Shown piece by piece: positions 1-64,000 of a stretch of 64,000 bases of DNA. The position numbers and the translations under genes were made by a program. Origin of the DNA: Hanstruepera marina (lineage in GTDB: Bacteria; Bacteroidota; Bacteroidia; Flavobacteriales; Flavobacteriaceae); contig NZ_JAINVX010000005.1 of assembly GCF_019880635.1 (NCBI RefSeq), positions 248,001-312,000 on the forward strand, given 5' to 3'. The first letter of the stretch is position 1. Every line of letters starts with the position of its first letter. The notes under the pieces are model-generated. The model was not told where the DNA came from. It did no database searches and saw only the letters and a list, made by a program, of their open reading frames with translations.

Positions 1-1229
1 CTTAACTGCTTTTCCAATTTAATGGGATAGGCTTGGGAAATATTGCCCAAATTTAAAACGCCATCAATATCCATATTGACTAGTATATTGTCTGTAATGT
101 TTTTAAGTGTGCCTGATGCTTTAAAGACATCTTCTTCAATTTTAAAATTTAAAGTGTTAATATCTAAATAGGTTTCCTTTGAATTTCCTGTTGTGTTCTT
201 TAAGGCTACATCAATATTGATGCTTTCAACCCGTTTTGGTAAATCAGGATACTTAAATGAGGCATTGTTGGAATTGACTTGAATATCTAGGTTTGGTATT
301 GTGTTTTCAGAAATTTCACCTTTAATCAATCCGTTAATTTTAAAATCACCAGTGGTTTCTACTGCTTCAATATCTTTAGAATAGGCTTTGGGTATAACGG
401 CCAAAAAATCTTTGAAAGAGGCTCCTGGATTCTCAAAAGTAATATCAATTAGTTGGCCGTTTTCAATTTGCTGTACAAATCCATCAAAGGTGATAGGTAA
501 TTGGTTTATAAGGCCTTTATTTTCCTTAAAAGTGTATTTGTTGTTGTTTAAATCCAGATCAATTAAAGCATCCAGTTTTAAAGTGTTGTTGTCTAAATAA
601 CTTGTGCTATCTATGCTTAAACTAATTCGTGCTTCAGATTCTGTGTCTAATTCAGAAACGTTGCCCGAAAATGTGCCTTTGCCTTTATGGTTGAATTCTG
701 TAATGAAAAAAGTGGTTTTTGATGTTTCGTCAATATAAGTTAAAGCACTGTTTTTAATAGCGTAATCTTGCACATCAAATGTGAAACCTTTTGAATCACT
801 ATTGCCTGTATCAGGTGTTTCAGATTCTTTTAATATGTCATAATTAACATCACCAAGTTTATTGGTTTTAAGGGTTAGGAGTGTTTCGTCTAAATCTATG
901 GTGTTGATAGTTAGTGGCTCATCACTTGAACTTTTAAAAACCTCTTTAATGGGCAACGAAAGGGATATGGATTTTGATGTGGCCAAGGTTTCACCTTCAA
1001 AAGGTTTAAAATTGGTAATAACCAAATCGTTGATCTCTACTTGAGCATTCGGGAAGCTTCTTATAAAGCTTAAGTTAACTGAACTGAATGATACTTTGGC
1101 ATTTAAGTTTTCATCGGCATAGCGTTGTACAATTTTTTCAATTTGTGACTGAAAGGCAAACGGGAGCGCCAAAAAGAGTAAAAGAATAATAAGTAAAGTA
1201 ATTCCAATAATTTTGAATACTTTTTTCAT
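1..1229 (-). CDS. AsmA-like outer-membrane-biogenesis family protein (partial)
   Basis: I translated this frame by hand. It opens with ATG at 1229 and stays open to the left edge, so the C-terminus lies outside the window. The N-terminus is a short Lys-rich stretch followed by one hydrophobic helix (about residues 8-26). A long beta-rich region follows with repeats of the type 'INDLVITNFKPFEGE', typical of AsmA/DUF748-like bridge proteins. AsmA-family proteins are anchored in the inner membrane, extend into the periplasm and are linked to outer-membrane lipid and protein homeostasis. It lies 88 bp downstream of the queuosine transporter on the same strand and may be cotranscribed. Family call is fairly sure; the precise role is unknown. 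Confidence 0.75.
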   Translation of the reverse strand, partial: MKKVFKIIGITLLIILLLFLALPFAFQSQIEKIVQRYADENLNAKVSFSSVNLSFIRSFPNAQVEINDLVITNFKPFEGETLATSKSISLSLPIKEVFKSSSDEPLTINTIDLDETLLTLKTNKLGDVNYDILKESETPDTGNSDSKGFTFDVQDYAIKNSALTYIDETSKTTFFITEFNHKGKGTFSGNVSELDTESEARISLSIDSTSYLDNNTLKLDALIDLDLNNNKYTFKENKGLINQLPITFDGFVQQIENGQLIDITFENPGASFKDFLAVIPKAYSKDIEAVETTGDFKINGLIKGEISENTIPNLDIQVNSNNASFKYPDLPKRVESINIDVALKNTTGNSKETYLDINTLNFKIEEDVFKASGTLKNITDNILVNMDIDGVLNLGNISQAYPIKLEKQL

Positions 1230-1316
1230 AAATAATAGTGTGATTGGTTTTATAGATATACGTAAATACTAATCGAATAGATGCTGAAAACCAAAACTTT
1301 AATAAAATTTTAGTAA

Positions 1317-2021
1317 TTAAAGTAAGTGGATTTCCTCGTTTACTTTTAGTTTAAAACGCCTTCTAAACAAAAACACCCCTAAATACAGAAACGGTGTATC
1401 TAAAGCTGCTATCATGACCTTGAATATTACACCAGCAACTAATAAGCCCATAAACTTATCCCATTCAATAATACCAAAGGAACAAAGTAATAGCAGAATT
1501 GTACAGGTATCAACAAATTGCGAGAAAAAAGTCGAAAAGTTATTGCGTAACCATAAGTGTTTCCCTTTGGTAAGGCCTTTCCAAAAATGATAGATTTGTA
1601 TGTCTATAAACTGTGCAAATAAATACGCCAACATACTGGCCATAACAGCTATAGCTGTGCTGCCGAAAACGGTTGTAAATAAATCATCAGGTACGGGAGA
1701 CCATGATGTTGCAGGAATGGCATTTGCAGTATAAATAATAGCCATAGAAAACATAGAGGCAAAAATTCCTGTAACCACTACTTGATTGGCTGCCTTTTTA
1801 CCGTAAATTTCACTGATTAAATCAGTGATTAAAAAGGTAATAGGGTAAGGCAGTATGCCTACCGAAATTTCAAATAGTTTGGTGTCGAAAATTTCAATAT
1901 CTACAGGATACCAATAAAAAAACTTCTGAAAAATAAGATTGGAAACCACCAACGACGTAATAAACAAAGCAGCCAATAGTAAGTAAATACGATGCGCGAG
2001 AAGTTTGTCTTTTACGGTCAT
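1317..2021 (-). CDS. yhhQ: Queuosine precursor transporter (VUT/YhhQ family)
   Basis: The 234-residue integral membrane protein has about six hydrophobic helices. It carries the family features: an early 'SNLIFQK'-type helix, 'PYPITFLITDLISEIYGKK' (the conserved D-x-x-x-E-x-Y-G-K segment), and a later 'RNNFSTFFSQFVDT' helix. Members import preQ0/preQ1 for queuosine synthesis in tRNA wobble positions. The length matches the family. The gene is divergent from folK-dNK, with 75 bp between the two starts. No queuosine biosynthesis genes are seen in this window, so the substrate is inferred from family only. Confidence 0.88.
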   Translation of the reverse strand: MTVKDKLLAHRIYLLLAALFITSLVVSNLIFQKFFYWYPVDIEIFDTKLFEISVGILPYPITFLITDLISEIYGKKAANQVVVTGIFASMFSMAIIYTANAIPATSWSPVPDDLFTTVFGSTAIAVMASMLAYLFAQFIDIQIYHFWKGLTKGKHLWLRNNFSTFFSQFVDTCTILLLLCSFGIIEWDKFMGLLVAGVIFKVMIAALDTPFLYLGVFLFRRRFKLKVNEEIHLL

Positions 2022-2096
2022 TTAAAATTGTGGATAAATAGGCCTTGTAAATATAAACTATTAAAATTTCTTTTAGTTATTTTGGCATGCGCTATT

Positions 2097-3230
2097 ATGA
2101 ATTCAACAAATACGGTTTACATATCTCTGGGAAGCAATCAAGGTGATCGATTGAGAAACCTGCAATTAGCGGTTGATGCTATTTTTAAACGCATAGGCAA
2201 CATTCAACTTATAGCCAAGGTTTATAACACTCCTGCTTTAGGGTTTGAGGGTTCTGATTTTCTCAATACCTGTTTAGTTGCTTTTACCGAAATGGATGCA
2301 CCAACAGTTTTGGAGCATTTACTTAATATAGAAACAAAAATGGGACGTGAGCGTTCTAAATCGGGAGGCTACGAGTCACGAACTATCGACTTGGATGTTT
2401 TGTTGTTTAATGATGAGGTTATCCATAGTAAAACTTTAACGGTTCCACATCCGCAAATCCCTAATCGTAGGTTTGTTTTGCAACCTTTGTATGAAATTGC
2501 ACCTAAAAAAGTACATCCAGTTTTAAAAGAAACTATTTCTGAATTGCTAAAAAACAGTAGTGATGACAGTATTTTAGAGCCTATAAATATTTGGTTGAAA
2601 AACCCTAGCAAGCAATTTAATTTATCGCAATACAATTACATTGCTATTGAAGGGAATATAGGTGCCGGAAAAACTAGTCTGGCAACTAAAGTTTCAGCCG
2701 ATTTTAATGCCAAACTTATTTTAGAGCGTTTTGCGGACAATCCGTTTTTACCGAAGTTCTATGAAGACGCCAAGCGTTATGCCTTTACTTTGGAAATGAG
2801 TTTTTTAGCTGATAGATACCAACAAATTTCTGATGATTTATCGCAATTGGATTTGTTTAAGGATTTCATTGTGAGCGATTATGACATCTATAAATCTTTA
2901 ATTTTCTCAAAAATCACTTTGCCTGAAGACGAGTTCAGATTGTACAGACGTTTGTTTTATCTAATGTACAAAGATATTGCCAAACCCGAATTGTACGTGT
3001 ATCTCTATCAGAACACGGAGCGTTTACAGGAAAACATTAAAAAGCGCGGCCGTGATTATGAGCAGAATATCGATAATGACTATTTAGATAAAATCAATGC
3101 CGGATATTTGGAATTTCTAAAGAATCAGACGGATTTGAATGTCAAAACCATTGACATTTCCGATCGAGATTTTGTAAAAAACCGTGAAGACTACCTGTGG
3201 ATTTTAAACGAAATTAATAATGGAATATAG
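2097..3230 (+). CDS. folK: Bifunctional FolK (HPPK) / deoxynucleoside kinase fusion
   Basis: This is one 377-residue protein with two enzymes. Residues 6-165 are 6-hydroxymethyl-dihydropterin pyrophosphokinase of folate synthesis ('YISLGSNQGDR' start, 'ESRTIDLDVLLFND', 'VPHPQIPNRRFVLQPL'). Residues about 180-377 are a deoxynucleoside kinase with P-loop GNIGAGKT (186-193) and the LID-like 'KKRGRDYE'. I chose ATG 2097 because HPPK begins a few residues later; the frame extends upstream to 1992 but that part runs antisense into the divergent transporter start. The stop overlaps the next gene by 11 bp. A second, free-standing kinase lies at 37760-38374. The fusion couples folate synthesis with nucleoside salvage; both active sites look intact. 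Confidence 0.93.
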   Translation: MNSTNTVYISLGSNQGDRLRNLQLAVDAIFKRIGNIQLIAKVYNTPALGFEGSDFLNTCLVAFTEMDAPTVLEHLLNIETKMGRERSKSGGYESRTIDLDVLLFNDEVIHSKTLTVPHPQIPNRRFVLQPLYEIAPKKVHPVLKETISELLKNSSDDSILEPINIWLKNPSKQFNLSQYNYIAIEGNIGAGKTSLATKVSADFNAKLILERFADNPFLPKFYEDAKRYAFTLEMSFLADRYQQISDDLSQLDLFKDFIVSDYDIYKSLIFSKITLPEDEFRLYRRLFYLMYKDIAKPELYVYLYQNTERLQENIKKRGRDYEQNIDNDYLDKINAGYLEFLKNQTDLNVKTIDISDRDFVKNREDYLWILNEINNGI

Positions 3231-3705
3231 GTTCGTTACCCAAAACGATATCTTGGTTGTTGGCATGAAAGCCCAAGTAACGTTACAGACTATGCCTATG
3301 AAAATAGGTAAATTGGCAAGACAGTTTATGCCTAGAAGACATGAGATTGTAGGCAGAGTAGGGACACATAGTTTTTCCATTCAAGACTATGCTGATCAAA
3401 ATTTTAATGCCATAACACCACAAACCACATTTGATAAATGGGTAGCTGTTGAAGTTGAAAGCCATAACCACATTCCTGATGGTATGCAATCCTTTGTTTT
3501 AAAAGACGGCGACTATTTAGTGGTTGATTATAAAGGGAGCTTGGCCGATTTCCCAAAACTCTGGCAAACTATTTTAACCGATTGGTTGCCTAATTCTAAA
3601 TATGAATTAGATAACAGACCACATTTTGAAAAGTTACCTGAAAGCTACAATCCGCAAAACCTGATTAATGAAGAACAGGTATGGGTGCCTGTGAGGTTGA
3701 AGTGA
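3220..3705 (+). CDS. GyrI-like / effector-binding-domain protein
   Basis: A 161-residue soluble protein overlapping the end of folK-dNK by 11 bp, so probably translationally coupled. The pattern resembles GyrI-like/AraC-effector-binding small-molecule domains: an N-terminal beta strand, 'MPMKIGKLARQFMPRRHEI', then a central 'KWVAVEVESHNHIPDGMQSFVLKDGDYLVVDYKG' region interrupted by short turns, and a C-terminal 'YELDNRPHFEKLPE' strand. Such domains bind hydrophobic or cationic ligands, or act as small hydrolases. There is no HTH. Ligand unknown. Confidence 0.72.
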   Translation: MEYRFVTQNDILVVGMKAQVTLQTMPMKIGKLARQFMPRRHEIVGRVGTHSFSIQDYADQNFNAITPQTTFDKWVAVEVESHNHIPDGMQSFVLKDGDYLVVDYKGSLADFPKLWQTILTDWLPNSKYELDNRPHFEKLPESYNPQNLINEEQVWVPVRLK

Positions 3706-3798
3706 TTCTTCACTGTCGAATTACATGGATACTTTTTAAATTTTTAGTCAAGTGTAATGTAATGACAATAGCATATTAATCCTATTGAATCGACTTTT

Positions 3799-4458
3799 CT
3801 AATTCAAATTAAAAAGTGTTGTCACAATCCGCCCTTTATGATCATCCAAAACAATTTCGTTCAGAATTTGTTGGGATTTAACTTTAAAATTAAAAGGCGG
3901 TTGTGTTATATCAACGCCACTGTTGTGTTTCAATCTAATACCTTGCCCAGAAATGATATCTTGGTTTGGAATAAAGTCACCCATTGGGAGGTGTTCAGTA
4001 AGGATAATGTATTGGTAAGCTGTCAACTTTTTCAATATGTTTTGTATTTCAGCATTGGAAAGATGCTGCAGCACTTGTCGTAGAATAATGCAATCCGCTT
4101 GAGGGAGTTCGTCTTTGGAAATATCTTGACACGCAAAGTTTATATGGTCATTATGATACAGCTTTTGGTTTCTTTTAATAAGGGCATCAACAATATCCAC
4201 ACCCACATAACTTTTAGTAAAAGGTGTCAATTGCTTACCGATATTAAAATCACCACAACCTAAATCGCAAACCGTTAAAGAGTTTTCATGGCTTTGTAGA
4301 AACGCTCTGACACTATCTATATACGGTTTGACTATAAGTGCCCTGTGTGAACCTTCTCCTGAATAAAAATCATGGTCTTTGCCACCCCAAAGATGCTGGT
4401 CATAGATTTGCTCCATTACCGGTTTGGTAGGCCAAGGTTTTTTGGACTTTTTGGTCAT
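3799..4458 (-). CDS. Class I SAM-dependent methyltransferase
   Basis: The 219-residue protein has a Rossmann-type methyltransferase core. Motif I is 'TVCDLGCGDFNIGKQL', the acidic end of strand 2 is 'YVGVDIVDALI', motif II/III is 'FACQDISKDELPQADCIILRQVLQHL', and 'YIILTEHLP' follows. The N-terminus is basic. The substrate is not evident; similar Bacteroidota proteins are annotated simply as class I methyltransferases. The gene follows the HTH/DUF2975 pair on the same strand with a 3-bp gap, so the three may form one transcript. Confidence 0.85.
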   Translation of the reverse strand: MTKKSKKPWPTKPVMEQIYDQHLWGGKDHDFYSGEGSHRALIVKPYIDSVRAFLQSHENSLTVCDLGCGDFNIGKQLTPFTKSYVGVDIVDALIKRNQKLYHNDHINFACQDISKDELPQADCIILRQVLQHLSNAEIQNILKKLTAYQYIILTEHLPMGDFIPNQDIISGQGIRLKHNSGVDITQPPFNFKVKSQQILNEIVLDDHKGRIVTTLFNLN

Positions 4459-4461
4459 GGT

Positions 4462-4665
4462 CTATTCTTCAAATTCCAAAATATCACCTGGTTGGCAGTC
4501 CAAAGCTTTGCAAATGGCTTCCAAAGTACTAAAGCGGACAGCCTTCGCTTTACCAGTTTTGAGTATGGATAGGTTGGAGAGCGTTACTCCAACATGTTCC
4601 GAGAGTTCGTTTAGGGACATTTTCCGTTTCGCCATCATGACGTCTAAATTTACAATGATTGGCAT
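4462..4665 (-). CDS. Small Cro/CI-type HTH regulator (YozG-like)
   Basis: The 67-residue protein is essentially a single helix-turn-helix domain: 'MSLNELSEHVGVTLSNLS' and 'FSTLEAICKALDCQPGDILEFEE'. The final residues are the hallmark of the HTH_26/YozG subfamily. It starts 3 bp after the DUF2975 membrane-protein gene ends. DUF2975 plus YozG-like HTH pairs are a recurrent arrangement in Firmicutes and Bacteroidota. It is probably an autoregulator of this little operon. Operator not identified. Confidence 0.88.
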   Translation of the reverse strand: MPIIVNLDVMMAKRKMSLNELSEHVGVTLSNLSILKTGKAKAVRFSTLEAICKALDCQPGDILEFEE

Positions 4666-4668
4666 GGC

Positions 4669-5208
4669 TTAAATGGTTAATTCGTTTTCAGATTGTAAAT
4701 CGACTCCTTTTTTAAATATTTGAGCAATAATAAAAATAATACCAGCCAAGAATAAAAACTCACGACTGCCCTCAACAAAAGATTGCGCTGATAAAACGAT
4801 TAAACTGCGTTTAAATAAATACATATTATAAGCATTTGCAATCAAAGCTAAAATGCCAGCACCTAAAGCCACATGGCTAATTTTGGTTAATAAATGAGCG
4901 GTAGTATTATTAAAAGGCGTGTCGAAGTTAATTTTCGTAAAAATTTTTGTCACCAAAAAGGCAATGTACGTTTTCATGGCTGAAAGACCAATAATGAGTG
5001 ACACCAAACAAATGAAATACCAAAAATGGTTTTGGTGAAGCTCCGCTAAATTAAGTCCCAGGTATAAATCACCTGCTGCTTCCGAACGGGAAAACAAACT
5101 GATAATAAATGACAATATTATGGCACCTGTTTTAATGCATAAACCAATAAATACCAACCAAAACAAGAATTTCATGATGGAAAGAATGCGATCCGTATTT
5201 GTTTTCAT
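4669..5208 (-). CDS. DUF2975 four-helix membrane protein
   Basis: The 179-residue protein has four predicted transmembrane helices (about residues 12-37, 60-85, 110-130 and 147-168) and no signal peptide. The 'SFVEGSREFLFLAGIIFIIAQIFKKGVDLQSENELTI' C-terminal region (broken here by an end-of-helix turn) is typical of DUF2975, which is defined with the adjacent YozG-like regulator. The function of the family is unknown; the constant pairing suggests the membrane protein modulates, or is controlled by, the HTH protein. The upstream 110 bp are very AT-rich and hold no structure I can name. Confidence 0.8.
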   Translation of the reverse strand: MKTNTDRILSIMKFLFWLVFIGLCIKTGAIILSFIISLFSRSEAAGDLYLGLNLAELHQNHFWYFICLVSLIIGLSAMKTYIAFLVTKIFTKINFDTPFNNTTAHLLTKISHVALGAGILALIANAYNMYLFKRSLIVLSAQSFVEGSREFLFLAGIIFIIAQIFKKGVDLQSENELTI

Positions 5209-5322
5209 AATTAATATGATTTAAAATTACAAAACAAATAACGATAAAAATTTATTAAAAAACAATAAATTTTTTGTAAAAAAGAATAAATAAAAATTTA
5301 ACTCCCACCAAACAAGAATCTT

Positions 5323-5856
5323 TTACCATCTTTGTAGTTTGCTAAACACATCCCAAACCACTAAACCACAGCTAACAGAAATATTTAAGGAGTGCTTGGT
5401 ACCAAACTGCGGAATTTCCAAAACGACATCACTTGCCGTAACCACACCTTGTTGAATGCCCTTAACCTCATTACCGAATACTAGAGCATATTTTTGGTTA
5501 GGCTCTGGTTTAAAGTCATTAAGCATCATGGCGTTTTCTGCTTGTTCAATGGAACAAACGATTATGTTTTCAGCTTGAAGTTTTTTTACCAATTCAAGCG
5601 TGTCTGCAACATATTCCCATGCCACTGTTTCGGTACTGCCCAAGGCAGTTTTATGAATATCTTTATGAGGTGGTTTGGCTGTAATGCCGCAGAGATAAAT
5701 TTTTTCAATTAAAAAAGCATCACTAGTTCTAAACACCGATCCAATGTTGTTTAAACTCCGGATATTGTCCAAAACAATAATTAAAGGTGTCTTTTCGGTG
5801 TTTTTAAATTCGTCAACACTCAATCGGTCCAGCTCGCTATTTTTTAATTTACGCAT
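5323..5856 (-). CDS. TrmH/SpoU-family RNA 2'-O-methyltransferase
   Basis: The 177-residue protein has the SPOUT knot motifs in order: motif 1 'IIVLDNIRSLNNIGSVFRTSD' (Asn-Ile-Gly-Ser core near residues 36-41), motif 2 'YALVFGNEVKGI', and motif 3 'LEIPQFGTKHSLNISVSCG'. It is a minimal form without the L30e-like substrate-binding N-terminal domain found in TrmH/RlmB-type relatives, so the target (tRNA or rRNA ribose) cannot be assigned. It is divergent from mutS with about 120 bp between. Confidence 0.9.
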   Translation of the reverse strand: MRKLKNSELDRLSVDEFKNTEKTPLIIVLDNIRSLNNIGSVFRTSDAFLIEKIYLCGITAKPPHKDIHKTALGSTETVAWEYVADTLELVKKLQAENIIVCSIEQAENAMMLNDFKPEPNQKYALVFGNEVKGIQQGVVTASDVVLEIPQFGTKHSLNISVSCGLVVWDVFSKLQRW

Positions 5857-5978
5857 GTTAATTTCTTATGATAATTGTAGATAACTTATAAGTTTCAGGT
5901 TTTAAAAACCTTAAATTAATAAGTACTTTAGCAATCCTGCATTTTATGCAAAAGTAATATTTAAAAATCAGTTAGACA

Positions 5979-8594
5979 TTGGCAAAAAAAGGAAAGAAGG
6001 AAACACCGTTAATGAAGCAATACAATACCATCAAGGCTAAATATCCTGATGCTTTACTGTTATTTCGTGTAGGTGATTTTTATGAAACCTTTGGTAAAGA
6101 TGCCGTACGTACGGCCAAAATATTGGATATCATTTTAACAAAGCGCGGTGCTGGTAGTGAGAGCGAAACCGAATTGGCCGGTTTTCCACATCATTCTTTA
6201 AACACCTATCTACCAAAATTGGTTAAAGCTGGTGAACGTGTGGCCATCTGTGATCAGCTGGAAGATCCTAAGCAAACCAAAACCATTGTAAAACGTGGTG
6301 TAACGGAATTGGTAACACCTGGAGTCGCTTTGAATGACGAAGTTCTGAAATCAAAGTCCAACAACTTCTTATGTTCGGTATATTTTGGTAAAAACTTTAT
6401 TGGGATTTCTTTTTTAGATATATCTACTGGTGAATTTCTTACCTCTCAAGGAAATGCGGAATATATTGATAAGTTACTTCAGAATTTTAGTCCGAGTGAA
6501 ATACTGGTTTCCAAGCAAAAACGGATGCATTTTAATGAAACATTCGGTCAGGATTTTCACACCTTTTATTTGGAAGATTGGGTTTATCAAACCGATTATG
6601 CCCATGAAACTCTAATCAAACATTTCAATACCAAAACATTAAAAGGGTATGGTATTAAAGATTTATATGAAGGTATTATTGCTTCTGGGGCTATTCTTCA
6701 TTATTTAGGTGAAACGCAACATCACAAATTACAACATATTACATCTATTAGTCGTATAGCCGAAGATGATTATGTGTGGATGGATAAGTTTACCATTCGA
6801 AATTTGGAGCTATATCATTCAACGAATAACAATGCAGTAACCTTGCTGAACGTTATTGATAAAACCATATCGCCAATGGGTGGTCGCATGCTCAAGCGCT
6901 GGTTGGCTTTGCCTCTAAAGGATGTCAAAAAAATCAAACAACGCCATGAGGTGGTTGACTTTTTAAGTAAGAACATATCCATTCTTCAAAAAATACAGAA
7001 CCACATCAAGCATATTGGTGATCTTGAGCGTTTGATTTCCAAGATTGCGACGGCAAAAGTGAACCCTAGAGAAGTTATTCAACTAAAAAATTCTTTGGAA
7101 GCTATTGTTCCCATCAAAGCATTGACTTCTAATACCGATAATGAAGCGCTAAAAATCATAGGAGATTCCTTGCAAAGTTGTGATGTGCTGCGTGAAAAAA
7201 TAAAGGAAACTTTAAATGAAGATGCGCCTGTAAATGTGTTGAAAGGAAATACAGTAGCGGAAGGTTTTTCTACTGAATTGGATGAACTACGTGCCTTGTC
7301 GACTTCTGGTAAGGATTATTTAGATGGGATGTTGGAGCGAGAAAGCGAACGAACAGGTATTACGTCTTTAAAGATAGCTTCCAACAATGTGTTTGGTTAC
7401 TATATTGAAGTGCGGAATACACATAAGGATAAAGTCCCTCAAGAGTGGATTCGTAAGCAAACGTTAGTCAATGCCGAACGCTATATTACCGAGGAGCTTA
7501 AAGAATATGAAGCTAAAATTTTAGGTGCTGAAGAGCGCATTCTAGCCATTGAACAGCAATTGTTTTCTGAATTGATTCAGTGGATGACCCAATATATTAA
7601 ACCCGTTCAGCAAAATGCGCACTTAATTGGGCAATTAGATTGCTTATGTGGTTTTGCTCAATTGGCCATTGACAATAATTATATCTACCCAATAATAGAT
7701 GATTCACATGATTTAGATATCAAAGATGGTCGCCATCCTGTAATCGAAAAACAGTTACCTCCTAGTGAGGCTTATATTGCCAATGATGTCTATTTAGATC
7801 GGGAGAAACAGCAAATGATTATGATTACAGGCCCCAACATGTCTGGTAAATCGGCTATTTTACGTCAAACAGCCCTTATTGTATTGTTAGCGCAAACGGG
7901 AAGTTTTGTGCCTGCAAAATCGGCAAGAATAGGGTTAATAGATAAAATATTTACACGAGTTGGTGCCAGTGATAACATTTCAATGGGTGAGTCGACCTTT
8001 ATGGTGGAGATGAACGAGACAGCATCTATTCTGAACAACATTTCCGAACGCAGTTTGGTTTTACTTGATGAAATTGGTCGTGGTACCAGTACTTATGACG
8101 GCATTTCAATTGCTTGGGCTATTAGTGAATACTTGCACGAACATCCTGCAAAAGCTAAAACTTTATTTGCTACACATTATCATGAATTAAACGAAATGAC
8201 GGAGACGTTTGAGCGTATCAAGAACTTTAATGTTTCGGTTAAAGAATTGAAAGATAATGTGCTTTTTTTACGTAAGCTTGTGAAAGGTGGTAGTGAGCAT
8301 AGTTTTGGTATTCATGTAGCAAAAATGGCTGGTATGCCGCAGCAAGTGATTCATAGAGCGAATAAGATTTTAAAGAAATTAGAAAAATCGCATTCCAGTG
8401 AAGAGTTAACCGATAAAGTGAAATCATTACAAGATGACGAGATGCAATTGAGCTTCTTCAATTTAGATGATCCACTATTGGAAAGTATTAAAGACGAAAT
8501 CCTTCATATAGATATAAATACCTTAACTCCTGTTGAAGCCTTGATGAAACTCAATGAAATAAAGCGTATGTTGGTAAAGAAAAAACACGCTTAA
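5979..8594 (+). CDS. mutS: DNA mismatch repair protein MutS
   Basis: The 871-residue MutS1-type protein recognises mispairs and recruits MutL. The mismatch-reading Phe-x-Glu is F34-Y35-E36 in 'GDFYETFG'. The connector, lever and clamp domains follow. The ABC ATPase holds Walker A '[14 protein letters not shown]', the '[17 protein letters not shown]' loop, Walker B '[16 protein letters not shown]' and the 'ATHYHEL' switch. The start is TTG at 5979, not ATG: the eleven residues before the first in-frame ATG (6012) match the usual flavobacterial N-terminus ending 'TPLMKQYN'. Full length, no damage seen. Confidence 0.97.
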
Positions 8595-8624
8595 AATAAA
8601 TTGTATTATTTTTTAAAAAAGGCT

Positions 8625-8653
8625 TTGCTTTTCCTAGAAATATTTTAAATTTG
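8625..8653 (+). promoter_or_regulatory. Flavobacterial-type promoter for the tRNA pair
   Basis: TTG at 8625-8627 and TAAATTTG at 8646-8653 are separated by 18 bp. This is an exact match to the established Bacteroidota sigma factor consensus (TTG, 17-23 bp, TAnnTTTG). It lies about 40 bp before tRNA-Gly and just after mutS. Confidence 0.7.
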
Positions 8654-8691
8654 CATCCGCAATCGAGAGATTGTACGTTCATTAAAAGACT

Positions 8692-8763
8692 GCGAAAGTA
8701 GCTCAGGGGTAGAGCATCACCTTGCCAAGGTGAGGGTCGCGGGTTCAAATCCCGTCTTTCGCT
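8692..8763 (+). tRNA. tRNA-Gly (anticodon GCC)
   Basis: The cloverleaf folds by eye. The acceptor is GCGAAAG/CTTTCGC with discriminator T. The D arm is GCTC...GAGC. The anticodon stem is TCACC/GGTGA around loop TTGCCAA (anticodon GCC). The T arm is CGGG-TTCAAAT-CCCG. CCA is not encoded. Confidence 0.96.
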
Positions 8764-8793
8764 CTGAAAACTTTCTTGAAAATATACCAAGAT

Positions 8794-8878
8794 GCTGAAG
8801 TGGTGGAATTGGTAGACACGTTGGACTTAAAATCCAATGGCCATTATGGCCGTGCGGGTTCAAGTCCCGCCTTCAGTA
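8794..8878 (+). tRNA. tRNA-Leu (anticodon UAA)
   Basis: A class II tRNA with a long variable arm. The acceptor is GCTGAAG/CTTCAGT, with a G-U pair at the end and discriminator A. The anticodon stem is TTGGA/TCCAA around CTTAAAA (anticodon TAA). The variable arm is TGGCCATTATGGCCG. The T arm is GCGGG-TTCAAGT-CCCGC. CCA is not encoded. It lies 30 bp after tRNA-Gly. Confidence 0.96.
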
Positions 8879-8879
8879 C

Positions 8880-8912
8880 AAAAGCCTTTATCGAAAGATA
8901 AAGGCTTTTTTT
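8880..8912 (+). terminator. Rho-independent terminator of the tRNA pair
   Basis: A perfect hairpin AAAAGCCTTTATC-GAAA-GATAAAGGCTTTT followed by a T run, directly after tRNA-Leu. Confidence 0.9.
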
Positions 8913-8950
8913 GTATGGGCAGCATGTTTTTCTAATATGTATGTTGATTT

Positions 8951-9190
8951 TTAATCTTCAATTAAAGATTCTATAATGCTGTTTTCAGGTTTAGTCAGTT
9001 TTCTGTCAAGAAGCGATTCAAATAACTTTGTTAGTCGATCGATATCATTAAATGGGATGCTTTCTGTATTAAAATCAATATGCATTAAAGCTGTTTTTAA
9101 TTTTTTAATAGCTTTAATTTTTGCAGTATCTACCGGAATATTTGAAATTAACTGATATTCCATAACAAGTAATTTCTCTTTAATTTTCAT
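8951..9190 (-). CDS. Small hypothetical protein, 79 aa
   Basis: The predicted protein is soluble and helical, with a Lys/Ile/Leu-rich N-terminal half and an acidic C-terminus ('SIIESLIED'). I do not recognise a family. Its ATG overlaps the TGA of the preceding 68-residue gene by 4 bp, the usual sign of translational coupling, which supports both frames as genes. The two sit between the tRNA terminator and another terminator, so they form a self-contained two-gene unit. Function unknown. Confidence 0.55.
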   Translation of the reverse strand: MKIKEKLLVMEYQLISNIPVDTAKIKAIKKLKTALMHIDFNTESIPFNDIDRLTKLFESLLDRKLTKPENSIIESLIED

Positions 9191-9393
9191 AAATCAGGAG
9201 CATAAAGCTTTTTAATGATTTTAGATTTTCTTAAAAAGTATTCAGTCTTACTGATAGAAGTGTTTTGTTTTTCAACATTAAGCGCTTGTAAATCATTTAA
9301 TGCTGTTTCAATACGAGATAGGCTAGAGATTTCCTTAAACTTGAGTTCCGACTGAAGTTCATTGGATTTTAAATTGTTAGCTTTTTTGAACAT
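9187..9393 (-). CDS. Small hypothetical protein, 68 aa
   Basis: First gene of a coupled pair, with a 4-bp overlap with the next. The protein is highly charged and Ser/Asn/Lys-rich ('SNELQSELKFKEISSLSRIE'), probably helical or coiled coil, with no signal peptide or membrane segment. I recognise no family. A TATATTTG box lies about 25 bp before the ATG on the same strand. The pair could be a toxin-antitoxin-like or mobile-element remnant because it abuts tRNA genes, but nothing in either protein shows it. Confidence 0.52.
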   Translation of the reverse strand: MFKKANNLKSNELQSELKFKEISSLSRIETALNDLQALNVEKQNTSISKTEYFLRKSKIIKKLYAPDL

Positions 9394-9418
9394 GCTTTTT
9401 TGTGCTCGTATTATGGAA

Positions 9419-9426
9419 CAAATATA
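9419..9426 (-). promoter_or_regulatory. -7 promoter box for the two small genes
   Basis: TATATTTG on the minus strand matches TAnnTTTG exactly and lies 25 bp before the 68-residue gene. I see no good TTG at -33, so only half of the promoter is supported. Confidence 0.4.
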
Positions 9427-9516
9427 TTATTTGATCATACCATAATTTACGACACCATATGTCATATAGAGAGGTGTTGGTGAGTTTTGAGAATCTAGAT
9501 TTTAATATGGTGTAAT

Positions 9517-9552
9517 AAAAAAGGTCTTGAATTAATTCAAGACCTTTTTTAT
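9517..9552 (-). terminator. Terminator after the Ala/Asp-rich lipoprotein gene
   Basis: A near-perfect palindrome AAAAAAGGTCTTGAATT-AATTCAAGACCTTTTTT. It has A and T runs on both sides and could work in either direction. It lies 23 bp beyond the stop of the lipoprotein gene. Confidence 0.88.
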
Positions 9553-9574
9553 TTGTTTTCGAGAAAAGTTAGTT

Positions 9575-9934
9575 TTATTCGTCTTCTCCTTTTACTTTAG
9601 CAGCAGCTTTATCAACAGCTTTGTTTGTTGCATCTGCAGCATCATCTACAGCTTGGTCAACCGCATCTGCAGCATCATTTGCCGCGCCTTCAACTGCGTC
9701 AGCAGCATCGTCTACAGCCTCGCCAGCAGCGTCAACTGCATCATCGATAGCTTCTCCAGCTTCTTCCATAGCGCCTTCAGCATCATCAGCAGCTTCGTCC
9801 ATTGCGTCTTCAGTAGCGTCTACTGCGTTTTCAACAGCTTCTTCAGCAGAATCAGCTTTCTTTTCGTCTCTACAAGAAGTTAAAGCAATACTTAAAGCTA
9901 ATAACATTGCTATGCTTAAGAATAATTTTTTCAT
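9575..9934 (-). CDS. Ala/Asp/Glu-repeat lipoprotein
   Basis: A 119-residue protein. Residues 1-20 form a lipoprotein signal peptide ending in a lipobox-like 'LTSC' with Cys near position 21. The mature part is almost entirely Ala, Asp, Glu and Val in short repeats such as 'DDAADAVEGAANDAADAVDQ', forming one long acidic amphipathic helix, then a short basic tail ('KAAAKVKGEDE'). It resembles LEA/apolipoprotein-type repeat proteins. The DNA is locally low-complexity and richer in GC than its neighbours, and the complementary strand is open as a side effect of the repeat. Function unknown; an envelope-located stress or spacer protein is possible. Confidence 0.85.
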   Translation of the reverse strand: MKKLFLSIAMLLALSIALTSCRDEKKADSAEEAVENAVDATEDAMDEAADDAEGAMEEAGEAIDDAVDAAGEAVDDAADAVEGAANDAADAVDQAVDDAADATNKAVDKAAAKVKGEDE

Positions 9935-10042
9935 TTGTTTAAGTTTTAGTGTTAATTATATAGTTGCGAATTTAAAAACAAATTTTTAATTGAGATTAAA
10001 AAAATTAACATTTTTTAACATCTGCCTTTTTCGCTTTCGGTA

Positions 10043-11275
10043 CTATATACGTAAGTAATCGGTTATTTGGATTACGGCTCCATTATTTTTTTTAATAAAA
10101 TTTGAATTTTTTTCACCCAATGAATTTAAAAATTCTTTGTCTTGGGTTAATTGACTCATTATCAATTTAAAATCTTCAATATTTTTTATTTCTAGAACAC
10201 CGGCATTTTTTATCATTAGATTAGCTTCCGGGAATTTTTCATGATTATTACCAATTATTATCGGGACACCAAAGACTGCCGGCTCTAATATATTATGTAA
10301 GCCAGTAGAACCAATGGCGCCACCTACATAAGCTATATTGGCATAACTGTATATTCTAGAAAGTAGACCAATAGTGTCAATAATTAAGACTTGAAAATCA
10401 GAGAGAGAAACACTTTCTTTTTCAGAAAACAAAATGGTTTTCTTAAGAATACTGTGCTTTAACTTTTGAACATGGGCGGTTTTTATATTATGAGGCGTTA
10501 TAACGAATTTTATATTTTCGGTTGTGGTATTTATATAATCAACGAGTATTTTTTCGTCTTCTGGCCATGTGCTTCCGGCAACAAAACAGAGGCGGTTGTT
10601 TTTAAATTCTGAAACAAAATCTAAAGTATTATCTTGGTCAAGTTGGCTGGTTACACGGTCAAACCTCGTGTCTCCAGAAACTGAAACATTTGAGTAGTCT
10701 ATAGATTCTAATAGATGTTTTGATTTTTCGTCTTGAGTAAAAATGTGTTCAAAGGCAAATAATTTGTTGCGCATAAAGCTACCATACCATTTAAAATATG
10801 ATTGGTTTTCTCGAAATAGGGCCGAAATTAGAATCGCCCGACGTTGCCTTTTTTTAAGTTCTTTTAAATAGTTGGGCCAAATGTCATACTTTACAAAAAC
10901 GGTTAATTCTGGATTAACTAAATTAAAAAAACGTTTTGCATTCTGTTTGGTGTCAATTGGAAGGTAAACTACAACATCAGCAACATCGGTATTTTTACGA
11001 ATTTCATATCCTGAAGGTGAAAAAAACGTTAAAACTATTTTATGATTTTTATAAAGCTTTTTAATGTCTTTAAAAACAGGTAGACCTTGTTCGTATTCGC
11101 CAAGAGAAGCGCAGTGAAACCAAATATACTTGTCAGTAGATTGAATAGTATTCTTTAAAATTGAAAATGTTCGCGAACGCCCATTAACACCTAGCTTAAT
11201 TTTTGTGTTGAATAAAGCAATGAACTTTAAAGCAAGCTCCGTTAAACCAATTGCAATGTTATAAATGATATTCAA
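10043..11275 (-). CDS. waaA: 3-deoxy-D-manno-octulosonic acid (Kdo) transferase
   Basis: The 410-residue GT30 glycosyltransferase adds Kdo from CMP-Kdo to lipid IVA at the inner membrane. The N-terminus is a short membrane anchor, followed by the conserved 'WFHCASLGEYEQGLPV', whose Glu is the catalytic base region. 'FVKYDIWPNYL' and 'CFVAGSTWPEDEKIL' follow. The donor-site region is 'YVGGAIGSTGLHNILEPAVFG', where the GG-x-x-x-x-x-G-x-H-N-x-x-E-P pattern is diagnostic. It is divergent from the DegT gene, 115 bp between starts. Confidence 0.96.
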   Translation of the reverse strand: MNIIYNIAIGLTELALKFIALFNTKIKLGVNGRSRTFSILKNTIQSTDKYIWFHCASLGEYEQGLPVFKDIKKLYKNHKIVLTFFSPSGYEIRKNTDVADVVVYLPIDTKQNAKRFFNLVNPELTVFVKYDIWPNYLKELKKRQRRAILISALFRENQSYFKWYGSFMRNKLFAFEHIFTQDEKSKHLLESIDYSNVSVSGDTRFDRVTSQLDQDNTLDFVSEFKNNRLCFVAGSTWPEDEKILVDYINTTTENIKFVITPHNIKTAHVQKLKHSILKKTILFSEKESVSLSDFQVLIIDTIGLLSRIYSYANIAYVGGAIGSTGLHNILEPAVFGVPIIIGNNHEKFPEANLMIKNAGVLEIKNIEDFKLIMSQLTQDKEFLNSLGEKNSNFIKKNNGAVIQITDYLRI

Positions 11276-11353
11276 ATTCTGTGCTTTAATTGCTAAAATA
11301 CATTTCTTTAAAATATTTTCTTTATAAAATTGATTTTTATCAACTATCTTTCA

Positions 11354-11384
11354 TTGGTTGGCAACAGCGAATTTTGTAATTTCG
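11354..11384 (+). promoter_or_regulatory. Promoter of the DegT-galE operon
   Basis: TTG (11354-11356), a 20-bp spacer, then TAATTTCG (11377-11384). One mismatch to TAnnTTTG. The box ends 6 bp before the ATG at 11391, which would give a nearly leaderless mRNA, so the call is tentative. Confidence 0.4.
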
Positions 11385-11390
11385 TAACTT

Positions 11391-12548
11391 ATGAGAAAAA
11401 TCCAAATGGTTGACCTTAAAGGTCAATATAATCGTATAAAAGATGTTGTAAATCCATCTATTCAGGAAGTAATAGAAACCACAGCATTCGTTAATGGACC
11501 CATGGTTCATCAATTTCAAAAAAATCTTGAAAATTATTTAGGCGTTAAGCATGTTATCCCATGCGCAAATGGAACCGATGCCTTACAAATTGCCATGATG
11601 GGTCTTGGCTTAAAACCAGGAGATGAAGTTATAACAGCCGATTTTACCTTTGCTGCCACAGTTGAGGTTATTGCTTTGCTTCAGCTAACACCTGTTTTGG
11701 TTGATGTTAATCCAGATGATTTTAACATTAGTGTCGAAGCTATAAAAAAGGCTATCACACCTAAAACCAAAGCTATTGTTCCTGTGCATTTATTTGGTCA
11801 AGCCGCCAATATGGAAGCCATAATGGTAATTGCCAAAGAACACGACTTATATGTTATTGAAGATAATGCTCAAGGTATAGGGGCCGATTATACTTTTAGT
11901 AATGGAAAAAAAGCAAAAACAGGAACCATTGGTCATGTTTCATCAACATCATTTTTTCCATCAAAAAATTTAGGTTGTTATGGAGATGGAGGTGCTATAT
12001 TTACTAATGATGACAATTTAGCTCATACTATTAGAGGGATTGTTAATCATGGTATGTATGAACGCTATCACCATGATGTGGTTGGCGTGAATTCTCGGTT
12101 AGATTCTATTCAAGCTGCTGTGTTAGATGCGAAGCTCCCTCATTTAGATGCATACAACAAAGCGCGACAAGAAGCAGCTTCAAAATATGATGAAGCCTTT
12201 AAAAATCATCCAAAAATTGAAATACCATACCGAAAAAGCAATGATTGTTCTGGAAATTGTGACAACTGTAACTGTCATGTATTTCATCAATATACCTTAA
12301 AATTAAACGGAGTTGATCGTGATGGCTTGGTTAAATTTTTAAATGCTAATGATATTCCTTGTGGTGTTTATTATCCAATACCATTGCATAAGCAAAAGGC
12401 TTACCAAGATGAACGTTACAATGAACCTGATTTTACTGTAACTAATCAGCTAGTAAAGGATGTCATTTCTTTGCCAATGCATACAGAATTGGATGATGAG
12501 CAAATAGCATTCATCACCTCGAAAGTTTTAGAATTTGTTAATGGATAA
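11391..12548 (+). CDS. DegT/DnrJ/EryC1/StrS-family sugar aminotransferase
   Basis: A 385-residue PLP enzyme. Substrate loop 'ANGTDALQIAMMGLGLKPGD', PLP-contacting 'VIEDNAQGIGADY' and the Schiff-base lysine in 'FFPSKNLGCYGDGGA' are all present. The family aminates nucleotide-linked keto-sugars for lipopolysaccharide or other glycans. It overlaps the downstream epimerase by 8 bp. An unusual Cys cluster C286-x3-C290-x2-C293-x-C295-H296 sits where most members have a short loop before 'VFHQY'. Exact sugar substrate unknown. Confidence 0.93.
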   Translation: MRKIQMVDLKGQYNRIKDVVNPSIQEVIETTAFVNGPMVHQFQKNLENYLGVKHVIPCANGTDALQIAMMGLGLKPGDEVITADFTFAATVEVIALLQLTPVLVDVNPDDFNISVEAIKKAITPKTKAIVPVHLFGQAANMEAIMVIAKEHDLYVIEDNAQGIGADYTFSNGKKAKTGTIGHVSSTSFFPSKNLGCYGDGGAIFTNDDNLAHTIRGIVNHGMYERYHHDVVGVNSRLDSIQAAVLDAKLPHLDAYNKARQEAASKYDEAFKNHPKIEIPYRKSNDCSGNCDNCNCHVFHQYTLKLNGVDRDGLVKFLNANDIPCGVYYPIPLHKQKAYQDERYNEPDFTVTNQLVKDVISLPMHTELDDEQIAFITSKVLEFVNG

Positions 12549-13563
12549 AATACTAGTTACTGGAGGTTTAGGTTTTATAGGTTCACATACAGTTGTCGAA
12601 TTGCAGAATGAAGGTTTTGAAGTGGTCGTTATTGATGATTTATCTAATTCTTCAATTGATGTGTTGAACGGAATTGCTTCCATAACAGGTAAAACACCAA
12701 TTTTTGAAAAACTGGATTTAAAGGATAAACCTAAAGTTCAAGAATTTTTTAAGAAACACCAAGACATTAAAGGCGTTATTCATTTTGCGGCAAGTAAAGC
12801 GGTTGGTGAAAGTGTTCAGAAACCATTAATGTATTTTGAAAATAATATTAATACCTTGGTTTATGTCCTTCAGGAGTTATCTAATATGTCAGATGCCAAT
12901 TTTATATTTAGTTCATCATGTACGGTTTACGGTCAGGCCGATGTGATGCCTATAACCGAAGACGCTCCTGTAAAACCTGCGGAATCACCCTATGGCAATA
13001 CGAAACAAATAGGTGAGGAAATTATTCAGGATACTTGCAAGGTCACTCCAAATTTAAAAGCTATCTCCTTACGATATTTTAATCCAATTGGTGCGCACCC
13101 AAGTGCGAAAATAGGGGAGTTGCCTTTGGGAGTCCCTCAAAATTTAGTGCCTTTTATTACCCAAACAGCAGCTGGTTTACGCGATTGTCTTTCTGTTTTT
13201 GGCGATGATTATCCTACTGAAGATGGCACCTGTATTCGCGATTATATTCATGTGGTCGATTTGGCAAAGGCACACGTTGTAGCCTTGAAGCGATTACTTT
13301 CAAATGAAAATGAAGCTAATTACGAAACCTTTAATGTAGGGACAGGAGTAGGGAGTTCGGTTTTAGAAGTCATTAAGTCTTTTGAACGGGTTTCAGGATT
13401 ATCCTTAAATTACAAAATAGCTCCCAGGCGAGAAGGCGATGTTACCCAAGCTTTTGCCGATACTAGCAAAGCTAACACACAATTAGGTTGGAAAGCTGAA
13501 TCTACGTTAGATGATGCTATGAAATCCGCTTGGTTATGGGAAAAGCAGATTAGAAATTTATAA
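12541..13563 (+). CDS. galE: UDP-glucose 4-epimerase-type NAD-dependent epimerase
   Basis: A 340-residue extended SDR protein. The NAD-binding motif is 'VTGGLGFIGSHT' at the N-terminus, the catalytic Ser is in 'FSSSCTVYG', Tyr-x-x-x-Lys is 'SPYGNTKQIGEE', and substrate motif 'LRYFNPIGAHPS' is typical of GalE. I chose ATG 12541; a TTG two codons upstream is also in frame. The start overlaps the DegT stop, so the two are coupled. Probable role: UDP-Glc/UDP-Gal or UDP-GlcNAc/GalNAc interconversion for surface glycans. Confidence 0.94.
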   Translation: MDKILVTGGLGFIGSHTVVELQNEGFEVVVIDDLSNSSIDVLNGIASITGKTPIFEKLDLKDKPKVQEFFKKHQDIKGVIHFAASKAVGESVQKPLMYFENNINTLVYVLQELSNMSDANFIFSSSCTVYGQADVMPITEDAPVKPAESPYGNTKQIGEEIIQDTCKVTPNLKAISLRYFNPIGAHPSAKIGELPLGVPQNLVPFITQTAAGLRDCLSVFGDDYPTEDGTCIRDYIHVVDLAKAHVVALKRLLSNENEANYETFNVGTGVGSSVLEVIKSFERVSGLSLNYKIAPRREGDVTQAFADTSKANTQLGWKAESTLDDAMKSAWLWEKQIRNL

Positions 13564-13573
13564 AACCACTATA

Positions 13574-14851
13574 ATGAAAAAGCTCATTTATTTTACAGCC
13601 CTATTATTCACTTCCGTTTTAATAGGTCAGAATACCTATTTGCATTGCGGAAAATTGATTGATACTAAAAATGGACAAGTTTTAGAGTCTAAAACCATTA
13701 TTGTTTCGGGAGATAAAATTTTATCTGTTGAAGATGGTTATACTGAACCAGCTACTTCTGAAGATATGGTTGTCAATTTAAAGAATAAAACAGTCATGCC
13801 TGGATTTATTGATATGCACGTGCATTTAGAAGGCGAAACTAATCCGAATCGGTATCTAGAGCGATTCACTTTAAACGATGCAGATGTGGCTTTTAATTCA
13901 ATTGATTATGCTAACCGAACCTTACTTGCTGGTTTTACAACAGTACGAGATTTAGGAGGGTCTGGAGTTAATGTGTCACTTCGTAATGCTATCAATTCTG
14001 GTAAAGTAGATGGACCAAGGATTTTTACAGCTGAAAAAGCGTTAGCAACGACTGGCGGTCATGCTGATCCTACAAACGGGATGAAAAAAGAATTAATGGG
14101 CGATCCTGGTCCTGCTGAAGGTGTTATTAACGGTCCTGAAGCAGCAAGAAAAGCTGTTCGTCAACGTTATAAAAATGGTGCAGATTTAATAAAGATTACT
14201 GCAACAGGTGGTGTTTTGAGCGTGGCCAAAAATGGACAGAATGCACAGTTTACTCAAGAAGAAGTTGATGAGATCATTAAAACTGCTAAAGAATATGGAA
14301 TGGTGGTTGCAGCTCATGCGCATGGCAAAGAAGGTATGAAACGAGCTGTAATAGCTGGTGTTCAAACTATAGAACATGGGTCATTTATGGACAAAGAAGT
14401 AGCTGCACTAATGAAACAAAACAACACCTATTTAGTGCCTACACTTTCCGCAGGTCGCTACGTAGAGGAAAAAGCAAAAATTCCAAATTATTATCCTCCA
14501 GTAATCCTCCCTAAAATAGCAAGTACAATGGAAGTATTGGATGATACTTTTAAAATGGTAATAAATGAAAATGTTCCCATTGCATTTGGAACGGATGCAG
14601 GCGTATTTCCTCATGGTGATAATGCAAAAGAGTTTAGATATATGGTTGATGCGGGATGGTCACCTATGTTTTCTTTACAAAGTGCTACTATTACAAACGC
14701 ATTACTGCTTGATATGGAAAATGAAATCGGTCAATTACAACCTGGTTTTTTTGCTGATATTATTGCAACAAATGACAATCCGGTAGAGCATATTGAAACA
14801 ACAGAAAATGTTGTTTTTGTCATGAAATCTGGAAAAATCTATAAAAAATAG
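13574..14851 (+). CDS. Secreted metal-dependent amidohydrolase (imidazolonepropionase-like / Xaa-Pro dipeptidase-like)
   Basis: The 425-residue protein has a signal peptide (about residues 1-18). The complete metal site of the amidohydrolase superfamily is present: 'DMHVHLEG' (H-x-H), the bridging Lys in 'LIKITATGG', His in 'VAAHAHGKEG', His in 'TIEHGSF', and the catalytic Asp in 'FGTDAGVFPHG'. Close relatives are periplasmic dipeptidases or organophosphate-acid-anhydrolase-like enzymes. It follows galE by 10 bp but is functionally unrelated. Substrate unproven. Confidence 0.9.
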   Translation: MKKLIYFTALLFTSVLIGQNTYLHCGKLIDTKNGQVLESKTIIVSGDKILSVEDGYTEPATSEDMVVNLKNKTVMPGFIDMHVHLEGETNPNRYLERFTLNDADVAFNSIDYANRTLLAGFTTVRDLGGSGVNVSLRNAINSGKVDGPRIFTAEKALATTGGHADPTNGMKKELMGDPGPAEGVINGPEAARKAVRQRYKNGADLIKITATGGVLSVAKNGQNAQFTQEEVDEIIKTAKEYGMVVAAHAHGKEGMKRAVIAGVQTIEHGSFMDKEVAALMKQNNTYLVPTLSAGRYVEEKAKIPNYYPPVILPKIASTMEVLDDTFKMVINENVPIAFGTDAGVFPHGDNAKEFRYMVDAGWSPMFSLQSATITNALLLDMENEIGQLQPGFFADIIATNDNPVEHIETTENVVFVMKSGKIYKK

Positions 14852-15003
14852 CGTTTTAAAACTGTTAACAATTTGCCTTAATCATTAAGAATCTTTTAGC
14901 TATATCTAAATATCGTTGACAGATTTGTATTAATTATTTGATTAACAAAGGTTTACTGTTTAAATTTTGGATAAACGTCTTATCCTTTGTTACTTTGCAT
15001 CAA

Positions 15004-15210
15004 ATGATAAATGATATTATGAAATTGATTACAGTAAAACGCGAAACGCAAACCGAAAAAAGATTCACACCTAAAATGGGTGAATTATTAACAAAAGTGA
15101 CTTACATTAAAAAGCAATTTTTAAGTATTCCTTTTAAAACCTTACACAAGTATAGAGAAACCTATTATGGCGAAATAAAAGATTGTGAAGCTTGCGAATT
15201 GGCAAGATAA
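15004..15210 (+). CDS. Small conserved-looking hypothetical protein, 68 aa (or 63 aa)
   Basis: A basic protein ending in 'YGEIKDCEACELAR', with a C-x-x-C pair near the C-terminus and no membrane segment. In-frame ATGs lie at 15004 and 15019; the frame also extends upstream to a TTG at 14938, but that part is hydrophobic and unlike the rest. The gene has its own terminator shared with lspA. The isolated position, clean terminator and composed C-terminus argue that it is real. I do not know a function; the Cys pair could bind metal with a partner. Confidence 0.6.
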   Translation: MINDIMKLITVKRETQTEKRFTPKMGELLTKVTYIKKQFLSIPFKTLHKYRETYYGEIKDCEACELAR

Positions 15211-15219
15211 AATATAATA

Positions 15220-15246
15220 AAGCCTCGATTAATTCGAGGCTTTTTC
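15220..15246. terminator. Bidirectional terminator between the 68-aa gene and lspA
   Basis: Hairpin AAGCCTCGAATT/AATTCGAGGCTTTTT (one mismatch at the loop). It lies in the convergent gap and overlaps the lspA stop codon. Confidence 0.85.
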
Positions 15247-15729
15247 TTTTTTAGTGTTTTTAAAACTACCATAGAGTAGTAGTCCCATACCAAACATGAC
15301 AGACATATCGGCTACATTGAAGATGCCTGTTCTAAATACGCCTCCTAAATCAATATGGAAAAAATCGGTTACTGATTTGTATACAACTCTATCGTAAACA
15401 TTGGCAATGCCTCCACCAATTACACAACAAAACCCTATAAGCGAATAGTTATCCAAATTTTTGTTTTTTAGAATATAGTATAGTATATAACCTAATACAA
15501 CTATTGGTAGTAATAAGAGTAGAACGAGCTTTAAGGTTGGATTAAAATCGCTTCCCATGCCTAAAAAGGCTCCTGTATTTTCAACGTTGTGCAGTGTAAA
15601 ATAATCACCTATTATTTCGGTTTCACTTTTAGGAGTGACATTAGCTCTGACAATAACTTTAGAGATTTGATCGATTGCAATATTAAAAGCAATCAGCACA
15701 ATAATAAAAGCTGTACGCGATAATTTCAT
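15229..15729 (-). CDS. lspA: Lipoprotein signal peptidase (signal peptidase II)
   Basis: A 166-residue inner-membrane aspartyl protease with four helices. It removes signal peptides from prolipoproteins. The two catalytic Asp regions are 'IANVYDRVVYKSVTDFF' and 'GIFNVADMSVMFG'; 'VENTGAFLGMG' is the conserved N-T-G-A-x-F loop. Normal length. It starts at the final base of the fabD stop (1-bp overlap), so the two are cotranscribed. Confidence 0.97.
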   Translation of the reverse strand: MKLSRTAFIIVLIAFNIAIDQISKVIVRANVTPKSETEIIGDYFTLHNVENTGAFLGMGSDFNPTLKLVLLLLLPIVVLGYILYYILKNKNLDNYSLIGFCCVIGGGIANVYDRVVYKSVTDFFHIDLGGVFRTGIFNVADMSVMFGMGLLLYGSFKNTKKEKASN

Positions 15730-16622
15730 TAAGCTTTGGTTTCAAATGCTGCTGAAGCTGTTTGGGCCTCACGATTAATTTTTCTTACTAACCCTTGAAG
15801 TACATTTCCTGGTCCAACTTCAGTAAATAGAGTAGCGCCATCTGCAATCATGTGCTGCACAGATTGTGTCCATTTAACAGGAGCGGTTAACTGTGAAATT
15901 AAGTTAGCTTTTATTGTATTTTCATCTGTTACCGCTGTTGTGGATACATTTTGGTAAATAGGACAAATTGGCTTGCTAAATGTGGTATTCTCTATAGCCG
16001 CTGCCAATTCTTCGCGAGCAGGTTCCATAAGTGGTGAGTGAAATGCACCACCAACAGGCAAAACCAATGCACGGCGAGCACCTTCAGCCTTTAATGATTC
16101 ACAGGCTTTATTTATAGCTTCAACTTCGCCTGAAATTACTAGTTGACCTGGGCAGTTGTAATTTGCAGCCACAACTATTCCGTCAGTCATAGCACAGATT
16201 TTTTCAACGACATCATCATCTAATCCTAAAACAGCAGCCATTGTACTAGGCTTTAATTCGCAGGCTTTTTGCATAGCCATGGCACGTTGTGAAACCAATT
16301 TTAAACCATCTTCAAAATTTAAAGTGCCATTGGCAACCAATGCGGAAAACTCGCCTAATGAGTGACCGGCAACCATATCGGGTTTGAAGCTATCTCCTAA
16401 TGTTTTGGCCAAAATAACCGAATGTAAAAAGATAGCAGGTTGGGTAACTTTAGTTTCTTTTAAGTCTTCAGCTGATCCTTCAAACATAGTGTCGGTAATA
16501 GAAAAGCCTAATATTTCATTAGCTTTTTCAAATAGTTCTTGAGCTAAAGGCGAATTTTCATAAAGATCTAATCCCATACCTGTAAATTGAGCACCTTGAC
16601 CTGGAAATATATATGCGTTCAT
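15729..16622 (-). CDS. fabD: Malonyl-CoA:ACP transacylase
   Basis: The 297-residue enzyme charges ACP with malonate for fatty-acid synthesis. 'IFPGQGAQFTGMG' is at the N-terminus, the nucleophile elbow is 'VAGHSLGEFSAL' (Ser), and the catalytic His is in 'GGAFHSPLM'. I chose ATG 16622; an upstream in-frame ATG at 16646 would add eight residues not found in the family. Coupled to lspA. Confidence 0.96.
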   Translation of the reverse strand: MNAYIFPGQGAQFTGMGLDLYENSPLAQELFEKANEILGFSITDTMFEGSAEDLKETKVTQPAIFLHSVILAKTLGDSFKPDMVAGHSLGEFSALVANGTLNFEDGLKLVSQRAMAMQKACELKPSTMAAVLGLDDDVVEKICAMTDGIVVAANYNCPGQLVISGEVEAINKACESLKAEGARRALVLPVGGAFHSPLMEPAREELAAAIENTTFSKPICPIYQNVSTTAVTDENTIKANLISQLTAPVKWTQSVQHMIADGATLFTEVGPGNVLQGLVRKINREAQTASAAFETKA

Positions 16623-16662
16623 GTATTTCAAATTTTGTTTGTGCAAAAATAGGAATTTAAAA

Positions 16663-18717
16663 CTATTCTTTAATTAATGATGCCTGATAGTTAAGCAATT
16701 CTCTTTTGTTGATTAGGAATCCTTCGGATAAAAGAAAATAGTAATTATTGAGTGATGTGAATAATATTTCCAAATTCTCGTCGATGTAGCGCTCACCTAA
16801 AAAGTACTTTAATTCTTTTTCTGTAAAAGAATTAAAACATTCTTTTACTTCAAGTTTTAAATTGCTATTGTATTTATTCTGTTCTAATAACTCTTTAATA
16901 CTTTCTTTAAGTTTGTTTTCTAAAGGCTTTATGTTATCAAAGTTCGATTTTATTTTATCAAATGGTGTATTATAATTAATGAAATCTAATTTGGACGATA
17001 ACTCATTGTATATTGAGATTTTTTCGTCGTAGTAATTATCAAATTCTGATAAATTTTTATATAGCTTTTCTAGCTTGGTAATATCTCCCAAACTACTTTC
17101 AGCGTTTAAAAAATACTGAAAAATTTGCTTATCATTTTGATCAATTTCTTTATTAATTGTTTCTAATTCTTTTTTAAGACTTAAACTCAATTTAACTCCT
17201 TCTTTTTTTGAATATTTTTTACCATCATAGTCAAAAGTTTTTAATTTTAAACCATCACTTGATATTTGATTAATGGTAGCTATGTCATTTTGTAATGCTA
17301 TTGACTGGTAAACTAAATTTACTTTTTCATCACTAAATAGATTGCTAAAATGAATCTGAATATTGCTTAAAGAAATATTACTAACTTCAAACTGTATTGG
17401 GTTTTTATTGTCATAGTATTGATTGAATATTTTTGGGAATGTATTACTTAAGTATTGTTCTTTGAATTCGGTTTCAAAATATTCATGCGTCGTAAAATCA
17501 GGTTCTTTATTATAGATGACGTTTGAAAATAGGATTTCTGTTAGTTTTTCCTGTAATACATTTAAATTCTGAAAAATTTCATTTGCAAGTCGATCGTTGT
17601 TAGTTGTTTTTTTTAGATTTAATTTTTTCAATCTTTCAATCCTATCTTCTGTACTTGGATGCGAAGCCCATTGATCTTTTATAACAAGTTTAGATTTATT
17701 AAATTTATTAAGCTCCTCTAGAGTCACATTAGGAAGGCCATTTTTTATTTCAATATTATCTTCTTTTGATATGAAATTTAGAACAAACCATTGATCTAAA
17801 AACACGTTTTTACTTTTTAAGCATTGTTCAATTTTTCCTTCATAAAAGCTTAAAACTGAATTGAAAGAATAATCACAAAGATTCATACGTAATAGAGAAT
17901 TCTCCAAAGGTTCATGACCAGTTACATTTGCGGCAATTTCATCGGCATGAAACTCCATTTCACGAGATAAGCCTAAATAATTTTTATTTACAAACCCATA
18001 CATCTGCTTTAATAACCATTGTATCCCTTCAACAATTTTTACGGCAATTATTACAAAAATCGTAAAGTAACCACTTGCGTTAGCCCAACTCTGAATCATT
18101 TTGTCATAAGATTCATTTTCATAAAGCATGTTATGAATAATTTGATTGACATTATAAACAAAACTTCCAACTTTCATGGTTTTTTGACTAAAATGACCAA
18201 ACTCATGCGATAGAATAGCTTTTAACTCATTTCTTGATATACAATTTACCAACCCAAAACCTATCATTAAATTCTTTTTCACAGGAAGAATCATACTCCA
18301 AAAATTAGAGTCATAAAATACGGAAGCATTGACCTCATGTGATAAATAGACCTTTTTTGGAAATTGAGTACCTACCTCGTTTACAATTTCATCTATCATT
18401 TCAAAAAGGAGAGGTTGATCTTCCTTTTTAATTTCTAACAAATGACCTCTGTCTTTTTTTGTTTTTTTGAACAAAAATTTCAGCAAGAAGAAGAGAACGA
18501 GAAAGCCAATACTTGCTAACCCAACACCAAGAGCTAAAGTAAAAAACCTAGGATGAGCGACTATAAGTGAAATTGCACCATAAACACAAAGTACGGTTAA
18601 TCCAATTGCTAAAAAAAAAGTTAATAAATAAACAATAGCAAAAATAAATATTGATGTAATTGCTTTTGTGGTTTGGGTTTTGAATTCGTTAGATAATGAA
18701 ACCTCTTTTTGAATCAT
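16663..18717 (-). CDS. M48-family membrane metalloprotease with long C-terminal region
   Basis: A 684-residue protein. Two or more N-terminal transmembrane helices (about residues 19-52 and 58-82) precede the zinc motif H171-E172-F-G-H175. A further hydrophobic segment follows around residues 215-235, and the third zinc ligand Glu lies in 'SREMEFHADEIAANV'. About 300 residues after the catalytic domain are charged, helical and of no family I recognise. M48 peptidases (HtpX/Ste24 type) degrade misfolded membrane proteins. The regional DNA is more AT-rich than its neighbours. The large soluble tail is unusual for HtpX. Confidence 0.88.
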   Translation of the reverse strand: MIQKEVSLSNEFKTQTTKAITSIFIFAIVYLLTFFLAIGLTVLCVYGAISLIVAHPRFFTLALGVGLASIGFLVLFFLLKFLFKKTKKDRGHLLEIKKEDQPLLFEMIDEIVNEVGTQFPKKVYLSHEVNASVFYDSNFWSMILPVKKNLMIGFGLVNCISRNELKAILSHEFGHFSQKTMKVGSFVYNVNQIIHNMLYENESYDKMIQSWANASGYFTIFVIIAVKIVEGIQWLLKQMYGFVNKNYLGLSREMEFHADEIAANVTGHEPLENSLLRMNLCDYSFNSVLSFYEGKIEQCLKSKNVFLDQWFVLNFISKEDNIEIKNGLPNVTLEELNKFNKSKLVIKDQWASHPSTEDRIERLKKLNLKKTTNNDRLANEIFQNLNVLQEKLTEILFSNVIYNKEPDFTTHEYFETEFKEQYLSNTFPKIFNQYYDNKNPIQFEVSNISLSNIQIHFSNLFSDEKVNLVYQSIALQNDIATINQISSDGLKLKTFDYDGKKYSKKEGVKLSLSLKKELETINKEIDQNDKQIFQYFLNAESSLGDITKLEKLYKNLSEFDNYYDEKISIYNELSSKLDFINYNTPFDKIKSNFDNIKPLENKLKESIKELLEQNKYNSNLKLEVKECFNSFTEKELKYFLGERYIDENLEILFTSLNNYYFLLSEGFLINKRELLNYQASLIKE

Positions 18718-18780
18718 AAGTTAGAGTTGAGTTATTTAAGGCAATTTTAGTTATTATTTGATACATAATAGCAAAGTATT

Positions 18781-19680
18781 TTAAAGTTTATCTAAAAAAC
18801 TATTTATTTTTCTATAATATGATTCAGGCTGTTCGAGCCAACCATAATGTACACAGTCATCCAAAAACACCAATTCAGAATTTTCGAATAATTTATGCGC
18901 TTCTTTGGCAATAGTATCTCCCATGACATCTTGCTTTCCCTGAATGATTAAAACCGGATTTTTAAAGCTTCTATAGGCATCACTACAATCAAAATCAATG
19001 GTACGCATATTTTGCCAAACTAAACTATTTATGGTTCGGTTGCTTTGTGTTAAGCGTTCTGCAATTACAGGAATATATTTTTTATCATACACATAAGCTG
19101 GGGCTAAATACTTACCACGATTATAGCGTGCTTTATATGTGGTATCGCCTTGGCCAATTCTGTTATTCCAATAGTTTAGTGAATCACGCTCTTTTTTGTT
19201 GAGTCTTGATAGTAAATTTAAATGTCTTGAAATATTTAAGTTAAAGCCACCAGAACCAGATAGAACTAAGCCTTTTATCCTTTCGGGATGTTTTTTAAGA
19301 TAGTAGGAGGCAAGCATACCTCCAAATGAATGACCTAGTATCGTCCAATCTTTATAGCCAAAGTACTGTCGAATAACTTCGATATCAGAAACCATTAAAT
19401 CCATCGTCATCGTTTCTGAATTGATTTTAGAAATAGTAGATTTTCCTGTTCCGCGTTGATCGTATAAAATAGCTAGATTAGTTTTGGCAATTTCTTTAGC
19501 TAACGAAGCAAACCCTTCACTATTCATGCCTGGGCCTCCATTTATTATAAGAATGGGCTCGCCAACTCCGAAAGTGGTAACATGAATATTGCCGTTTGCA
19601 ATAGGAATGTTTGTTAATGATTGAGAAATTCCGTTTTTAGGAATGAGTACAATCATCAATATACCAAACCATCTAATCAT
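18781..19680 (-). CDS. Secreted alpha/beta hydrolase (proline iminopeptidase-like)
   Basis: A 299-residue protein with an N-terminal signal peptide (to about residue 20). Oxyanion region 'INGGPGMNSEGF' and 'LYDQRGTGKST' are the H/N-G-G-P-G and D-Q-R-G motifs of S33 peptidases. The nucleophile elbow is 'ILGHSFGGMLASY' (Ser), with an Asp in 'IQGKQDVMGD' and His in 'DDCVHYGWLEQP'. The triad appears complete. Likely a periplasmic aminopeptidase or esterase. It ends 4 bp after the DUF6340 gene start region, same strand. Confidence 0.88.
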   Translation of the reverse strand: MIRWFGILMIVLIPKNGISQSLTNIPIANGNIHVTTFGVGEPILIINGGPGMNSEGFASLAKEIAKTNLAILYDQRGTGKSTISKINSETMTMDLMVSDIEVIRQYFGYKDWTILGHSFGGMLASYYLKKHPERIKGLVLSGSGGFNLNISRHLNLLSRLNKKERDSLNYWNNRIGQGDTTYKARYNRGKYLAPAYVYDKKYIPVIAERLTQSNRTINSLVWQNMRTIDFDCSDAYRSFKNPVLIIQGKQDVMGDTIAKEAHKLFENSELVFLDDCVHYGWLEQPESYYRKINSFLDKL

Positions 19681-19684
19681 TAAT

Positions 19685-20737
19685 TTATTGAGATTGTTGC
19701 TCTAATAAGGCGTTTTTGTTTTGTCTGTTTTTAAGGATGTTTAAATAACGTAATGCATTTTTGTCCTCGTAATCAGTGTAGGCTTTTGAAGCCCATGTCA
19801 TAGCTGTTTCCAGATCACCATTAATTTCATTAATGATGGCCATGTTATAACAAGCACGACCTGCAATTTTTCCTTTAGGATTGTTAAGTTCCTGTTCCCA
19901 TAATTCTGCTGCGCCATCCCAATCACCTGTTTGAGCGCGTCTTTTTCCTATTTCAAAATTGTCCGTGCCTTTTACATAATATTGCCTAGTAACTCGAATT
20001 TTAAATGGGTAGGTTCTATATACATAATCTTGGCCAATAACGGTACTTGCTTGCAGTAAAGACTCTTTTCTGCCTATTATTGCTTCAATGGCTTTAGTTG
20101 GGTTAATGCCTTTGCCTACAGAAGTTATCCAGCGGTCTAGTGCGATTTCATCTCGAACAACTTTATTGATGTTGTCATAAATTCGAAACCCTGCTTTTAT
20201 ATGTGTGGTTATGGTAGCTTCGTGCTCTATCATTGGTATTTTTATACCAAAAGCGTTTAACTGTTCTACAGTTCTGGTTTTATAGGATACTTTAGCATCG
20301 GTATCATAAAAAGACAAGGTTACTATGGCATCGAGTTGGTTTTCTTTGCAAAGCATGTCAACCGTTTCCCAAGGTAAAGCACTTGGAAAAATACCTAAAC
20401 CAGGATTCTCAATCTTTTCAGAAGTTATAATTTCAACAGTATTATATTGACTGTCTTTTTCAAAGGTTTCTTTTATACTTTGAATGGTATATTTTGCGCC
20501 TTCAGTATCTAAATTTTTACCTTCAATGGAAAGTATTTGGTCAATATCGTCTAAAGGTTTGTTCTTTTTAGAAGCTAAACTTCGGTTTAAAATACCAATG
20601 TTTTGTATTGATGTTGGCACATAAACTGGCGCAGGTTCTGTTACGCTCATGGTTAAATTATTCATGGATTGGCATGAAAACAAGAGCATTATAACAGTTA
20701 ATGCTATAGCTAAAAAATTAAAACGGAATCGTTTCAT
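19685..20737 (-). CDS. DUF6340-type lipoprotein with C-terminal TPR-like repeats
   Basis: A 350-residue protein with a lipoprotein signal peptide ('LLFSCQSMNN', Cys near 22). The central domain ('LDAIVTLSFYDTDAKVSYKT' ... 'ALDRWITSVGKGINPTKAIE') matches what I know of DUF6340, common in Bacteroidota. The last 80 residues form TPR-like helices ('GDWDGAAELWEQELNN', 'GRACYNMAIINEINGDLETA'). Function unknown; the tail suggests protein-protein contact at the outer membrane. Four bp separate it from the hydrolase, so they form an operon. Confidence 0.78.
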   Translation of the reverse strand: MKRFRFNFLAIALTVIMLLFSCQSMNNLTMSVTEPAPVYVPTSIQNIGILNRSLASKKNKPLDDIDQILSIEGKNLDTEGAKYTIQSIKETFEKDSQYNTVEIITSEKIENPGLGIFPSALPWETVDMLCKENQLDAIVTLSFYDTDAKVSYKTRTVEQLNAFGIKIPMIEHEATITTHIKAGFRIYDNINKVVRDEIALDRWITSVGKGINPTKAIEAIIGRKESLLQASTVIGQDYVYRTYPFKIRVTRQYYVKGTDNFEIGKRRAQTGDWDGAAELWEQELNNPKGKIAGRACYNMAIINEINGDLETAMTWASKAYTDYEDKNALRYLNILKNRQNKNALLEQQSQ

Positions 20738-20798
20738 AACGCTTAGATTTGGGATTCTAGTAAGGCTAATGTACTAAATTGTAACGAATTAAGCTTTT

Positions 20799-21701
20799 TT
20801 AGCTTCGTAAATAGGTGATAAATGAAAACGCGTATTGGTGTTTTTCATCTTTATCATGAAAGGTTTTTTGTGTTTCTTTCCAAACGCTTTCATCTATTTC
20901 AGGGAAAAAGGTGTCCGCATTTTCAAAGCTTTGGTGTACACGTGTCAATTCTATTTTATCAGCATAAGGCATAGCTTGTTTATAGATTTCACCACCGCCA
21001 ATAACATAAGGATTACTATCGCTTCGGGCAGCATCGAAAGCATCTTCTAAATTATTGACAACAATTACACCACTTGGAGCTTGATAATTATCTTGCCGTG
21101 TAATGACAATATGCGTTCTGTTAGGTAACGGTTTAGGAAAGCTTTCAAAGGTCTTGCGCCCCATAATAATATGGTGTCCATTAGTAAGGTTTTTAAACCG
21201 TTTAAGGTCGTCGCTTAAATGCCAAATCAAATCGTTGTCTTTACCAATGGCATTATCTTCGCCAGCAGCAACAATAAGTGTAATATTCGATTTTTTTGAT
21301 GTGTTACCTGTTGATTTTATACTAGGTAGTGGATAATCGTTTTCAACTTGTTTTTGCAACTCGGCAATTTTAGCTTTTTGTTTGGCAATTAATGTATTTA
21401 ATTGTTCGTCTTGCCATTGCTTTCCCATAAACGAATCGGTAACAAATACCTTAAAAGCGTGATATAGAAATAATATAAACCACAATGCAATAGCAGATAC
21501 AAACCAATGCGTGTTAAAAATGGTAACCGTTTCGCCAATACCTAAAACCAGATTGGCAACTATAAAGCAAACAGAGCCTATTATAAACAGAATAAAATGG
21601 GTGTAGACACCTTTCTTCTGTTTTAAGCGTCGTTGGGCATTTTTTAACAACTCTAATTCTGCTTGATTTACTTGTGGTTTGTTTTTCTTTCTTCCGAACA
21701 T
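20799..21701 (-). CDS. folA: 2TM-domain / dihydrofolate reductase fusion
   Basis: A 300-residue protein. Residues 1-30 are basic. Two transmembrane helices (about 33-56 and 64-86) form a '2TM' domain, and residues 95-120 are a coiled-coil-like linker. Residues 139-299 are a complete DHFR: 'LIVAAGEDNAIGKDNDLIW', catalytic D165 in 'HLSDDLKRFK', NADPH motif 'HIIMGRKTFESFPKPLPNR', and 'VIGGGEIYKQAMPYADKIEL'. DHFR regenerates tetrahydrofolate after ThyA. thyA lies just upstream on the same strand, 66 bp away. The membrane anchor is unusual for DHFR, which is normally a free cytosolic protein of about 160 residues. Confidence 0.94.
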   Translation of the reverse strand: MFGRKKNKPQVNQAELELLKNAQRRLKQKKGVYTHFILFIIGSVCFIVANLVLGIGETVTIFNTHWFVSAIALWFILFLYHAFKVFVTDSFMGKQWQDEQLNTLIAKQKAKIAELQKQVENDYPLPSIKSTGNTSKKSNITLIVAAGEDNAIGKDNDLIWHLSDDLKRFKNLTNGHHIIMGRKTFESFPKPLPNRTHIVITRQDNYQAPSGVIVVNNLEDAFDAARSDSNPYVIGGGEIYKQAMPYADKIELTRVHQSFENADTFFPEIDESVWKETQKTFHDKDEKHQYAFSFITYLRS

Positions 21702-21767
21702 GTCTAAATACTTATCTTATGTAAATTTAGCTTTTTTATTCTAGGAAATTAAAAAACAATAGCTAAA

Positions 21768-22592
21768 CTATACTGCAACAACCCCTTTAATATGTGGATG
21801 TGGATTGTAGTCTACTAATGTAAAATCCTCAAACGTGAAATCAAAAATATCTTTAACTTCTGGATTTAGAATCATTTTAGGTAATGGTCTAGGGTCGCGA
21901 GACAGTTGTAGTTCCAATTGTTCGTAATGATTGCTGTAAATATGCGCATCACCAAAAGTATGTACAAAATCACCTGGTTGATAACCACATACCTGGGCCA
22001 TCATCATAGTGAAAAGGGCATAAGAAGCAATGTTAAAGGGAACGCCTAAAAAGATATCAGCACTACGTTGGTATAACTGACATGATAGTTTGCCATCAGC
22101 AACATAAAACTGAAAAAATGCATGACAAGGCGGTAAGGCAGCTTTCCCATTAGCCACATTTTCTGAAAACGATTTTGATGTGTCTGGAAGCACTGAAGGA
22201 TTCCAGGCTGAAACCAACATACGACGGCTATCTGGGTTGGTTTTTAGTGTTTGGATAACATCTTTTATTTGATCTATCTCGTCGCTATTCCAATTACGCC
22301 ACTGATGACCATAAACAGGTCCTAAATCACCGTTCTCGTCAGCCCATTCATTCCAAATTCTAACACCATTTTCTGTTAGGTAATTGATGTTGGTATCACC
22401 TTTTAAAAACCACAATAATTCGTAAATAATAGACTTTAAATGCAACTTTTTGGTGGTTACCATAGGAAAACCTTCACTTAAATCAAAACGCATCTGGTAG
22501 CCGAAAACACTTTTTGTTCCAGTGCCAGTGCGATCTGCTTTTTCATTTCCATTTTCTAAAACATGCTTAACAAGGTCGTGATATTGCTTCAT
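21768..22592 (-). CDS. thyA: Thymidylate synthase
   Basis: A 274-residue ThyA. It makes dTMP from dUMP with methylene-tetrahydrofolate. Motifs: '[19 protein letters not shown]', catalytic Cys in '[13 protein letters not shown]', '[20 protein letters not shown]', and '[12 protein letters not shown]'. I chose ATG 22592; an upstream in-frame ATG at 22637 adds 15 hydrophobic residues absent from the family. It pairs with the DHFR fusion gene downstream. Confidence 0.97.
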
Positions 22593-22624
22593 CTTCAATC
22601 GGATTTTATGGGAAATAAAAATAG

Positions 22625-22657
22625 AAAAAAGGGTCAAACCAAAATGATTTAACCCTT
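22625..22657 (-). terminator. Terminator of the nucleoside-transporter gene
   Basis: On the minus strand, GGGTTAAA-TCATTTTG-GTTTGACCC (8 pairs with one G-T) is followed by a T run. It lies about 40 bp after the transporter stop and before thyA. Confidence 0.65.
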
Positions 22658-22695
22658 AAATTATATAAAAAGTTATTAACGAATTGTTGATGCAA

Positions 22696-24414
22696 TTATC
22701 CAATTATCATACCAGCAATTGTGGCTGAAATTAATGAGGCTATGGTTCCGCCAATTAAAGCTTTCATTCCAAACTCTGAAAGCGTTTTACGCTGACCTGG
22801 TGCTAAAGAGCCAATACCGCCAATCTGAATTCCAATTGAGGCGAAGTTTGCAAATCCACATAGCATATAAGTTGCCATAATAATAGATTTATTGTAATTT
22901 AAATGTGTTGCACTTGCCACATTTTTTAAATCGGCTAACTGAATGTAGCCAACAAACTCACTAGCTGCTAATTTAATTCCTAGTAGTTGGCCCATCATCA
23001 TCATATCTTCTTTAGCTACACCAATAAGCCACATAAGAGGCGCAAATATATAGCCCAGAATAAGCTCAAGTGATAAATTAGGATATGGAGTATTGGCAGC
23101 TATCCATGTGTTTAATCCAGAAAAACTTCCAATTTGTAGGAATATATAGTTTATCATGGCAATAAACGCTACAAAAACTAAAAGCATAGCTCCAACATTT
23201 ACTGCTAACCTTAAACCTTCGGTTGTTCCGTTAGCTATAGCGTCTAAAAAGTTTGAACCAATTTTTTCTGATTCTACAGAGACATCTGTATTAATTTTTT
23301 CGGTTTGAGGATAAAGTATTTTAGAAATAACAATAGCGCCTGGAGCTGCCATAACCGATGCAGCCAATAAGTGTTTAGCGTAAACCAAACGTAATACAGG
23401 ATCATCACCACCTAAAAAGCCAATATAAGCAGCCAACACAGCACCTGCTACGGTTGCCATGCCGCCAATCATAACTAGAAGCATTTCAGATTTATTCATC
23501 TTTTCTAAATACGCTTTTATTAAAAGTGGCGCTTCAGTTTGTCCTAAAAAGATATTTCCTGCTACACTTAAACTTTCGGCTCCAGAGATTTTGAGAAGCT
23601 TTGATAATAACCATCCAAATGCTTTTACTACACGTTGAATAATACCTAGATAGAATAATACTGATGTTAAGGCAGAAAAGAACAAAATTGTAGGAAGTAC
23701 CTGAAAGGCAAAAATAAACCCAAACGTATCCATATCAACTACTAATCCTTCAAATAAAAACTGACTTCCAGCTCTTGTAAAATCAAGTACTTTTATAAAC
23801 AGTTTTCCAATAGTTTCAAAGATTTTTTGAATAACAGGCACTTTTAAAACCCCTATGGCAATTACCAACTGAAAAGCCAATCCAATACCTACTGTTTTCC
23901 AGTTAACTGCACGCCTGTTACTACTAAATAAAAAGGCTATAAAAATTAGGCAAACCATACCTAATATACCTCGCCAAAGACTATTAAAAGAAAAACCTTG
24001 ACTTGGTATTATAGTATCTTGGTCGCCATTGGTTAGTATAGTGGATTCATCTTTTACTATTTCACGAACAGACTTAAAACTATAACGAATATTATTTTCA
24101 TTAAAGACTAAAGTAGAGTCCGTTAGCTCGGTTATTTTATATCGCCTAATAGTATCGTTTGGTTGATTGTAATAAAATACCAAAAGATTATTTTGGTGAA
24201 TATAATCTCCTGAAGCCTCAAGGTTTCGAGATTCAATATTGTAGTTAAAATCACCTTTATCTAAAACAAAAACATCGGACTCTGATAATTCAAAAAGATT
24301 AGAAATAGAGTCATTTTCTACAGACTGAAATTGCCATTTTTTTTCAATGCTTTGTGCGTTACTAATTGTAATTCCAAAAAAAATAGCCGTAAAAGCTAAT
24401 AAAAAATGTTTCAT
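22696..24414 (-). CDS. Concentrative nucleoside transporter with extra secreted N-terminal domain
   Basis: A 572-residue protein. Residues about 150-572 are a CNT/NupC-type transporter with many helices and the family's 'GNIFLGQTEAPLLIKAYL' and 'GMATVAGAVLAAYIGFLGG' motifs; the former is the Gly-Q-T-E-A-P nucleoside-site region. Residues 1-21 form a signal peptide, and 22-145 form a beta-rich domain ('KKWQFQSVENDSISNLFEL', 'LVFYYNQPNDTIRRYKITEL') reminiscent of lipocalin-like domains. The extra domain would be periplasmic. Bacterial CNTs are usually about 400 residues without it. With two deoxynucleoside kinases in the window, a salvage role is likely. Confidence 0.92.
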   Translation of the reverse strand: MKHFLLAFTAIFFGITISNAQSIEKKWQFQSVENDSISNLFELSESDVFVLDKGDFNYNIESRNLEASGDYIHQNNLLVFYYNQPNDTIRRYKITELTDSTLVFNENNIRYSFKSVREIVKDESTILTNGDQDTIIPSQGFSFNSLWRGILGMVCLIFIAFLFSSNRRAVNWKTVGIGLAFQLVIAIGVLKVPVIQKIFETIGKLFIKVLDFTRAGSQFLFEGLVVDMDTFGFIFAFQVLPTILFFSALTSVLFYLGIIQRVVKAFGWLLSKLLKISGAESLSVAGNIFLGQTEAPLLIKAYLEKMNKSEMLLVMIGGMATVAGAVLAAYIGFLGGDDPVLRLVYAKHLLAASVMAAPGAIVISKILYPQTEKINTDVSVESEKIGSNFLDAIANGTTEGLRLAVNVGAMLLVFVAFIAMINYIFLQIGSFSGLNTWIAANTPYPNLSLELILGYIFAPLMWLIGVAKEDMMMMGQLLGIKLAASEFVGYIQLADLKNVASATHLNYNKSIIMATYMLCGFANFASIGIQIGGIGSLAPGQRKTLSEFGMKALIGGTIASLISATIAGMIIG

Positions 24415-24426
24415 TTGTTTGTGTGT

Positions 24427-25041
24427 TTAGCGTTTTGAAATTTCATCACGCAATTTGGCGGCCTTTTCATAATCTTCGTTAGAAACAGCTTCGTCTAACA
24501 TGTTATGCAGTTCTTCCAACGTTTTGTCTTTTAAATCATCTTGAGTAGCGCCAGCCTCTAATTCTTCAGCAATTAAATCGTTAACCAAAACACTATCATC
24601 TTCAGCATCTTCTTCTTTAGTTGGGTTGATTTTTAAATAGATTCCTGCTTTATCTAAAATGTTTTTATAAGTAAATATTGGTGCTTGAAATCTTAAGGCT
24701 AATGCAATAGCGTCACTGGTTCTGGCATCAATAATTTCTTCAATTTTATCACGTTCACAAATAATGCTGGAGTAAAACACACCATCAACCAATTTGTGGA
24801 TAATAACTTGCTTGACAACAACATCAAATCGGTCGGCAAAATTTTTAAATAAATCGTGTGTAAGGGGTCTAGGAGGGCGTATTTCTTTTTCTAATGCTAT
24901 GGCGATAGATTGCGCTTCAAAAGCACCAATAACAATGGGTAGTTTTCTATCACCATCTACCTCGTTTAAAATTAAAGCATAGGCGCCATTTTGTGTCTGG
25001 CTATATGATATTCCCTTTATATTTAGTCGAACTAAACTCAT
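24427..25041 (-). CDS. Bifunctional nuclease-family protein (BFN/DUF151) with UVR motif
   Basis: A 204-residue protein. The BFN domain covers residues 1-130 ('LPIVIGAFEAQSIAIALEKE', 'RPLTHDLFKNFADRF', 'ARTSDAIALALRFQAPIFT'). The C-terminus is a UvrB/UvrC-type motif ('LHNMLDEAVSNEDYEKAAKL'), a helical hairpin that contacts UvrC- or Clp-type partners. The DUF151 plus UVR combination is common in Bacteroidota. It lies 13 bp upstream of the transporter gene in the direction of transcription, so they are probably one operon. Confidence 0.9.
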   Translation of the reverse strand: MSLVRLNIKGISYSQTQNGAYALILNEVDGDRKLPIVIGAFEAQSIAIALEKEIRPPRPLTHDLFKNFADRFDVVVKQVIIHKLVDGVFYSSIICERDKIEEIIDARTSDAIALALRFQAPIFTYKNILDKAGIYLKINPTKEEDAEDDSVLVNDLIAEELEAGATQDDLKDKTLEELHNMLDEAVSNEDYEKAAKLRDEISKR

Positions 25042-25206
25042 AGTTTATAAAACACAAAGAACTGTTTTAATTAGGACTTTAACAACTTCTATAAGTAAAA
25101 ATAGACAGATTTGTTACTTTAAATTTACAACATTAAAATATTAATTAACCTTGTAAAACCCAATTAAAACAGCCCTTTATATAATTACAATTTATAAAAA
25201 AATAAA

Positions 25207-26166
25207 TTACTGTTGAGCTTTAAATTCTTTTAATTTCTCAATCAATTTAGGAACAACCTCAAAAGCGTCTCCCACTATACCGTAATCGGCAGCCTTAAAG
25301 AAAGGGGCTTCAGGATCTGTATTAATAACAACTTTGGTTTTTGAAGCGTTAATACCTGCCAAATGTTGAATAGCACCAGATATTCCAACAGCTATATACA
25401 AGTTAGATGCAACTGGTTTTCCGGTTTGTCCAACGTGTTCGCTATGTGGTCTCCAGCCTAAATCGCTTACAGGTTTAGAACAGGCGGTAGCGGCACCTAG
25501 AACATCCGCTAATTCTTCAATCATTCCCCAATTTTCAGGGCCTTTTAAACCACGACCACCAGAAACTACAATTTCTGCATCTGCAATAGTGACTTTACCT
25601 GTAACTTTATCAACAGACTCTACTTGTACACCCATTTCTGGAACGTTAGCAGAAAATTCTTCAACTGAAGCCGAGGCCGAACTCTCATGGACGCCAAAAG
25701 CATTTTTAGAAACACCAACTAATTTTACATCGGTATCGATTGTTGTATTGTTAAAAGCCTTGTTTGTAAAAGCTGTGCGCTTTACTGTAAAAGGAGATGT
25801 GCTTGAAGGCGCTTCAACAACATTTGAAGCATAACCAGCATCTAAATCTATAGCTAAAAGAGGTGCTAAATATTTACTATCTGCACTTGAGCTAATAACG
25901 ACAACTTTTGCGCCTTCTTGTTTAGCTGCTTGAGCTATAACATTTGCATAGGCATTGGCATTAAACTTGTCTAATGAACTGTTATTAACCTGTAATACTT
26001 TTTCAACACCATGATTGCCTAGAACATTAGTGTCATTGGCATTAAAAGCAATGGCGGTAACAGTTGTGCCCATTTGGTCTGCAACAGTCTTTGCGTAAGA
26101 GGCTACCTCTAAAGCGGTTTTTTTAAATTTTCCTTCTTCTGATTCTGTATATACTAAAACTGACAT
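25207..26166 (-). CDS. etfA: Electron transfer flavoprotein, alpha subunit
   Basis: A 319-residue EtfA. The FAD-binding C-terminal domain has 'VVSGGRGLKGPENW', 'GWRPHSEHVGQTGKPV' and 'YIAVGISGAIQHLAGI'. It forms a heterodimer with EtfB to carry electrons from acyl-CoA dehydrogenases to the quinone pool. It follows etfB with a 22-bp gap, the conserved order. The 165 bp between its stop and the next start are AT-rich with no recognised element. Confidence 0.96.
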   Translation of the reverse strand: MSVLVYTESEEGKFKKTALEVASYAKTVADQMGTTVTAIAFNANDTNVLGNHGVEKVLQVNNSSLDKFNANAYANVIAQAAKQEGAKVVVISSSADSKYLAPLLAIDLDAGYASNVVEAPSSTSPFTVKRTAFTNKAFNNTTIDTDVKLVGVSKNAFGVHESSASASVEEFSANVPEMGVQVESVDKVTGKVTIADAEIVVSGGRGLKGPENWGMIEELADVLGAATACSKPVSDLGWRPHSEHVGQTGKPVASNLYIAVGISGAIQHLAGINASKTKVVINTDPEAPFFKAADYGIVGDAFEVVPKLIEKLKEFKAQQ

Positions 26167-26188
26167 GTTTTCTTTTTTTAAGCGTTAA

Positions 26189-26935
26189 TTAAATAACTTT
26201 TGCTTCGTTGTGAAGTAAGTTTACAAGTTCACCTACATTATCGGCATCAACTAATTTTACAGCACCTTTTGGAGCTGGTTTTTCAAACTTAATTGATGTA
26301 GTTTCGGCATTTGCTCCTGTTGGTTCTGTTACTTGTAGCGGTTTTTGACGAGCCATCATAATACCACGCATGTTTGGAATTCGTAAATCACTTTCTTCAA
26401 CTAAACCTTTTTGTCCACCAATAACTAATGGTAAGCTTGTTGAAACAGTTTCTTTACCACCATCAATTTCTCTAACGGCTTTGGCATTAGTACCATCAAC
26501 TTCTAAACTAATACAGTTATTTACAAAATTAGCATTGGTTAAGCCTGCAAGCATTCCAGGAACCATTCCGCCATTGTAATCAATAGACTCACGACCTGCA
26601 ATTACTAAATCGTAACCACCATCTTGCACAACTTTAGCTAGTTCTTTAGCTACTTGAAAGCCATCCTTGGCTTCAGTGTTTACTCTAATGGCGCTATCTG
26701 CACCAATAGCTAAAGCCTTTCGTAATGTTGGTTCTGTCTCGGCACTACCTACATTAACAACAGTAACATTGGCACCTTGTTTTTCTTTAAACCACATAGC
26801 TCGCGTTAAGCCAAATTCATCATTAGGGTTGATTACAAATTGTACCCCATTGGTATCAAATTTTGTGTCGGCGTCAGCAAAATTAATTTTGGAAGTCGTA
26901 TCAGGAACGTGACTAATACACACTAATATTTTCAT
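26189..26935 (-). CDS. etfB: Electron transfer flavoprotein, beta subunit
   Basis: A 248-residue EtfB. Characteristic 'VINPNDEFGLTRAMWFKEK', 'VVNVGSAETEPTLRKALAIG' (AMP-binding region) and 'VIAGRESIDYNGGMVPGMLA' are present. The C-terminal arm contacting EtfA is also present. First gene of etfBA. Confidence 0.96.
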   Translation of the reverse strand: MKILVCISHVPDTTSKINFADADTKFDTNGVQFVINPNDEFGLTRAMWFKEKQGANVTVVNVGSAETEPTLRKALAIGADSAIRVNTEAKDGFQVAKELAKVVQDGGYDLVIAGRESIDYNGGMVPGMLAGLTNANFVNNCISLEVDGTNAKAVREIDGGKETVSTSLPLVIGGQKGLVEESDLRIPNMRGIMMARQKPLQVTEPTGANAETTSIKFEKPAPKGAVKLVDADNVGELVNLLHNEAKVI

Positions 26936-27060
26936 ATCTATAATTTTTAGTAAAAAGTATATTTTTTTGAGGTTACGAAGGTAATTATTTTATTCCGATT
27001 TTTTACTATGCACGCATAGTATTTTAATTCTAGAATTGGTAATTAAGGAATGAAGTAGGG

Positions 27061-28149
27061 TTATTTTTTAATGAACTTAAATACCTTTTTACTCTTGGAG
27101 TTGTTAAGTCTAATAAAATATAGACCTTTAGGCAATTGATTGATTGATATTTTGTCTTTGCCATAAATTGTAGAATTAATAAAGCTTTTGCCAGACACGT
27201 CAAAAATCTCAAATTGATACGAGGAATCTTTCATATTCTTAAAATAAATTTGTTCACTGTTTGAAGGAGTAATTAATTGAATGTTATCTAAATTATTTGA
27301 AGGTGTAGATAGGCTGTAATCTTCAAATTTCAAATATTCTATTGCTTCAAGACCTGTTTCTTTTGATAGTGTCAGCTCATTGTTATTATAGCTGTAGTTC
27401 ATAAATTCATAAAGATTAGCATCACACGTCACGCCGAGAATTCTGTATAATGAACTCTCAAAAGCATGACAGTCTGGGTAAGGAGTTTCATAACTTTCAT
27501 TTATAATTTCTGGCACCGAATTCCAAATTGAAATTTGATTATGTGTTTTTCCAGTATAATCAATATTAAAACTATTGCCACAAGGTGTTATTTCAGGAGA
27601 AGAAATATTCAATAATTCAGTGCTACTATCATAGTTGAATTCTAATAAAATAATCATATCTTCTGGGGTTTCTTCTTCAGTGTTTTCACAAGTTAATCCA
27701 CCAGAACCTGTGAAGCACCTTGATTTTAAATAAAAAGTTTTACCGTTGAGGTTATCAATTATATTTTGGTCAATTGTCGTTATTGTTGGAACCGTTTCAT
27801 CATCATAATTAAATTCAAATATTTCTGAAGGGACATTATGATATAAATCGACAATTAAATCTTTGTTTTCAAAGAATATAGTATAATATTGAGACAATGG
27901 TTCTGAATCTGCTGTTGGGAAACTTCTTTCAAATCCATATATGCTATAGTTATTAAAAATATCTGTAATATATTGTTGAGGGCTTATGAGCATAATTGTG
28001 CCATCGTCATTTTCTGTTATTGTTGGAACATTACTTGATTCAGAGATTTTAAATGTATCAGATAAATGAGGACATAATATAGGGTTTTGTGAAAAACCTA
28101 ATACTGAAACCAATAAAATTGGAAGTACTAATAATTTATGGTGAAGCAT
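27061..28149 (-). CDS. T9SS cargo protein with type A C-terminal sorting domain
   Basis: A 362-residue protein with an N-terminal signal peptide (to about residue 20) and a C-terminal type A sorting domain: 'YQFEIFDVSGKSFINSTIYG', then 'ISINQLPKGLYFIRL', ending in Lys-rich 'KKVFKFIKK'. That is the pattern recognised by the type IX secretion system of gliding Bacteroidota. The middle 260 residues are beta-rich and resemble no family I know; six Cys are scattered. It is probably exported to the surface. It is divergent from pdhB. Confidence 0.85.
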   Translation of the reverse strand: MLHHKLLVLPILLVSVLGFSQNPILCPHLSDTFKISESSNVPTITENDDGTIMLISPQQYITDIFNNYSIYGFERSFPTADSEPLSQYYTIFFENKDLIVDLYHNVPSEIFEFNYDDETVPTITTIDQNIIDNLNGKTFYLKSRCFTGSGGLTCENTEEETPEDMIILLEFNYDSSTELLNISSPEITPCGNSFNIDYTGKTHNQISIWNSVPEIINESYETPYPDCHAFESSLYRILGVTCDANLYEFMNYSYNNNELTLSKETGLEAIEYLKFEDYSLSTPSNNLDNIQLITPSNSEQIYFKNMKDSSYQFEIFDVSGKSFINSTIYGKDKISINQLPKGLYFIRLNNSKSKKVFKFIKK

Positions 28150-28239
28150 AATGATAATGTTGAAAAATAAAGGTAAGACTTATGGTTTGCACTGCAAAAT
28201 ATACAGTTTTTTTTATACAATTTTATTATTAATATTTCC

Positions 28240-28247
28240 TATTTTTG
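28240..28247 (+). promoter_or_regulatory. -7 promoter box of pdhB
   Basis: TATTTTTG matches TAnnTTTG exactly, 23 bp before the ATG. No clear TTG at -33. Confidence 0.4.
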
Positions 28248-28270
28248 CTCTTCCTAATTATGAATAGAAT

Positions 28271-29248
28271 ATGAAGACATTACAATTTAGAGAAGCGGTT
28301 TGTGAGGCTATGAGCGAAGAAATGCGTCGTGATGACAGCATTTATTTAATGGGAGAGGAAGTAGCTGAATATAATGGAGCATACAAAGCGAGTAAAGGTA
28401 TGTTAGATGAGTTTGGTCCAAAACGCGTTATAGATACACCAATTGCCGAGTTAGGCTTTGCTGGAATAGCTGTAGGTTCAACTATGACGGGTAACAGACC
28501 AATTGTTGAGTTTATGACCTTTAACTTCTCTTTGGTAGGTATTGATCAAATTATTAATAATGCTGCTAAAATTAGACAGATGTCTGGTGGACAGTTTAAA
28601 TGCCCAATTGTATTTCGTGGGCCTACAGCTTCTGCTGGTCAGTTAGCGGCAACTCACTCACAAGCTTTTGAAAGTTGGTATGCTAATACTCCTGGTTTAA
28701 AAGTAGTTGTGCCTTCAAATCCTTATGATGCCAAAGGACTTTTAAAATCGGCCATACGAGATGACGATCCAGTTATTTTTATGGAAAGTGAGCAAATGTA
28801 TGGAGATAAAGGTGAAGTGCCAGAAGGGGAATATACTATACCTCTAGGTGTTGCCGATATCAAGCGTGAAGGTTCTGATGTTACCATTGTATCCTTTGGA
28901 AAGATTATTAAGGAAGCTTACAAAGCTGCTGATGAATTAGAAAAAGATGGCATATCGTGTGAAATCATAGATTTACGAACAGTAAGACCAATGGATCATG
29001 ATGCCATTTTAAATTCGGTTAAAAAAACCAACCGATTAGTGATTTTAGAAGAAGCTTGGCCTTTTGGCAATGTTGCTACCGAGATTACTTATCAAGTACA
29101 GTCTAAAGCTTTTGATTATTTAGATGCACCTATTGTGAAAATAAATACAGCAGATACACCTGCGCCTTATTCGCCAGTTTTATTGGAAGAATGGCTGCCA
29201 AATAGCAACGATGTTGTTAAGGCAGTTAAGAAGGTTTTATACAAATAA
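28271..29248 (+). CDS. pdhB: Pyruvate dehydrogenase complex E1, beta subunit
   Basis: A 325-residue TPP-dependent E1-beta of the 2-oxoacid dehydrogenase family. Motifs: 'SIYLMGEEVAEYNGAYKAS', 'RVIDTPIAELGFAGIAVGS', 'GPTASAGQLAATHSQAFESW' and C-terminal 'VDLRTVRPMD'-type strand ('IIDLRTVRPMDHDAI'). E1-alpha and E2 are not next to it, so the complex is encoded elsewhere. It could in principle serve a branched-chain complex, but the sequence is typical of PDH in flavobacteria. Confidence 0.93.
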   Translation: MKTLQFREAVCEAMSEEMRRDDSIYLMGEEVAEYNGAYKASKGMLDEFGPKRVIDTPIAELGFAGIAVGSTMTGNRPIVEFMTFNFSLVGIDQIINNAAKIRQMSGGQFKCPIVFRGPTASAGQLAATHSQAFESWYANTPGLKVVVPSNPYDAKGLLKSAIRDDDPVIFMESEQMYGDKGEVPEGEYTIPLGVADIKREGSDVTIVSFGKIIKEAYKAADELEKDGISCEIIDLRTVRPMDHDAILNSVKKTNRLVILEEAWPFGNVATEITYQVQSKAFDYLDAPIVKINTADTPAPYSPVLLEEWLPNSNDVVKAVKKVLYK

Positions 29249-29269
29249 AAAAATATTTCTTACGTTTAT

Positions 29270-29305
29270 AAACTTCATTGGCAGCATTGTTGATGAAGTT
29301 TTTTT
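29270..29305 (+). terminator. Probable terminator of pdhB
   Basis: AACTTCAT (29271-29278) pairs with ATGAAGTT (29293-29300) across a 14-nt loop, followed by five T. It lies 22 bp after the stop. Confidence 0.6.
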
Positions 29306-29311
29306 GTCATT

Positions 29312-31813
29312 ATGAAATTTAATCTACTTATAACTTGTTTTTTTCTGGCTTTGGTTTCAGCTTTTGCTCAAACAAAAGTTAGCGGTTATGTGTATGATGA
29401 GAATGATGATCCCGTTGCCTTTGCCAATATTATATTTAAAGGTTCTTTTGAAGGTACCATAACAAACGAAGAGGGACGTTTCTATTTAGAATCAGATAGT
29501 ACATGGGAGACTTTAATTGTTTCTTTTGTAGGTTATGAAACTATTGAGGTATCACTGGAAAAGAAAGTAAACTATAATTTAAAGTTTGTAATAAAGGAGG
29601 AGGCTGCTGCCTTAAGCGAAGTTGTTATTGTTACTGGAAAGCAATCGAAAAAGGCTGAAGAGAACCCTGCAATTGCTATCATGCAAAAAATATGGGAGCG
29701 TAAACGACAAAACGGTTTACGGCAGTTCAAACAATATGCTTATGATAGATATGAGAAAGTTGAATTTGATTTAAATACAATTGATAGTGCCTTAATGAAT
29801 GGGAAGCTGTTTAAAGGCATGGAATTTGTTTTTGAACAGGTTGATACCTCCAAAGTCACGGGGAAAACCTATTTGCCCATATTTATTAATGAGGAAGTTG
29901 CCAAAGTATACGGTGACAATATTCTAAATAAAGAAAAGGTTGAACTTAAGGGTAACAAAAATTCAGGTTTTAGTAATAATGAGTCTATTATTGATTTTAT
30001 AAAAGATCTTTATTCAGAATATGATGTTTACGATAACTATCTAAAGTTTTTTGACAAGAGTTTTGTAAGTCCAATTTCAACAACAGGAATTAATACCTAT
30101 AATTACGTATTGGCCGATAGTGCTTTTATTGATAACAAATGGTGCTACAATATTATATATTACCCAAGACGTAAGAATGAATTGACATTTAAAGGCGATT
30201 TCTGGGTAAACGATTCAACTTACGCACTCAAAGAAATTAATATGCAGGCCTCTAAAAGTGCTAACATTAACTGGGTAAAGGAAATTTATATTGAACAAGA
30301 ATTTGAAGTTGTAAACGATACACTCTTTTTAATTAAGCGTGATTATTTTATGTCTGATTTCACCTTTAATAAAAAAGAGAAATCACGTGGTATTTATGGT
30401 AAGCGAACCACTTTGTATGACAATTATGTGTTTAATGAAGTAAAAGACGAAAAGTTCTATAAAGAGGAAGTTTTTAATTACAACGAGGATGCGTATAATC
30501 GTGATGATGCCTTTTGGGATCAAAATAGAATGGAATCCTTGAGTAAAGACGAACGTGGAGTCTATAAAATGCTAGACACATTAAAAACGGTTGCCAAGTT
30601 TAAGCGACTCTATAATTACGGTTCTATTTTGGCTTCTGGATATGTGGAGATTGATAGATGGAACATTGATTATGGCCCAATTTTATCAACTTTTGGGTAT
30701 AACGATGTTGAAGGCTTAAGGTTGCGAACAGGTGGGCGAACCTATTTTGGACGAAATGATTTATGGCGTTTGCAAGGATTTTTAGCTTATGGTTTTAAAG
30801 ACGATAAGTTTAAATATGGTATTTCGGCAAAATGGCTATTGAATAAAAGAAATAGGCTTATTATCTCTGCAGGACATAGGCGCGATATTGAACAAATAGG
30901 TGCTAGTTTAACAACGTCGCAAGATGTTTTAGGGAGAAGTTTGGCGTCGAATGCAGTATTTACAACAGCCCCAAACGATAAGTTAAGTAACATATTTTTA
31001 AGCACTATTGCATTGGAAATTGAGCCTGTTAAAAATTTCTTGATAAGATATGGTGCTGATTATAGAACCTTGTCTTCTGCGTCACCAACCTTTAGTTTAG
31101 ATTATGTTGATCCAGATTCACCAACAGGTGTTTCGTCTGAAATTAAACAGTTGGAAAATACGTTGGCACTATCTTATTTTCCAAACAGAAAGATGACAGG
31201 GCATGGTGTAGAGCGTACTAATGCTAACGATAATTACGCGTCAATATTTGCGCAGTTGAGTGTAGGTAGAAAAGATTTGTTGAATAGTGATTTTGAATAT
31301 ACAAAATTGCAGTTTTCATATATTCAACCATGGCAAATAGGTGGCTTCGGACGTTTGCGTTCTACAATTGAAGCCGGTAAGACTTTTGGAGAAGTACCTC
31401 TTGGTTTATTGAGTGTTGTTCCTGGTAACCAATCGTATTTTTCAATTTACAAATCGTTTTCGCAATTGGATTTTTATGAGTTTGTAACTGATACGTATCT
31501 TGCGTTGTTTTTAGAGCATAATTTTAATGGTCGTTTGTTTTCTAGAATACCATTATTGCGAAAATTAGATTGGAGGGAAATTGTTAGTATTCGAGGAGTT
31601 TGGGGAAGCCTTTCTGATGAAAACATTGCATTAAGTGCTCCTGCAAACATTCCTTTGGTCGCTCCAAATAATGAAATTTATTACGAATACAGCTTCGGTA
31701 TAGGTAATATTTTTAAAATCTTTAGAATTGACTTTAATTTTAGAGGCAATTACCTAGATAGCCCAAATGCCCGAGATTTTGGAATCACAGGCAGTTTTGG
31801 ATTTGAATTCTAA
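29312..31813 (+). CDS. DUF5686 / carboxypeptidase-regulatory-like outer-membrane protein
   Basis: An 833-residue protein. Signal peptide to about residue 19. A CarboxypepD-regulatory-like beta sandwich covers 20-105 ('SGYVYDENDDPVAFANIIFK', 'GTITNEEGRFYLESDS'). DUF5686 then follows with many amphipathic strands and a Phe-terminated C-terminus ('DFGITGSFGFEF') typical of outer-membrane barrels. This architecture is common in Bacteroidota; its substrate is unknown. It converges with the M1 peptidase, overlapping it by 4 bp at the stops. Confidence 0.87.
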   Translation: MKFNLLITCFFLALVSAFAQTKVSGYVYDENDDPVAFANIIFKGSFEGTITNEEGRFYLESDSTWETLIVSFVGYETIEVSLEKKVNYNLKFVIKEEAAALSEVVIVTGKQSKKAEENPAIAIMQKIWERKRQNGLRQFKQYAYDRYEKVEFDLNTIDSALMNGKLFKGMEFVFEQVDTSKVTGKTYLPIFINEEVAKVYGDNILNKEKVELKGNKNSGFSNNESIIDFIKDLYSEYDVYDNYLKFFDKSFVSPISTTGINTYNYVLADSAFIDNKWCYNIIYYPRRKNELTFKGDFWVNDSTYALKEINMQASKSANINWVKEIYIEQEFEVVNDTLFLIKRDYFMSDFTFNKKEKSRGIYGKRTTLYDNYVFNEVKDEKFYKEEVFNYNEDAYNRDDAFWDQNRMESLSKDERGVYKMLDTLKTVAKFKRLYNYGSILASGYVEIDRWNIDYGPILSTFGYNDVEGLRLRTGGRTYFGRNDLWRLQGFLAYGFKDDKFKYGISAKWLLNKRNRLIISAGHRRDIEQIGASLTTSQDVLGRSLASNAVFTTAPNDKLSNIFLSTIALEIEPVKNFLIRYGADYRTLSSASPTFSLDYVDPDSPTGVSSEIKQLENTLALSYFPNRKMTGHGVERTNANDNYASIFAQLSVGRKDLLNSDFEYTKLQFSYIQPWQIGGFGRLRSTIEAGKTFGEVPLGLLSVVPGNQSYFSIYKSFSQLDFYEFVTDTYLALFLEHNFNGRLFSRIPLLRKLDWREIVSIRGVWGSLSDENIALSAPANIPLVAPNNEIYYEYSFGIGNIFKIFRIDFNFRGNYLDSPNARDFGITGSFGFEF

Positions 31814-34035
31814 TTTTGTTTTTCTTCTTTAAACTCATCAAATTGCGAGGATTCTTCAACTTTTGGAAAACTATTGTTAGCCATATCCGTATCAGCAAAT
31901 TCAAAGTTTGGGTCTAAATTCACCTTTTCAACCTCTTTATCTTTTAGAAATGTTTTAGTGATTTCATATTCATTTCTTCTCCAAATATCTGCGGGAAGCA
32001 TATCGGTTTCTTTTGTGCCGTCTTTATAAATCCATTCTATTTTTACAGGCATCACTAATCCACCAACATTTTTTATGGTTACTTCGTAAATATTTTTACC
32101 TGAAACTTGCTTGCGTAATGCGTCTTCATCTAAACGTGATAAAAATTGACCATAAGCTTGATCTGGTGTTTCTGATAGTTTAATCATATCTGGGCCGCTT
32201 GAAAAATCTTTTGCTTTTTGTTCAGTGCCTTCTCCTGTAGCTGCTATTTTAACTTTTTTCTGTTGGTCTTCAATATTCAAATCTTCTTCATAAACCTTAT
32301 ACCACTTTACATCTGTTAATTCCATATCCACATTATCTGTGGTAAAAAACCACCCTCTAAAAAACCAGTCTAAATCCGTTGCTGTAGCATCTTCCAATGT
32401 TCTGAATAAATCACCTGGATTTGGGTGTTTATATTTCCAACGATTGGCATATTCTTTAAACGCTTGGTCAAATAATTCTTCGCCTATAATAGAGTTACGT
32501 AACATTTGTAAGCCTACGGTTGGCTTTTGATAAAAATTTGCACCAAATTGAGTGAGCAACTCACTATCTGAAGTGGTCATAATAGGGCGTAAAATGTTTT
32601 TGTCACCTTGCATAAAAGGAACAATATCTTTGGGTTCTGTACTATGGAATTCTGGGTAGCGTTCTGCAACGGTTCGTTGATGCAAAAAAGTATTGAGTCC
32701 TTCATCCATCCACATCCATTTGCGTTCATCGGAACTTACAATCATAGGAAACCAGTTATGCCCCACTTCGTGAATGATTGTCCCTATCATTCCCGATTTG
32801 GCATTATCACTCATTTTACCGTTACGTGGTCTGCCACCATTGAAACTAATCATAGGAAACTCCATGCCAATATTGGATGTATTGACAGAAATAGCCACAG
32901 GATATGGGTATTCAAAAGTCGCTTCAGAATACACTTCCAAAGCAGCTTTTACAGCTTTGGTTGATTCTTCACTCCAAACAGGCAAGCCTTCTTTGGGATA
33001 AAATGACATGGCCATAACTTTGTTGGTTTCCAATTGAACAGCTTGAGCATCCCAAATAAATTTTCTTGAAGAAGCAAAGGCAAAGTCTCGGACATTTTTA
33101 GCTGTGTATTTCCAGGTTTTTAGTTGGGTTGTTTTAGACTTTTCATTGGCTCTAGCTTCATCTTCTGTAACAATCATTACGGTTTTGTCAAATGTGTTTT
33201 CAGCTTGCGCTAAACGTTGTCTTTGTGTTTTGGTCAATACTGACTCACTATTTTGAAGTCGCCCAGTTGAGGCTACAATATGGTCTTCAGGCACAGATAT
33301 TTCAACTTCGTAATCGCCAAATTCTAAAGCAAATTCACCTAACCTTTGAAACTGTTGGTTTTGCCAACCTTCGGTGTCGTTGTAAACAGCCATTCTTGGA
33401 AACCAGTGGGCAATTAGATAGACTGTATTATCATCTTCAGGGAAGTATTCATAGCCTTCGCGTGACAACAAAAACATACTTCTGTCGGTTATGGGATAGG
33501 ACCAAGCCAAAGAAAAATTCATGGATTCGCCAGGTTTTAGGGGCTTGTTTAGCATGACTTTCATCATGGTATTGTTTACAAAAGCTTTCATACTGTTACC
33601 GTAAGCATCCTTGATATATTTAATAGTGTAACCGGCAGGAAAATCAATGGCACGAGTTAAACTTTGCATTTGTTTGGTGGTCATGTTATCTCGAACACCA
33701 CCAAAAGCATCACCAAAATCTGGATTCCCTTTCTTATTGACATTCTGTTCCAATTGAATCCATAGATAGCTCAAATCATCTGGTGAATTGTTGTGGTAGG
33801 TAATAGTCTCTTCTCCAGAGAGGATATTGTTTTTTTCGTCTAGCGTGGCTTTTATTTTATAATCGGCACGTTGTTGCCAATAGGCTTTACCTGGTGCACC
33901 GCTGGCTGTGCGATAGCTATTGGGAGGTGCAATCATATTGTCAATAGGTTCAAACTTACCTTGCCAAGGTTGTGTTTGTGACTGCATAGTTGAAAAACAA
34001 AAAATATAAACGAGGAAGATTACTATATTTCTCAT
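31810..34035 (-). CDS. Secreted M1-family zinc aminopeptidase
   Basis: A 741-residue protein with a signal peptide (to about residue 20). The zinc site is 'IIHEVGHNWFPMIV' (H-E-x-x-H) with the third ligand Glu 18 residues on in 'WMWMDEGLNTFLH'. 'GMEFPMISFNGG' stands in place of the usual G-A-M-E-N substrate loop. 'TATDLDWFFRGWFFTTD' is the conserved end of the catalytic domain. The acidic/Asn-rich C-terminus has no sorting domain. It likely trims peptides in the periplasm. Confidence 0.93.
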   Translation of the reverse strand: MRNIVIFLVYIFCFSTMQSQTQPWQGKFEPIDNMIAPPNSYRTASGAPGKAYWQQRADYKIKATLDEKNNILSGEETITYHNNSPDDLSYLWIQLEQNVNKKGNPDFGDAFGGVRDNMTTKQMQSLTRAIDFPAGYTIKYIKDAYGNSMKAFVNNTMMKVMLNKPLKPGESMNFSLAWSYPITDRSMFLLSREGYEYFPEDDNTVYLIAHWFPRMAVYNDTEGWQNQQFQRLGEFALEFGDYEVEISVPEDHIVASTGRLQNSESVLTKTQRQRLAQAENTFDKTVMIVTEDEARANEKSKTTQLKTWKYTAKNVRDFAFASSRKFIWDAQAVQLETNKVMAMSFYPKEGLPVWSEESTKAVKAALEVYSEATFEYPYPVAISVNTSNIGMEFPMISFNGGRPRNGKMSDNAKSGMIGTIIHEVGHNWFPMIVSSDERKWMWMDEGLNTFLHQRTVAERYPEFHSTEPKDIVPFMQGDKNILRPIMTTSDSELLTQFGANFYQKPTVGLQMLRNSIIGEELFDQAFKEYANRWKYKHPNPGDLFRTLEDATATDLDWFFRGWFFTTDNVDMELTDVKWYKVYEEDLNIEDQQKKVKIAATGEGTEQKAKDFSSGPDMIKLSETPDQAYGQFLSRLDEDALRKQVSGKNIYEVTIKNVGGLVMPVKIEWIYKDGTKETDMLPADIWRRNEYEITKTFLKDKEVEKVNLDPNFEFADTDMANNSFPKVEESSQFDEFKEEKQN

Positions 34036-34099
34036 GCTGTATGGTTTGATTATTTTTTTGATTGAAACAACAAGATATGAAAAAATGAAATGTGTGGTT

Positions 34100-34498
34100 T
34101 TATTTTAACATTTGTGAGTCTAAATGTTTCAAGCCCCGAAAATATCTAATGATTAAAACACAGATTATTAAAAAGGGCAAAGTAGATAGTATGATTTTGA
34201 TATTAAGGCCAATTAATCCTACAAAAAGCATTAAAAGAAACAATAGCCCTATTCCACCCATGCCAATAAATATTAAGAGTTTACTAGGTTTTTTCTGAAA
34301 TAATAAAATGAGTAATAACACTTGACCGATTAATGGAAGTAAAGTAAGCGGATGAATTACTGAACCAGGATCCTGAAATAATTTTTGGATGATTTCTATT
34401 TCTGCTTGAAATAAAAATATATGGTTATTATCTCCCCATTGTAGATATCCAAATAGAGAGAATAATATTAAACAAAAAATGAAAATTTTAAGTTTCAT
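34100..34498 (-). CDS. Hypothetical membrane protein, 132 aa
   Basis: The first hydrophobic helix is near the start and may be a signal anchor; three more follow. The last 20 residues are basic. I chose ATG 34498; the frame also opens at 34519. No family recognised; it resembles small four-helix proteins common in flavobacteria. It is divergent from ppa, whose promoter overlaps its upstream region. Confidence 0.62.
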   Translation of the reverse strand: MKLKIFIFCLILFSLFGYLQWGDNNHIFLFQAEIEIIQKLFQDPGSVIHPLTLLPLIGQVLLLILLFQKKPSKLLIFIGMGGIGLLFLLMLFVGLIGLNIKIILSTLPFLIICVLIIRYFRGLKHLDSQMLK

Positions 34499-34553
34499 AT
34501 TGAATAAGCTCTTGCTCAAAATTAAGAATATAATTTTAAAGTTAATTTATCTG

Positions 34554-34584
34554 TTGCCCAAACCTAAACTCTTCCGTACCTTTG
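34554..34584 (+). promoter_or_regulatory. Flavobacterial promoter of ppa
   Basis: TTG (34554-34556), a 20-bp spacer, then TACCTTTG (34577-34584). An exact match to the consensus. It lies 20 bp before the ppa ATG and supports choosing the ATG at 34605. Confidence 0.75.
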
Positions 34585-34604
34585 CAGTCCTAAAAAAAAT
34601 AAGA

Positions 34605-35132
34605 ATGACAAATACAGGTAAAACCACATTTGATGTACTGATTGAAATACCAAAAGGTAGTCGAAATAAATATGAATATGATTTTGAACTTAACAAAATA
34701 CGTTTTGACCGTATGCTGTTTTCATCAATGATGTATCCTGGTGATTATGGTTTTATACCAGAAACCTTGGCCCTAGATGGCGATCCTTTGGATGTATTGG
34801 TTATGGGTACGGAGCCTACCTTCCCTATGTGCGTTATGGAAGTTAAACCCATTGGTGTTTTCCATATGGCTGATGAAAAAGGACCAGATGAAAAATTGGT
34901 TTGCGTGCCTGTTAGTGACCCAATATGGAATAGCTACAAGGATATTGAGGATTTGAATCCGCATAGAAAAAAAGAAATTACCCATTTCTTCCAAGTATAT
35001 AAAGATCTTGAAAAAAAGAAAGTTGATGTTGGTGGTTGGGGAAATGCTCAAGAAGCCTATGAAATATTCAACAAGTGTGTGGAGCGCTATGAAAATAGTG
35101 AACACAAAACCAATGGTGATTTTACCATATAG
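34605..35132 (+). CDS. ppa: Soluble inorganic pyrophosphatase (family I)
   Basis: A 175-residue family I enzyme. It hydrolyses PPi to phosphate. Motifs: 'VLIEIPKGSRNKYEYD', 'MYPGDYGFIPETLALDGDPLDVLVMG' (broken by turns; the D-G-D-P-L-D-x-L Mg2+ site), and 'VCVPVSDP'. The long in-frame extension to 34479 is rejected because the promoter lies inside it. The membrane pyrophosphatase follows at once, so cytosolic and membrane PPi use are linked. Confidence 0.95.
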   Translation: MTNTGKTTFDVLIEIPKGSRNKYEYDFELNKIRFDRMLFSSMMYPGDYGFIPETLALDGDPLDVLVMGTEPTFPMCVMEVKPIGVFHMADEKGPDEKLVCVPVSDPIWNSYKDIEDLNPHRKKEITHFFQVYKDLEKKKVDVGGWGNAQEAYEIFNKCVERYENSEHKTNGDFTI

Positions 35133-35153
35133 TTTAAACGGAATATTAAATTT

Positions 35154-35190
35154 AAAACCCTACTAAACAATACATTTGGTAGGGTTTTTC
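35154..35190 (+). terminator. Terminator between ppa and hppA
   Basis: AAAACCCTAC (35154-35163) pairs with GTAGGGTTTT (35179-35188) across a 15-nt loop and is followed by T-rich sequence. It separates ppa from the hppA promoter. Confidence 0.75.
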
Positions 35191-35208
35191 TATTAAAATC
35201 CATTTCAC

Positions 35209-35216
35209 TACTTTTG
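35209..35216 (+). promoter_or_regulatory. -7 promoter box of hppA
   Basis: TACTTTTG matches TAnnTTTG exactly, 34 bp before the ATG. The upstream -33 position reads TTT rather than TTG. Confidence 0.45.
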
Positions 35217-35250
35217 CCCTGCTAATTATTAAAAATATAAACTAATTAAT

Positions 35251-37689
35251 ATGGAATCAAACATGATTTTTGTGCCAATTGCAATGGCAGTACTTGGCCT
35301 TCTGTTTATGATGGTGAAAATGGCTTGGGTTAAAAAGCAACCAGCCGGAAGTGAGAAAATGCAGGGTATATCTAAAGCTATTAAGGAAGGAGCTTTAGCA
35401 TTTTTAGGTGCTGAATATCGTTTATTATTGGTATTCGTTGTAATTGCAGCAGTAGCACTAGGTGTTATTTCAATGTTGGTGGATACAACCCATTGGATAA
35501 TTATTGTGGCTTTTATTGTGGGAGCATTTGCATCAGCTTTAGCTGGAAACATTGGTATGCGTATTGCAACCGAGGCCAATGCTAGAACTGCAGAAGCTGC
35601 TAAAACAAGTTTGCCACAGGCTTTAAAAGTCTCGTTTGGTGGAGGAACTGTTATGGGGCTGGGTGTAGCTAGTTTAGCTGTGTTAGGATTGAGTTTGTTC
35701 TTTTTCGTATTTGTAAAAATGTTTGTGGATGGAGGTTCATCATTCTATACTGATATGACCATGGCCCTTGAAGCATTGGCTGGATTCTCACTTGGTGCAG
35801 AGTCTATTGCCTTGTTTGCACGTGTTGGTGGTGGTATCTATACAAAAGCTGCTGATGTTGGTGCTGATTTAGTTGGTAAGGTTGAAGCAGGGATTCCAGA
35901 AGACGATCCTCGTAACCCAGCTACTATTGCTGATAACGTAGGTGATAATGTTGGTGACGTTGCAGGTATGGGAGCTGACTTATTTGGTTCTTACGTAGCG
36001 ACTGTTTTAGCTGCAATGGTGCTTGGGAATTATTTGATTAAGGATATGTCTTTAAACGCACCTTTTACTGATGATTTTAATAACATGGGACCAATTTTAT
36101 TGCCAATCGTTATTGCAGGTGTTGGTATCTTGGCTTCAATCATTGGAACATTCTTGGTTAAAATCTCAAACAACGATGCTAAAGAACCGCAAGTTCAAAA
36201 AGCATTGGATATGGGTAACTGGGTATCTATCATCATTACATTAATTGCTAGTTGGTTCTTAATTGATATGATGTTGCCAGAAACTATGAATATGAAATTC
36301 TTTGGAGAGGGTTATAAAGCCATTCCTTCAATGAATGTGTTTTGGTCAGCTTGTATTGGTTTGGCTGTAGGTGCATTAATTTCTATGGTAACAGCATTCT
36401 ATACAAGTTTAGGAAAAAAACCAGTTTTAGACATCGTTAAAAATAGTTCAACTGGAGCGGCAACAAACATTATTGCGGGACTAGCAGTAGGAATGAAGTC
36501 TACGTTTTTATCGGTTATATTATTTGCTGCAGCAATTTATGGTTCTTATGAATTAGCAGGTTTCTATGGTGTGGCTTTAGCTGCTTCTGCCATGATGGCA
36601 ACAACTGCTATGCAGTTGGCTATCGATGCGTTTGGACCAATTGCTGATAATGCTGGTGGTGTTGCTGAAATGAGTGAATTAGAGCCTCACGTTCGTGAGC
36701 GTACAGATATTTTAGATTCAGTAGGAAATACTACTGCCGCTGTTGGAAAAGGTTTCGCTATTGCTTCGGCAGCTTTAACAGCTTTAGCATTATTTGCGGC
36801 TTATGTGACATTTACGGGAATTGACGGTATCAATATTTTTAGAGCGGATGTATTAGCCATGTTATTTGTTGGAGGTATGATTCCGGTAATCTTTTCCGCT
36901 TTGGCTATGCAATCAGTTGGTAAGGCAGCAATGGAAATGGTTCAGGAAGTACGTCGTCAGTTTAGAGAAATTCCAGGTATTATGGAAGGAACAGGAACTC
37001 CTGAATATGCAAAATGTGTAGATATTTCTACCAAAGCAGCGTTAAAAGAAATGATATTGCCTGGTTTAATTACAATTATTACACCTATCATCATCGGATT
37101 GGTATTTGGTGCTGAACCTCTAGGTGGTTATATGGCTGGTGTTTGTGTGTCTGGTGTTATGTGGGCTATTTTCCAAAACAATGCAGGAGGTGCATGGGAT
37201 AATGCTAAAAAATCATTTGAAGCTGGTGTTGAAATCAATGGTGAAATGACCTATAAAGGTTCAGATGCGCATAAAGCAGCTGTAACTGGTGATACTGTTG
37301 GTGATCCTTTTAAAGATACTTCAGGGCCTTCTATGAACATTTTAATTAAACTAACTTGTTTAGTAGGTCTGGTAATTGCTCCAATATTAGGAGGCCACGC
37401 TATTGAAGAAGGTGTTGCCATGAATGACAATGAAGTTGAGGTTGTAGAGGGGCAAAAGGTTAAGAAGGTATTGGTTGAAATGAATATTTTAAACGAGAAC
37501 TTAGCCAAGGCTATTGTAAAAACTACAACTGTTGTAAATGGGGAGTCTCAAGTTAAAGAATCTGTTATTTCTGGAACTCCAGAAGAGGTTCAAGCCAAAG
37601 TAGATAAACTTAAAGGCGAGGCTACTCAATTTAAAGAAAAAGTTATTGATAAAACAAAAGAAGTTGAGGAAGAAATCGTAAAAGAATAA
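35251..37689 (+). CDS. hppA: Membrane ion-translocating pyrophosphatase with long C-terminal tail
   Basis: An 812-residue protein with about 16 helices. It couples PPi hydrolysis to H+ or Na+ export. The substrate loop is '[20 protein letters not shown]' followed by '[20 protein letters not shown]'. '[16 protein letters not shown]' and '[12 protein letters not shown]' are the other PPi sites. The Ala in '[10 protein letters not shown]' marks the K+-dependent class (K+-independent enzymes have Lys there). After about residue 715 a 98-residue acidic/Lys-rich, probably coiled-coil tail follows, which most homologues lack or have shorter. Whether the ion is H+ or Na+ I cannot tell. Confidence 0.96.
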
Positions 37690-37714
37690 ATAGTTTCTTT
37701 TTATAAATAGCTAT

Positions 37715-37745
37715 AAAAAAACCACGCATCAAGCGTGGTTTTTTA
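37715..37745. terminator. Bidirectional terminator between hppA and the dNK gene
   Basis: AAAAAACCACGC-ATCAA-GCGTGGTTTTTT hairpin with flanking A and T runs, in the convergent gap. Confidence 0.88.
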
Positions 37746-37759
37746 ATTAATTCTGTATT

Positions 37760-38374
37760 TTAGAATAAGCCATGAATTTCAGCTTCGATTTTATTTATTA
37801 TCGTTCCTAGGTCTTCAGGGTTAGAAACAAAATCCATATTGTCAACATCTATAATCAAAAGTTTCCCTTTATCATAACCATGAATCCAGGCTTCATAACG
37901 CTCGTTTAAACGGCTTAAGTAATCTATGCTAATAGAGTTTTCATAATCGCGCCCGCGTTTGTGGATTTGATTAACTAAATTAGGTATTGAGCTACGCAAA
38001 TAGATTAATAAATCTGGTCCTTGAACAAACGACTCCATTAAGTCAAATAACGAACGGTAATTTTCAAAATCACGATTGGTCATTAAGCCCATGGCGTGCA
38101 AATTGGGCGCAAAAATATGTGCGTCTTCATAAATGGTACGGTCCTGAATAATATCTTTGCCACTCTGTCTTATTTGATTGACTTGTCTGAAACGGCTATT
38201 TAAAAAATAAACTTGTAGGTTAAAACTCCAACGTTCCATTTGATTGTAAAAATCATCAAGGTAGGGGTTGTCCACAACATCTTCCAGTTGTGGTTCCCAT
38301 TTGTAATGTTTTGCCAATAATTTTGTTAGCGTAGTTTTTCCAGCGCCAATATTTCCCGCTACTGCAACATGCAT
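37760..38374 (-). CDS. Deoxynucleoside kinase
   Basis: A 204-residue kinase phosphorylating deoxynucleosides. The P-loop is 'VAVAGNIGAGKTTLTKLL' at the N-terminus. Substrate-site 'IQDRTIYEDAHIFA' has the D-R-x-x-x-E motif, and the LID is 'HKRGRDYENS'. It resembles the C-terminal half of the FolK fusion at 2097-3230, so the genome has at least two such kinases, perhaps split between purine and pyrimidine substrates. It precedes the next gene by 3 bp on the same strand. Confidence 0.93.
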   Translation of the reverse strand: MHVAVAGNIGAGKTTLTKLLAKHYKWEPQLEDVVDNPYLDDFYNQMERWSFNLQVYFLNSRFRQVNQIRQSGKDIIQDRTIYEDAHIFAPNLHAMGLMTNRDFENYRSLFDLMESFVQGPDLLIYLRSSIPNLVNQIHKRGRDYENSISIDYLSRLNERYEAWIHGYDKGKLLIIDVDNMDFVSNPEDLGTIINKIEAEIHGLF

Positions 38375-38377
38375 AGT

Positions 38378-39157
38378 TTAATAGTTTTTTAGTTGGAATT
38401 TATAAAGGATTTCAGAATCGTAAATATACAAGGTTTCACCCGTTACAAAAAACTGATTTATTAACAATTCAGGTAGGTTGATAGGTATGATTTCTTCAGT
38501 TTTGTCTTTAAGAAAGTATAGTTTTTCGCCCTTTTTTAATACGACATCATCATTGCGTTCTTCAACAGCTGTATAGCCGTCATTTTTTATTTTATACAGC
38601 ATACTACCAAAATAACTATACTTGTAGATGTAATTTTCAGTAAGAAGCCAAGCGTAGTTGTAATTGCTGGCTAAATCCAAAACATTTGAAACCACGGGTA
38701 AGGCTGTAGCTCGAACCTGATTGTTTAAATAATCATATAATTGTAATTGCTGTAAATCTAGATTGAATGTCCAAATAGTATTGTCATTTCCAACTGAAAC
38801 ATGGCTTACATTTCGATAAGGCTGTCTAACATTAAAGTCTATTTTATATATCTCTGCCAATCGGTTGTCTAAAACAATTACGGTATTAAAATCCTTATAA
38901 AAAAGTATCATTTTAAGCGGATTATAAATATCGGTAGATGCAATTTCCCCTAATTGAATAGCGCTAAAATTTATAGTTTTAGTATCCGTTTTTTTATGAA
39001 AGACATTATTGTTTATGTAGTATTGCGCATCGAAATTATCTGTTCCAACGATAGATTGTACTTTTAAAGGTGAAGATTCAAGCAAAGCAGCTTTAAGGCT
39101 ATCTTGAGAATATAGTTGTACTGAAAAAAATAATAAAAAAGAGAATGTCCATTTCAT
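38378..39157 (-). CDS. Secreted hypothetical protein, beta-propeller-like
   Basis: A 259-residue protein with a signal peptide (to about residue 17). The rest is beta strands with 'NTVIVLDNRLAEIYKIDFN', 'NDNTIWTFNLDLQQLQLYDY' and 'YNYAWLLTENYIYKYSYFG', each ending in an aromatic pair. The spacing (about 40-45 residues) suggests a beta-propeller. I recognise no named family. It lies between the response regulator and the dNK gene in one direction and may be part of that transcript. Confidence 0.72.
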   Translation of the reverse strand: MKWTFSFLLFFSVQLYSQDSLKAALLESSPLKVQSIVGTDNFDAQYYINNNVFHKKTDTKTINFSAIQLGEIASTDIYNPLKMILFYKDFNTVIVLDNRLAEIYKIDFNVRQPYRNVSHVSVGNDNTIWTFNLDLQQLQLYDYLNNQVRATALPVVSNVLDLASNYNYAWLLTENYIYKYSYFGSMLYKIKNDGYTAVEERNDDVVLKKGEKLYFLKDKTEEIIPINLPELLINQFFVTGETLYIYDSEILYKFQLKNY

Positions 39158-39191
39158 ACGAAATCGAAAAGTACAAAAATCAATCCAAAAA

Positions 39192-39875
39192 TCAACAGAT
39201 TAATTTATAACCAAACCCGCGAACATTTAATATTTGAACGCTTTCATCTTTTTTAAGTTTTTTGCGAAGTTTGGTTATAAAAACATCCATACTTCTAGCA
39301 TTAAAAAAATCGTCATTCCCCCAAAGTTTATTTAGTATAACCGAACGATCTAAAACGTGATTCTTATTTTTTATTAAATGAAATAATAAATGGGTTTCTC
39401 TATGTGTTAGCTGAACAGGTTTTTCAGATTTATAGGACAGAGTTTGTTTTGGAAAATCGAACACATAATTACCTATTTGATAGCTTACTTTAGTTTGTTC
39501 TTTAGCAGAACGGTTTAATAGATTGTGAATTCTAACAATTAATTCTTCCATGCTAAAGGGTTTTTTTAGATAGTCATTGCCGCCTATGGTAAATCCTTCA
39601 ACAACATCATGAGTTTGCGATTTGGCTGTTAAAAAAATAATAGGAATGGTATGGTCTATAGCACGTATTTCTTTAGCCAATGTAAAGCCATCTTTTTTTG
39701 GCATCATAACATCCAAAACCAAAAGTTCAGGGTATTCTTGGTTATAGGTTTTAAAAGCATCTTCACCATTTGCGCAAAGTAAGACTTCAAAATCACGTGT
39801 TTCTAAGCTTTCTTTAATAATTTGGCCTAAAGCAGGTTCGTCTTCGGCTAATAAAATGGTTGTTTTTTCAGCCAT
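39192..39875 (-). CDS. OmpR-family response regulator (RprY-like)
   Basis: A 227-residue regulator. The receiver domain has the acidic pocket near E11-D12-E13, phospho-acceptor D55 in 'LVLDVMMPKKDG', and Lys in 'LKKPFSMEEL'. A winged-helix DNA-binding domain covers 130-227 ('VQLTHRETHLLFHLIKNKNH', 'RSMDVFITKLRKKLK', 'NVRGFGYKL'). It overlaps the kinase gene by 8 bp and is its partner. It resembles the RprXY system of Bacteroides. Probable target: the GTTAACAC repeats at 41401-41430. Confidence 0.94.
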   Translation of the reverse strand: MAEKTTILLAEDEPALGQIIKESLETRDFEVLLCANGEDAFKTYNQEYPELLVLDVMMPKKDGFTLAKEIRAIDHTIPIIFLTAKSQTHDVVEGFTIGGNDYLKKPFSMEELIVRIHNLLNRSAKEQTKVSYQIGNYVFDFPKQTLSYKSEKPVQLTHRETHLLFHLIKNKNHVLDRSVILNKLWGNDDFFNARSMDVFITKLRKKLKKDESVQILNVRGFGYKLIC

Positions 39876-41361
39876 TAGGTAAAGTTATTTTAAAGATTTT
39901 TTGATTGTTTCCTAATTTCAATGAAATAACACCGCCATGATTTTCTATTATTTTTTTGGTGTAATACAAGCCAATACCAAAACCCTTTACGTCATGTGTG
40001 TTGCCCTTGGGTATGCGATAGAATTTTTCGAATATCCTATGTTTTTGCTCTTCTGTTAGACTATTTTCATTATCAGAAACCGAAACTGTGAAGCCAATGC
40101 TGTTTTTAGATAGGCTAACTTTAATGGTGTCTCCACCGTATTTAATGGCATTGTCAATTATGTTGTTAATGGCATTTTCAAAATGAAAAACATCCACAGT
40201 TCCAAAAATATCAGAGTTAAAGTCAGTTAGTTCTAAAGTTTTGGATTGTATTTGTAATTGATGTTTGTAAACCAATTTTTCAATTAATTCAGAGACATTA
40301 ACAGATTCCTTTTTAAGCTCTAAATTATCACTATCAAGTGAAGCTGTTTCCAAAAGTTTTTCCACCATGGTGTTTAACTTTTTTAATTGCTCTTCAGACA
40401 TGTTTAAATAGCTTTTGGTCTTTTCCTTGTCGTTTATGATATTAAAATTCTTAATACTCTCTAGAGCAACACCAATGGTGGCAATTGGAGTTTTAAATTC
40501 ATGCGTAATGTTGCTTATTAAATCGTTTTTTACTTCAGCCAATTGCTTTTGGTGCTTAATAACTTTTAATAGGTAAAATAAACACCCAATAACACCTAAA
40601 ACCAACAAAAGTGATAAGAAAAGACCAGATAGTATGCGTTTCAAAATTATAGCCGTGCTGTTGGTAAAACGAATTTCCAGTAAGCTACCTTTTGGTAAAT
40701 AGGCTGATTTTGACATCGTTTTTAAATGGCTGTTTTTAATCGAACTGTAATTTTTAGATTGTAACGTATCAAAAGGAGATTTAAATAGCAGGGCGTAATC
40801 AACATTTAAGCTTTTTCTATCGAGTTCTAGTTGTATAAGCGAGTCTAATCTGTCAATTTTTAAGCTATCATTTGTCATGGAATAAATGACTTTTGAAGTC
40901 AGTAATTTAAAAGAGTCTTCGGTTAGGGAATCTAAATGCGAATGGTTTGTTGCTCTAATTTCCAACTGTGAAGGCATCCATTTTTTTACAACCTTATTTT
41001 TAATAGAATCGTTTTCTTTTATAACCGAAATATCTTCTAATATATCTATTCTTAAAGAGTCGTCATTTAAAATGTTTTGAGAAATCAAATCAATATTCTG
41101 TATAATGCTATCAATTTGTTTCTGTTTATTTTTTAAGTCTGATTCATTATTTAATTCAAATGCAAAAGCCATTGTGTTATGCTGTGCAATACTTGTATAA
41201 TAGCCATCTACAGCATTGTCTAAACTTATTTGAACATCATTAATAAGCTGTTGTTTGTTGGTCAAATAATTCTTGTAGTTCCAATATACCTGTATAGCTA
41301 TTGTGCATAAAATAACAACCACAATGGTGTTTAAAATCCACTTATAACGTATGTCATTCAT
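39868..41361 (-). CDS. Membrane sensor histidine kinase (RprX-like)
   Basis: A 497-residue kinase. Transmembrane helices at about 8-28 and 240-262 enclose a 210-residue periplasmic sensor region with no recognisable fold. The DHp domain has the phospho-acceptor His in 'NLISNITHEFKTPIATIGVA', and the HATPase domain has the N box 'NIIDNAIKYGGD', G1 'VSDNE' and G2 'GFGIGLYYTKKIIENHGG'. It is divergent from the GLPGLI genes. A TACATTTG box sits only 5 bp before the ATG, too close for a usual leader. Confidence 0.94.
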   Translation of the reverse strand: MNDIRYKWILNTIVVVILCTIAIQVYWNYKNYLTNKQQLINDVQISLDNAVDGYYTSIAQHNTMAFAFELNNESDLKNKQKQIDSIIQNIDLISQNILNDDSLRIDILEDISVIKENDSIKNKVVKKWMPSQLEIRATNHSHLDSLTEDSFKLLTSKVIYSMTNDSLKIDRLDSLIQLELDRKSLNVDYALLFKSPFDTLQSKNYSSIKNSHLKTMSKSAYLPKGSLLEIRFTNSTAIILKRILSGLFLSLLLVLGVIGCLFYLLKVIKHQKQLAEVKNDLISNITHEFKTPIATIGVALESIKNFNIINDKEKTKSYLNMSEEQLKKLNTMVEKLLETASLDSDNLELKKESVNVSELIEKLVYKHQLQIQSKTLELTDFNSDIFGTVDVFHFENAINNIIDNAIKYGGDTIKVSLSKNSIGFTVSVSDNENSLTEEQKHRIFEKFYRIPKGNTHDVKGFGIGLYYTKKIIENHGGVISLKLGNNQKIFKITLPNG

Positions 41362-41400
41362 AATTCAAATGTATAGGTAAAAAATTAGTATTGCTAATCG

Positions 41401-41430
41401 GTTAACACACGTTAACACTCATTAACTGTT
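41401..41430. promoter_or_regulatory. 10-bp-period direct repeats, probable response-regulator operator
   Basis: GTTAACACAC, GTTAACACTC and ATTAACTGTT lie head to tail with an exact 10-bp period in the divergent region between the histidine kinase and the first GLPGLI gene. OmpR-family regulators bind direct repeats about one helical turn apart. The spacing and position fit; binding is inferred. Confidence 0.55.
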
Positions 41431-41484
41431 ATTGTTTAATTTACATATCATATTTGTGATAGTGAAACTTAAAAACATGCAATC

Positions 41485-42330
41485 ATGAAAAAAACAATAA
41501 CATTTTTACTATTTATTTTGGCACTTCAATTTGCATTTGCACAAAATTTTCAAGGAGAAGCAACCTATAAAACGTCCCGTAAAATAGATATTCAACTGGA
41601 TAGTACTCAAATGAGTTCGGATCAACACAAGCTTATGCTAGAGATGGTTAAAAAACAATTTCAAAAAACATTTATTTTAAGCTTTAATAAGGAAGAGTCC
41701 ATTTACAAAGAAGATAAACCACTTGAGTCGCCCCAACCAGCAGGTGTGGAAATTATGGTGGTCAATACCAGTGGGTCTGATGTACTTTACAAAAATTTAA
41801 AAGAGAAACGATATACCAATCAAAATGAATCTTTTAGCAAGTTATTTTTAATAAAGGATAAGCTTCAAGAGTTAGATTGGGAAATGACAGGAGAAACAAA
41901 ATTCATTGGCGACTATGAATGTTATAAGGCAACTACTACAAGAGAAGAGGAGGTTTTAGAGAGCGGTATAAGTATTAATGGAGATAAAGATTTAGAAGCC
42001 GATATGGATGCTGAACCAAAAATGCGCGAAGTTGTTGTTACAGCCTGGTATGCGCCGGCTATTCCAGTTAATAATGGTCCTCAAAATTATCATGGGTTAC
42101 CAGGTCTTATTCTAGAAGTTAACGATGGTACTTCAACAATGATTTGCAGTAAGATTGTGTTAAATCCAGACAAGAAAGTTAAAATTGAAGAGCCTACAAA
42201 AGGAAAAGAACTTGATCAAGCCAAGTACGATGAAATAATGGAAAAGAAAATTCAAGAGATGCAGGAGCGTATGCGTTCGTCGTGGAGTGACGATGGTGGA
42301 CAAAATGTTGAGATTCGTATTGGAGGTTAA
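41485..42330 (+). CDS. GLPGLI family protein, copy 1
   Basis: A 281-residue protein. Signal peptide to about residue 19. The family signature 'HGLPGLILEVNDGTSTMICS' is near residue 210. Further family features: 'QEATYKTSRK'-type first strand after 'NFQGEA', 'EESIYKEDK', 'FLIKDKLQELDWEMTGETKFIG', 'YECYKATT' and 'VVTAWYAPAIPVNNGPQNY'. The function of GLPGLI proteins is unknown. First of three tandem paralogues, with the most diverged C-terminus ('MQERMRSSWSDDGGQNVEIR'). Confidence 0.93.
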   Translation: MKKTITFLLFILALQFAFAQNFQGEATYKTSRKIDIQLDSTQMSSDQHKLMLEMVKKQFQKTFILSFNKEESIYKEDKPLESPQPAGVEIMVVNTSGSDVLYKNLKEKRYTNQNESFSKLFLIKDKLQELDWEMTGETKFIGDYECYKATTTREEEVLESGISINGDKDLEADMDAEPKMREVVVTAWYAPAIPVNNGPQNYHGLPGLILEVNDGTSTMICSKIVLNPDKKVKIEEPTKGKELDQAKYDEIMEKKIQEMQERMRSSWSDDGGQNVEIRIGG

Positions 42331-42376
42331 TTTTTTGTGAAAATTTTAACAGTCAAAGGTTAAACGTTTCAAGCGT

Positions 42377-42409
42377 TTGTTAGTCATATAGGAATTAATC
42401 GTAATTTCG
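42377..42409 (+). promoter_or_regulatory. Promoter of GLPGLI copy 2
   Basis: TTG (42377-42379), a 22-bp spacer, then TAATTTCG (42402-42409). One mismatch to the -7 consensus; 26 bp before the ATG. It suggests each copy can be transcribed on its own. Confidence 0.5.
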
Positions 42410-42434
42410 ATTATAACTTTTAAGACGCTATACA

Positions 42435-43322
42435 ATGAAACTACAAACTACAAAAATGCCTTTAATTGCATTTTTCTTATTGATTACTTTATTTTCTTTT
42501 GCCCAAAAAGACTTTCAAGGAAAAGCCTATTACCAAACTAAAACCACAATGGATTTAGATAATTGGGGAGGACGTCAATTAAGTGAACAACAAAAAAAGC
42601 AAATGATGGAACGTATGAAAAGTTTTTTAGAAAAACAGTACGTTTTAACTTTTACACAGTCAGAATCTTTATACAAGGAAGAAGAAAAGTTAGAAGCTCC
42701 TGGTGGAGGAGGTCGAGGATTTGGTATGATGAGTAGTTTTTCTGGAGGCGCTCAATACAAGAATATTAAAGACAAAGAAATATTGCAAGACCAAGAGTTT
42801 TTTGGAAAGCAGTTTTTGGTAAAAGATTCATTGCCAGAGTTTGAATGGGAAATGGGAACCGAAACAAAACAGATAGGCCAATATATGTGCTTTAAAGCAA
42901 CAGCTGTAAAAAAAGTCGATGAATTTGATTGGAGTAATATGAGACGAAGAGATAACAAGGAAGATGATGAAAAGAAAAAAGATTCTACTGACACGGCTGA
43001 AAAATCTGATGATCCTATGTCTGAAATAGAAGTTCCTGAAACAATAACGGTAACAGCATGGTACACACCTCAAATTCCAGTTAACAACGGGCCAGGTGAA
43101 TATTGGGGCTTACCAGGATTAATTTTAGAGGTCAGTGCTGGACGAACTACAATGCTTTGCTCAAAAATAGTCCTGAACCCTGAAGAGAAAGACGACATAA
43201 AAAAACCTTCAAAAGGAAAAGAAGTAACACGAGCAGAATACAATCAGATCGTTAAAGATAAAATGGCAGAAATGCGCGAAATGTATGGAGGTCGTAATCG
43301 CGGTGGAGGTAGAGGGCGTTAA
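42435..43322 (+). CDS. GLPGLI family protein, copy 2
   Basis: A 295-residue protein with a signal peptide (to about residue 23). Signature 'YWGLPGLILEVSAGRTTMLC'. It is closer to copy 3 than to copy 1: both have 'YYQTKTTMDLDNWGGRQLSE'-like starts, 'GKQFLVKDSL' and 'ITVTAWYTPQIPVNNGP'. A charged linker with runs of Glu/Lys/Asp around residue 175 and a Gly/Arg-rich tail ('GGRNRGGGRGR') are distinctive. Confidence 0.93.
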   Translation: MKLQTTKMPLIAFFLLITLFSFAQKDFQGKAYYQTKTTMDLDNWGGRQLSEQQKKQMMERMKSFLEKQYVLTFTQSESLYKEEEKLEAPGGGGRGFGMMSSFSGGAQYKNIKDKEILQDQEFFGKQFLVKDSLPEFEWEMGTETKQIGQYMCFKATAVKKVDEFDWSNMRRRDNKEDDEKKKDSTDTAEKSDDPMSEIEVPETITVTAWYTPQIPVNNGPGEYWGLPGLILEVSAGRTTMLCSKIVLNPEEKDDIKKPSKGKEVTRAEYNQIVKDKMAEMREMYGGRNRGGGRGR

Positions 43323-43436
43323 TTAATTGATATCTAGTAAAGTATTAAAATTTACTTAAAAGATTAAATCTCATGTCAGCTTAATAATTATTTTGTTTAA
43401 TTTTGAATACAAAAAATTAAACAAAAATAAACCATC

Positions 43437-44297
43437 ATGAATACTAAACGATTCATTTTATCATCAATATTTGGACTTTTTTTTCTATGTACAGGATTGT
43501 TTGCGCAGGATTTTCAAGGACAAGCATATTATTTCTCAAAATCTACCCTAGATTTAGGTAGATGGGGATCACGATTGAGTGAGGCACAAAAAAAACAAGT
43601 TCAAGAACGCTTGAAAAACAGATTGGAGAAAACTTATATTTTAACCTTTAGTGTTGAAGAGTCTTTGTTTAAAGAAGATGAAAAGCTAGATGCCATTTCT
43701 GGAGCTACAGACTCTTGGGGCAAAAATTTCACTCCAGGAAAACAATATAAAAATGTAAAAACTAACACGTTATTGCAAGATCAAGAGTTTTATGGCAAAC
43801 AGTTTTTAGTTAAAGACCAATTGCTAAAGTTAGAATGGAATATGACAGCAGACACAAAACAAATAGGTGAATACATGTGCATGAAAGCAGTAGCCGTGGT
43901 TCCTAGTGAGCAACTATCATGGTATGATTTTTCTTGGGATAAATTAAGAAATCAAAAGAAAGAAGAAGATAAAAATGAAAGTAATAATGAGGTAGCAGAT
44001 GGAGATACTTCCAAAATTCAAGAAGTAAACATGACGCAAATAGTGGCATGGTACACACCTCAAATACCTGTAAGCCACGGACCACTAGAATATTGGGGTT
44101 TACCTGGTTTAATTCTTGAAGTAAATGCAGGAAATACCACTATGTTATGTTCAAAAATTGTAATGAATCCAACAGAAAAAAATAAAATTGAAGCTCCAGA
44201 TAAAGGTAAAGAGGTTACCAAAATGGAGTATCAGGAAATTATAACAACAAAAATGGCCGAAATGCGCGATATGTATAGCGGTAGACGAGGCAGATGA
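43437..44297 (+). CDS. GLPGLI family protein, copy 3
   Basis: A 286-residue protein with a signal peptide (to about residue 23). Signature 'YWGLPGLILEVNAGNTTMLC'. Charged linker near residue 180 and basic tail 'MYSGRRGR' as in copy 2. A TAATTTTG box at 43398-43405 fits TAnnTTTG but lacks a TTG at -33. 49 bp separate it from the barrel gene, so they are probably cotranscribed. Confidence 0.93.
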   Translation: MNTKRFILSSIFGLFFLCTGLFAQDFQGQAYYFSKSTLDLGRWGSRLSEAQKKQVQERLKNRLEKTYILTFSVEESLFKEDEKLDAISGATDSWGKNFTPGKQYKNVKTNTLLQDQEFYGKQFLVKDQLLKLEWNMTADTKQIGEYMCMKAVAVVPSEQLSWYDFSWDKLRNQKKEEDKNESNNEVADGDTSKIQEVNMTQIVAWYTPQIPVSHGPLEYWGLPGLILEVNAGNTTMLCSKIVMNPTEKNKIEAPDKGKEVTKMEYQEIITTKMAEMRDMYSGRRGR

Positions 44298-44346
44298 TAA
44301 TTTGCTCTAAATAAAAAAAAGACAACCAAACCAAATTTTAAACTAA

Positions 44347-47079
44347 ATGAAACACGTATTAACAGCAGTTATTCTTTTAATTGGAATTTCTACTTATGGT
44401 CAAATTAAAATTGAAGGCGTAGTTAAAGATAGCATAGGCAACCCTTTGGAACTTGCAAATGTTATTGCTATAAATCAGGAAACTAATAAATTAGATTCTT
44501 ACGGTATCACAAACGACCAAGGACGCTATAAATTATCATTAGAAAAGAATACCAGTTATAAAGTTCAGGTTAGTTATATTGGTATGAAAACTGCTGAAGT
44601 TGCTGTTGCAACAAAAGAAGAAAGTGTTACTAGAGACTTCGTTTTAGAGAGCGATAATACTTTAGATGAGGTGGAGTTAATATATGAAATGCCAGTAACC
44701 GTTAAAGGTGATACGCTAATCTATAATGCCGATTCTTTTAATACAGGAACAGAACGAAAATTAGAAGATGTTCTTAAAAACCTACCTGGTGTTGAAATTA
44801 ATGCAGATGGACAAGTGGAAGTAGAAGGTAAAGTGGTTAACAAGGTTATGGTTGAAGGAAAGGATTTCTTTGATGGTGATTCAAAACTTGCTACTAAAAA
44901 CATACCTGCAAATGCGGTTGATAAAGTACAAGTGCTTAAAAATTATGCCGAAGTTGGTCAGTTAAGTGGTGTTCAAAACAATCAAGATAATATTGCCTTG
45001 AATATTAAGCTAAAAGAAGGTAAAGATAATTTCTGGTTTGGTAATGTAACTGGAGGTGGCGGTGTTTCTGCTGCCGATCAGGCTTTATATCTCGCTCAAG
45101 CTAAATTATTTTATTACAGTAAAAAAATGAGCGTCAATGTCATTACTGATGCCAACAATTTAGGTGAAATTGCTTTCTCTAGACGAGATTATTTTAATTT
45201 CGGAGGTGGTTTCAATAGAGCGCCAAGTCAAAATAACGGTACTAATATTAGTTTAGGTAATAATGGCTTAGGATTTTTAAATCTGCAAAATGATAGAGCA
45301 AAAGAAATTAACTCAAGATTTGGTGCTGCTAACTTTAGCTACTCACCTAATGATAAATTAGATATTACTGGTTTTGCAATTTATACTGGTAATAAAATTG
45401 AGCTGCAGGAAAATAACAGTATTGTTTATACAGATCCAGAACTGGACATACCAGATGAACAAACCGAAAGCAGAACAACACAACGCAGTGATTTAGGTGC
45501 CATTAAATTAGCTACAACTTATAAAAAGAATGCTAACAACCAATTGGATTATGAAATTTTAGGGCGTATGTCTCAAGAAACGCAAGAGCAAAAGTTTTTC
45601 TCATCAGTTTTAGGAAATACGAATCAAAATGAAGATATAAATCCGTTTAGCATTAATCAACGCTTTAACTATTATTACACACTTAATGACACTAATATTT
45701 TTGCATTTGAAGCACAACATTTATGGTCTGATGAAGACCCATTTTATAATGCTTTAATTGAAGACAAGGATTCTTACGAAAATGCAGGAAACTTTTTAGG
45801 CTTAGATCCAAATCAAGTTAATTATGTAGTTAACCAAGAGCGTCGTGTTAAAACAAATCAAATAGATGCCAAGGTGGATTATTGGAATATATTAAACGAT
45901 AAGAGTAATATTAATTTCACGTTGGGTACAATTTATAGTAACCAGAAATTTAACTCACGTATTTTTCAAACGTTGGATAATGGTTCAGAATTTAACAATC
46001 AACCTAATAATAATAGCCCAGAAAACGATATAGATTATACATTTTCAGACGTATATCTTGGCGTACATTATCGTGTAAAATTAGGCATTTTTACACTTAC
46101 CCCTGGATTTACGGCGCACACGTACAGTGCTAGAAATAATCAGTTTGGTGTGAGTTTTACAGATAATTTTGTAAGACTATTACCAGATTTTAATGCAAGA
46201 ATTCAGCTTAAGAAAAGTGAGCAAATTACGTTTGATTATCGGATGGTAACACAATTTACCGATGTTAATCAATTAGCCGAAGGTTTAGTTTTAAATAACT
46301 ATAATGCATTTTTTAGTGGTAATCAACAACTAGAAAGTGCTTTAGCACATAATTTAAGTTTAAACTATTTCAGTTTTAACATGTTTAATTACACCAATGT
46401 TTTTGCACGAATTAGTTATACTAAAAATATTGATAGAATACGTACAGCTTCTACTTTCCAGGAAAATAGTGTTGTAAGGGTTAGCTCGCCTTTTAATTCT
46501 AATTTTGCAGATGAAACTTTTAATGCTTTTGGACGTTTTCAGAGATCGTTTGGTAAATTAAGAGCATCTGCTAATGCAAGTTTCACATACGGAAAGTTTA
46601 ATCAATTTATTTCAACAAGTAACGATCCTGATAATCTTACGCGTTCTGTTAACGAAAGCTTTACTCAAAATTACGGATTAGAATTACGCTCTAATTTTAA
46701 AGAGGCACCTAACTTTGAAATAGGGTATGATTACAGAATCCAAAATAACGATCAAGGTAGCCAAACAACTCGCTTTTATACGGGAACTCCTCGTGCAGAG
46801 ATAGACATTTTACTTTGGAAGTCATTAACTTTAAGATCTGAATATCAATATACAAGTTTAAGTGATCCAGATAGAACCCTAAACAGTTTCGATTTTTGGG
46901 ATGCATCTTTAGCATATCGTAAAGATCCAGATGCTAATTGGGAGTTTGAGTTAAAAGCAACTAACTTATTAAATACGCAGTCTCAAGCGAATACCAATGC
47001 TGGTGGTTTATCGGTTAGTGCTACAGAATATTTTATACAACCACGATTTGTAACCTTTAGGGTTATTTATAACTTATAA
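44347..47079 (+). CDS. TonB-dependent-receptor-like outer-membrane barrel protein
   Basis: A 910-residue protein. Signal peptide to about 18, then a CarboxypepD-regulatory-like domain (20-100: 'IEGVVKDSIGNPLELANVIA', 'TNDQGRYKLSLEKNTSYKV'), a plug-like region ('LEDVLKNLPGVEINADGQVE', 'NKVMVEGKDFFDGDSKLATK') and a barrel of about 650 residues with alternating aromatic strands, ending 'FVTFRVIYNL'. It belongs to the outer-membrane beta-barrel/OMP_b-brl_3 group rather than to classical SusC. Its constant neighbours here, three GLPGLI proteins, suggest a joint role in the outer membrane. No SusD partner. Confidence 0.88.
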   Translation: MKHVLTAVILLIGISTYGQIKIEGVVKDSIGNPLELANVIAINQETNKLDSYGITNDQGRYKLSLEKNTSYKVQVSYIGMKTAEVAVATKEESVTRDFVLESDNTLDEVELIYEMPVTVKGDTLIYNADSFNTGTERKLEDVLKNLPGVEINADGQVEVEGKVVNKVMVEGKDFFDGDSKLATKNIPANAVDKVQVLKNYAEVGQLSGVQNNQDNIALNIKLKEGKDNFWFGNVTGGGGVSAADQALYLAQAKLFYYSKKMSVNVITDANNLGEIAFSRRDYFNFGGGFNRAPSQNNGTNISLGNNGLGFLNLQNDRAKEINSRFGAANFSYSPNDKLDITGFAIYTGNKIELQENNSIVYTDPELDIPDEQTESRTTQRSDLGAIKLATTYKKNANNQLDYEILGRMSQETQEQKFFSSVLGNTNQNEDINPFSINQRFNYYYTLNDTNIFAFEAQHLWSDEDPFYNALIEDKDSYENAGNFLGLDPNQVNYVVNQERRVKTNQIDAKVDYWNILNDKSNINFTLGTIYSNQKFNSRIFQTLDNGSEFNNQPNNNSPENDIDYTFSDVYLGVHYRVKLGIFTLTPGFTAHTYSARNNQFGVSFTDNFVRLLPDFNARIQLKKSEQITFDYRMVTQFTDVNQLAEGLVLNNYNAFFSGNQQLESALAHNLSLNYFSFNMFNYTNVFARISYTKNIDRIRTASTFQENSVVRVSSPFNSNFADETFNAFGRFQRSFGKLRASANASFTYGKFNQFISTSNDPDNLTRSVNESFTQNYGLELRSNFKEAPNFEIGYDYRIQNNDQGSQTTRFYTGTPRAEIDILLWKSLTLRSEYQYTSLSDPDRTLNSFDFWDASLAYRKDPDANWEFELKATNLLNTQSQANTNAGGLSVSATEYFIQPRFVTFRVIYNL

Positions 47080-47085
47080 AACAAG

Positions 47086-47111
47086 AAGCCTCACAATTGT
47101 GAGGCTTTTTT
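47086..47111. terminator. Bidirectional terminator between barrel gene and metK
   Basis: Perfect palindrome AAGCCTCACAATTGTGAGGCTT with a T run; it lies in the convergent gap. Confidence 0.9.
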
Positions 47112-47122
47112 ATTCTAATACA

Positions 47123-48379
47123 TTACATAATATCGAAGGCTTTTCGAACCTTATCAACATAATCTAGTTTTTCCCAAGTAAAGAGTTCTACATCTAGTGT
47201 AATTGGGTCACCATTGGGTTGCTCAAATGTCTTGCTAACCGTTTCACTTTTGCGTCCCATATGTCCATAAGCAGCTGTTTCGCTATACATCGGTTGGCGT
47301 AGTTTTAATCTTTCCTCGATAGCAGATGGTCGCATATCAAAAATTTCAGAAACTTTTTGGGCAATTTCACCATCAGTCATATTAAATGGGCAAGTCCCAT
47401 AAGTGTCAATAAATATTCCCATTGGTTCAACAACACCAATAGCATAACTTACCTGTACTAAAACTTCGTCACAAACACCAGCCGCTACCAAGTTTTTTGC
47501 AATATGTCTGGTAGCATAAGCAGCACTTCTATCTACCTTGCTTGGGTCTTTCCCTGAAAAAGCGCCACCACCATGAGCACCTTTACCACCATACGTGTCA
47601 ACAATTATTTTTCGTCCAGTTAAACCGGTGTCTCCATGTGGTCCTCCAATAACAAACTTTCCAGTTGGGTTTATATGGTATTTTATTTCTGTATTAAATA
47701 AAGCTTGTATTTGTTCAGGAAGTTTTGCAACCACTCTTGGAACTAAAATTTCAACAATATCCTTACGAATTTTAGCTAACATCTCATCATCAGTTCCAAA
47801 ATCGTCATGTTGTGTAGATACTACAATGGAATCAATACGTTGCGGAACATTATCATCACTATACTCAATGGTAACCTGACTTTTTGAATCTGGTCTTAAA
47901 TAGTTAATATCTTTGTTTTCTCTGCGCAGTTCTGCCAATTCAATTAGAATTCTGTGTGCTAAATCTAATGCCAACGGCATGTAATTCTCTGTTTCGCGAG
48001 TAGCATAACCAAACATCATACCTTGGTCGCCAGCACCTTGCTCTTCTTTGCTTTCACGATCTACTCCACGATTAATATCTTCAGATTGTTCGTGAATGGC
48101 CGAAAACACACCACAAGAATTACCATCAAACATATATGCGCTTTTGGTGTAGCCAATTTTATTAATAGTGTCACGAGCTATTTTTTGAACATCCAAATAC
48201 GTGTTAGACTTGACTTCTCCAGCCAGCACAACTTGACCAGTTGTAACCAAGGTTTCACAGGCTACTTTTGAGTCTTTATCGAATGCTAAAAAATGATCGA
48301 TTAGGGCATCACTAATCTGATCGGCTACTTTATCTGGGTGGCCTTCAGAAACACTTTCCGAAGTAAATAAATATGGCAT
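47123..48379 (-). CDS. metK: S-adenosylmethionine synthetase
   Basis: A 418-residue MetK that makes SAM from methionine and ATP. '[20 protein letters not shown]' at the N-terminus (His and Asp of the ATP site), the hexapeptide '[12 protein letters not shown]', and the P-loop-like '[20 protein letters not shown]' are present. It is divergent from the methionine operon with about 500 bp between. Its 5' leader starts with a SAM-II-like aptamer (48455-48506), so the gene is probably repressed by its own product. Confidence 0.97.
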
Positions 48380-48454
48380 AAATCCTAATTTTAAATTGGG
48401 TTTAAATTAAGAAAAATAAGTGAGATGGCATGCTAGCTAAAGAAGTGAAAAAAG

Positions 48455-48506
48455 TACTGCTTTAGCATTTTTTAATGAGGTTGCAATCAGACAAATTTTT
48501 CCTCTA
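48455..48506 (-). ncRNA. SAM-II-like riboswitch aptamer in the metK leader
   Basis: On the minus strand the short helix GAGG (48504-48501) / CCTC (48480-48477) encloses an AATTTG...TTGCAA loop, followed by ATTAAAAAATG and GCTAAAGCAG. These match the order of conserved SAM-II elements (GAUUU-type loop, UUGCA, U-A-A-A linker, GCUAAA). The H-type pseudoknot can form between CTG/GC of the loop and GC/CAG after the linker. GCTAAAG (48467-48461) can instead pair with CTTTAGC (48442-48436), a possible switch. The aptamer begins a few bases after the predicted transcription start. The class is inferred from memory of the consensus. Confidence 0.6.
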
Positions 48507-48519
48507 ATTAATTGTTTGG

Positions 48520-48527
48520 CAAAAGTA
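48520..48527 (-). promoter_or_regulatory. -7 promoter box of metK
   Basis: TACTTTTG on the minus strand matches TAnnTTTG exactly. A start about 7 bases downstream (near 48512) places the SAM-II-like aptamer at the very 5' end of a leader of about 130 nt. No TTG at -33. Confidence 0.55.
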
Positions 48528-48576
48528 AAAAAATAAAATAAAACCTAACCTCATTTCATTTTTTTTGTAAAATAAT

Positions 48577-48608
48577 TTGGTTTTTAAAAATTTGTGTTGC
48601 AATATTTG
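48577..48608 (+). promoter_or_regulatory. Promoter of the SAM-I riboswitch / methionine operon
   Basis: TTG (48577-48579), a 21-bp spacer, then AATATTTG (48601-48608), one mismatch to TAnnTTTG. It lies 30 bp before the riboswitch. Confidence 0.5.
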
Positions 48609-48638
48609 TGCTCACAAAGTTCAAAAACTTACTGAAAT

Positions 48639-48755
48639 GTTATCAAGAAAGGTGGAGGGAATAGACCCTATGAAGCCTTAGCAACCCTTTGTTCCATACA
48701 AAGAAGGTGCTACATTCTACTTGATGTTTTATTTATAAAACGTTGGATAGATAAC
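48639..48755 (+). ncRNA. SAM-I (S-box) riboswitch
   Basis: Closing stem P1 is GTTATC (48639-48644) / GATAAC (48750-48755). Conserved S-box elements follow in order: AAGAAAGGTGGAGGGA, GACCCTATGAAGCC, TTAGCAACC and AAGGTGCTACATTCTAC. The intermediate P4 is TTTTATTTATAAAA-like. SAM binding should turn off the downstream methionine genes. Confidence 0.95.
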
Positions 48756-48782
48756 TCAAACGTAATTGCCTATCGGTAATTC

Positions 48783-48847
48783 GCCAATTTCTTTTTAACA
48801 TTTTTCTATTAGGTACGTCTTTCGAGACGCATTTGGCTTTTGTTTTA
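48783..48847 (+). terminator. Probable expression platform / terminator of the SAM-I switch
   Basis: GCCAA (48783-48787) can pair with TTGGC (48833-48837), enclosing the tight hairpin CGTCT-TTCG-AGACG (48816-48829), with TTTTGTTTT directly after. A small hairpin AATTGCC-TATC-GGTAATT (48764-48781) lies between it and the aptamer. Together they could end transcription before the ATG at 48878. The long loop makes this tentative. Confidence 0.45.
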
Positions 48848-48877
48848 ATTATTTATTAACTCAAAAAAATTAGAAAA

Positions 48878-50047
48878 ATGAGTGCAACAAAAATTATTCA
48901 TTCCATTCCAAGCGATCCGCTTACTGGAGCAATCTCGGTACCCGTGTATCAAACATCAACCTTTATACAGGAAGCCCCTGGTGTAAATAAAGGTTTCGAT
49001 TATGCAAGAAGTAATAACCCAACTCGAAAAGTACTGGAAGATGTAGTTGCTGAATTGGAAGGAGGCCATTCTGGCTTTGCCTTTTCTACAGGTTTAGCAG
49101 CCATTGATGCTGTATTGAAACTCTTATCTGCAGGTGACGAAATTATAGCTGTTGATGATATTTATGGTGGTGCATACCGTTTATTTACACATGTCTATGA
49201 GAAGTTAGGTGTTAAAGTGCATTATGTTGATACCACAGATGCAGAAAATGTAGCCAACCTCATTAGTAGTAAAACCAAATTGGTTTGGATCGAGTCGCCA
49301 ACCAATCCAACATTAAAAGTATCCGACATTCAAACCATTGGTATCATCGCTAAAAGTGTTGGTGCTTATTTGGTGGTTGATAATACTTTTGCGAGTCCCA
49401 TAGCTCAAAAACCATTGTCGTTGGGAGCAGATATCATTATCCATAGCGGTACTAAATATATTGGAGGGCATTCCGATTTGGTAGCTGGTTTAGTAGTGAC
49501 AAAAACACAAGAGCTATCAGAAAAAGTTAAGTTTATTCAAAATGCATCAGGTGCTGTTTTAGGGCCTTGGGACTGTTTTTTAACCATTCGGGGTATTGAA
49601 ACGTTGGAGTTGCGATACAAAAAGCAATGCGAAAATGCCTTTGCTGTGGCCGCATTTTTAATTAACCACCATGCTGTTCAGGATGTATATTTTCCAGGAT
49701 TGGTCACCCACAAAAACCACAGCATTGCTAAACGTCAACAAAATGGATTATTTGGAGGTATTGTGTCCTTTTCTTTAAAAGAAGACACGCAAGAAGCCGC
49801 CAATAACTTTGTAACCCATACCAGCTATTTTAAATTGGCAGAAAGTCTTGGAGGTGTTAAAAGCTTGTTGTGTCATCCGCCACAAATGACACATGCTTCA
49901 ATTCCGAGGGAAAAGCGATTGCGGTCTGGTATTAAAGACTCTCTTATCCGTTTGTCTTGCGGTATTGAACATTCTCAAGATTTAATTAACGACTTAAATC
50001 AAGCTTTTGCTTCAATAAATAAATCTAGAAATTATGTCAAACCATAA
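48878..50047 (+). CDS. Trans-sulfuration PLP enzyme (cystathionine gamma-synthase / O-acylhomoserine sulfhydrylase type)
   Basis: A 389-residue Cys/Met-metabolism PLP enzyme. 'VPVYQTSTF', 'YARSNNPTRKVLEDVVAELE', PLP-stacking 'DDIYGGAYRLF', 'WIESPTNPTLKVSDI', and the Schiff-base Lys in 'IHSGTKYIGGHSDLVAG' are present. It makes cystathionine or homocysteine from an activated homoserine. MetB/MetY/MetC specificity cannot be fixed from motifs, but its place as first gene behind a SAM-I switch and before homoserine dehydrogenase points to methionine synthesis. Overlaps the next gene by 14 bp. Confidence 0.93.
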   Translation: MSATKIIHSIPSDPLTGAISVPVYQTSTFIQEAPGVNKGFDYARSNNPTRKVLEDVVAELEGGHSGFAFSTGLAAIDAVLKLLSAGDEIIAVDDIYGGAYRLFTHVYEKLGVKVHYVDTTDAENVANLISSKTKLVWIESPTNPTLKVSDIQTIGIIAKSVGAYLVVDNTFASPIAQKPLSLGADIIIHSGTKYIGGHSDLVAGLVVTKTQELSEKVKFIQNASGAVLGPWDCFLTIRGIETLELRYKKQCENAFAVAAFLINHHAVQDVYFPGLVTHKNHSIAKRQQNGLFGGIVSFSLKEDTQEAANNFVTHTSYFKLAESLGGVKSLLCHPPQMTHASIPREKRLRSGIKDSLIRLSCGIEHSQDLINDLNQAFASINKSRNYVKP

Positions 50048-51113
50048 AACTATAAACCTTGTTGTTTTTGGCATTGGGAATGTGGGGAGTACCCTTATAC
50101 AACAGATACATACAGCCAAAAAACAATTGCAACAACAGAATATTACTATTAAGATCCCTGTAGTAACGAATTCAAAGTTGGCATTTTATAATGAAGATGG
50201 ATTAACACATACTTGGGACTGTGATTTTCAGAAATTTTCTGTGCCTTATAAAGTAAATGAAATTATAAGTTTTGTTAAGGCTCAACAATTTCAGAATTTG
50301 ATAGCGATAGATGCGACCGCAAGTACTGATTTTGTAAAAAATTATGTGTCTTTGGTTGAAAATGGCTTTCATATTGTTTCAGCAAATAAAGTGGCCAATA
50401 CACTACATTACGATTTTTACAACACACTTCGTAATACCTTAAAGAAGCATAATAAGTCCTTTCTTTATGAAACCAACGTTGGTGCAGGATTGCCCATTAT
50501 TGAAACTATTAAAAATCTTTATGGTTCTGGTGAACAAATCACCAAAATTAAGGGCGTTTTTTCAGGCTCATTAAGTTATATTTTCAATGTGTTTTCTGAA
50601 AGGAATAAGTCATTTTCAAAAGTATTGCAAGAAGCCTCTAAATTAGGATTGACAGAACCTGATGCCAGGCAAGATTTATCTGGTAATGATGTGGCTAGAA
50701 AAGTATTGATTTTGGCACGTGAGCTTAATTTAAAAGCCGAGTTCCAACAAGTCAGTATAGAGTCTTTAGTACCTAAACAACTAAACGGAAAAACCACATT
50801 GCATCAGTTCAAAACACGTATTAAGGAATTAGATGTGCCTTTTCAAAATCGATTAGCATCACTGTCTAATGATGCTGTATTGCGATATGTGGGTGAATTG
50901 GATGTTGTAAACCAAACTCTGGAAGTAAAATTGGTTTCAGAGAAGAAGCAATCTGCTATAGGTCAGTTGCGAGGAGCCGATTCCATTTTTGAAATCTTTA
51001 CCGAATCCTATGGTGAAAACCCTTTGGTTATCCAAGGTGCTGGAGCAGGAAAGGCCGTGACGGCAAGAGGATTGCTTTCCGATGTAATTAAACTGTCTAA
51101 CCAATTAAATTAA
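50034..51113 (+). CDS. hom: Homoserine dehydrogenase
   Basis: A 359-residue enzyme reducing aspartate semialdehyde to homoserine. The NAD(P) fold is 'LVVFGIGNVGSTLIQQI', 'GFHIVSANKVANTLHYDFY' holds the conserved Lys, and the catalytic region is 'FLYETNVGAGLPIIETIKNL' and 'FSGSLSYIFNVF'. 'LTEPDARQDLSGNDVARKVL' is the D-P-x-x-D-L-x-G-x-D-x-A motif. It has the monofunctional/ThrA-C-terminal type sequence and no aspartokinase or ACT domain. Being under SAM control, it may feed methionine specifically while another copy feeds threonine. Confidence 0.93.
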   Translation: MSNHKTINLVVFGIGNVGSTLIQQIHTAKKQLQQQNITIKIPVVTNSKLAFYNEDGLTHTWDCDFQKFSVPYKVNEIISFVKAQQFQNLIAIDATASTDFVKNYVSLVENGFHIVSANKVANTLHYDFYNTLRNTLKKHNKSFLYETNVGAGLPIIETIKNLYGSGEQITKIKGVFSGSLSYIFNVFSERNKSFSKVLQEASKLGLTEPDARQDLSGNDVARKVLILARELNLKAEFQQVSIESLVPKQLNGKTTLHQFKTRIKELDVPFQNRLASLSNDAVLRYVGELDVVNQTLEVKLVSEKKQSAIGQLRGADSIFEIFTESYGENPLVIQGAGAGKAVTARGLLSDVIKLSNQLN

Positions 51114-51120
51114 TTAAAAA

Positions 51121-52134
51121 ATGGCTGATGTAGTTGAAGAAATTCGCAAACGTATCCTCGTCCTTGATGGCGCTATGGGAACCATGTTGCAGCGTTATAA
51201 TTTTACTGAAGACGATTTTCGTGGTTCAAGATTCAAAGACTTTAAACATCCATTAAAAGGAAACAACGATTTATTATCCCTAACGCAACCCGAAGCTATT
51301 GCCGAAGTACACCGAAAGTATTTCGAAGCTGGCGCAGATATTGTGGAAACCAATACGTTTTCGGGAACAACCATTGGTATGGCAGATTACCATATGGGAG
51401 ATTTGGTATACGAGTTAAATTTTGAATCTGCAAAAATTGCTAAACAAGTTGCCGAAGAATTCACAAAAGCCAATCCTAAAAAGCCGCGTTTTGTAGCTGG
51501 AAGTATTGGACCAACAAATCGTACAGCAAGCTTAAGTCCAGATGTAAACAGACCAGAATATCGCGCAGTAACCTTTAACGAATTGCGCATAGCTTACAAA
51601 CAACAAGTAGAAGCCTTGATAGATGGTGGAAGCGATATTTTGTTAGTCGAAACTATTTTTGACACGCTAAATGCCAAAGCAGCATTATTTGCCATTCAAG
51701 AAGTTAAGGAAGAGCGCAATATTGATATTCCGGTTATGGTATCTGGTACAATTACCGATGCTTCTGGTAGGACTTTGTCTGGTCAAACTGTCGAAGCGTT
51801 TTTAATTTCAATATCACATATCCCGTTATTAAGTGTCGGTTTTAATTGCGCACTTGGCGCAGACCAATTGCAACCGTATTTAAAACGCTTATCTCACGAA
51901 ACCGAATTTTACATATCGGCACATCCAAACGCAGGATTGCCAAATGCATTTGGCGAGTACGACCAAACAGCCAAACAAATGCAACAGCTTATAGAAAACT
52001 ATCTAAAAGATGGTTTGGTAAATATTATCGGCGGTTGTTGTGGTACAACACCTGAACATATAAAAGCGATTGCTGAAGTTGCTGCTAATTACAAACCAAG
52101 AGCTGTCGGTTCGAGCGCAGTCGAGAACTTTTAA
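51121..52134 (+). CDS. metH: Methionine synthase part 1: homocysteine-binding domain
   Basis: A 337-residue protein equal to the first module of cobalamin-dependent MetH. 'RILVLDGAMGTMLQRYNF' and 'ETNTFSGTTIGMADY' lead; the three zinc Cys are in 'VGFNCALGADQL' and 'IIGGCCGTTPEHIKAIAEVA'. The second part is the next gene, 3 bp on, so MetH is split at a natural domain border as in many Bacteroidota. The last residues ('VGSSAVENF') are encoded by a repeat-like sequence and are not part of the fold. Confidence 0.95.
   Translation: MADVVEEIRKRILVLDGAMGTMLQRYNFTEDDFRGSRFKDFKHPLKGNNDLLSLTQPEAIAEVHRKYFEAGADIVETNTFSGTTIGMADYHMGDLVYELNFESAKIAKQVAEEFTKANPKKPRFVAGSIGPTNRTASLSPDVNRPEYRAVTFNELRIAYKQQVEALIDGGSDILLVETIFDTLNAKAALFAIQEVKEERNIDIPVMVSGTITDASGRTLSGQTVEAFLISISHIPLLSVGFNCALGADQLQPYLKRLSHETEFYISAHPNAGLPNAFGEYDQTAKQMQQLIENYLKDGLVNIIGGCCGTTPEHIKAIAEVAANYKPRAVGSSAVENF
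52103..52131 (+). repeat. Interspersed repeat-like sequence at the 3' end of metH part 1
   Basis: CTGTCGGTTCGAGCGCAGTC and the following GAGAACTTT form an imperfect palindrome around TCGA...TCGA. The core GAGCGCAGTCGA is a motif I know as a frequent intergenic repeat in Bacteroidota. Here it supplies the final codons of the gene. Confidence 0.5.
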
Positions 52135-52137
52135 TGT

Positions 52138-55100
52138 ATGAAAGAGAATAAAAACCGATATCTAAAACTTTCCGGTCTAGAACCATTAATAATAACACCA
52201 GAAAGCAATTTTATAAACGTAGGTGAACGTACTAACGTTACTGGTTCACGTAAATTTTTACGATTAATAAAAGAAGAAAACTATGCCGAAGCGTTGGATG
52301 TTGCTAGAGATCAAGTAGAAGGTGGTGCACAAATCATCGATGTTAATATGGATGAAGGTATGCTTGACGGAAAACACGCCATGGTAACCTTCTTAAATCT
52401 TATCGCATCAGAGCCAGATATTGCACGATTACCAATTATGATAGATAGTTCCAAATGGGACATTATCGAAGCTGGTTTGCAAGTCGTACAAGGTAAATCG
52501 GTCGTAAATTCTATCAGTTTAAAAGAAGGCGAAGCAACCTTTATTCATCATGCGAAACTTATTAAACGATATGGTGCAGCAGTAATTGTTATGGCGTTTG
52601 ATGAAGATGGTCAAGCCGATACCTATGAGCGCAGGATTGAAATCTGTAAACGCTCTTACAATATTTTGGTAAATCAAGTTCATTTTCCACCAGAAGACAT
52701 CATTTTCGATCCAAATATTTTTCCTGTAGCAACCGGAATGGAAGAGCATCGCTTAAATGCTTTAGACTTTTTTAATGCCACAAAATGGATTAAAGAAAAT
52801 CTACCTTACGCTAGCGTTTCTGGTGGCGTAAGTAACGTATCGTTTTCATTTAGAGGAAACAATGTCGTGCGTGAAGCCATTAACGCAGCATTTTTATATC
52901 ACGCGATTCAACACGGAATGAATATGGGAATCGTAAATCCAACCATGTTGGAAGTGTATGACGAAATTCCGAAGGATTTATTAGAACACGTTGAAGATGT
53001 ACTTTTTGATAAACGAGACGATGCAACCGAACGCTTACTACAATTTGCCGAAACTGTAAAAGGACAGAAAAAAGACGATGTAGCAAAAGTGCAAGAATGG
53101 CGAAGCGAACCTTTACAAGACCGCATTACGCACGCTTTGGTAAAAGGTATTGATGCGTTTATTGTTGAAGATGTTGAAGAAGCGCGACAAGTTGTAAATA
53201 AACCTATTGAAGTTATCGAAGGTCATTTAATGATAGGGATGAATGTGGTTGGCGATTTGTTTGGAAGTGGAAAAATGTTCTTGCCGCAAGTCGTAAAATC
53301 GGCTCGTGTGATGAAAAAAGCAGTCGCTTATTTGCAACCTTATATTGAAGCTGAAAAAAAAGCCCCTAAATCCCCAAAGGGGACTTTACATTGGAAAACT
53401 GCCGATCCATTACTTTATAGTTTACTAAAAGATTTTGCAAAACAGATGCGTAATCAACCTACTGAAGCCGAATCATTGTTGTGGAATGTTTTAAGTAATA
53501 AACAATTAGATGGTTTTAAGTTTAGAAGACAACATATTATTGGAAGTTATATAGCAGATTTTATTTGCCTTAAAGCCAACCTTATTGTTGAGGTAGATGG
53601 TTCAATACATCAATTACCAGAAAATAAAACTTCAGATGAAGAAAGAACAAAATGGTTAGAAAATGAAGGTTACCGTGTTGTTAGGTTTACTAATGAAGAA
53701 GTGCTGGGTAAGTTAGATGATGTTTTAACACGAATTAAGGAGAATCTTGCGGTTCCTCCTTTGGAGGTTAGGAGGCAGGGCAAGGTTCTTATGGCAACTG
53801 TAAAAGGCGATGTACACGATATTGGTAAAAATATTGTGAGTGTTGTTTTGGGTTGCAATAACTATGAAATAGTCGATTTAGGTGTTATGGTTCCGCCAGA
53901 AAAAATCATTGAAACTGCCAAAAAAGAAAATGTCGATGTGATTGGTTTAAGCGGATTGATAACACCTTCGTTGGACGAGATGGTTTATGTGTCACAAGAA
54001 ATGGAAAAACAAGGTTTCAATATTCCTTTATTAATTGGTGGCGCAACAACGTCTAGAGCACATTCTGCAGTAAAAATTGCACCACATTATTCCAATACTG
54101 TTGTACATGTAAACGATGCGTCTCGAGCTGTAACGGTTGTTGGAAATCTGTTGCAAAAAGACAACAAAGTGTATAAAGAACAGATTCGTGAGGAATACGA
54201 AAAATTCCGTGAACAGTTTTTAAAACGCGGTAAGCAAAAAGAATATGTCTCTATTGAAGAAGCACGTGAACGAAAATTTAAAATCGATTGGAAAACAACT
54301 GAAATTGTAAAACCAAAACAATTAGGAATACAAGATATTCAAGATTTTGATATTACTATTTTAGAAGACTATATCGATTGGTCGCCATTTTTTAGAAGTT
54401 GGGATTTACACGGAAAATATCCAGATATTTTAACCGACAATATTGTTGGTAAACAAGCTACTGAGTTGTTTAAAGACGCTAAAGTATTACTTCAAAAAGT
54501 ATTTGATGAAAAACTACTGAAAGCTAAAGCCGTTTTTGGTTTATTTCCAGCAAATACGGTAAATGATGATGATATTGAAGTAACGGTTGAAAACCAAATA
54601 CCAAACACCAAACACCAATTCCTAACACTGCGTCAGCAACTTAAAAAAAGAGAAGGCGTTCCCAATTTTGCATTAGCCGATTTTATTGCGCCTAAAGACA
54701 CAGGAATTCAAGATTACATCGGTTGTTTTTGCGTAACTACAGGTTTTGGAACCGAGGAATTAGCAAAAGAATTTGAAGCGAATCACGACGATTATAATTC
54801 CATAATGATTAAAGCATTAGCCGATAGATTAGCTGAAGCTTTCGCAGAATATTTACATAAAGAAGTACGTACCAAACATTGGAATTACGCTTCCGAAGAA
54901 CATTTAACTAACGAAGAATTAATTGCCGAAAACTATAAAGGTATCCGTCCAGCCCCTGGTTACCCAGCTTGCCCAGATCATTTAGAGAAAAAGACCATTT
55001 GGGATATTTTAAAAGTTGAAGAAACCATTGGTGTAAAACTTACCGAAAGTCTTGCGATGTGGCCAGCAGCAAGCGTAAGCGGTTATTATTTTGCAAATCC

Positions 55101-55221
55101 TGAAGCTAAATATTTTGGTTTAGGGAAAATTACCAAAGACCAATTGGAAGATTACGCTAAGCGAAGGAACATAAGCAAAGAAGCCGCTAATAAATGGTTG
55201 AATCCTAACTTAACAAATTAG
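52138..55221 (+). CDS. metH: Methionine synthase part 2: folate, cobalamin and activation domains, with DUF559 insert
   Basis: A 1027-residue protein. The pterin-binding domain starts at residue 23 ('[14 protein letters not shown]'). The cap domain precedes residue 409. The cobalamin domain has D558-x-H560-x-x-G563 ('[12 protein letters not shown]', His ligand H560). The activation domain near the end has '[18 protein letters not shown]', which binds SAM. Residues about 410-547 are foreign: a DUF559 restriction-endonuclease-like domain inserted between cap and cobalamin modules. Removing them gives 889 residues, the usual size. The frame is unbroken, so the protein is probably made with the insert looped out. 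Confidence 0.95.
53361..53385 (+). repeat. Left inverted end of the DUF559 cassette
   Basis: AGCCCCTAAATCCCC, AAA, GGGGACTTT: a 4-bp GGGG/CCCC hairpin preceded by a second CCCC. Its reverse complement (GTCCCC-TTTGGGGATTTAGGGGC) matches the right end with a few changes. Confidence 0.7.
53752..53777 (+). repeat. Right inverted end of the DUF559 cassette
   Basis: GTTCCTCC-TTT-GGAGGTTAGGAGGC: a CCTCC/GGAGG hairpin followed by a second GGAGG-type block, in inverted orientation to the left end. Confidence 0.7.
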
Positions 55222-55222
55222 T

Positions 55223-56179
55223 ATGAAAGTTACAGAACACATAAAAAAAGCCAACGGAAAGACACAATTCTCATTCGAAATTTTGCCACCATTAAAAGGT
55301 CAGCACATTCAATCCATTTTTGATAACATTGATCCTTTAATAGAATTCAAACCACCATTTATTGATGTTACTTACCACCGAGAAGAGTATACGTATAAGG
55401 ACGCTGGTAATGGATTACTAAAAAAGCAAGTTGTAAAAAAGCGACCTGGAACGGTTGGTATTTGTGCAGCTATTCAGAACAAGTATAACGTAGATGCCAT
55501 TCCACATATTTTATGTGGAGGTTTCACCAAAGAAGACACGGAGAATTTCTTGATTGATTTGGATTTTTTAGGGATCGATAATGTCATGGCCTTACGAGGC
55601 GATGCTGTAAAAACCGAGACCTATTTTAAACCCGAAAAAGAAGGGCATGCTTATGCAAGTGAATTGGTACATCAAATACAAGAGTTAAATCAAGGGAATT
55701 ATCTAGATGACGATTTGCAAAACTCATCAAAGACCAATTTTTGCATAGGTGTAGCAGCCTATCCTGAAAAACACATGGAAGCTCCCAGTTTAGAAAGTGA
55801 CATCCATTTTTTAAAAAAGAAAATAAAGAAGGGTGCAGAATATATTGTAACCCAAATGTTCTTTGATAATGATAAATACTTCAAGTTTGTGGAAAAATGC
55901 AGGCAAGAAGGCATTACAATTCCTATAATACCTGGATTAAAACCCATTGCAACCAAAAAACAATTGAACTTAATTCCGCACAGATTTCATGTTGATTTAC
56001 CCGAAGATTTGATTCTTGAAATTATTAAATGCAAAAACAACGAACATGTTAGGCAAGTTGGGATAGAATGGTGTATTAAACAATCCAAAGAGTTGCAGAA
56101 AGCGGGTATACCAATACTCCACTACTATTCTATGGGCAAAAGTGATAACATAAAAGCCATAGCTTCACAGGTGTTTTGA
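55223..56179 (+). CDS. metF: Methylenetetrahydrofolate reductase
   Basis: A 318-residue flavoprotein that makes methyl-THF for MetH. 'FSFEILPPLKG' holds the catalytic Glu, 'DVTYHREEYTYKDAG' the Thr-Tyr-His motif, 'LGIDNVMALRGDAVKTE' the FAD site, 'CIGVAAYPEKHMEAPSLESD' the substrate strand, and 'EYIVTQMFFDNDKYF' the Q-x-F-F-D motif. It follows metH part 2 with a 1-bp gap. End of the SAM-regulated operon. Confidence 0.96.
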   Translation: MKVTEHIKKANGKTQFSFEILPPLKGQHIQSIFDNIDPLIEFKPPFIDVTYHREEYTYKDAGNGLLKKQVVKKRPGTVGICAAIQNKYNVDAIPHILCGGFTKEDTENFLIDLDFLGIDNVMALRGDAVKTETYFKPEKEGHAYASELVHQIQELNQGNYLDDDLQNSSKTNFCIGVAAYPEKHMEAPSLESDIHFLKKKIKKGAEYIVTQMFFDNDKYFKFVEKCRQEGITIPIIPGLKPIATKKQLNLIPHRFHVDLPEDLILEIIKCKNNEHVRQVGIEWCIKQSKELQKAGIPILHYYSMGKSDNIKAIASQVF

Positions 56180-56196
56180 TAAAACAGGTTGTCTTG

Positions 56197-56228
56197 TTGC
56201 AGAAATAAGCCAAGAAACTGTATTTTTG
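56197..56228 (+). promoter_or_regulatory. Flavobacterial promoter of the aminotransferase gene
   Basis: TTG (56197-56199), a 21-bp spacer, then TATTTTTG (56221-56228). An exact consensus match, 17 bp before the ATG. It shows the aminotransferase gene is separate from the met operon. Confidence 0.7.
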
Positions 56229-56245
56229 CGAAAAATTAATTCAAC

Positions 56246-57505
56246 ATGAAAACATCAAAATTAGCCGAAGGTTTAAAAGGTTCAGAAATCATTAAAATTG
56301 CTGGAGAAGTTAATGCATTGAAAGCGCAAGGTGAAGTGATTTATAATCAAACTATTGGTGATTTTGATGCGTCAATTTTTCCAATCCCCGAAGAATTGAA
56401 TACTGAAATAGTAAAAGCCTATAATAATAACGAAACCAATTATCCGGCTGCAAATGGTATGGAAGGCTTGCGGGCAAGTGTTTCAAAATATCTATCAAAG
56501 AATTTAGGTTTAGAGTATTCTAAGGACGATATTTTAATTTCAGGAGGCGCTAGACCATTAATTTATGCCGTTTATCAAACCATTTTAGATATTAATGATA
56601 CCGTTTTATATCCTGTGCCATCATGGAATAATGATGCTTATACCTACTTGTCTAGAAACAATGCGGTAATTGTAGAAACGAAAGCCGAAAATAAGTTTAT
56701 GCCAACGGCTTCTGATTTAGAGCCACATATTCAAGATGTAAACTTAATTGCTTTATGCTCACCGTTAAATCCAACAGGAACAACCTTTACGAAAGAGGTT
56801 TTGCAAGACATTTCTGAATTAGTTCTATTGGAAAACAAAAGGCGAGAGCGTGAAAACATGAAACCACTTTATCTTTTATACGACCAAATATATTGGCAAT
56901 TAACCTATGGTGATACCGTACACTACAATCCAGTAGAATTAGTTCCTGATATGCGAGAGTATACTATTTTTGTTGATGGAATTTCCAAGGCTTTTGCCGC
57001 AACCGGTGTTCGTGTAGGTTGGGCATTTGGACCAAATCATGTCATTAGTAAAATGAAAGCTATGTTAAGTCATATTGGTGCTTGGGCTCCTAAAGCCGAA
57101 CAAATGGCTACAGCTGCTTATTTACAGCAAGACAAACCGGTATCCAATTATTTAGAACATATTAAAAGTGAGTTAAATGAGAGATTGGTTGCTTTTTATA
57201 AAGGATTTAACGATTTAGAAAGTAAAGGCTTTTCAGTTAAAGCTATTGAGCCACAAGCAGCTTTATATTTAACCGTTCAATTTGATTTAGTTGGAATGAC
57301 TACTGCTAATGGAACTGTGCTTAATACTATTCAAGATGTTACCAGTTATCTAATTCAAGAGGCAAAGTTAGCCATCGTACCTTTTTATGCTTTTGGAACA
57401 TCAACAGATTCTAATTGGTTTAGACTGTCTGTTGGTACAGCCAAAAAAGAAGATATTGAAACCATATTTAATTTATTGGAAAACGCCTTAAAACAATTAA
57501 AATAG
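56246..57505 (+). CDS. Class I/II PLP aminotransferase (aspartate aminotransferase-like)
   Basis: A 419-residue fold-type I aminotransferase. 'NNETNYPAANGMEGLRASVS' is the substrate-loop region, 'LCSPLNPTGTTFTKEVL' the N-P-T-G motif, 'YLLYDQIYWQLTYG' the Asp-x-x-Tyr, and 'VDGISKAFAATGVRVGWAFG' the PLP Lys with the S-K-x-x-x-x-x-G-x-R-x-G motif. Close relatives act on aspartate, aromatic or methionine-derived keto acids; position after metF may hint at methionine salvage, but it has its own promoter. Substrate unproven. Confidence 0.9.
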   Translation: MKTSKLAEGLKGSEIIKIAGEVNALKAQGEVIYNQTIGDFDASIFPIPEELNTEIVKAYNNNETNYPAANGMEGLRASVSKYLSKNLGLEYSKDDILISGGARPLIYAVYQTILDINDTVLYPVPSWNNDAYTYLSRNNAVIVETKAENKFMPTASDLEPHIQDVNLIALCSPLNPTGTTFTKEVLQDISELVLLENKRRERENMKPLYLLYDQIYWQLTYGDTVHYNPVELVPDMREYTIFVDGISKAFAATGVRVGWAFGPNHVISKMKAMLSHIGAWAPKAEQMATAAYLQQDKPVSNYLEHIKSELNERLVAFYKGFNDLESKGFSVKAIEPQAALYLTVQFDLVGMTTANGTVLNTIQDVTSYLIQEAKLAIVPFYAFGTSTDSNWFRLSVGTAKKEDIETIFNLLENALKQLK

Positions 57506-57548
57506 TATCTAATAAGAAATTATTTACATTTACGCCTTAAACCTTTTC

Positions 57549-58640
57549 ATGAAGAAACTTCTATTTTGTATTTTTTGCGTGAGTGTTAGTCTGCTTTATT
57601 CCCAAAAAAAGCTTACAGATTCGTATTTTGATCTCAACTATTTTCACGGGACTATAGCCAATCATAACGATGATATCCTGCATTTGATCCAAGGGCATCC
57701 TAGTGGTTTTATTTTGAGTTGGAATAAAAAAACATTTGGAAATGAAGATTGGGAACAACGCTATGGCTATCCTGATTATGGTGTGTCATTTGCCTATCAA
57801 GATTTAAAGAATGAAGTTTTAGGAAACAATTTTGCCGTTTATGCGCATTACAATTTTTACTTTTTAAAACGTCATTTAGTCTTTAGAATAGGACAGGGAA
57901 TTGGCTACACAACCAACCCCTATGATAAAGAAACAAATTATAGGAACAATGCCTTTGGTACCCATTTTTTAAGCAGCACCTACGTCATGCTTAATTATAA
58001 AAAAGAACGCTTGTTTAAAAATTTTGGGGTTCAAGCCGGATTATCTTTGGTTCATTATTCCAATGCCAATATAAAAGCACCTAACGCTAGTATAAATACT
58101 ATTGCTTTTAATGTAGGGATGACCTATAATTTAGATGATGAAGACCAGGAGTATATTCATACTATTACTAAAGAAAAATTTACACAGCCCATAAAGTATA
58201 ATTTGGTTTTTAGAAGTGGAATCAATGAAAGTGATGTAGTAGGAAGCGGGCAATATCCATTTTATATTCTATCTGCTTATGCCGACAAACGGCTATCGCA
58301 TAAAAGTGCTGTACAGTTGGGTGTAGATGCCTTTTTTTCAATGTTTTTAAAAGAGTTGATTTATTATCAATCGGTATCATTTCCTGAAGAAAACGTATCT
58401 GGCGATGAAGATTATAAACGTGTTGGACTTTTTGCTGGGCACGAATTATTTATAAACCGATTCTCAATTATTACCCAATTAGGTTATTATATTTATTATC
58501 CGTTTGATTTTGAAGGTAGGACTTATTTTAGAATCGGACTGAAACGTTATTTCGGCGATAAATGGTTTGGGGCCATTTCTCTAAAGTCTCACGGAGCAAA
58601 GGCCGAGGCTGTTGAATTTGGTGTTGGAATACGATTGTAA
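57549..58640 (+). CDS. PagL-like acyloxyacyl hydrolase / lipid A deacylase
   Basis: A 363-residue protein with a signal peptide (to about residue 18), then a beta barrel. The active-site motif 'GLSLVHYSNANIKAPN' has H-x-S as in PagL. The barrel ends at 'AVEFGVGIRL'. The length exceeds classical PagL (about 170 residues) because of extra strands, as in other Bacteroidota. If active it removes 3-O-acyl chains from lipid A in the outer membrane. Overlaps the GIN gene by 1 bp. Confidence 0.8.
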   Translation: MKKLLFCIFCVSVSLLYSQKKLTDSYFDLNYFHGTIANHNDDILHLIQGHPSGFILSWNKKTFGNEDWEQRYGYPDYGVSFAYQDLKNEVLGNNFAVYAHYNFYFLKRHLVFRIGQGIGYTTNPYDKETNYRNNAFGTHFLSSTYVMLNYKKERLFKNFGVQAGLSLVHYSNANIKAPNASINTIAFNVGMTYNLDDEDQEYIHTITKEKFTQPIKYNLVFRSGINESDVVGSGQYPFYILSAYADKRLSHKSAVQLGVDAFFSMFLKELIYYQSVSFPEENVSGDEDYKRVGLFAGHELFINRFSIITQLGYYIYYPFDFEGRTYFRIGLKRYFGDKWFGAISLKSHGAKAEAVEFGVGIRL

Positions 58641-59392
58641 TGATTATGAAAAGAATAATTTACATAGTAACTGTAGTACTGATTGTTTCTTGTAGTAAGG
58701 AAGATGCTTTTGATTGTATTCAAAATGCAGGAACAACAGTTCAACAGGAAGTTAGTGTTACAAGTTTTAGTAAAATTCTCGTAAATCGCGATATTAAATT
58801 GGTGGTAAAGGAAGCGGCTGATTTTTCTGTAATTGTTGAATCTGGTGAATATCTAATAAATGATGTTGAAGCAAAGGTTGTTGGAGATGAGTTGCAGCTT
58901 AACAATAACAATACCTGTAATTTTGTTCGCGAATATGGACTAACCACTATCTATGTTTCAGCACCTAATATTACCGATATTAGAAGTTCTACACAATACT
59001 CTGTTGTTTCTGAAGGGACATTAAATTACGATGTTTTAAAATTGTTTTCTGAAGATGTTAGTGGTGAAGGCACTATAACGAGTGGTAATTTTAGTTTGGC
59101 TGTTAATGTCAATAGGCTTCGTATCGTTTCTAACAATTTATCATCCTTTTATATTTCTGGTGAAGTAGACAATTTATTTGTAGGTTTTTATTCTGGCATC
59201 GGCCGTTTTGAAGGTGAAAGTTTGGTGGCTCAACATGTTGATGTCTATCACAGAGGGAGCAATGATATTATTGTGAATCCGCAACAAGAATTAACAGGAA
59301 ATTTATATGGAACAGGAAATTTAATATCGATTAATAGACCTGATGTTATAGATGTTATTCAACATTATACTGGCGAACTTATTTTTGAATAA
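58640..59392 (+). CDS. Lipoprotein with head GIN domain (DUF2807)
   Basis: A 250-residue protein. Lipobox 'VLIVSCSKEDAF' puts the lipidated Cys near residue 19. The rest is a right-handed beta-helix-like DUF2807/GIN domain ('GYSVVSEGTL'-type repeats, 'LKLFSEDVSGEGTITSGNFS', 'VDVYHRGSNDIIVNPQQEL'). Start may be ATG 58640 or 58646. Coupled to the PagL-like gene, so both may act on the outer membrane. Confidence 0.82.
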   Translation: MIMKRIIYIVTVVLIVSCSKEDAFDCIQNAGTTVQQEVSVTSFSKILVNRDIKLVVKEAADFSVIVESGEYLINDVEAKVVGDELQLNNNNTCNFVREYGLTTIYVSAPNITDIRSSTQYSVVSEGTLNYDVLKLFSEDVSGEGTITSGNFSLAVNVNRLRIVSNNLSSFYISGEVDNLFVGFYSGIGRFEGESLVAQHVDVYHRGSNDIIVNPQQELTGNLYGTGNLISINRPDVIDVIQHYTGELIFE

Positions 59393-59457
59393 TTTCATTC
59401 TAATTTGTGAAACTTTTTATGTCAATTCCATACTTATAATTGATATCTAATTGTAAT

Positions 59458-60855
59458 ATGAAGTTTAGAAGTCTTTTTTATGATTCTTCAATTAAAATGA
59501 AATCTATTCCTAAAGGCAGATTAATTATAGCTGTCATTATTGGAATAGCATCTGCATTAACTATCTATTCATTTTTTTATGTTTTAAGAGAAGTATTCAG
59601 AGTAATGGCAACAAGTTTGGATAATGAGCCTAATATTCTTTCTGAAGAAAATAGAGAATATTACAATCTTTTTTTTGCCTCTTTATCTGTTGTTTTTGGT
59701 AATTCTATTGCATTTAATTTTGTTTTTAGCAGACCACAAAAAGTAACTCATAGATTTAACTCAAAGCGAAAACGGCTTTTAAATGATAATATTTTTTTAA
59801 GTTTTAATTTTTCATACTGGTTTGCAAAAATAGGCCTTTCCTTTGGTGTTTTTTCTATGTGTTGTATGGAATACGAATTTTTACCATATTTTAAAGAAGT
59901 CTCATTTCTTCTTATTCTAGTATTATATTTAGAGTCATTAAAATCTTTTAATTTTTTATTAAAAAATATAACTCGTTTAAAATTTATAGGGTTACATGTT
60001 ATATTCCTATTATTTATTTCTTTAGGATTAGGTAAAATTAACATCGTTAACTATAAAGGGTTAGACAAAGCTATGCTTAAGAATAACCCAATAATGGAAT
60101 TGCCATATTCTTCTTATTATAGTGAGCAAAAAAATTTTAGATTTAATTCTGTTACGATAAAACTAGATGAAGATAGTTTAGGAATCCTTCATTTTTACTC
60201 TAATAAGAAAAAGTATACTTTTGATGATATACCAGATTTTATTACTCGCGAAAGATCGAATATAAGAGAAGAGATGATTCCGTTTTTTACCATAAGCATT
60301 GAAGCCAACAAAAGTTTAAACATCCATAATTTAAAACGTTTGGAACAAATTCTTTTAAATATCGATCAGAGATTAATTTCTTACAAAGTAAGTACTGATG
60401 AGGCATTAGAAAATAGATTTGAAGAGAAAGAAATTAGTAAACGTTTAAATAAAGGTTTTTTAAAAATTAGTGATGCTAAAAGCTTGTTGCCACCTTCATT
60501 TTTTGATAGTGATTCGCTTGATGCGACTAAATCAAGATTAAGGGATAGTGTTCTTATTTCTGTTGGTAAACAAATTTATTGGAATAATAAATTTGTGAAT
60601 AAAGATGACTTAATTAAAGAATTTAAAACCCATCAATCTAAAGAAACTATTTTTATTTATCAGTTTGAGGATAAAGCAACATATCAAAATTACATCACAG
60701 TTCTTTCGTCCCATTTTAATGCAATAAATCAACTACGGAAAGCTAATCAAACAATCTTCAAGAAGTATGAGTACGAGAATCCAGAAGGATATAGCGATGA
60801 ACAAAGGAGGTTAAAAGATAAATTCCCAATTATAATTCTGGAAGTGGTTAAGTGA
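59458..60855 (+). CDS. Hypothetical membrane protein with a large C-terminal domain, 465 aa
   Basis: The first 210 residues hold about five transmembrane helices ('IIAVIIGIASALTIYSFFYV', 'LSVVFGNSIAFNFVFS' and three more). The last 250 residues are soluble: 'ISIEANKSLNIHNLKRLEQI' and 'IFIYQFEDKATYQNYITVLS', ending 'LKDKFPIIILEVVK'. The last part resembles the C-terminus of Bacteroidota ExbD-like proteins, but the match is weak and the topology differs. I chose ATG 59458; the frame also opens at TTG 59440. No neighbour explains it. Family not recognised. Confidence 0.72.
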   Translation: MKFRSLFYDSSIKMKSIPKGRLIIAVIIGIASALTIYSFFYVLREVFRVMATSLDNEPNILSEENREYYNLFFASLSVVFGNSIAFNFVFSRPQKVTHRFNSKRKRLLNDNIFLSFNFSYWFAKIGLSFGVFSMCCMEYEFLPYFKEVSFLLILVLYLESLKSFNFLLKNITRLKFIGLHVIFLLFISLGLGKINIVNYKGLDKAMLKNNPIMELPYSSYYSEQKNFRFNSVTIKLDEDSLGILHFYSNKKKYTFDDIPDFITRERSNIREEMIPFFTISIEANKSLNIHNLKRLEQILLNIDQRLISYKVSTDEALENRFEEKEISKRLNKGFLKISDAKSLLPPSFFDSDSLDATKSRLRDSVLISVGKQIYWNNKFVNKDDLIKEFKTHQSKETIFIYQFEDKATYQNYITVLSSHFNAINQLRKANQTIFKKYEYENPEGYSDEQRRLKDKFPIIILEVVK

Positions 60856-60897
60856 AAATTCTAAAAGCAGAAAATTTCTTAAACTGAAGTTTTATCT

Positions 60898-61791
60898 CTA
60901 ATTAGTCAATTCCCTAAACAAACTTTCCAAGCTAGCATTTTTTTGATTGAGCTGAAGGATTTTTAGTTGATTGTCATGCGCAAAATCAAATACATGAGAG
61001 CGCATGTCTTCGGCAGTATTAAAAGTAATTTCATAAACAAAATCGTAAGTGTTTGTTACCTGTTTCACTTTAGGTAATTTTAAAAGAAAAGCGTCTTCAA
61101 CACGATAATCAAATTCAACTATTACAACTTGTTCTTTGTCATCCCGTAATTCCTTAAGTGTTTTATTTGCAACAATTTCACCTTTATTGATGATAATAAC
61201 CCTATCGCACATAGCTTCAACTTCTTGCATAATATGTGTGGAAAGGAATACGGTTTTATCTTGTCCTAAATTCTTAATCAATTTTCTAATATCAATTAAC
61301 TGATTTGGATCTAATCCTGTTGTAGGTTCATCAAGAATCAAGACTTCAGGATTATGCAACAAGGCATTAGCTAAGCCAACACGCTGTCTGTATCCTTTGG
61401 ATAACTGGCCAATTTTTTTGTGCGCTTCAGGTGTAAGCCCTGTTAATTCAATAACCTCTTGAATTCTATCTTTTGAAACACAATAAACTTGGGCATTAAA
61501 AGCTAAATATTCTCTAACATATTGGTCTAAATACAACGGATTGTGTTCTGGTAAGTACCCAACACTTTTTTGTACGTCCTGTTTTTGAGAGTCAACATCA
61601 AAACTGTTAACTAGTGCTATGCCATCTGTAGCTTCAATAAACGTGGTTAGTATCTTCATCATAGTAGACTTGCCAGCGCCATTTGGACCTAAAAATCCAA
61701 CAATTTCTGGTTTTTTAACGTTAAAGGATATATTGTTTAACGCCTTTTGGGTTCCGTAAAGTTTTGTGAGGTTTTCAACTTTTATAGACAT
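60898..61791 (-). CDS. gldA: Gliding-motility ABC transporter ATP-binding protein GldA
   Basis: A 297-residue ATPase. Walker A is 'FLGPNGAGKSTMMK', the signature 'QLSKGYRQRVGLANALLH', Walker B 'VLILDEPTTGLDPNQL', and the switch His is in 'FLSTHIMQEVE'. The C-terminal 80 residues are typical of GldA, the partner of GldFG. Presence implies gliding capacity, in keeping with a T9SS cargo protein elsewhere in the window. GldF and GldG are not in the window. Confidence 0.9.
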   Translation of the reverse strand: MSIKVENLTKLYGTQKALNNISFNVKKPEIVGFLGPNGAGKSTMMKILTTFIEATDGIALVNSFDVDSQKQDVQKSVGYLPEHNPLYLDQYVREYLAFNAQVYCVSKDRIQEVIELTGLTPEAHKKIGQLSKGYRQRVGLANALLHNPEVLILDEPTTGLDPNQLIDIRKLIKNLGQDKTVFLSTHIMQEVEAMCDRVIIINKGEIVANKTLKELRDDKEQVVIVEFDYRVEDAFLLKLPKVKQVTNTYDFVYEITFNTAEDMRSHVFDFAHDNQLKILQLNQKNASLESLFRELTN

Positions 61792-61884
61792 AGACCGCTT
61801 ATAATTTGTTTCAAAAATAACTATTATTTTTAAAGGATTTACTTTACGAAAACGTTATAATGCTAAAACAACAGAAAAAAGATT

Positions 61885-61913
61885 TTGTTTTTTCAATTTA
61901 TTAATTACTTTAG
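61885..61913 (+). promoter_or_regulatory. Promoter of the pheA leader
   Basis: TTG (61885-61887), an 18-bp spacer, then TACTTTAG (61906-61913), one mismatch to TAnnTTTG. It would start transcription just before the leader-peptide ATG at 61925. Confidence 0.55.
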
Positions 61914-61924
61914 CCTATGTAATT

Positions 61925-62005
61925 ATGAAAGCAAGTACGAATTTTACATATTATAACTGGTTTTATTTCTTTTATCAAAAAAGAAACGAGACGCAGTATA
62001 TGTAA
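61925..62005 (+). CDS. Aromatic-rich leader peptide (attenuator), 26 aa
   Basis: ATG to TAA, 26 codons. Residues 7-17 contain four Phe, four Tyr and one Trp ('FTYYNWFYFFY' as the core), a fifth Tyr near the end. This is the hallmark of a ribosome-mediated attenuator for aromatic amino acids. The codons lie right before CGAGAC (61987-61992), which can pair with GTCTCG (62034-62039) and so disrupt the terminator. A ribosome stalled on Phe/Tyr/Trp codons leaves CGAGAC free; one reaching the stop masks it. It sits upstream of pheA. Confidence 0.8.
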   Translation: MKASTNFTYYNWFYFFYQKRNETQYM

Positions 62006-62029
62006 TTTTTAATTAAAAATATATTAGAT

Positions 62030-62061
62030 AAAAGTCTCGGTTAATAATCGAGACTTTTTTT
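62030..62061 (+). terminator. Attenuator terminator before pheA
   Basis: AAAGTCTCG (62031-62039) pairs with CGAGACTTT (62049-62057) across a 9-nt loop; a T run follows. It ends 4 bp before the pheA ATG. CGAGAC at 61987-61992 duplicates the 3' arm and gives the competing antiterminator. Confidence 0.88.
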
Positions 62062-62065
62062 GTTT

Positions 62066-62893
62066 ATGATAAAATCTGTTGCCATACAAGGAGTTCAAGG
62101 ATCGTTTCATCATATAGTTGCAAAAAACTACTTTGGTGATACCGTTGTTTTAAAGGAATGTTTGTCTTTTGATAAAGCAGTAGACACCCTATTGTCAAAA
62201 CAAGCTGATGCTGTTGTTATGGCTATCGAGAATTCTATTGCAGGCTCAATAATACCCAATTATGCTTTGATTGATGGATATAACCTGCATATAGTTGGTG
62301 AATATTATTTAGATATTCAGCACCATCTCATGGTATTGCCAGGGCAAACAATTGAAGATATTAATGAGGTATGTTCGCATCCTATGGCTTTGTTGCAATG
62401 CAAGGTGTTTTTAAAACAATATCCTCATATTAAGTTGGTTGAAGATAAGGACACAGCCGAAGTGGCCAAACGTATTCAACAAAACCAATTAAAAGGAGTT
62501 GCAGCTATTGGAAGTTATCTTGCAGCTGATTTGTTTGAGCTCAACATATTAGCAAGAAGTATTCAAACAATTAAGCATAATGAAACACGCTTTGTTATAG
62601 TAAAGCGTGAAAATCATGAAATTCCAAAAGGAGAAATAAATAAGGCATCTATAAAATTTCAACTAGAGCATAAACGAGGGAGCTTGGCTACCATATTAAA
62701 TGTTATGAGCGATTGTAAATTGAACTTAACCAAAATACAATCGCTACCAAAAATTGAAACGCCTTGGAAATATGCCTTTTTTGTTGATGTTACTTTTGAC
62801 GATTACAACGATTTTGAAAAAGCACAATCCATTATCAAAATTATGGCAGAAGATTTTAAAGTATTAGGGCTGTATAAACAAGCAAGATCATGA
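62066..62893 (+). CDS. pheA: Prephenate dehydratase
   Basis: A 275-residue enzyme converting prephenate to phenylpyruvate. The catalytic domain has 'IQGVQGSFHHIVAKNYFG', 'AIENSIAGSIIPNY' and the catalytic Thr-Arg-Phe in 'HNETRFVIVKR'. The C-terminal ACT domain ('LEHKRGSLATILNVMSDCKL', 'KIQSLP') would bind Phe for feedback inhibition; it differs slightly from the usual G-A-L-V and E-S-R-P motifs. I chose ATG 62066, right after the attenuator. No chorismate mutase domain is fused. Overlaps the aminotransferase by 4 bp. Confidence 0.95.
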   Translation: MIKSVAIQGVQGSFHHIVAKNYFGDTVVLKECLSFDKAVDTLLSKQADAVVMAIENSIAGSIIPNYALIDGYNLHIVGEYYLDIQHHLMVLPGQTIEDINEVCSHPMALLQCKVFLKQYPHIKLVEDKDTAEVAKRIQQNQLKGVAAIGSYLAADLFELNILARSIQTIKHNETRFVIVKRENHEIPKGEINKASIKFQLEHKRGSLATILNVMSDCKLNLTKIQSLPKIETPWKYAFFVDVTFDDYNDFEKAQSIIKIMAEDFKVLGLYKQARS

Positions 62894-64000
62894 TTGAATT
62901 AGCAAATCGATTACAAACGGTTGAGGAGTACTACTTTTCTAAAAAATTAAGAGAGGTTAGGTTGCTTATGGCAAATGGTAAGCCCGTTATTAATTTAGGA
63001 ATTGGTAGCCCAGATTTAAGTCCGCCACAAAAAGTTATCTCGGCTTTAGCCGAGAGTTTTACTAACCCTAAAGCCAATCAATATCAAAGTTATCAAGGCC
63101 TTCCAGAGTTGCGCGAAGCCATGGTTTCCTTTTATAGAGAGCAATACAATGTGTATTTAAGCCCATCAACAGAGGTATTGCCATTAATGGGAAGTAAGGA
63201 AGGTATTATGCATATTTCCATGGCGTTTTTAAATGCAGGTGATCAAGTTTTAATTCCCAATCCAGGATATCCTACTTACACATCAGTTACAAAGTTGGTA
63301 GGTGCAAAACCTATTTTATATAGTTTAACGGAAGAAAATGATTGGTTGCCAGATTTAGAACTTTTAGAAAAGCAAGACTTATCACAAGTAAAACTTATGT
63401 GGATAAATTATCCGCATATGCCAACAGGAGCAAAAGGCAGTGATGCTATTTTTACAAGGTTAGTATCTTTTGCCAAGCGGCATAATATTTTATTGGTTAA
63501 TGATAATCCTTATAGTTTTATTTTAAACACAGAACCTAAAAGCATATTTCAGGTTTCGGGAGCTAAAGACGTGTGTTTGGAACTTAATAGTTTGAGTAAG
63601 ACTTTTAATATGGCAGGATGGCGCGTTGGGATGGTTTTAGGAAAATCAGAATTTATTAATGCCATTTTGAAAGTGAAAAGTAATATGGATTCAGGTATGC
63701 TTTACGGTGTTCAAAAAGCAGCTATTGAAGCCTTAAATTGCTCAAAGCTATGGTATGTTAGCTTAAATCAGGTTTATAAGCAGCGTCGTGAACTAATCTG
63801 GAAACTGGCCGATGCCTTAAATTGTACTTACAATAAAAATGCATCGGGAATGTTTGTTTGGGCCAAGTTGCCGCCTTATATAAAATCGGAAGAGTTTATT
63901 GATTTACTATTAAAGGAAAATGACATTTTTATTGCGCCAGGAACAATTTTTGGTAGTAATGGCGAAGGCTATGTTAGGTTTTCACTTTGTGCAAATACAG
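62890..64000 (+). CDS. Class I/II PLP aminotransferase, probably aromatic (partial)
   Basis: Translated by hand from ATG 62890 (ATGA overlap with pheA). 370 codons are present and the frame is still open at the right edge. 'NLGIGSPDLSPPQKVISAL' and 'ANQYQSYQGLPELREAMVSF' lead. 'LMWINYPHMPTGAKGSD' has N-Y-P-H-M-P-T-G in place of the usual N-P-N-P-T-G. 'NDNPYSFIL' and 'LNSLSKTFNMAGWRVGMVLG' hold the Asp-x-x-Tyr and the PLP Lys. As the gene behind pheA it probably transaminates phenylpyruvate or prephenate; flavobacterial operons usually continue with tyrA/aroG-type genes. Confidence 0.9.
   Translation, partial: MIELANRLQTVEEYYFSKKLREVRLLMANGKPVINLGIGSPDLSPPQKVISALAESFTNPKANQYQSYQGLPELREAMVSFYREQYNVYLSPSTEVLPLMGSKEGIMHISMAFLNAGDQVLIPNPGYPTYTSVTKLVGAKPILYSLTEENDWLPDLELLEKQDLSQVKLMWINYPHMPTGAKGSDAIFTRLVSFAKRHNILLVNDNPYSFILNTEPKSIFQVSGAKDVCLELNSLSKTFNMAGWRVGMVLGKSEFINAILKVKSNMDSGMLYGVQKAAIEALNCSKLWYVSLNQVYKQRRELIWKLADALNCTYNKNASGMFVWAKLPPYIKSEEFIDLLLKENDIFIAPGTIFGSNGEGYVRFSLCANT

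Follow-up and report, generated by a model that had tools for sequence, protein, structure and literature searches.

Where homing nucleases reside within conserved genes, they are usually associated with an intron or an intein, and in REP elements with RAYT a nuclease-type gene stands between inverted hairpins, with solo hairpins elsewhere. The EDxHD motif gives its name to a group of homing endonucleases, and free-standing homing endonucleases exist, as excerpts of one report describe (PMC3943268); therefore, a missing intron or intein leaves a wider class possible. Rickettsia palindromic elements (RPEs), which are approximately 150 bp long, lie in frame in protein genes and are tolerated by the protein, and no nuclease is named for them in the excerpted text (PMC10969869). 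For DUF559, excerpts of the literature propose one protein as a repair nuclease (PMC12907096) and describe DNA segments that combine a transposase with DUF559 as candidate hotspots of recombination (PMC12308824). As far as these excerpts extend, each ingredient of the element described below has a precedent, in EDxHD homing endonucleases, in REP hairpins with a transposase, or in Rickettsia palindromic elements. No description of a hairpin-ended DUF559 element inside host proteins was found in the open-licence literature, and no such element appears in the titles or abstract openings of open papers mentioning DUF559.

The window, meaning the whole stretch of 64,000 nucleotides of Hanstruepera marina that was analysed, carries a metH gene whose second part is interrupted by an in-frame block of approximately 415 bp, or approximately 140 residues (window 53362-53776; Table 1). 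The first-pass annotation had described a complete DUF559 domain within this protein, which profile searches confirmed (E = 1.9e-36 in the whole MetH protein and 6.1e-38 in the block alone; score 129.5 bits against a curated cut-off of 20.6), with the B12-binding_2 (residues 327-399) and B12-binding (residues 548-639) domains on either side. Its statements that the palindromic ends are inverted copies of each other and that the frame stays open through both joints also held, as the arms at 53362-53380 and 53758-53776 are inverted copies with 74% complementarity and the metH part 2 frame reads as one uninterrupted ORF from end to end. The 138 extra residues that it had counted correspond to a real block, but the net gain is 133 residues (155 versus 22 between fixed host anchors), with a 7-residue host linker being replaced by the block rather than added to. 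A loose pattern for the ends had four matches in the 3.28-Mb genome, two of which are the two ends of this element, while the reversed control had none.

Table 1. Features of the interrupted metH locus, in window positions
Feature	Position	Strand	Remarks
metH part 1, upstream partner of host gene	51121..52134	+	open frame; name read from sequence
metH part 2, host gene	52138..55221	+	1027 aa; folate-binding, B12-binding and activation domains; interrupted in frame
element left end	53362..53386	+	inverted-repeat end; hairpin TCCCC-AAA-GGGGA at 53371-53383; in-frame peptide APKSPKGT
DUF559 (PF04480) Vsr-like nuclease domain	53425..53748	+	MetH residues 430-537
stretch with conserved D474, E485, D487, H491	53557..53610	+	conservation among in-frame copies
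element right end	53752..53776	+	inverted copy of left end; hairpin CCTCC-TTT-GGAGG at 53755-53767; in-frame peptide VPPLEVRRQ
host bases directly right of element	53779..53799	+	4 bases common to filled G000 and G003; possible co-conversion tract

The nearest solved relatives of the inserted domain are 3hrl, which is Neisseria endonuclease-like, and the catalytic domain of the homing endonuclease I-Bth0305I (3r3p), with profile E-values of 3.3e-34 and 2.4e-7 and, for a predicted model of the insert (mean pLDDT 80.3), Foldseek E-values of 4.8e-8 and 1.7e-4, respectively; the predicted structure of full MetH is of low confidence (mean pLDDT 66.6, pTM 0.38). With EDxHD homing endonucleases such as I-Bth0305I, the insert shares a homologous nuclease domain and fold, and its same-site relatedness and patchy spread are as expected of homing. 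In contrast to those enzymes, the metH nuclease is found in no intron or intein; it is translated within the host protein and has a hairpin on either side, and it is small (about 140 aa) and gave no match to an additional DNA-binding domain. Inteins are likewise in-frame inserts with a nuclease domain in basic proteins, but the MetH block has no matched protein-splicing domain. Like REP elements with RAYT, the DUF559 element is flanked by inverted hairpins and accompanied by solo hairpins elsewhere; unlike them, it encodes a Vsr-like protein, its host genome lacks a Y1 transposase, and many of its copies lie inside coding sequence. By description, it resembles RPEs in being palindromic and in frame in coding genes, and it differs from them in that the full-length element carries a nuclease. 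The inverted repeats at both ends are a feature of transposons with terminal inverted repeats as well. Vsr and DUF559 endonucleases belong to the same domain family, although the Caulobacter example is a free protein in the excerpt that describes it, whereas the MetH domain lies inside a host enzyme and has hairpin ends. The earlier view that the block is neither an intein nor a classic transposon is supported. Among the candidates rejected, an intron found no Rfam intron family at E up to 1 in the block region, where the frame is open throughout (two weak non-intron Rfam matches, far under the cut-offs, lie on the other strand), and an intein found no protein-splicing (Hint) domain in Pfam or NCBIfam searches of MetH.

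The first-pass annotation had suggested aligning this MetH with close relatives, and these do have empty metH sites. Congener G004, whose metH is 91.8% identical in DNA to that of the window over the joined flanks, encodes just the linker DDSQRSN, in 21 bases, in place of the 140-residue block seen in the window, and within the window's genus G000 and G003 are filled while G001, G002 and G004 are empty with a short linker. Where the window has 155 residues, there are 22 in G004, G033, G032, G001, G002 and others, and the linker between the anchors is exactly 22 residues long in 28 of 39 empty sequences and 24 to 28 in the other 11. The family sample consisted of 397 genomes, 310 of which carry this part of MetH; as read from frame lengths and hosts among the matches listed, DUF559 lies within MetH in at least 11 of the 310, with ten at the site of the window (site 1) and one, G405, at a second site with site 1 empty of DUF559. 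Two additional filled MetH genes were found outside these, in G003 and in G042, the latter from another family of the order and containing a longer block with different hairpin ends. DUF559 is also missing at site 1 from eight more genus-mates, which represent seven genera that include a filled metH; for one of these, the genus of G405 and G249, the site in question is the second. The annotation had reasoned that a fixed domain would be indicated if all relatives were filled, palindromic ends were missing and no copies existed elsewhere; empty relatives, palindromic ends and further copies were all found, and DUF559 in MetH is not an ancient fixed domain. An assembly error was rejected because G003 and other MetH loci share the same arrangement. 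A target duplication was also sought; at the filled site the host linker is lost, and at one solo hairpin site the loop is too variable to show one.

A search for further copies, also proposed in the first-pass annotation, recovered them in other genes, as a second copy within one metH, and as solo hairpins. In genome G242, a single metH contains two DUF559 blocks, the second of which precedes the activation domain, and this represents one clear jump; the two copies agree from AGCCCCCC to GGGGGGGGC, while the flanks beyond are unlike each other, and identity is 76.6% over the aligned stretch, flanks included. This agreement delimits the ends, which are inverted repeats of approximately 25 bp that contain the hairpin CCCCC-AAA-GGGGG. 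Hairpin-ended copies of DUF559 also occur in frame in LeuS, RecG, IleS and MetH site 2, as well as beside HemD and HisD, and the types of element ends differ between host sites. The hosts of 73 distinct DUF559 sequences (names other than MetH being read from flanking sequence) were LeuS (25), MetH site 1 (12), RecG (10), HemD (9), MetH site 2 (2), IleS (2) and HisD (2), with 11 sequences free-standing; these tallies are not frequencies, because the sequences were fetched for high scores or long frames. The presence of DUF559 in LeuS is patchy, with frames of more than 1100 residues only in G006 and G027 among the relatives with this part of LeuS (58 of 60). One LeuS copy, L119 in G006, is strongly diverged, with the motif H lost, the D changed and no hairpin-like peptide at its ends, as would be expected of a dying copy. 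In some loci DUF559 is fused to the end of HisD (L057, L092) or placed in front of HemD (L045, L058, L061 and others); therefore, terminal fusion may be another way for the domain to be tolerated.

The relationships among these copies follow the host site. On the DUF559 tree (115 columns; good support for 12 of 70 inner branches, with 28 left unresolved), the host-site labels require eight changes, compared to a least possible number of seven and a shuffled mean of 43, with LeuS alone needing four changes and MetH site 1 needing three, and the MetH inserts from different genera fall mostly into one group. Since copies group by host site, spread is mostly between alleles of a single site, as in homing. 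Invasion of new sites seems to be rare, with each site mostly keeping its own lineages, which is the signature of homing and not of random transposition. The annotation's proposal of a mobile element that lands in tolerant loops therefore stands in part: the element is mobile, has REP-like hairpin ends and lies in frame in a tolerant interdomain loop, but the grouping by host site contradicts random landing. MetH site 2, at approximately 54577-54630, is empty in the window and is a second hot spot before the activation domain. In G033, G281, G002, G184 and G019 this site holds in-frame peptides of the CHAELDS or HAKLDSAS type, which are repeat-like and unrelated to the DUF559 hairpins.

Hairpins occur both as pairs around the nuclease and alone. 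The pattern CCCCYHRRCCCCYNAAGGGG was found in 40 of the 397 family genomes, compared to a single match for the reversed control, and it goes with DUF559, being present in 34 of 188 genomes with the domain but only 6 of 209 without it (Fisher p = 4e-7, a count that includes the element's own ends); the window's genome has few hairpins. Among 20 regions fetched around solo hairpins, those of L166 and L171 (twice) lie clearly inside a protein and those of L175 and L178 near a protein end, while the hairpins of L160, L161, L163 and L172 are in frame near a start codon and may belong to a leader rather than the protein; the others lie between genes. In L171, an IleS of G152 by reading of its flanks, the two in-frame solo hairpins are approximately 25 residues apart. 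Across 15 loci (genus of G201), sequence in the loop of the L166 protein changes too rapidly for an insertion point to be placed, and G712 has its own in-frame hairpins in this loop. Within MetH, nuclease-free hairpin peptides were found near the N-terminus in G292, G421 and G074 and at site 2 in G203. Stem positions at both element ends covary more than in shuffle tests (2000 shuffles), which ignore the relatedness of copies: the right end had 115 of 135 pairs versus 106.6 expected and five double changes versus 1.4, and the left end had 84 of 100 pairs versus 78.5 expected and five double changes versus 1.5. A strict hairpin test on MetH loci, from which 8 of 80 were dropped for a missing anchor, identified the left hairpin in 56 of 72, the right in 57 and both in 43, compared to 0 and 4 of 72 in host-flank controls; these counts are low estimates because some windows were misplaced (the left hairpin of L180 was missed).

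The nuclease residues are highly conserved among in-frame copies (E445, D474, E485, D487, H491 and D500). Across 61 such copies, a set that leaves out the very divergent L119 and L120, T442, E445, W449, D474, F475, D487 and R503 are identical in all, and E485 and H491 are kept in 60. The four residues that the first-pass annotation had singled out (D474, E485, D487 and H491) are therefore among the most conserved. In the wider set of 80 MetH loci, the D-F-x-C motif is present in 78 and the E-x-D-G-x-x-H motif in 77.

Presence of the block does not track the history of its host gene. On a tree of 51 MetH sequences with the insert removed (12 filled, 39 empty), the filled state needs 12 changes (bootstrap 12-12) while shuffled labels average 11, and therefore the filled sequences show no clustering whatsoever on the host tree; some empty sequences were picked as genus-mates, which raises the change count. 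The incongruence between the insert and host trees is modest. AU tests on an alignment of the 12 inserts reject the host topology (p = 0.011 for protein and 0.007 for codons), and the insert of G231 has identities of 0.77-0.78 to those of G000 and G003, compared to 0.73 for its host part, with G231 lying far from G000 on the host tree. However, the insert is more alike than the host part in only 2 of 66 pairs; the horizontal signal is therefore genuine but incomplete. Up to 600 bp to either side of the insert, G003 shares its base with the empty alleles of G004 and G095 against G000 at 51 sites, G000 does so with these two against G003 at 20 sites, and the filled pair G000 and G003 has one private site. 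The four bases that this pair shares within 21 nt to the right of the insert are found in none of five empty sequences, so that the private tract is short and on one side only. This flank mosaic fits copying of the insert with very short flanks, and reverse exchange, with empty alleles replacing filled ones, fits it as well. Between G000 and G003, a younger age of the insert than of the host was not significant (dS 0.30 versus 0.46, p = 0.08).

The block is probably a non-splicing homing element, compact and hairpin-ended, with a Vsr-like nuclease, that spreads by homing. The movement of the element is well supported, and the nuclease presumably drives it. The element, of approximately 415 bp, consists of two inverted hairpin ends of approximately 25 bp around one stop-free Vsr-like (DUF559) frame, with no splicing device. 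It is translated as one more domain, placed in a flexible loop of the basic enzyme, and therefore the host protein is still made, with the nuclease made along with it. At the same site, an active nuclease would then nick or cut an uninterrupted allele (or a hairpin), and repair templated by the filled allele would copy the element with very little flanking DNA. Rare jumps to another tolerant loop might follow, perhaps via solo hairpins already there, and solo hairpins themselves may be mobilised in trans.

There are several potential alternatives to this homing element. It is quite improbable that DUF559 is an old MetH domain, vertically inherited and lost many times, with its patchiness due to loss. 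The single group that MetH inserts mostly form across genera would agree with such a history, as would the clustering of G203, G242 and G421 in both the insert and host trees. However, a single gain at the root, placed on G042, would need 25 losses on the 51-sequence tree, yet the linker is of equal length in 28 of the 39 empty sequences; moreover, the inserts reject the host topology and the flanks of G003 side with the empty alleles. Somewhat less improbable, although still unlikely, is that REP-like hairpins are moved by another enzyme (e.g., a Y1/REP transposase) with DUF559 a passenger between two of them, and that spread at one site results from ordinary recombination. Y1_Tnp (PF01797) was found in 21 of the 25 hairpin-bearing genomes searched (25 of the 40), solo hairpins occur, including in the six genomes without DUF559, and ordinary homologous recombination can carry any insert. 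Nevertheless, Y1_Tnp had no matches in the window's genome and is absent from G031, G334 and G203, the hairpins associate with DUF559 (even if the element's own ends contribute to that count), and the nuclease residues are kept in nearly all copies.

Least probable, and in our judgement very doubtful, is that the domain serves the host (e.g., in Vsr-type repair) and was spread by selection as a useful cassette rather than by its own activity. An excerpt of one report proposes a role in very-short-patch repair for VsrA, a DUF559 protein of Caulobacter (PMC12907096), and the insert is under purifying selection (dN/dS between G000 and G003 of 0.097, compared to 0.030 for the host part). Service to the host gives no evident reason for a place inside MetH, LeuS, RecG or IleS, however, and it leaves the hairpin ends and solo hairpins unexplained, while DUF559 is rare and patchy within genera.

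More tentatively than for the homing element at this one locus, and with slightly less than even confidence, it is suggested that a separate class of mobile element exists across the Bacteroidota, namely a non-splicing homing element with hairpin ends, in which the nuclease is translated as a lasting domain of essential proteins and the solo hairpins are the non-autonomous form. If this is true, homing nucleases have another way to persist in conserved genes, requiring no splicing but a tolerant landing site and an open frame; in addition, it would offer a route, open to testing, for the gain of new domains by proteins and a possible driver for hairpin repeats that lack a known enzyme. Annotation calls for caution, as a nuclease domain foreign to their known function is present in the MetH, LeuS, RecG and IleS proteins of various Bacteroidota.

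Beyond the family, a scan of one genome per species across 84,980 species identified 474 relatives of the MetH-type insert. MetH site 1 accounts for 78 of the best 80 of these 474, including two that are truncated on the left, and site 2 for the other two. Relatives include records labelled Winogradskyella, Lutibacter, Formosa, Polaribacter, Aquimarina, Flavobacterium, Salegentibacter, Gillisia, Croceitalea and Marivirga, the last of which belongs to another order; three records labelled Bifidobacterium or Nitrotoga are metagenome bins and are probably mislabelled. Across the phylum, DUF559 was found in 170 of 296 genomes, and among the matches listed many lie in frames of more than 1000 residues; one of nine new loci fetched from this set is a MetH. 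Candidates that were rejected include phage cargo (viral contigs contained 13 relatives of DUF559, with identities no higher than 42%), plasmid cargo (40 records from plasmids, all below 60% identity) and a known defence protein (no PADLOC match). Four phylum-wide loci (L273, L275, L278 and L280) have an in-frame DUF559 with hairpin-coded peptides near both ends inside proteins that, by reading of their flanks, are restriction-modification-like.

The window's own genome contains four DUF559 matches, comprising the metH block, two free-standing genes of 121 residues and one partial Vsr-like match. The partial match (L004, contig C4) spans two overlapping short frames near ribosomal-protein-like genes. 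The two free-standing genes (L002 and L003, contig C5) are flanked by a different hairpin family, which resembles the double hairpins around free DUF559 copies in other genomes.
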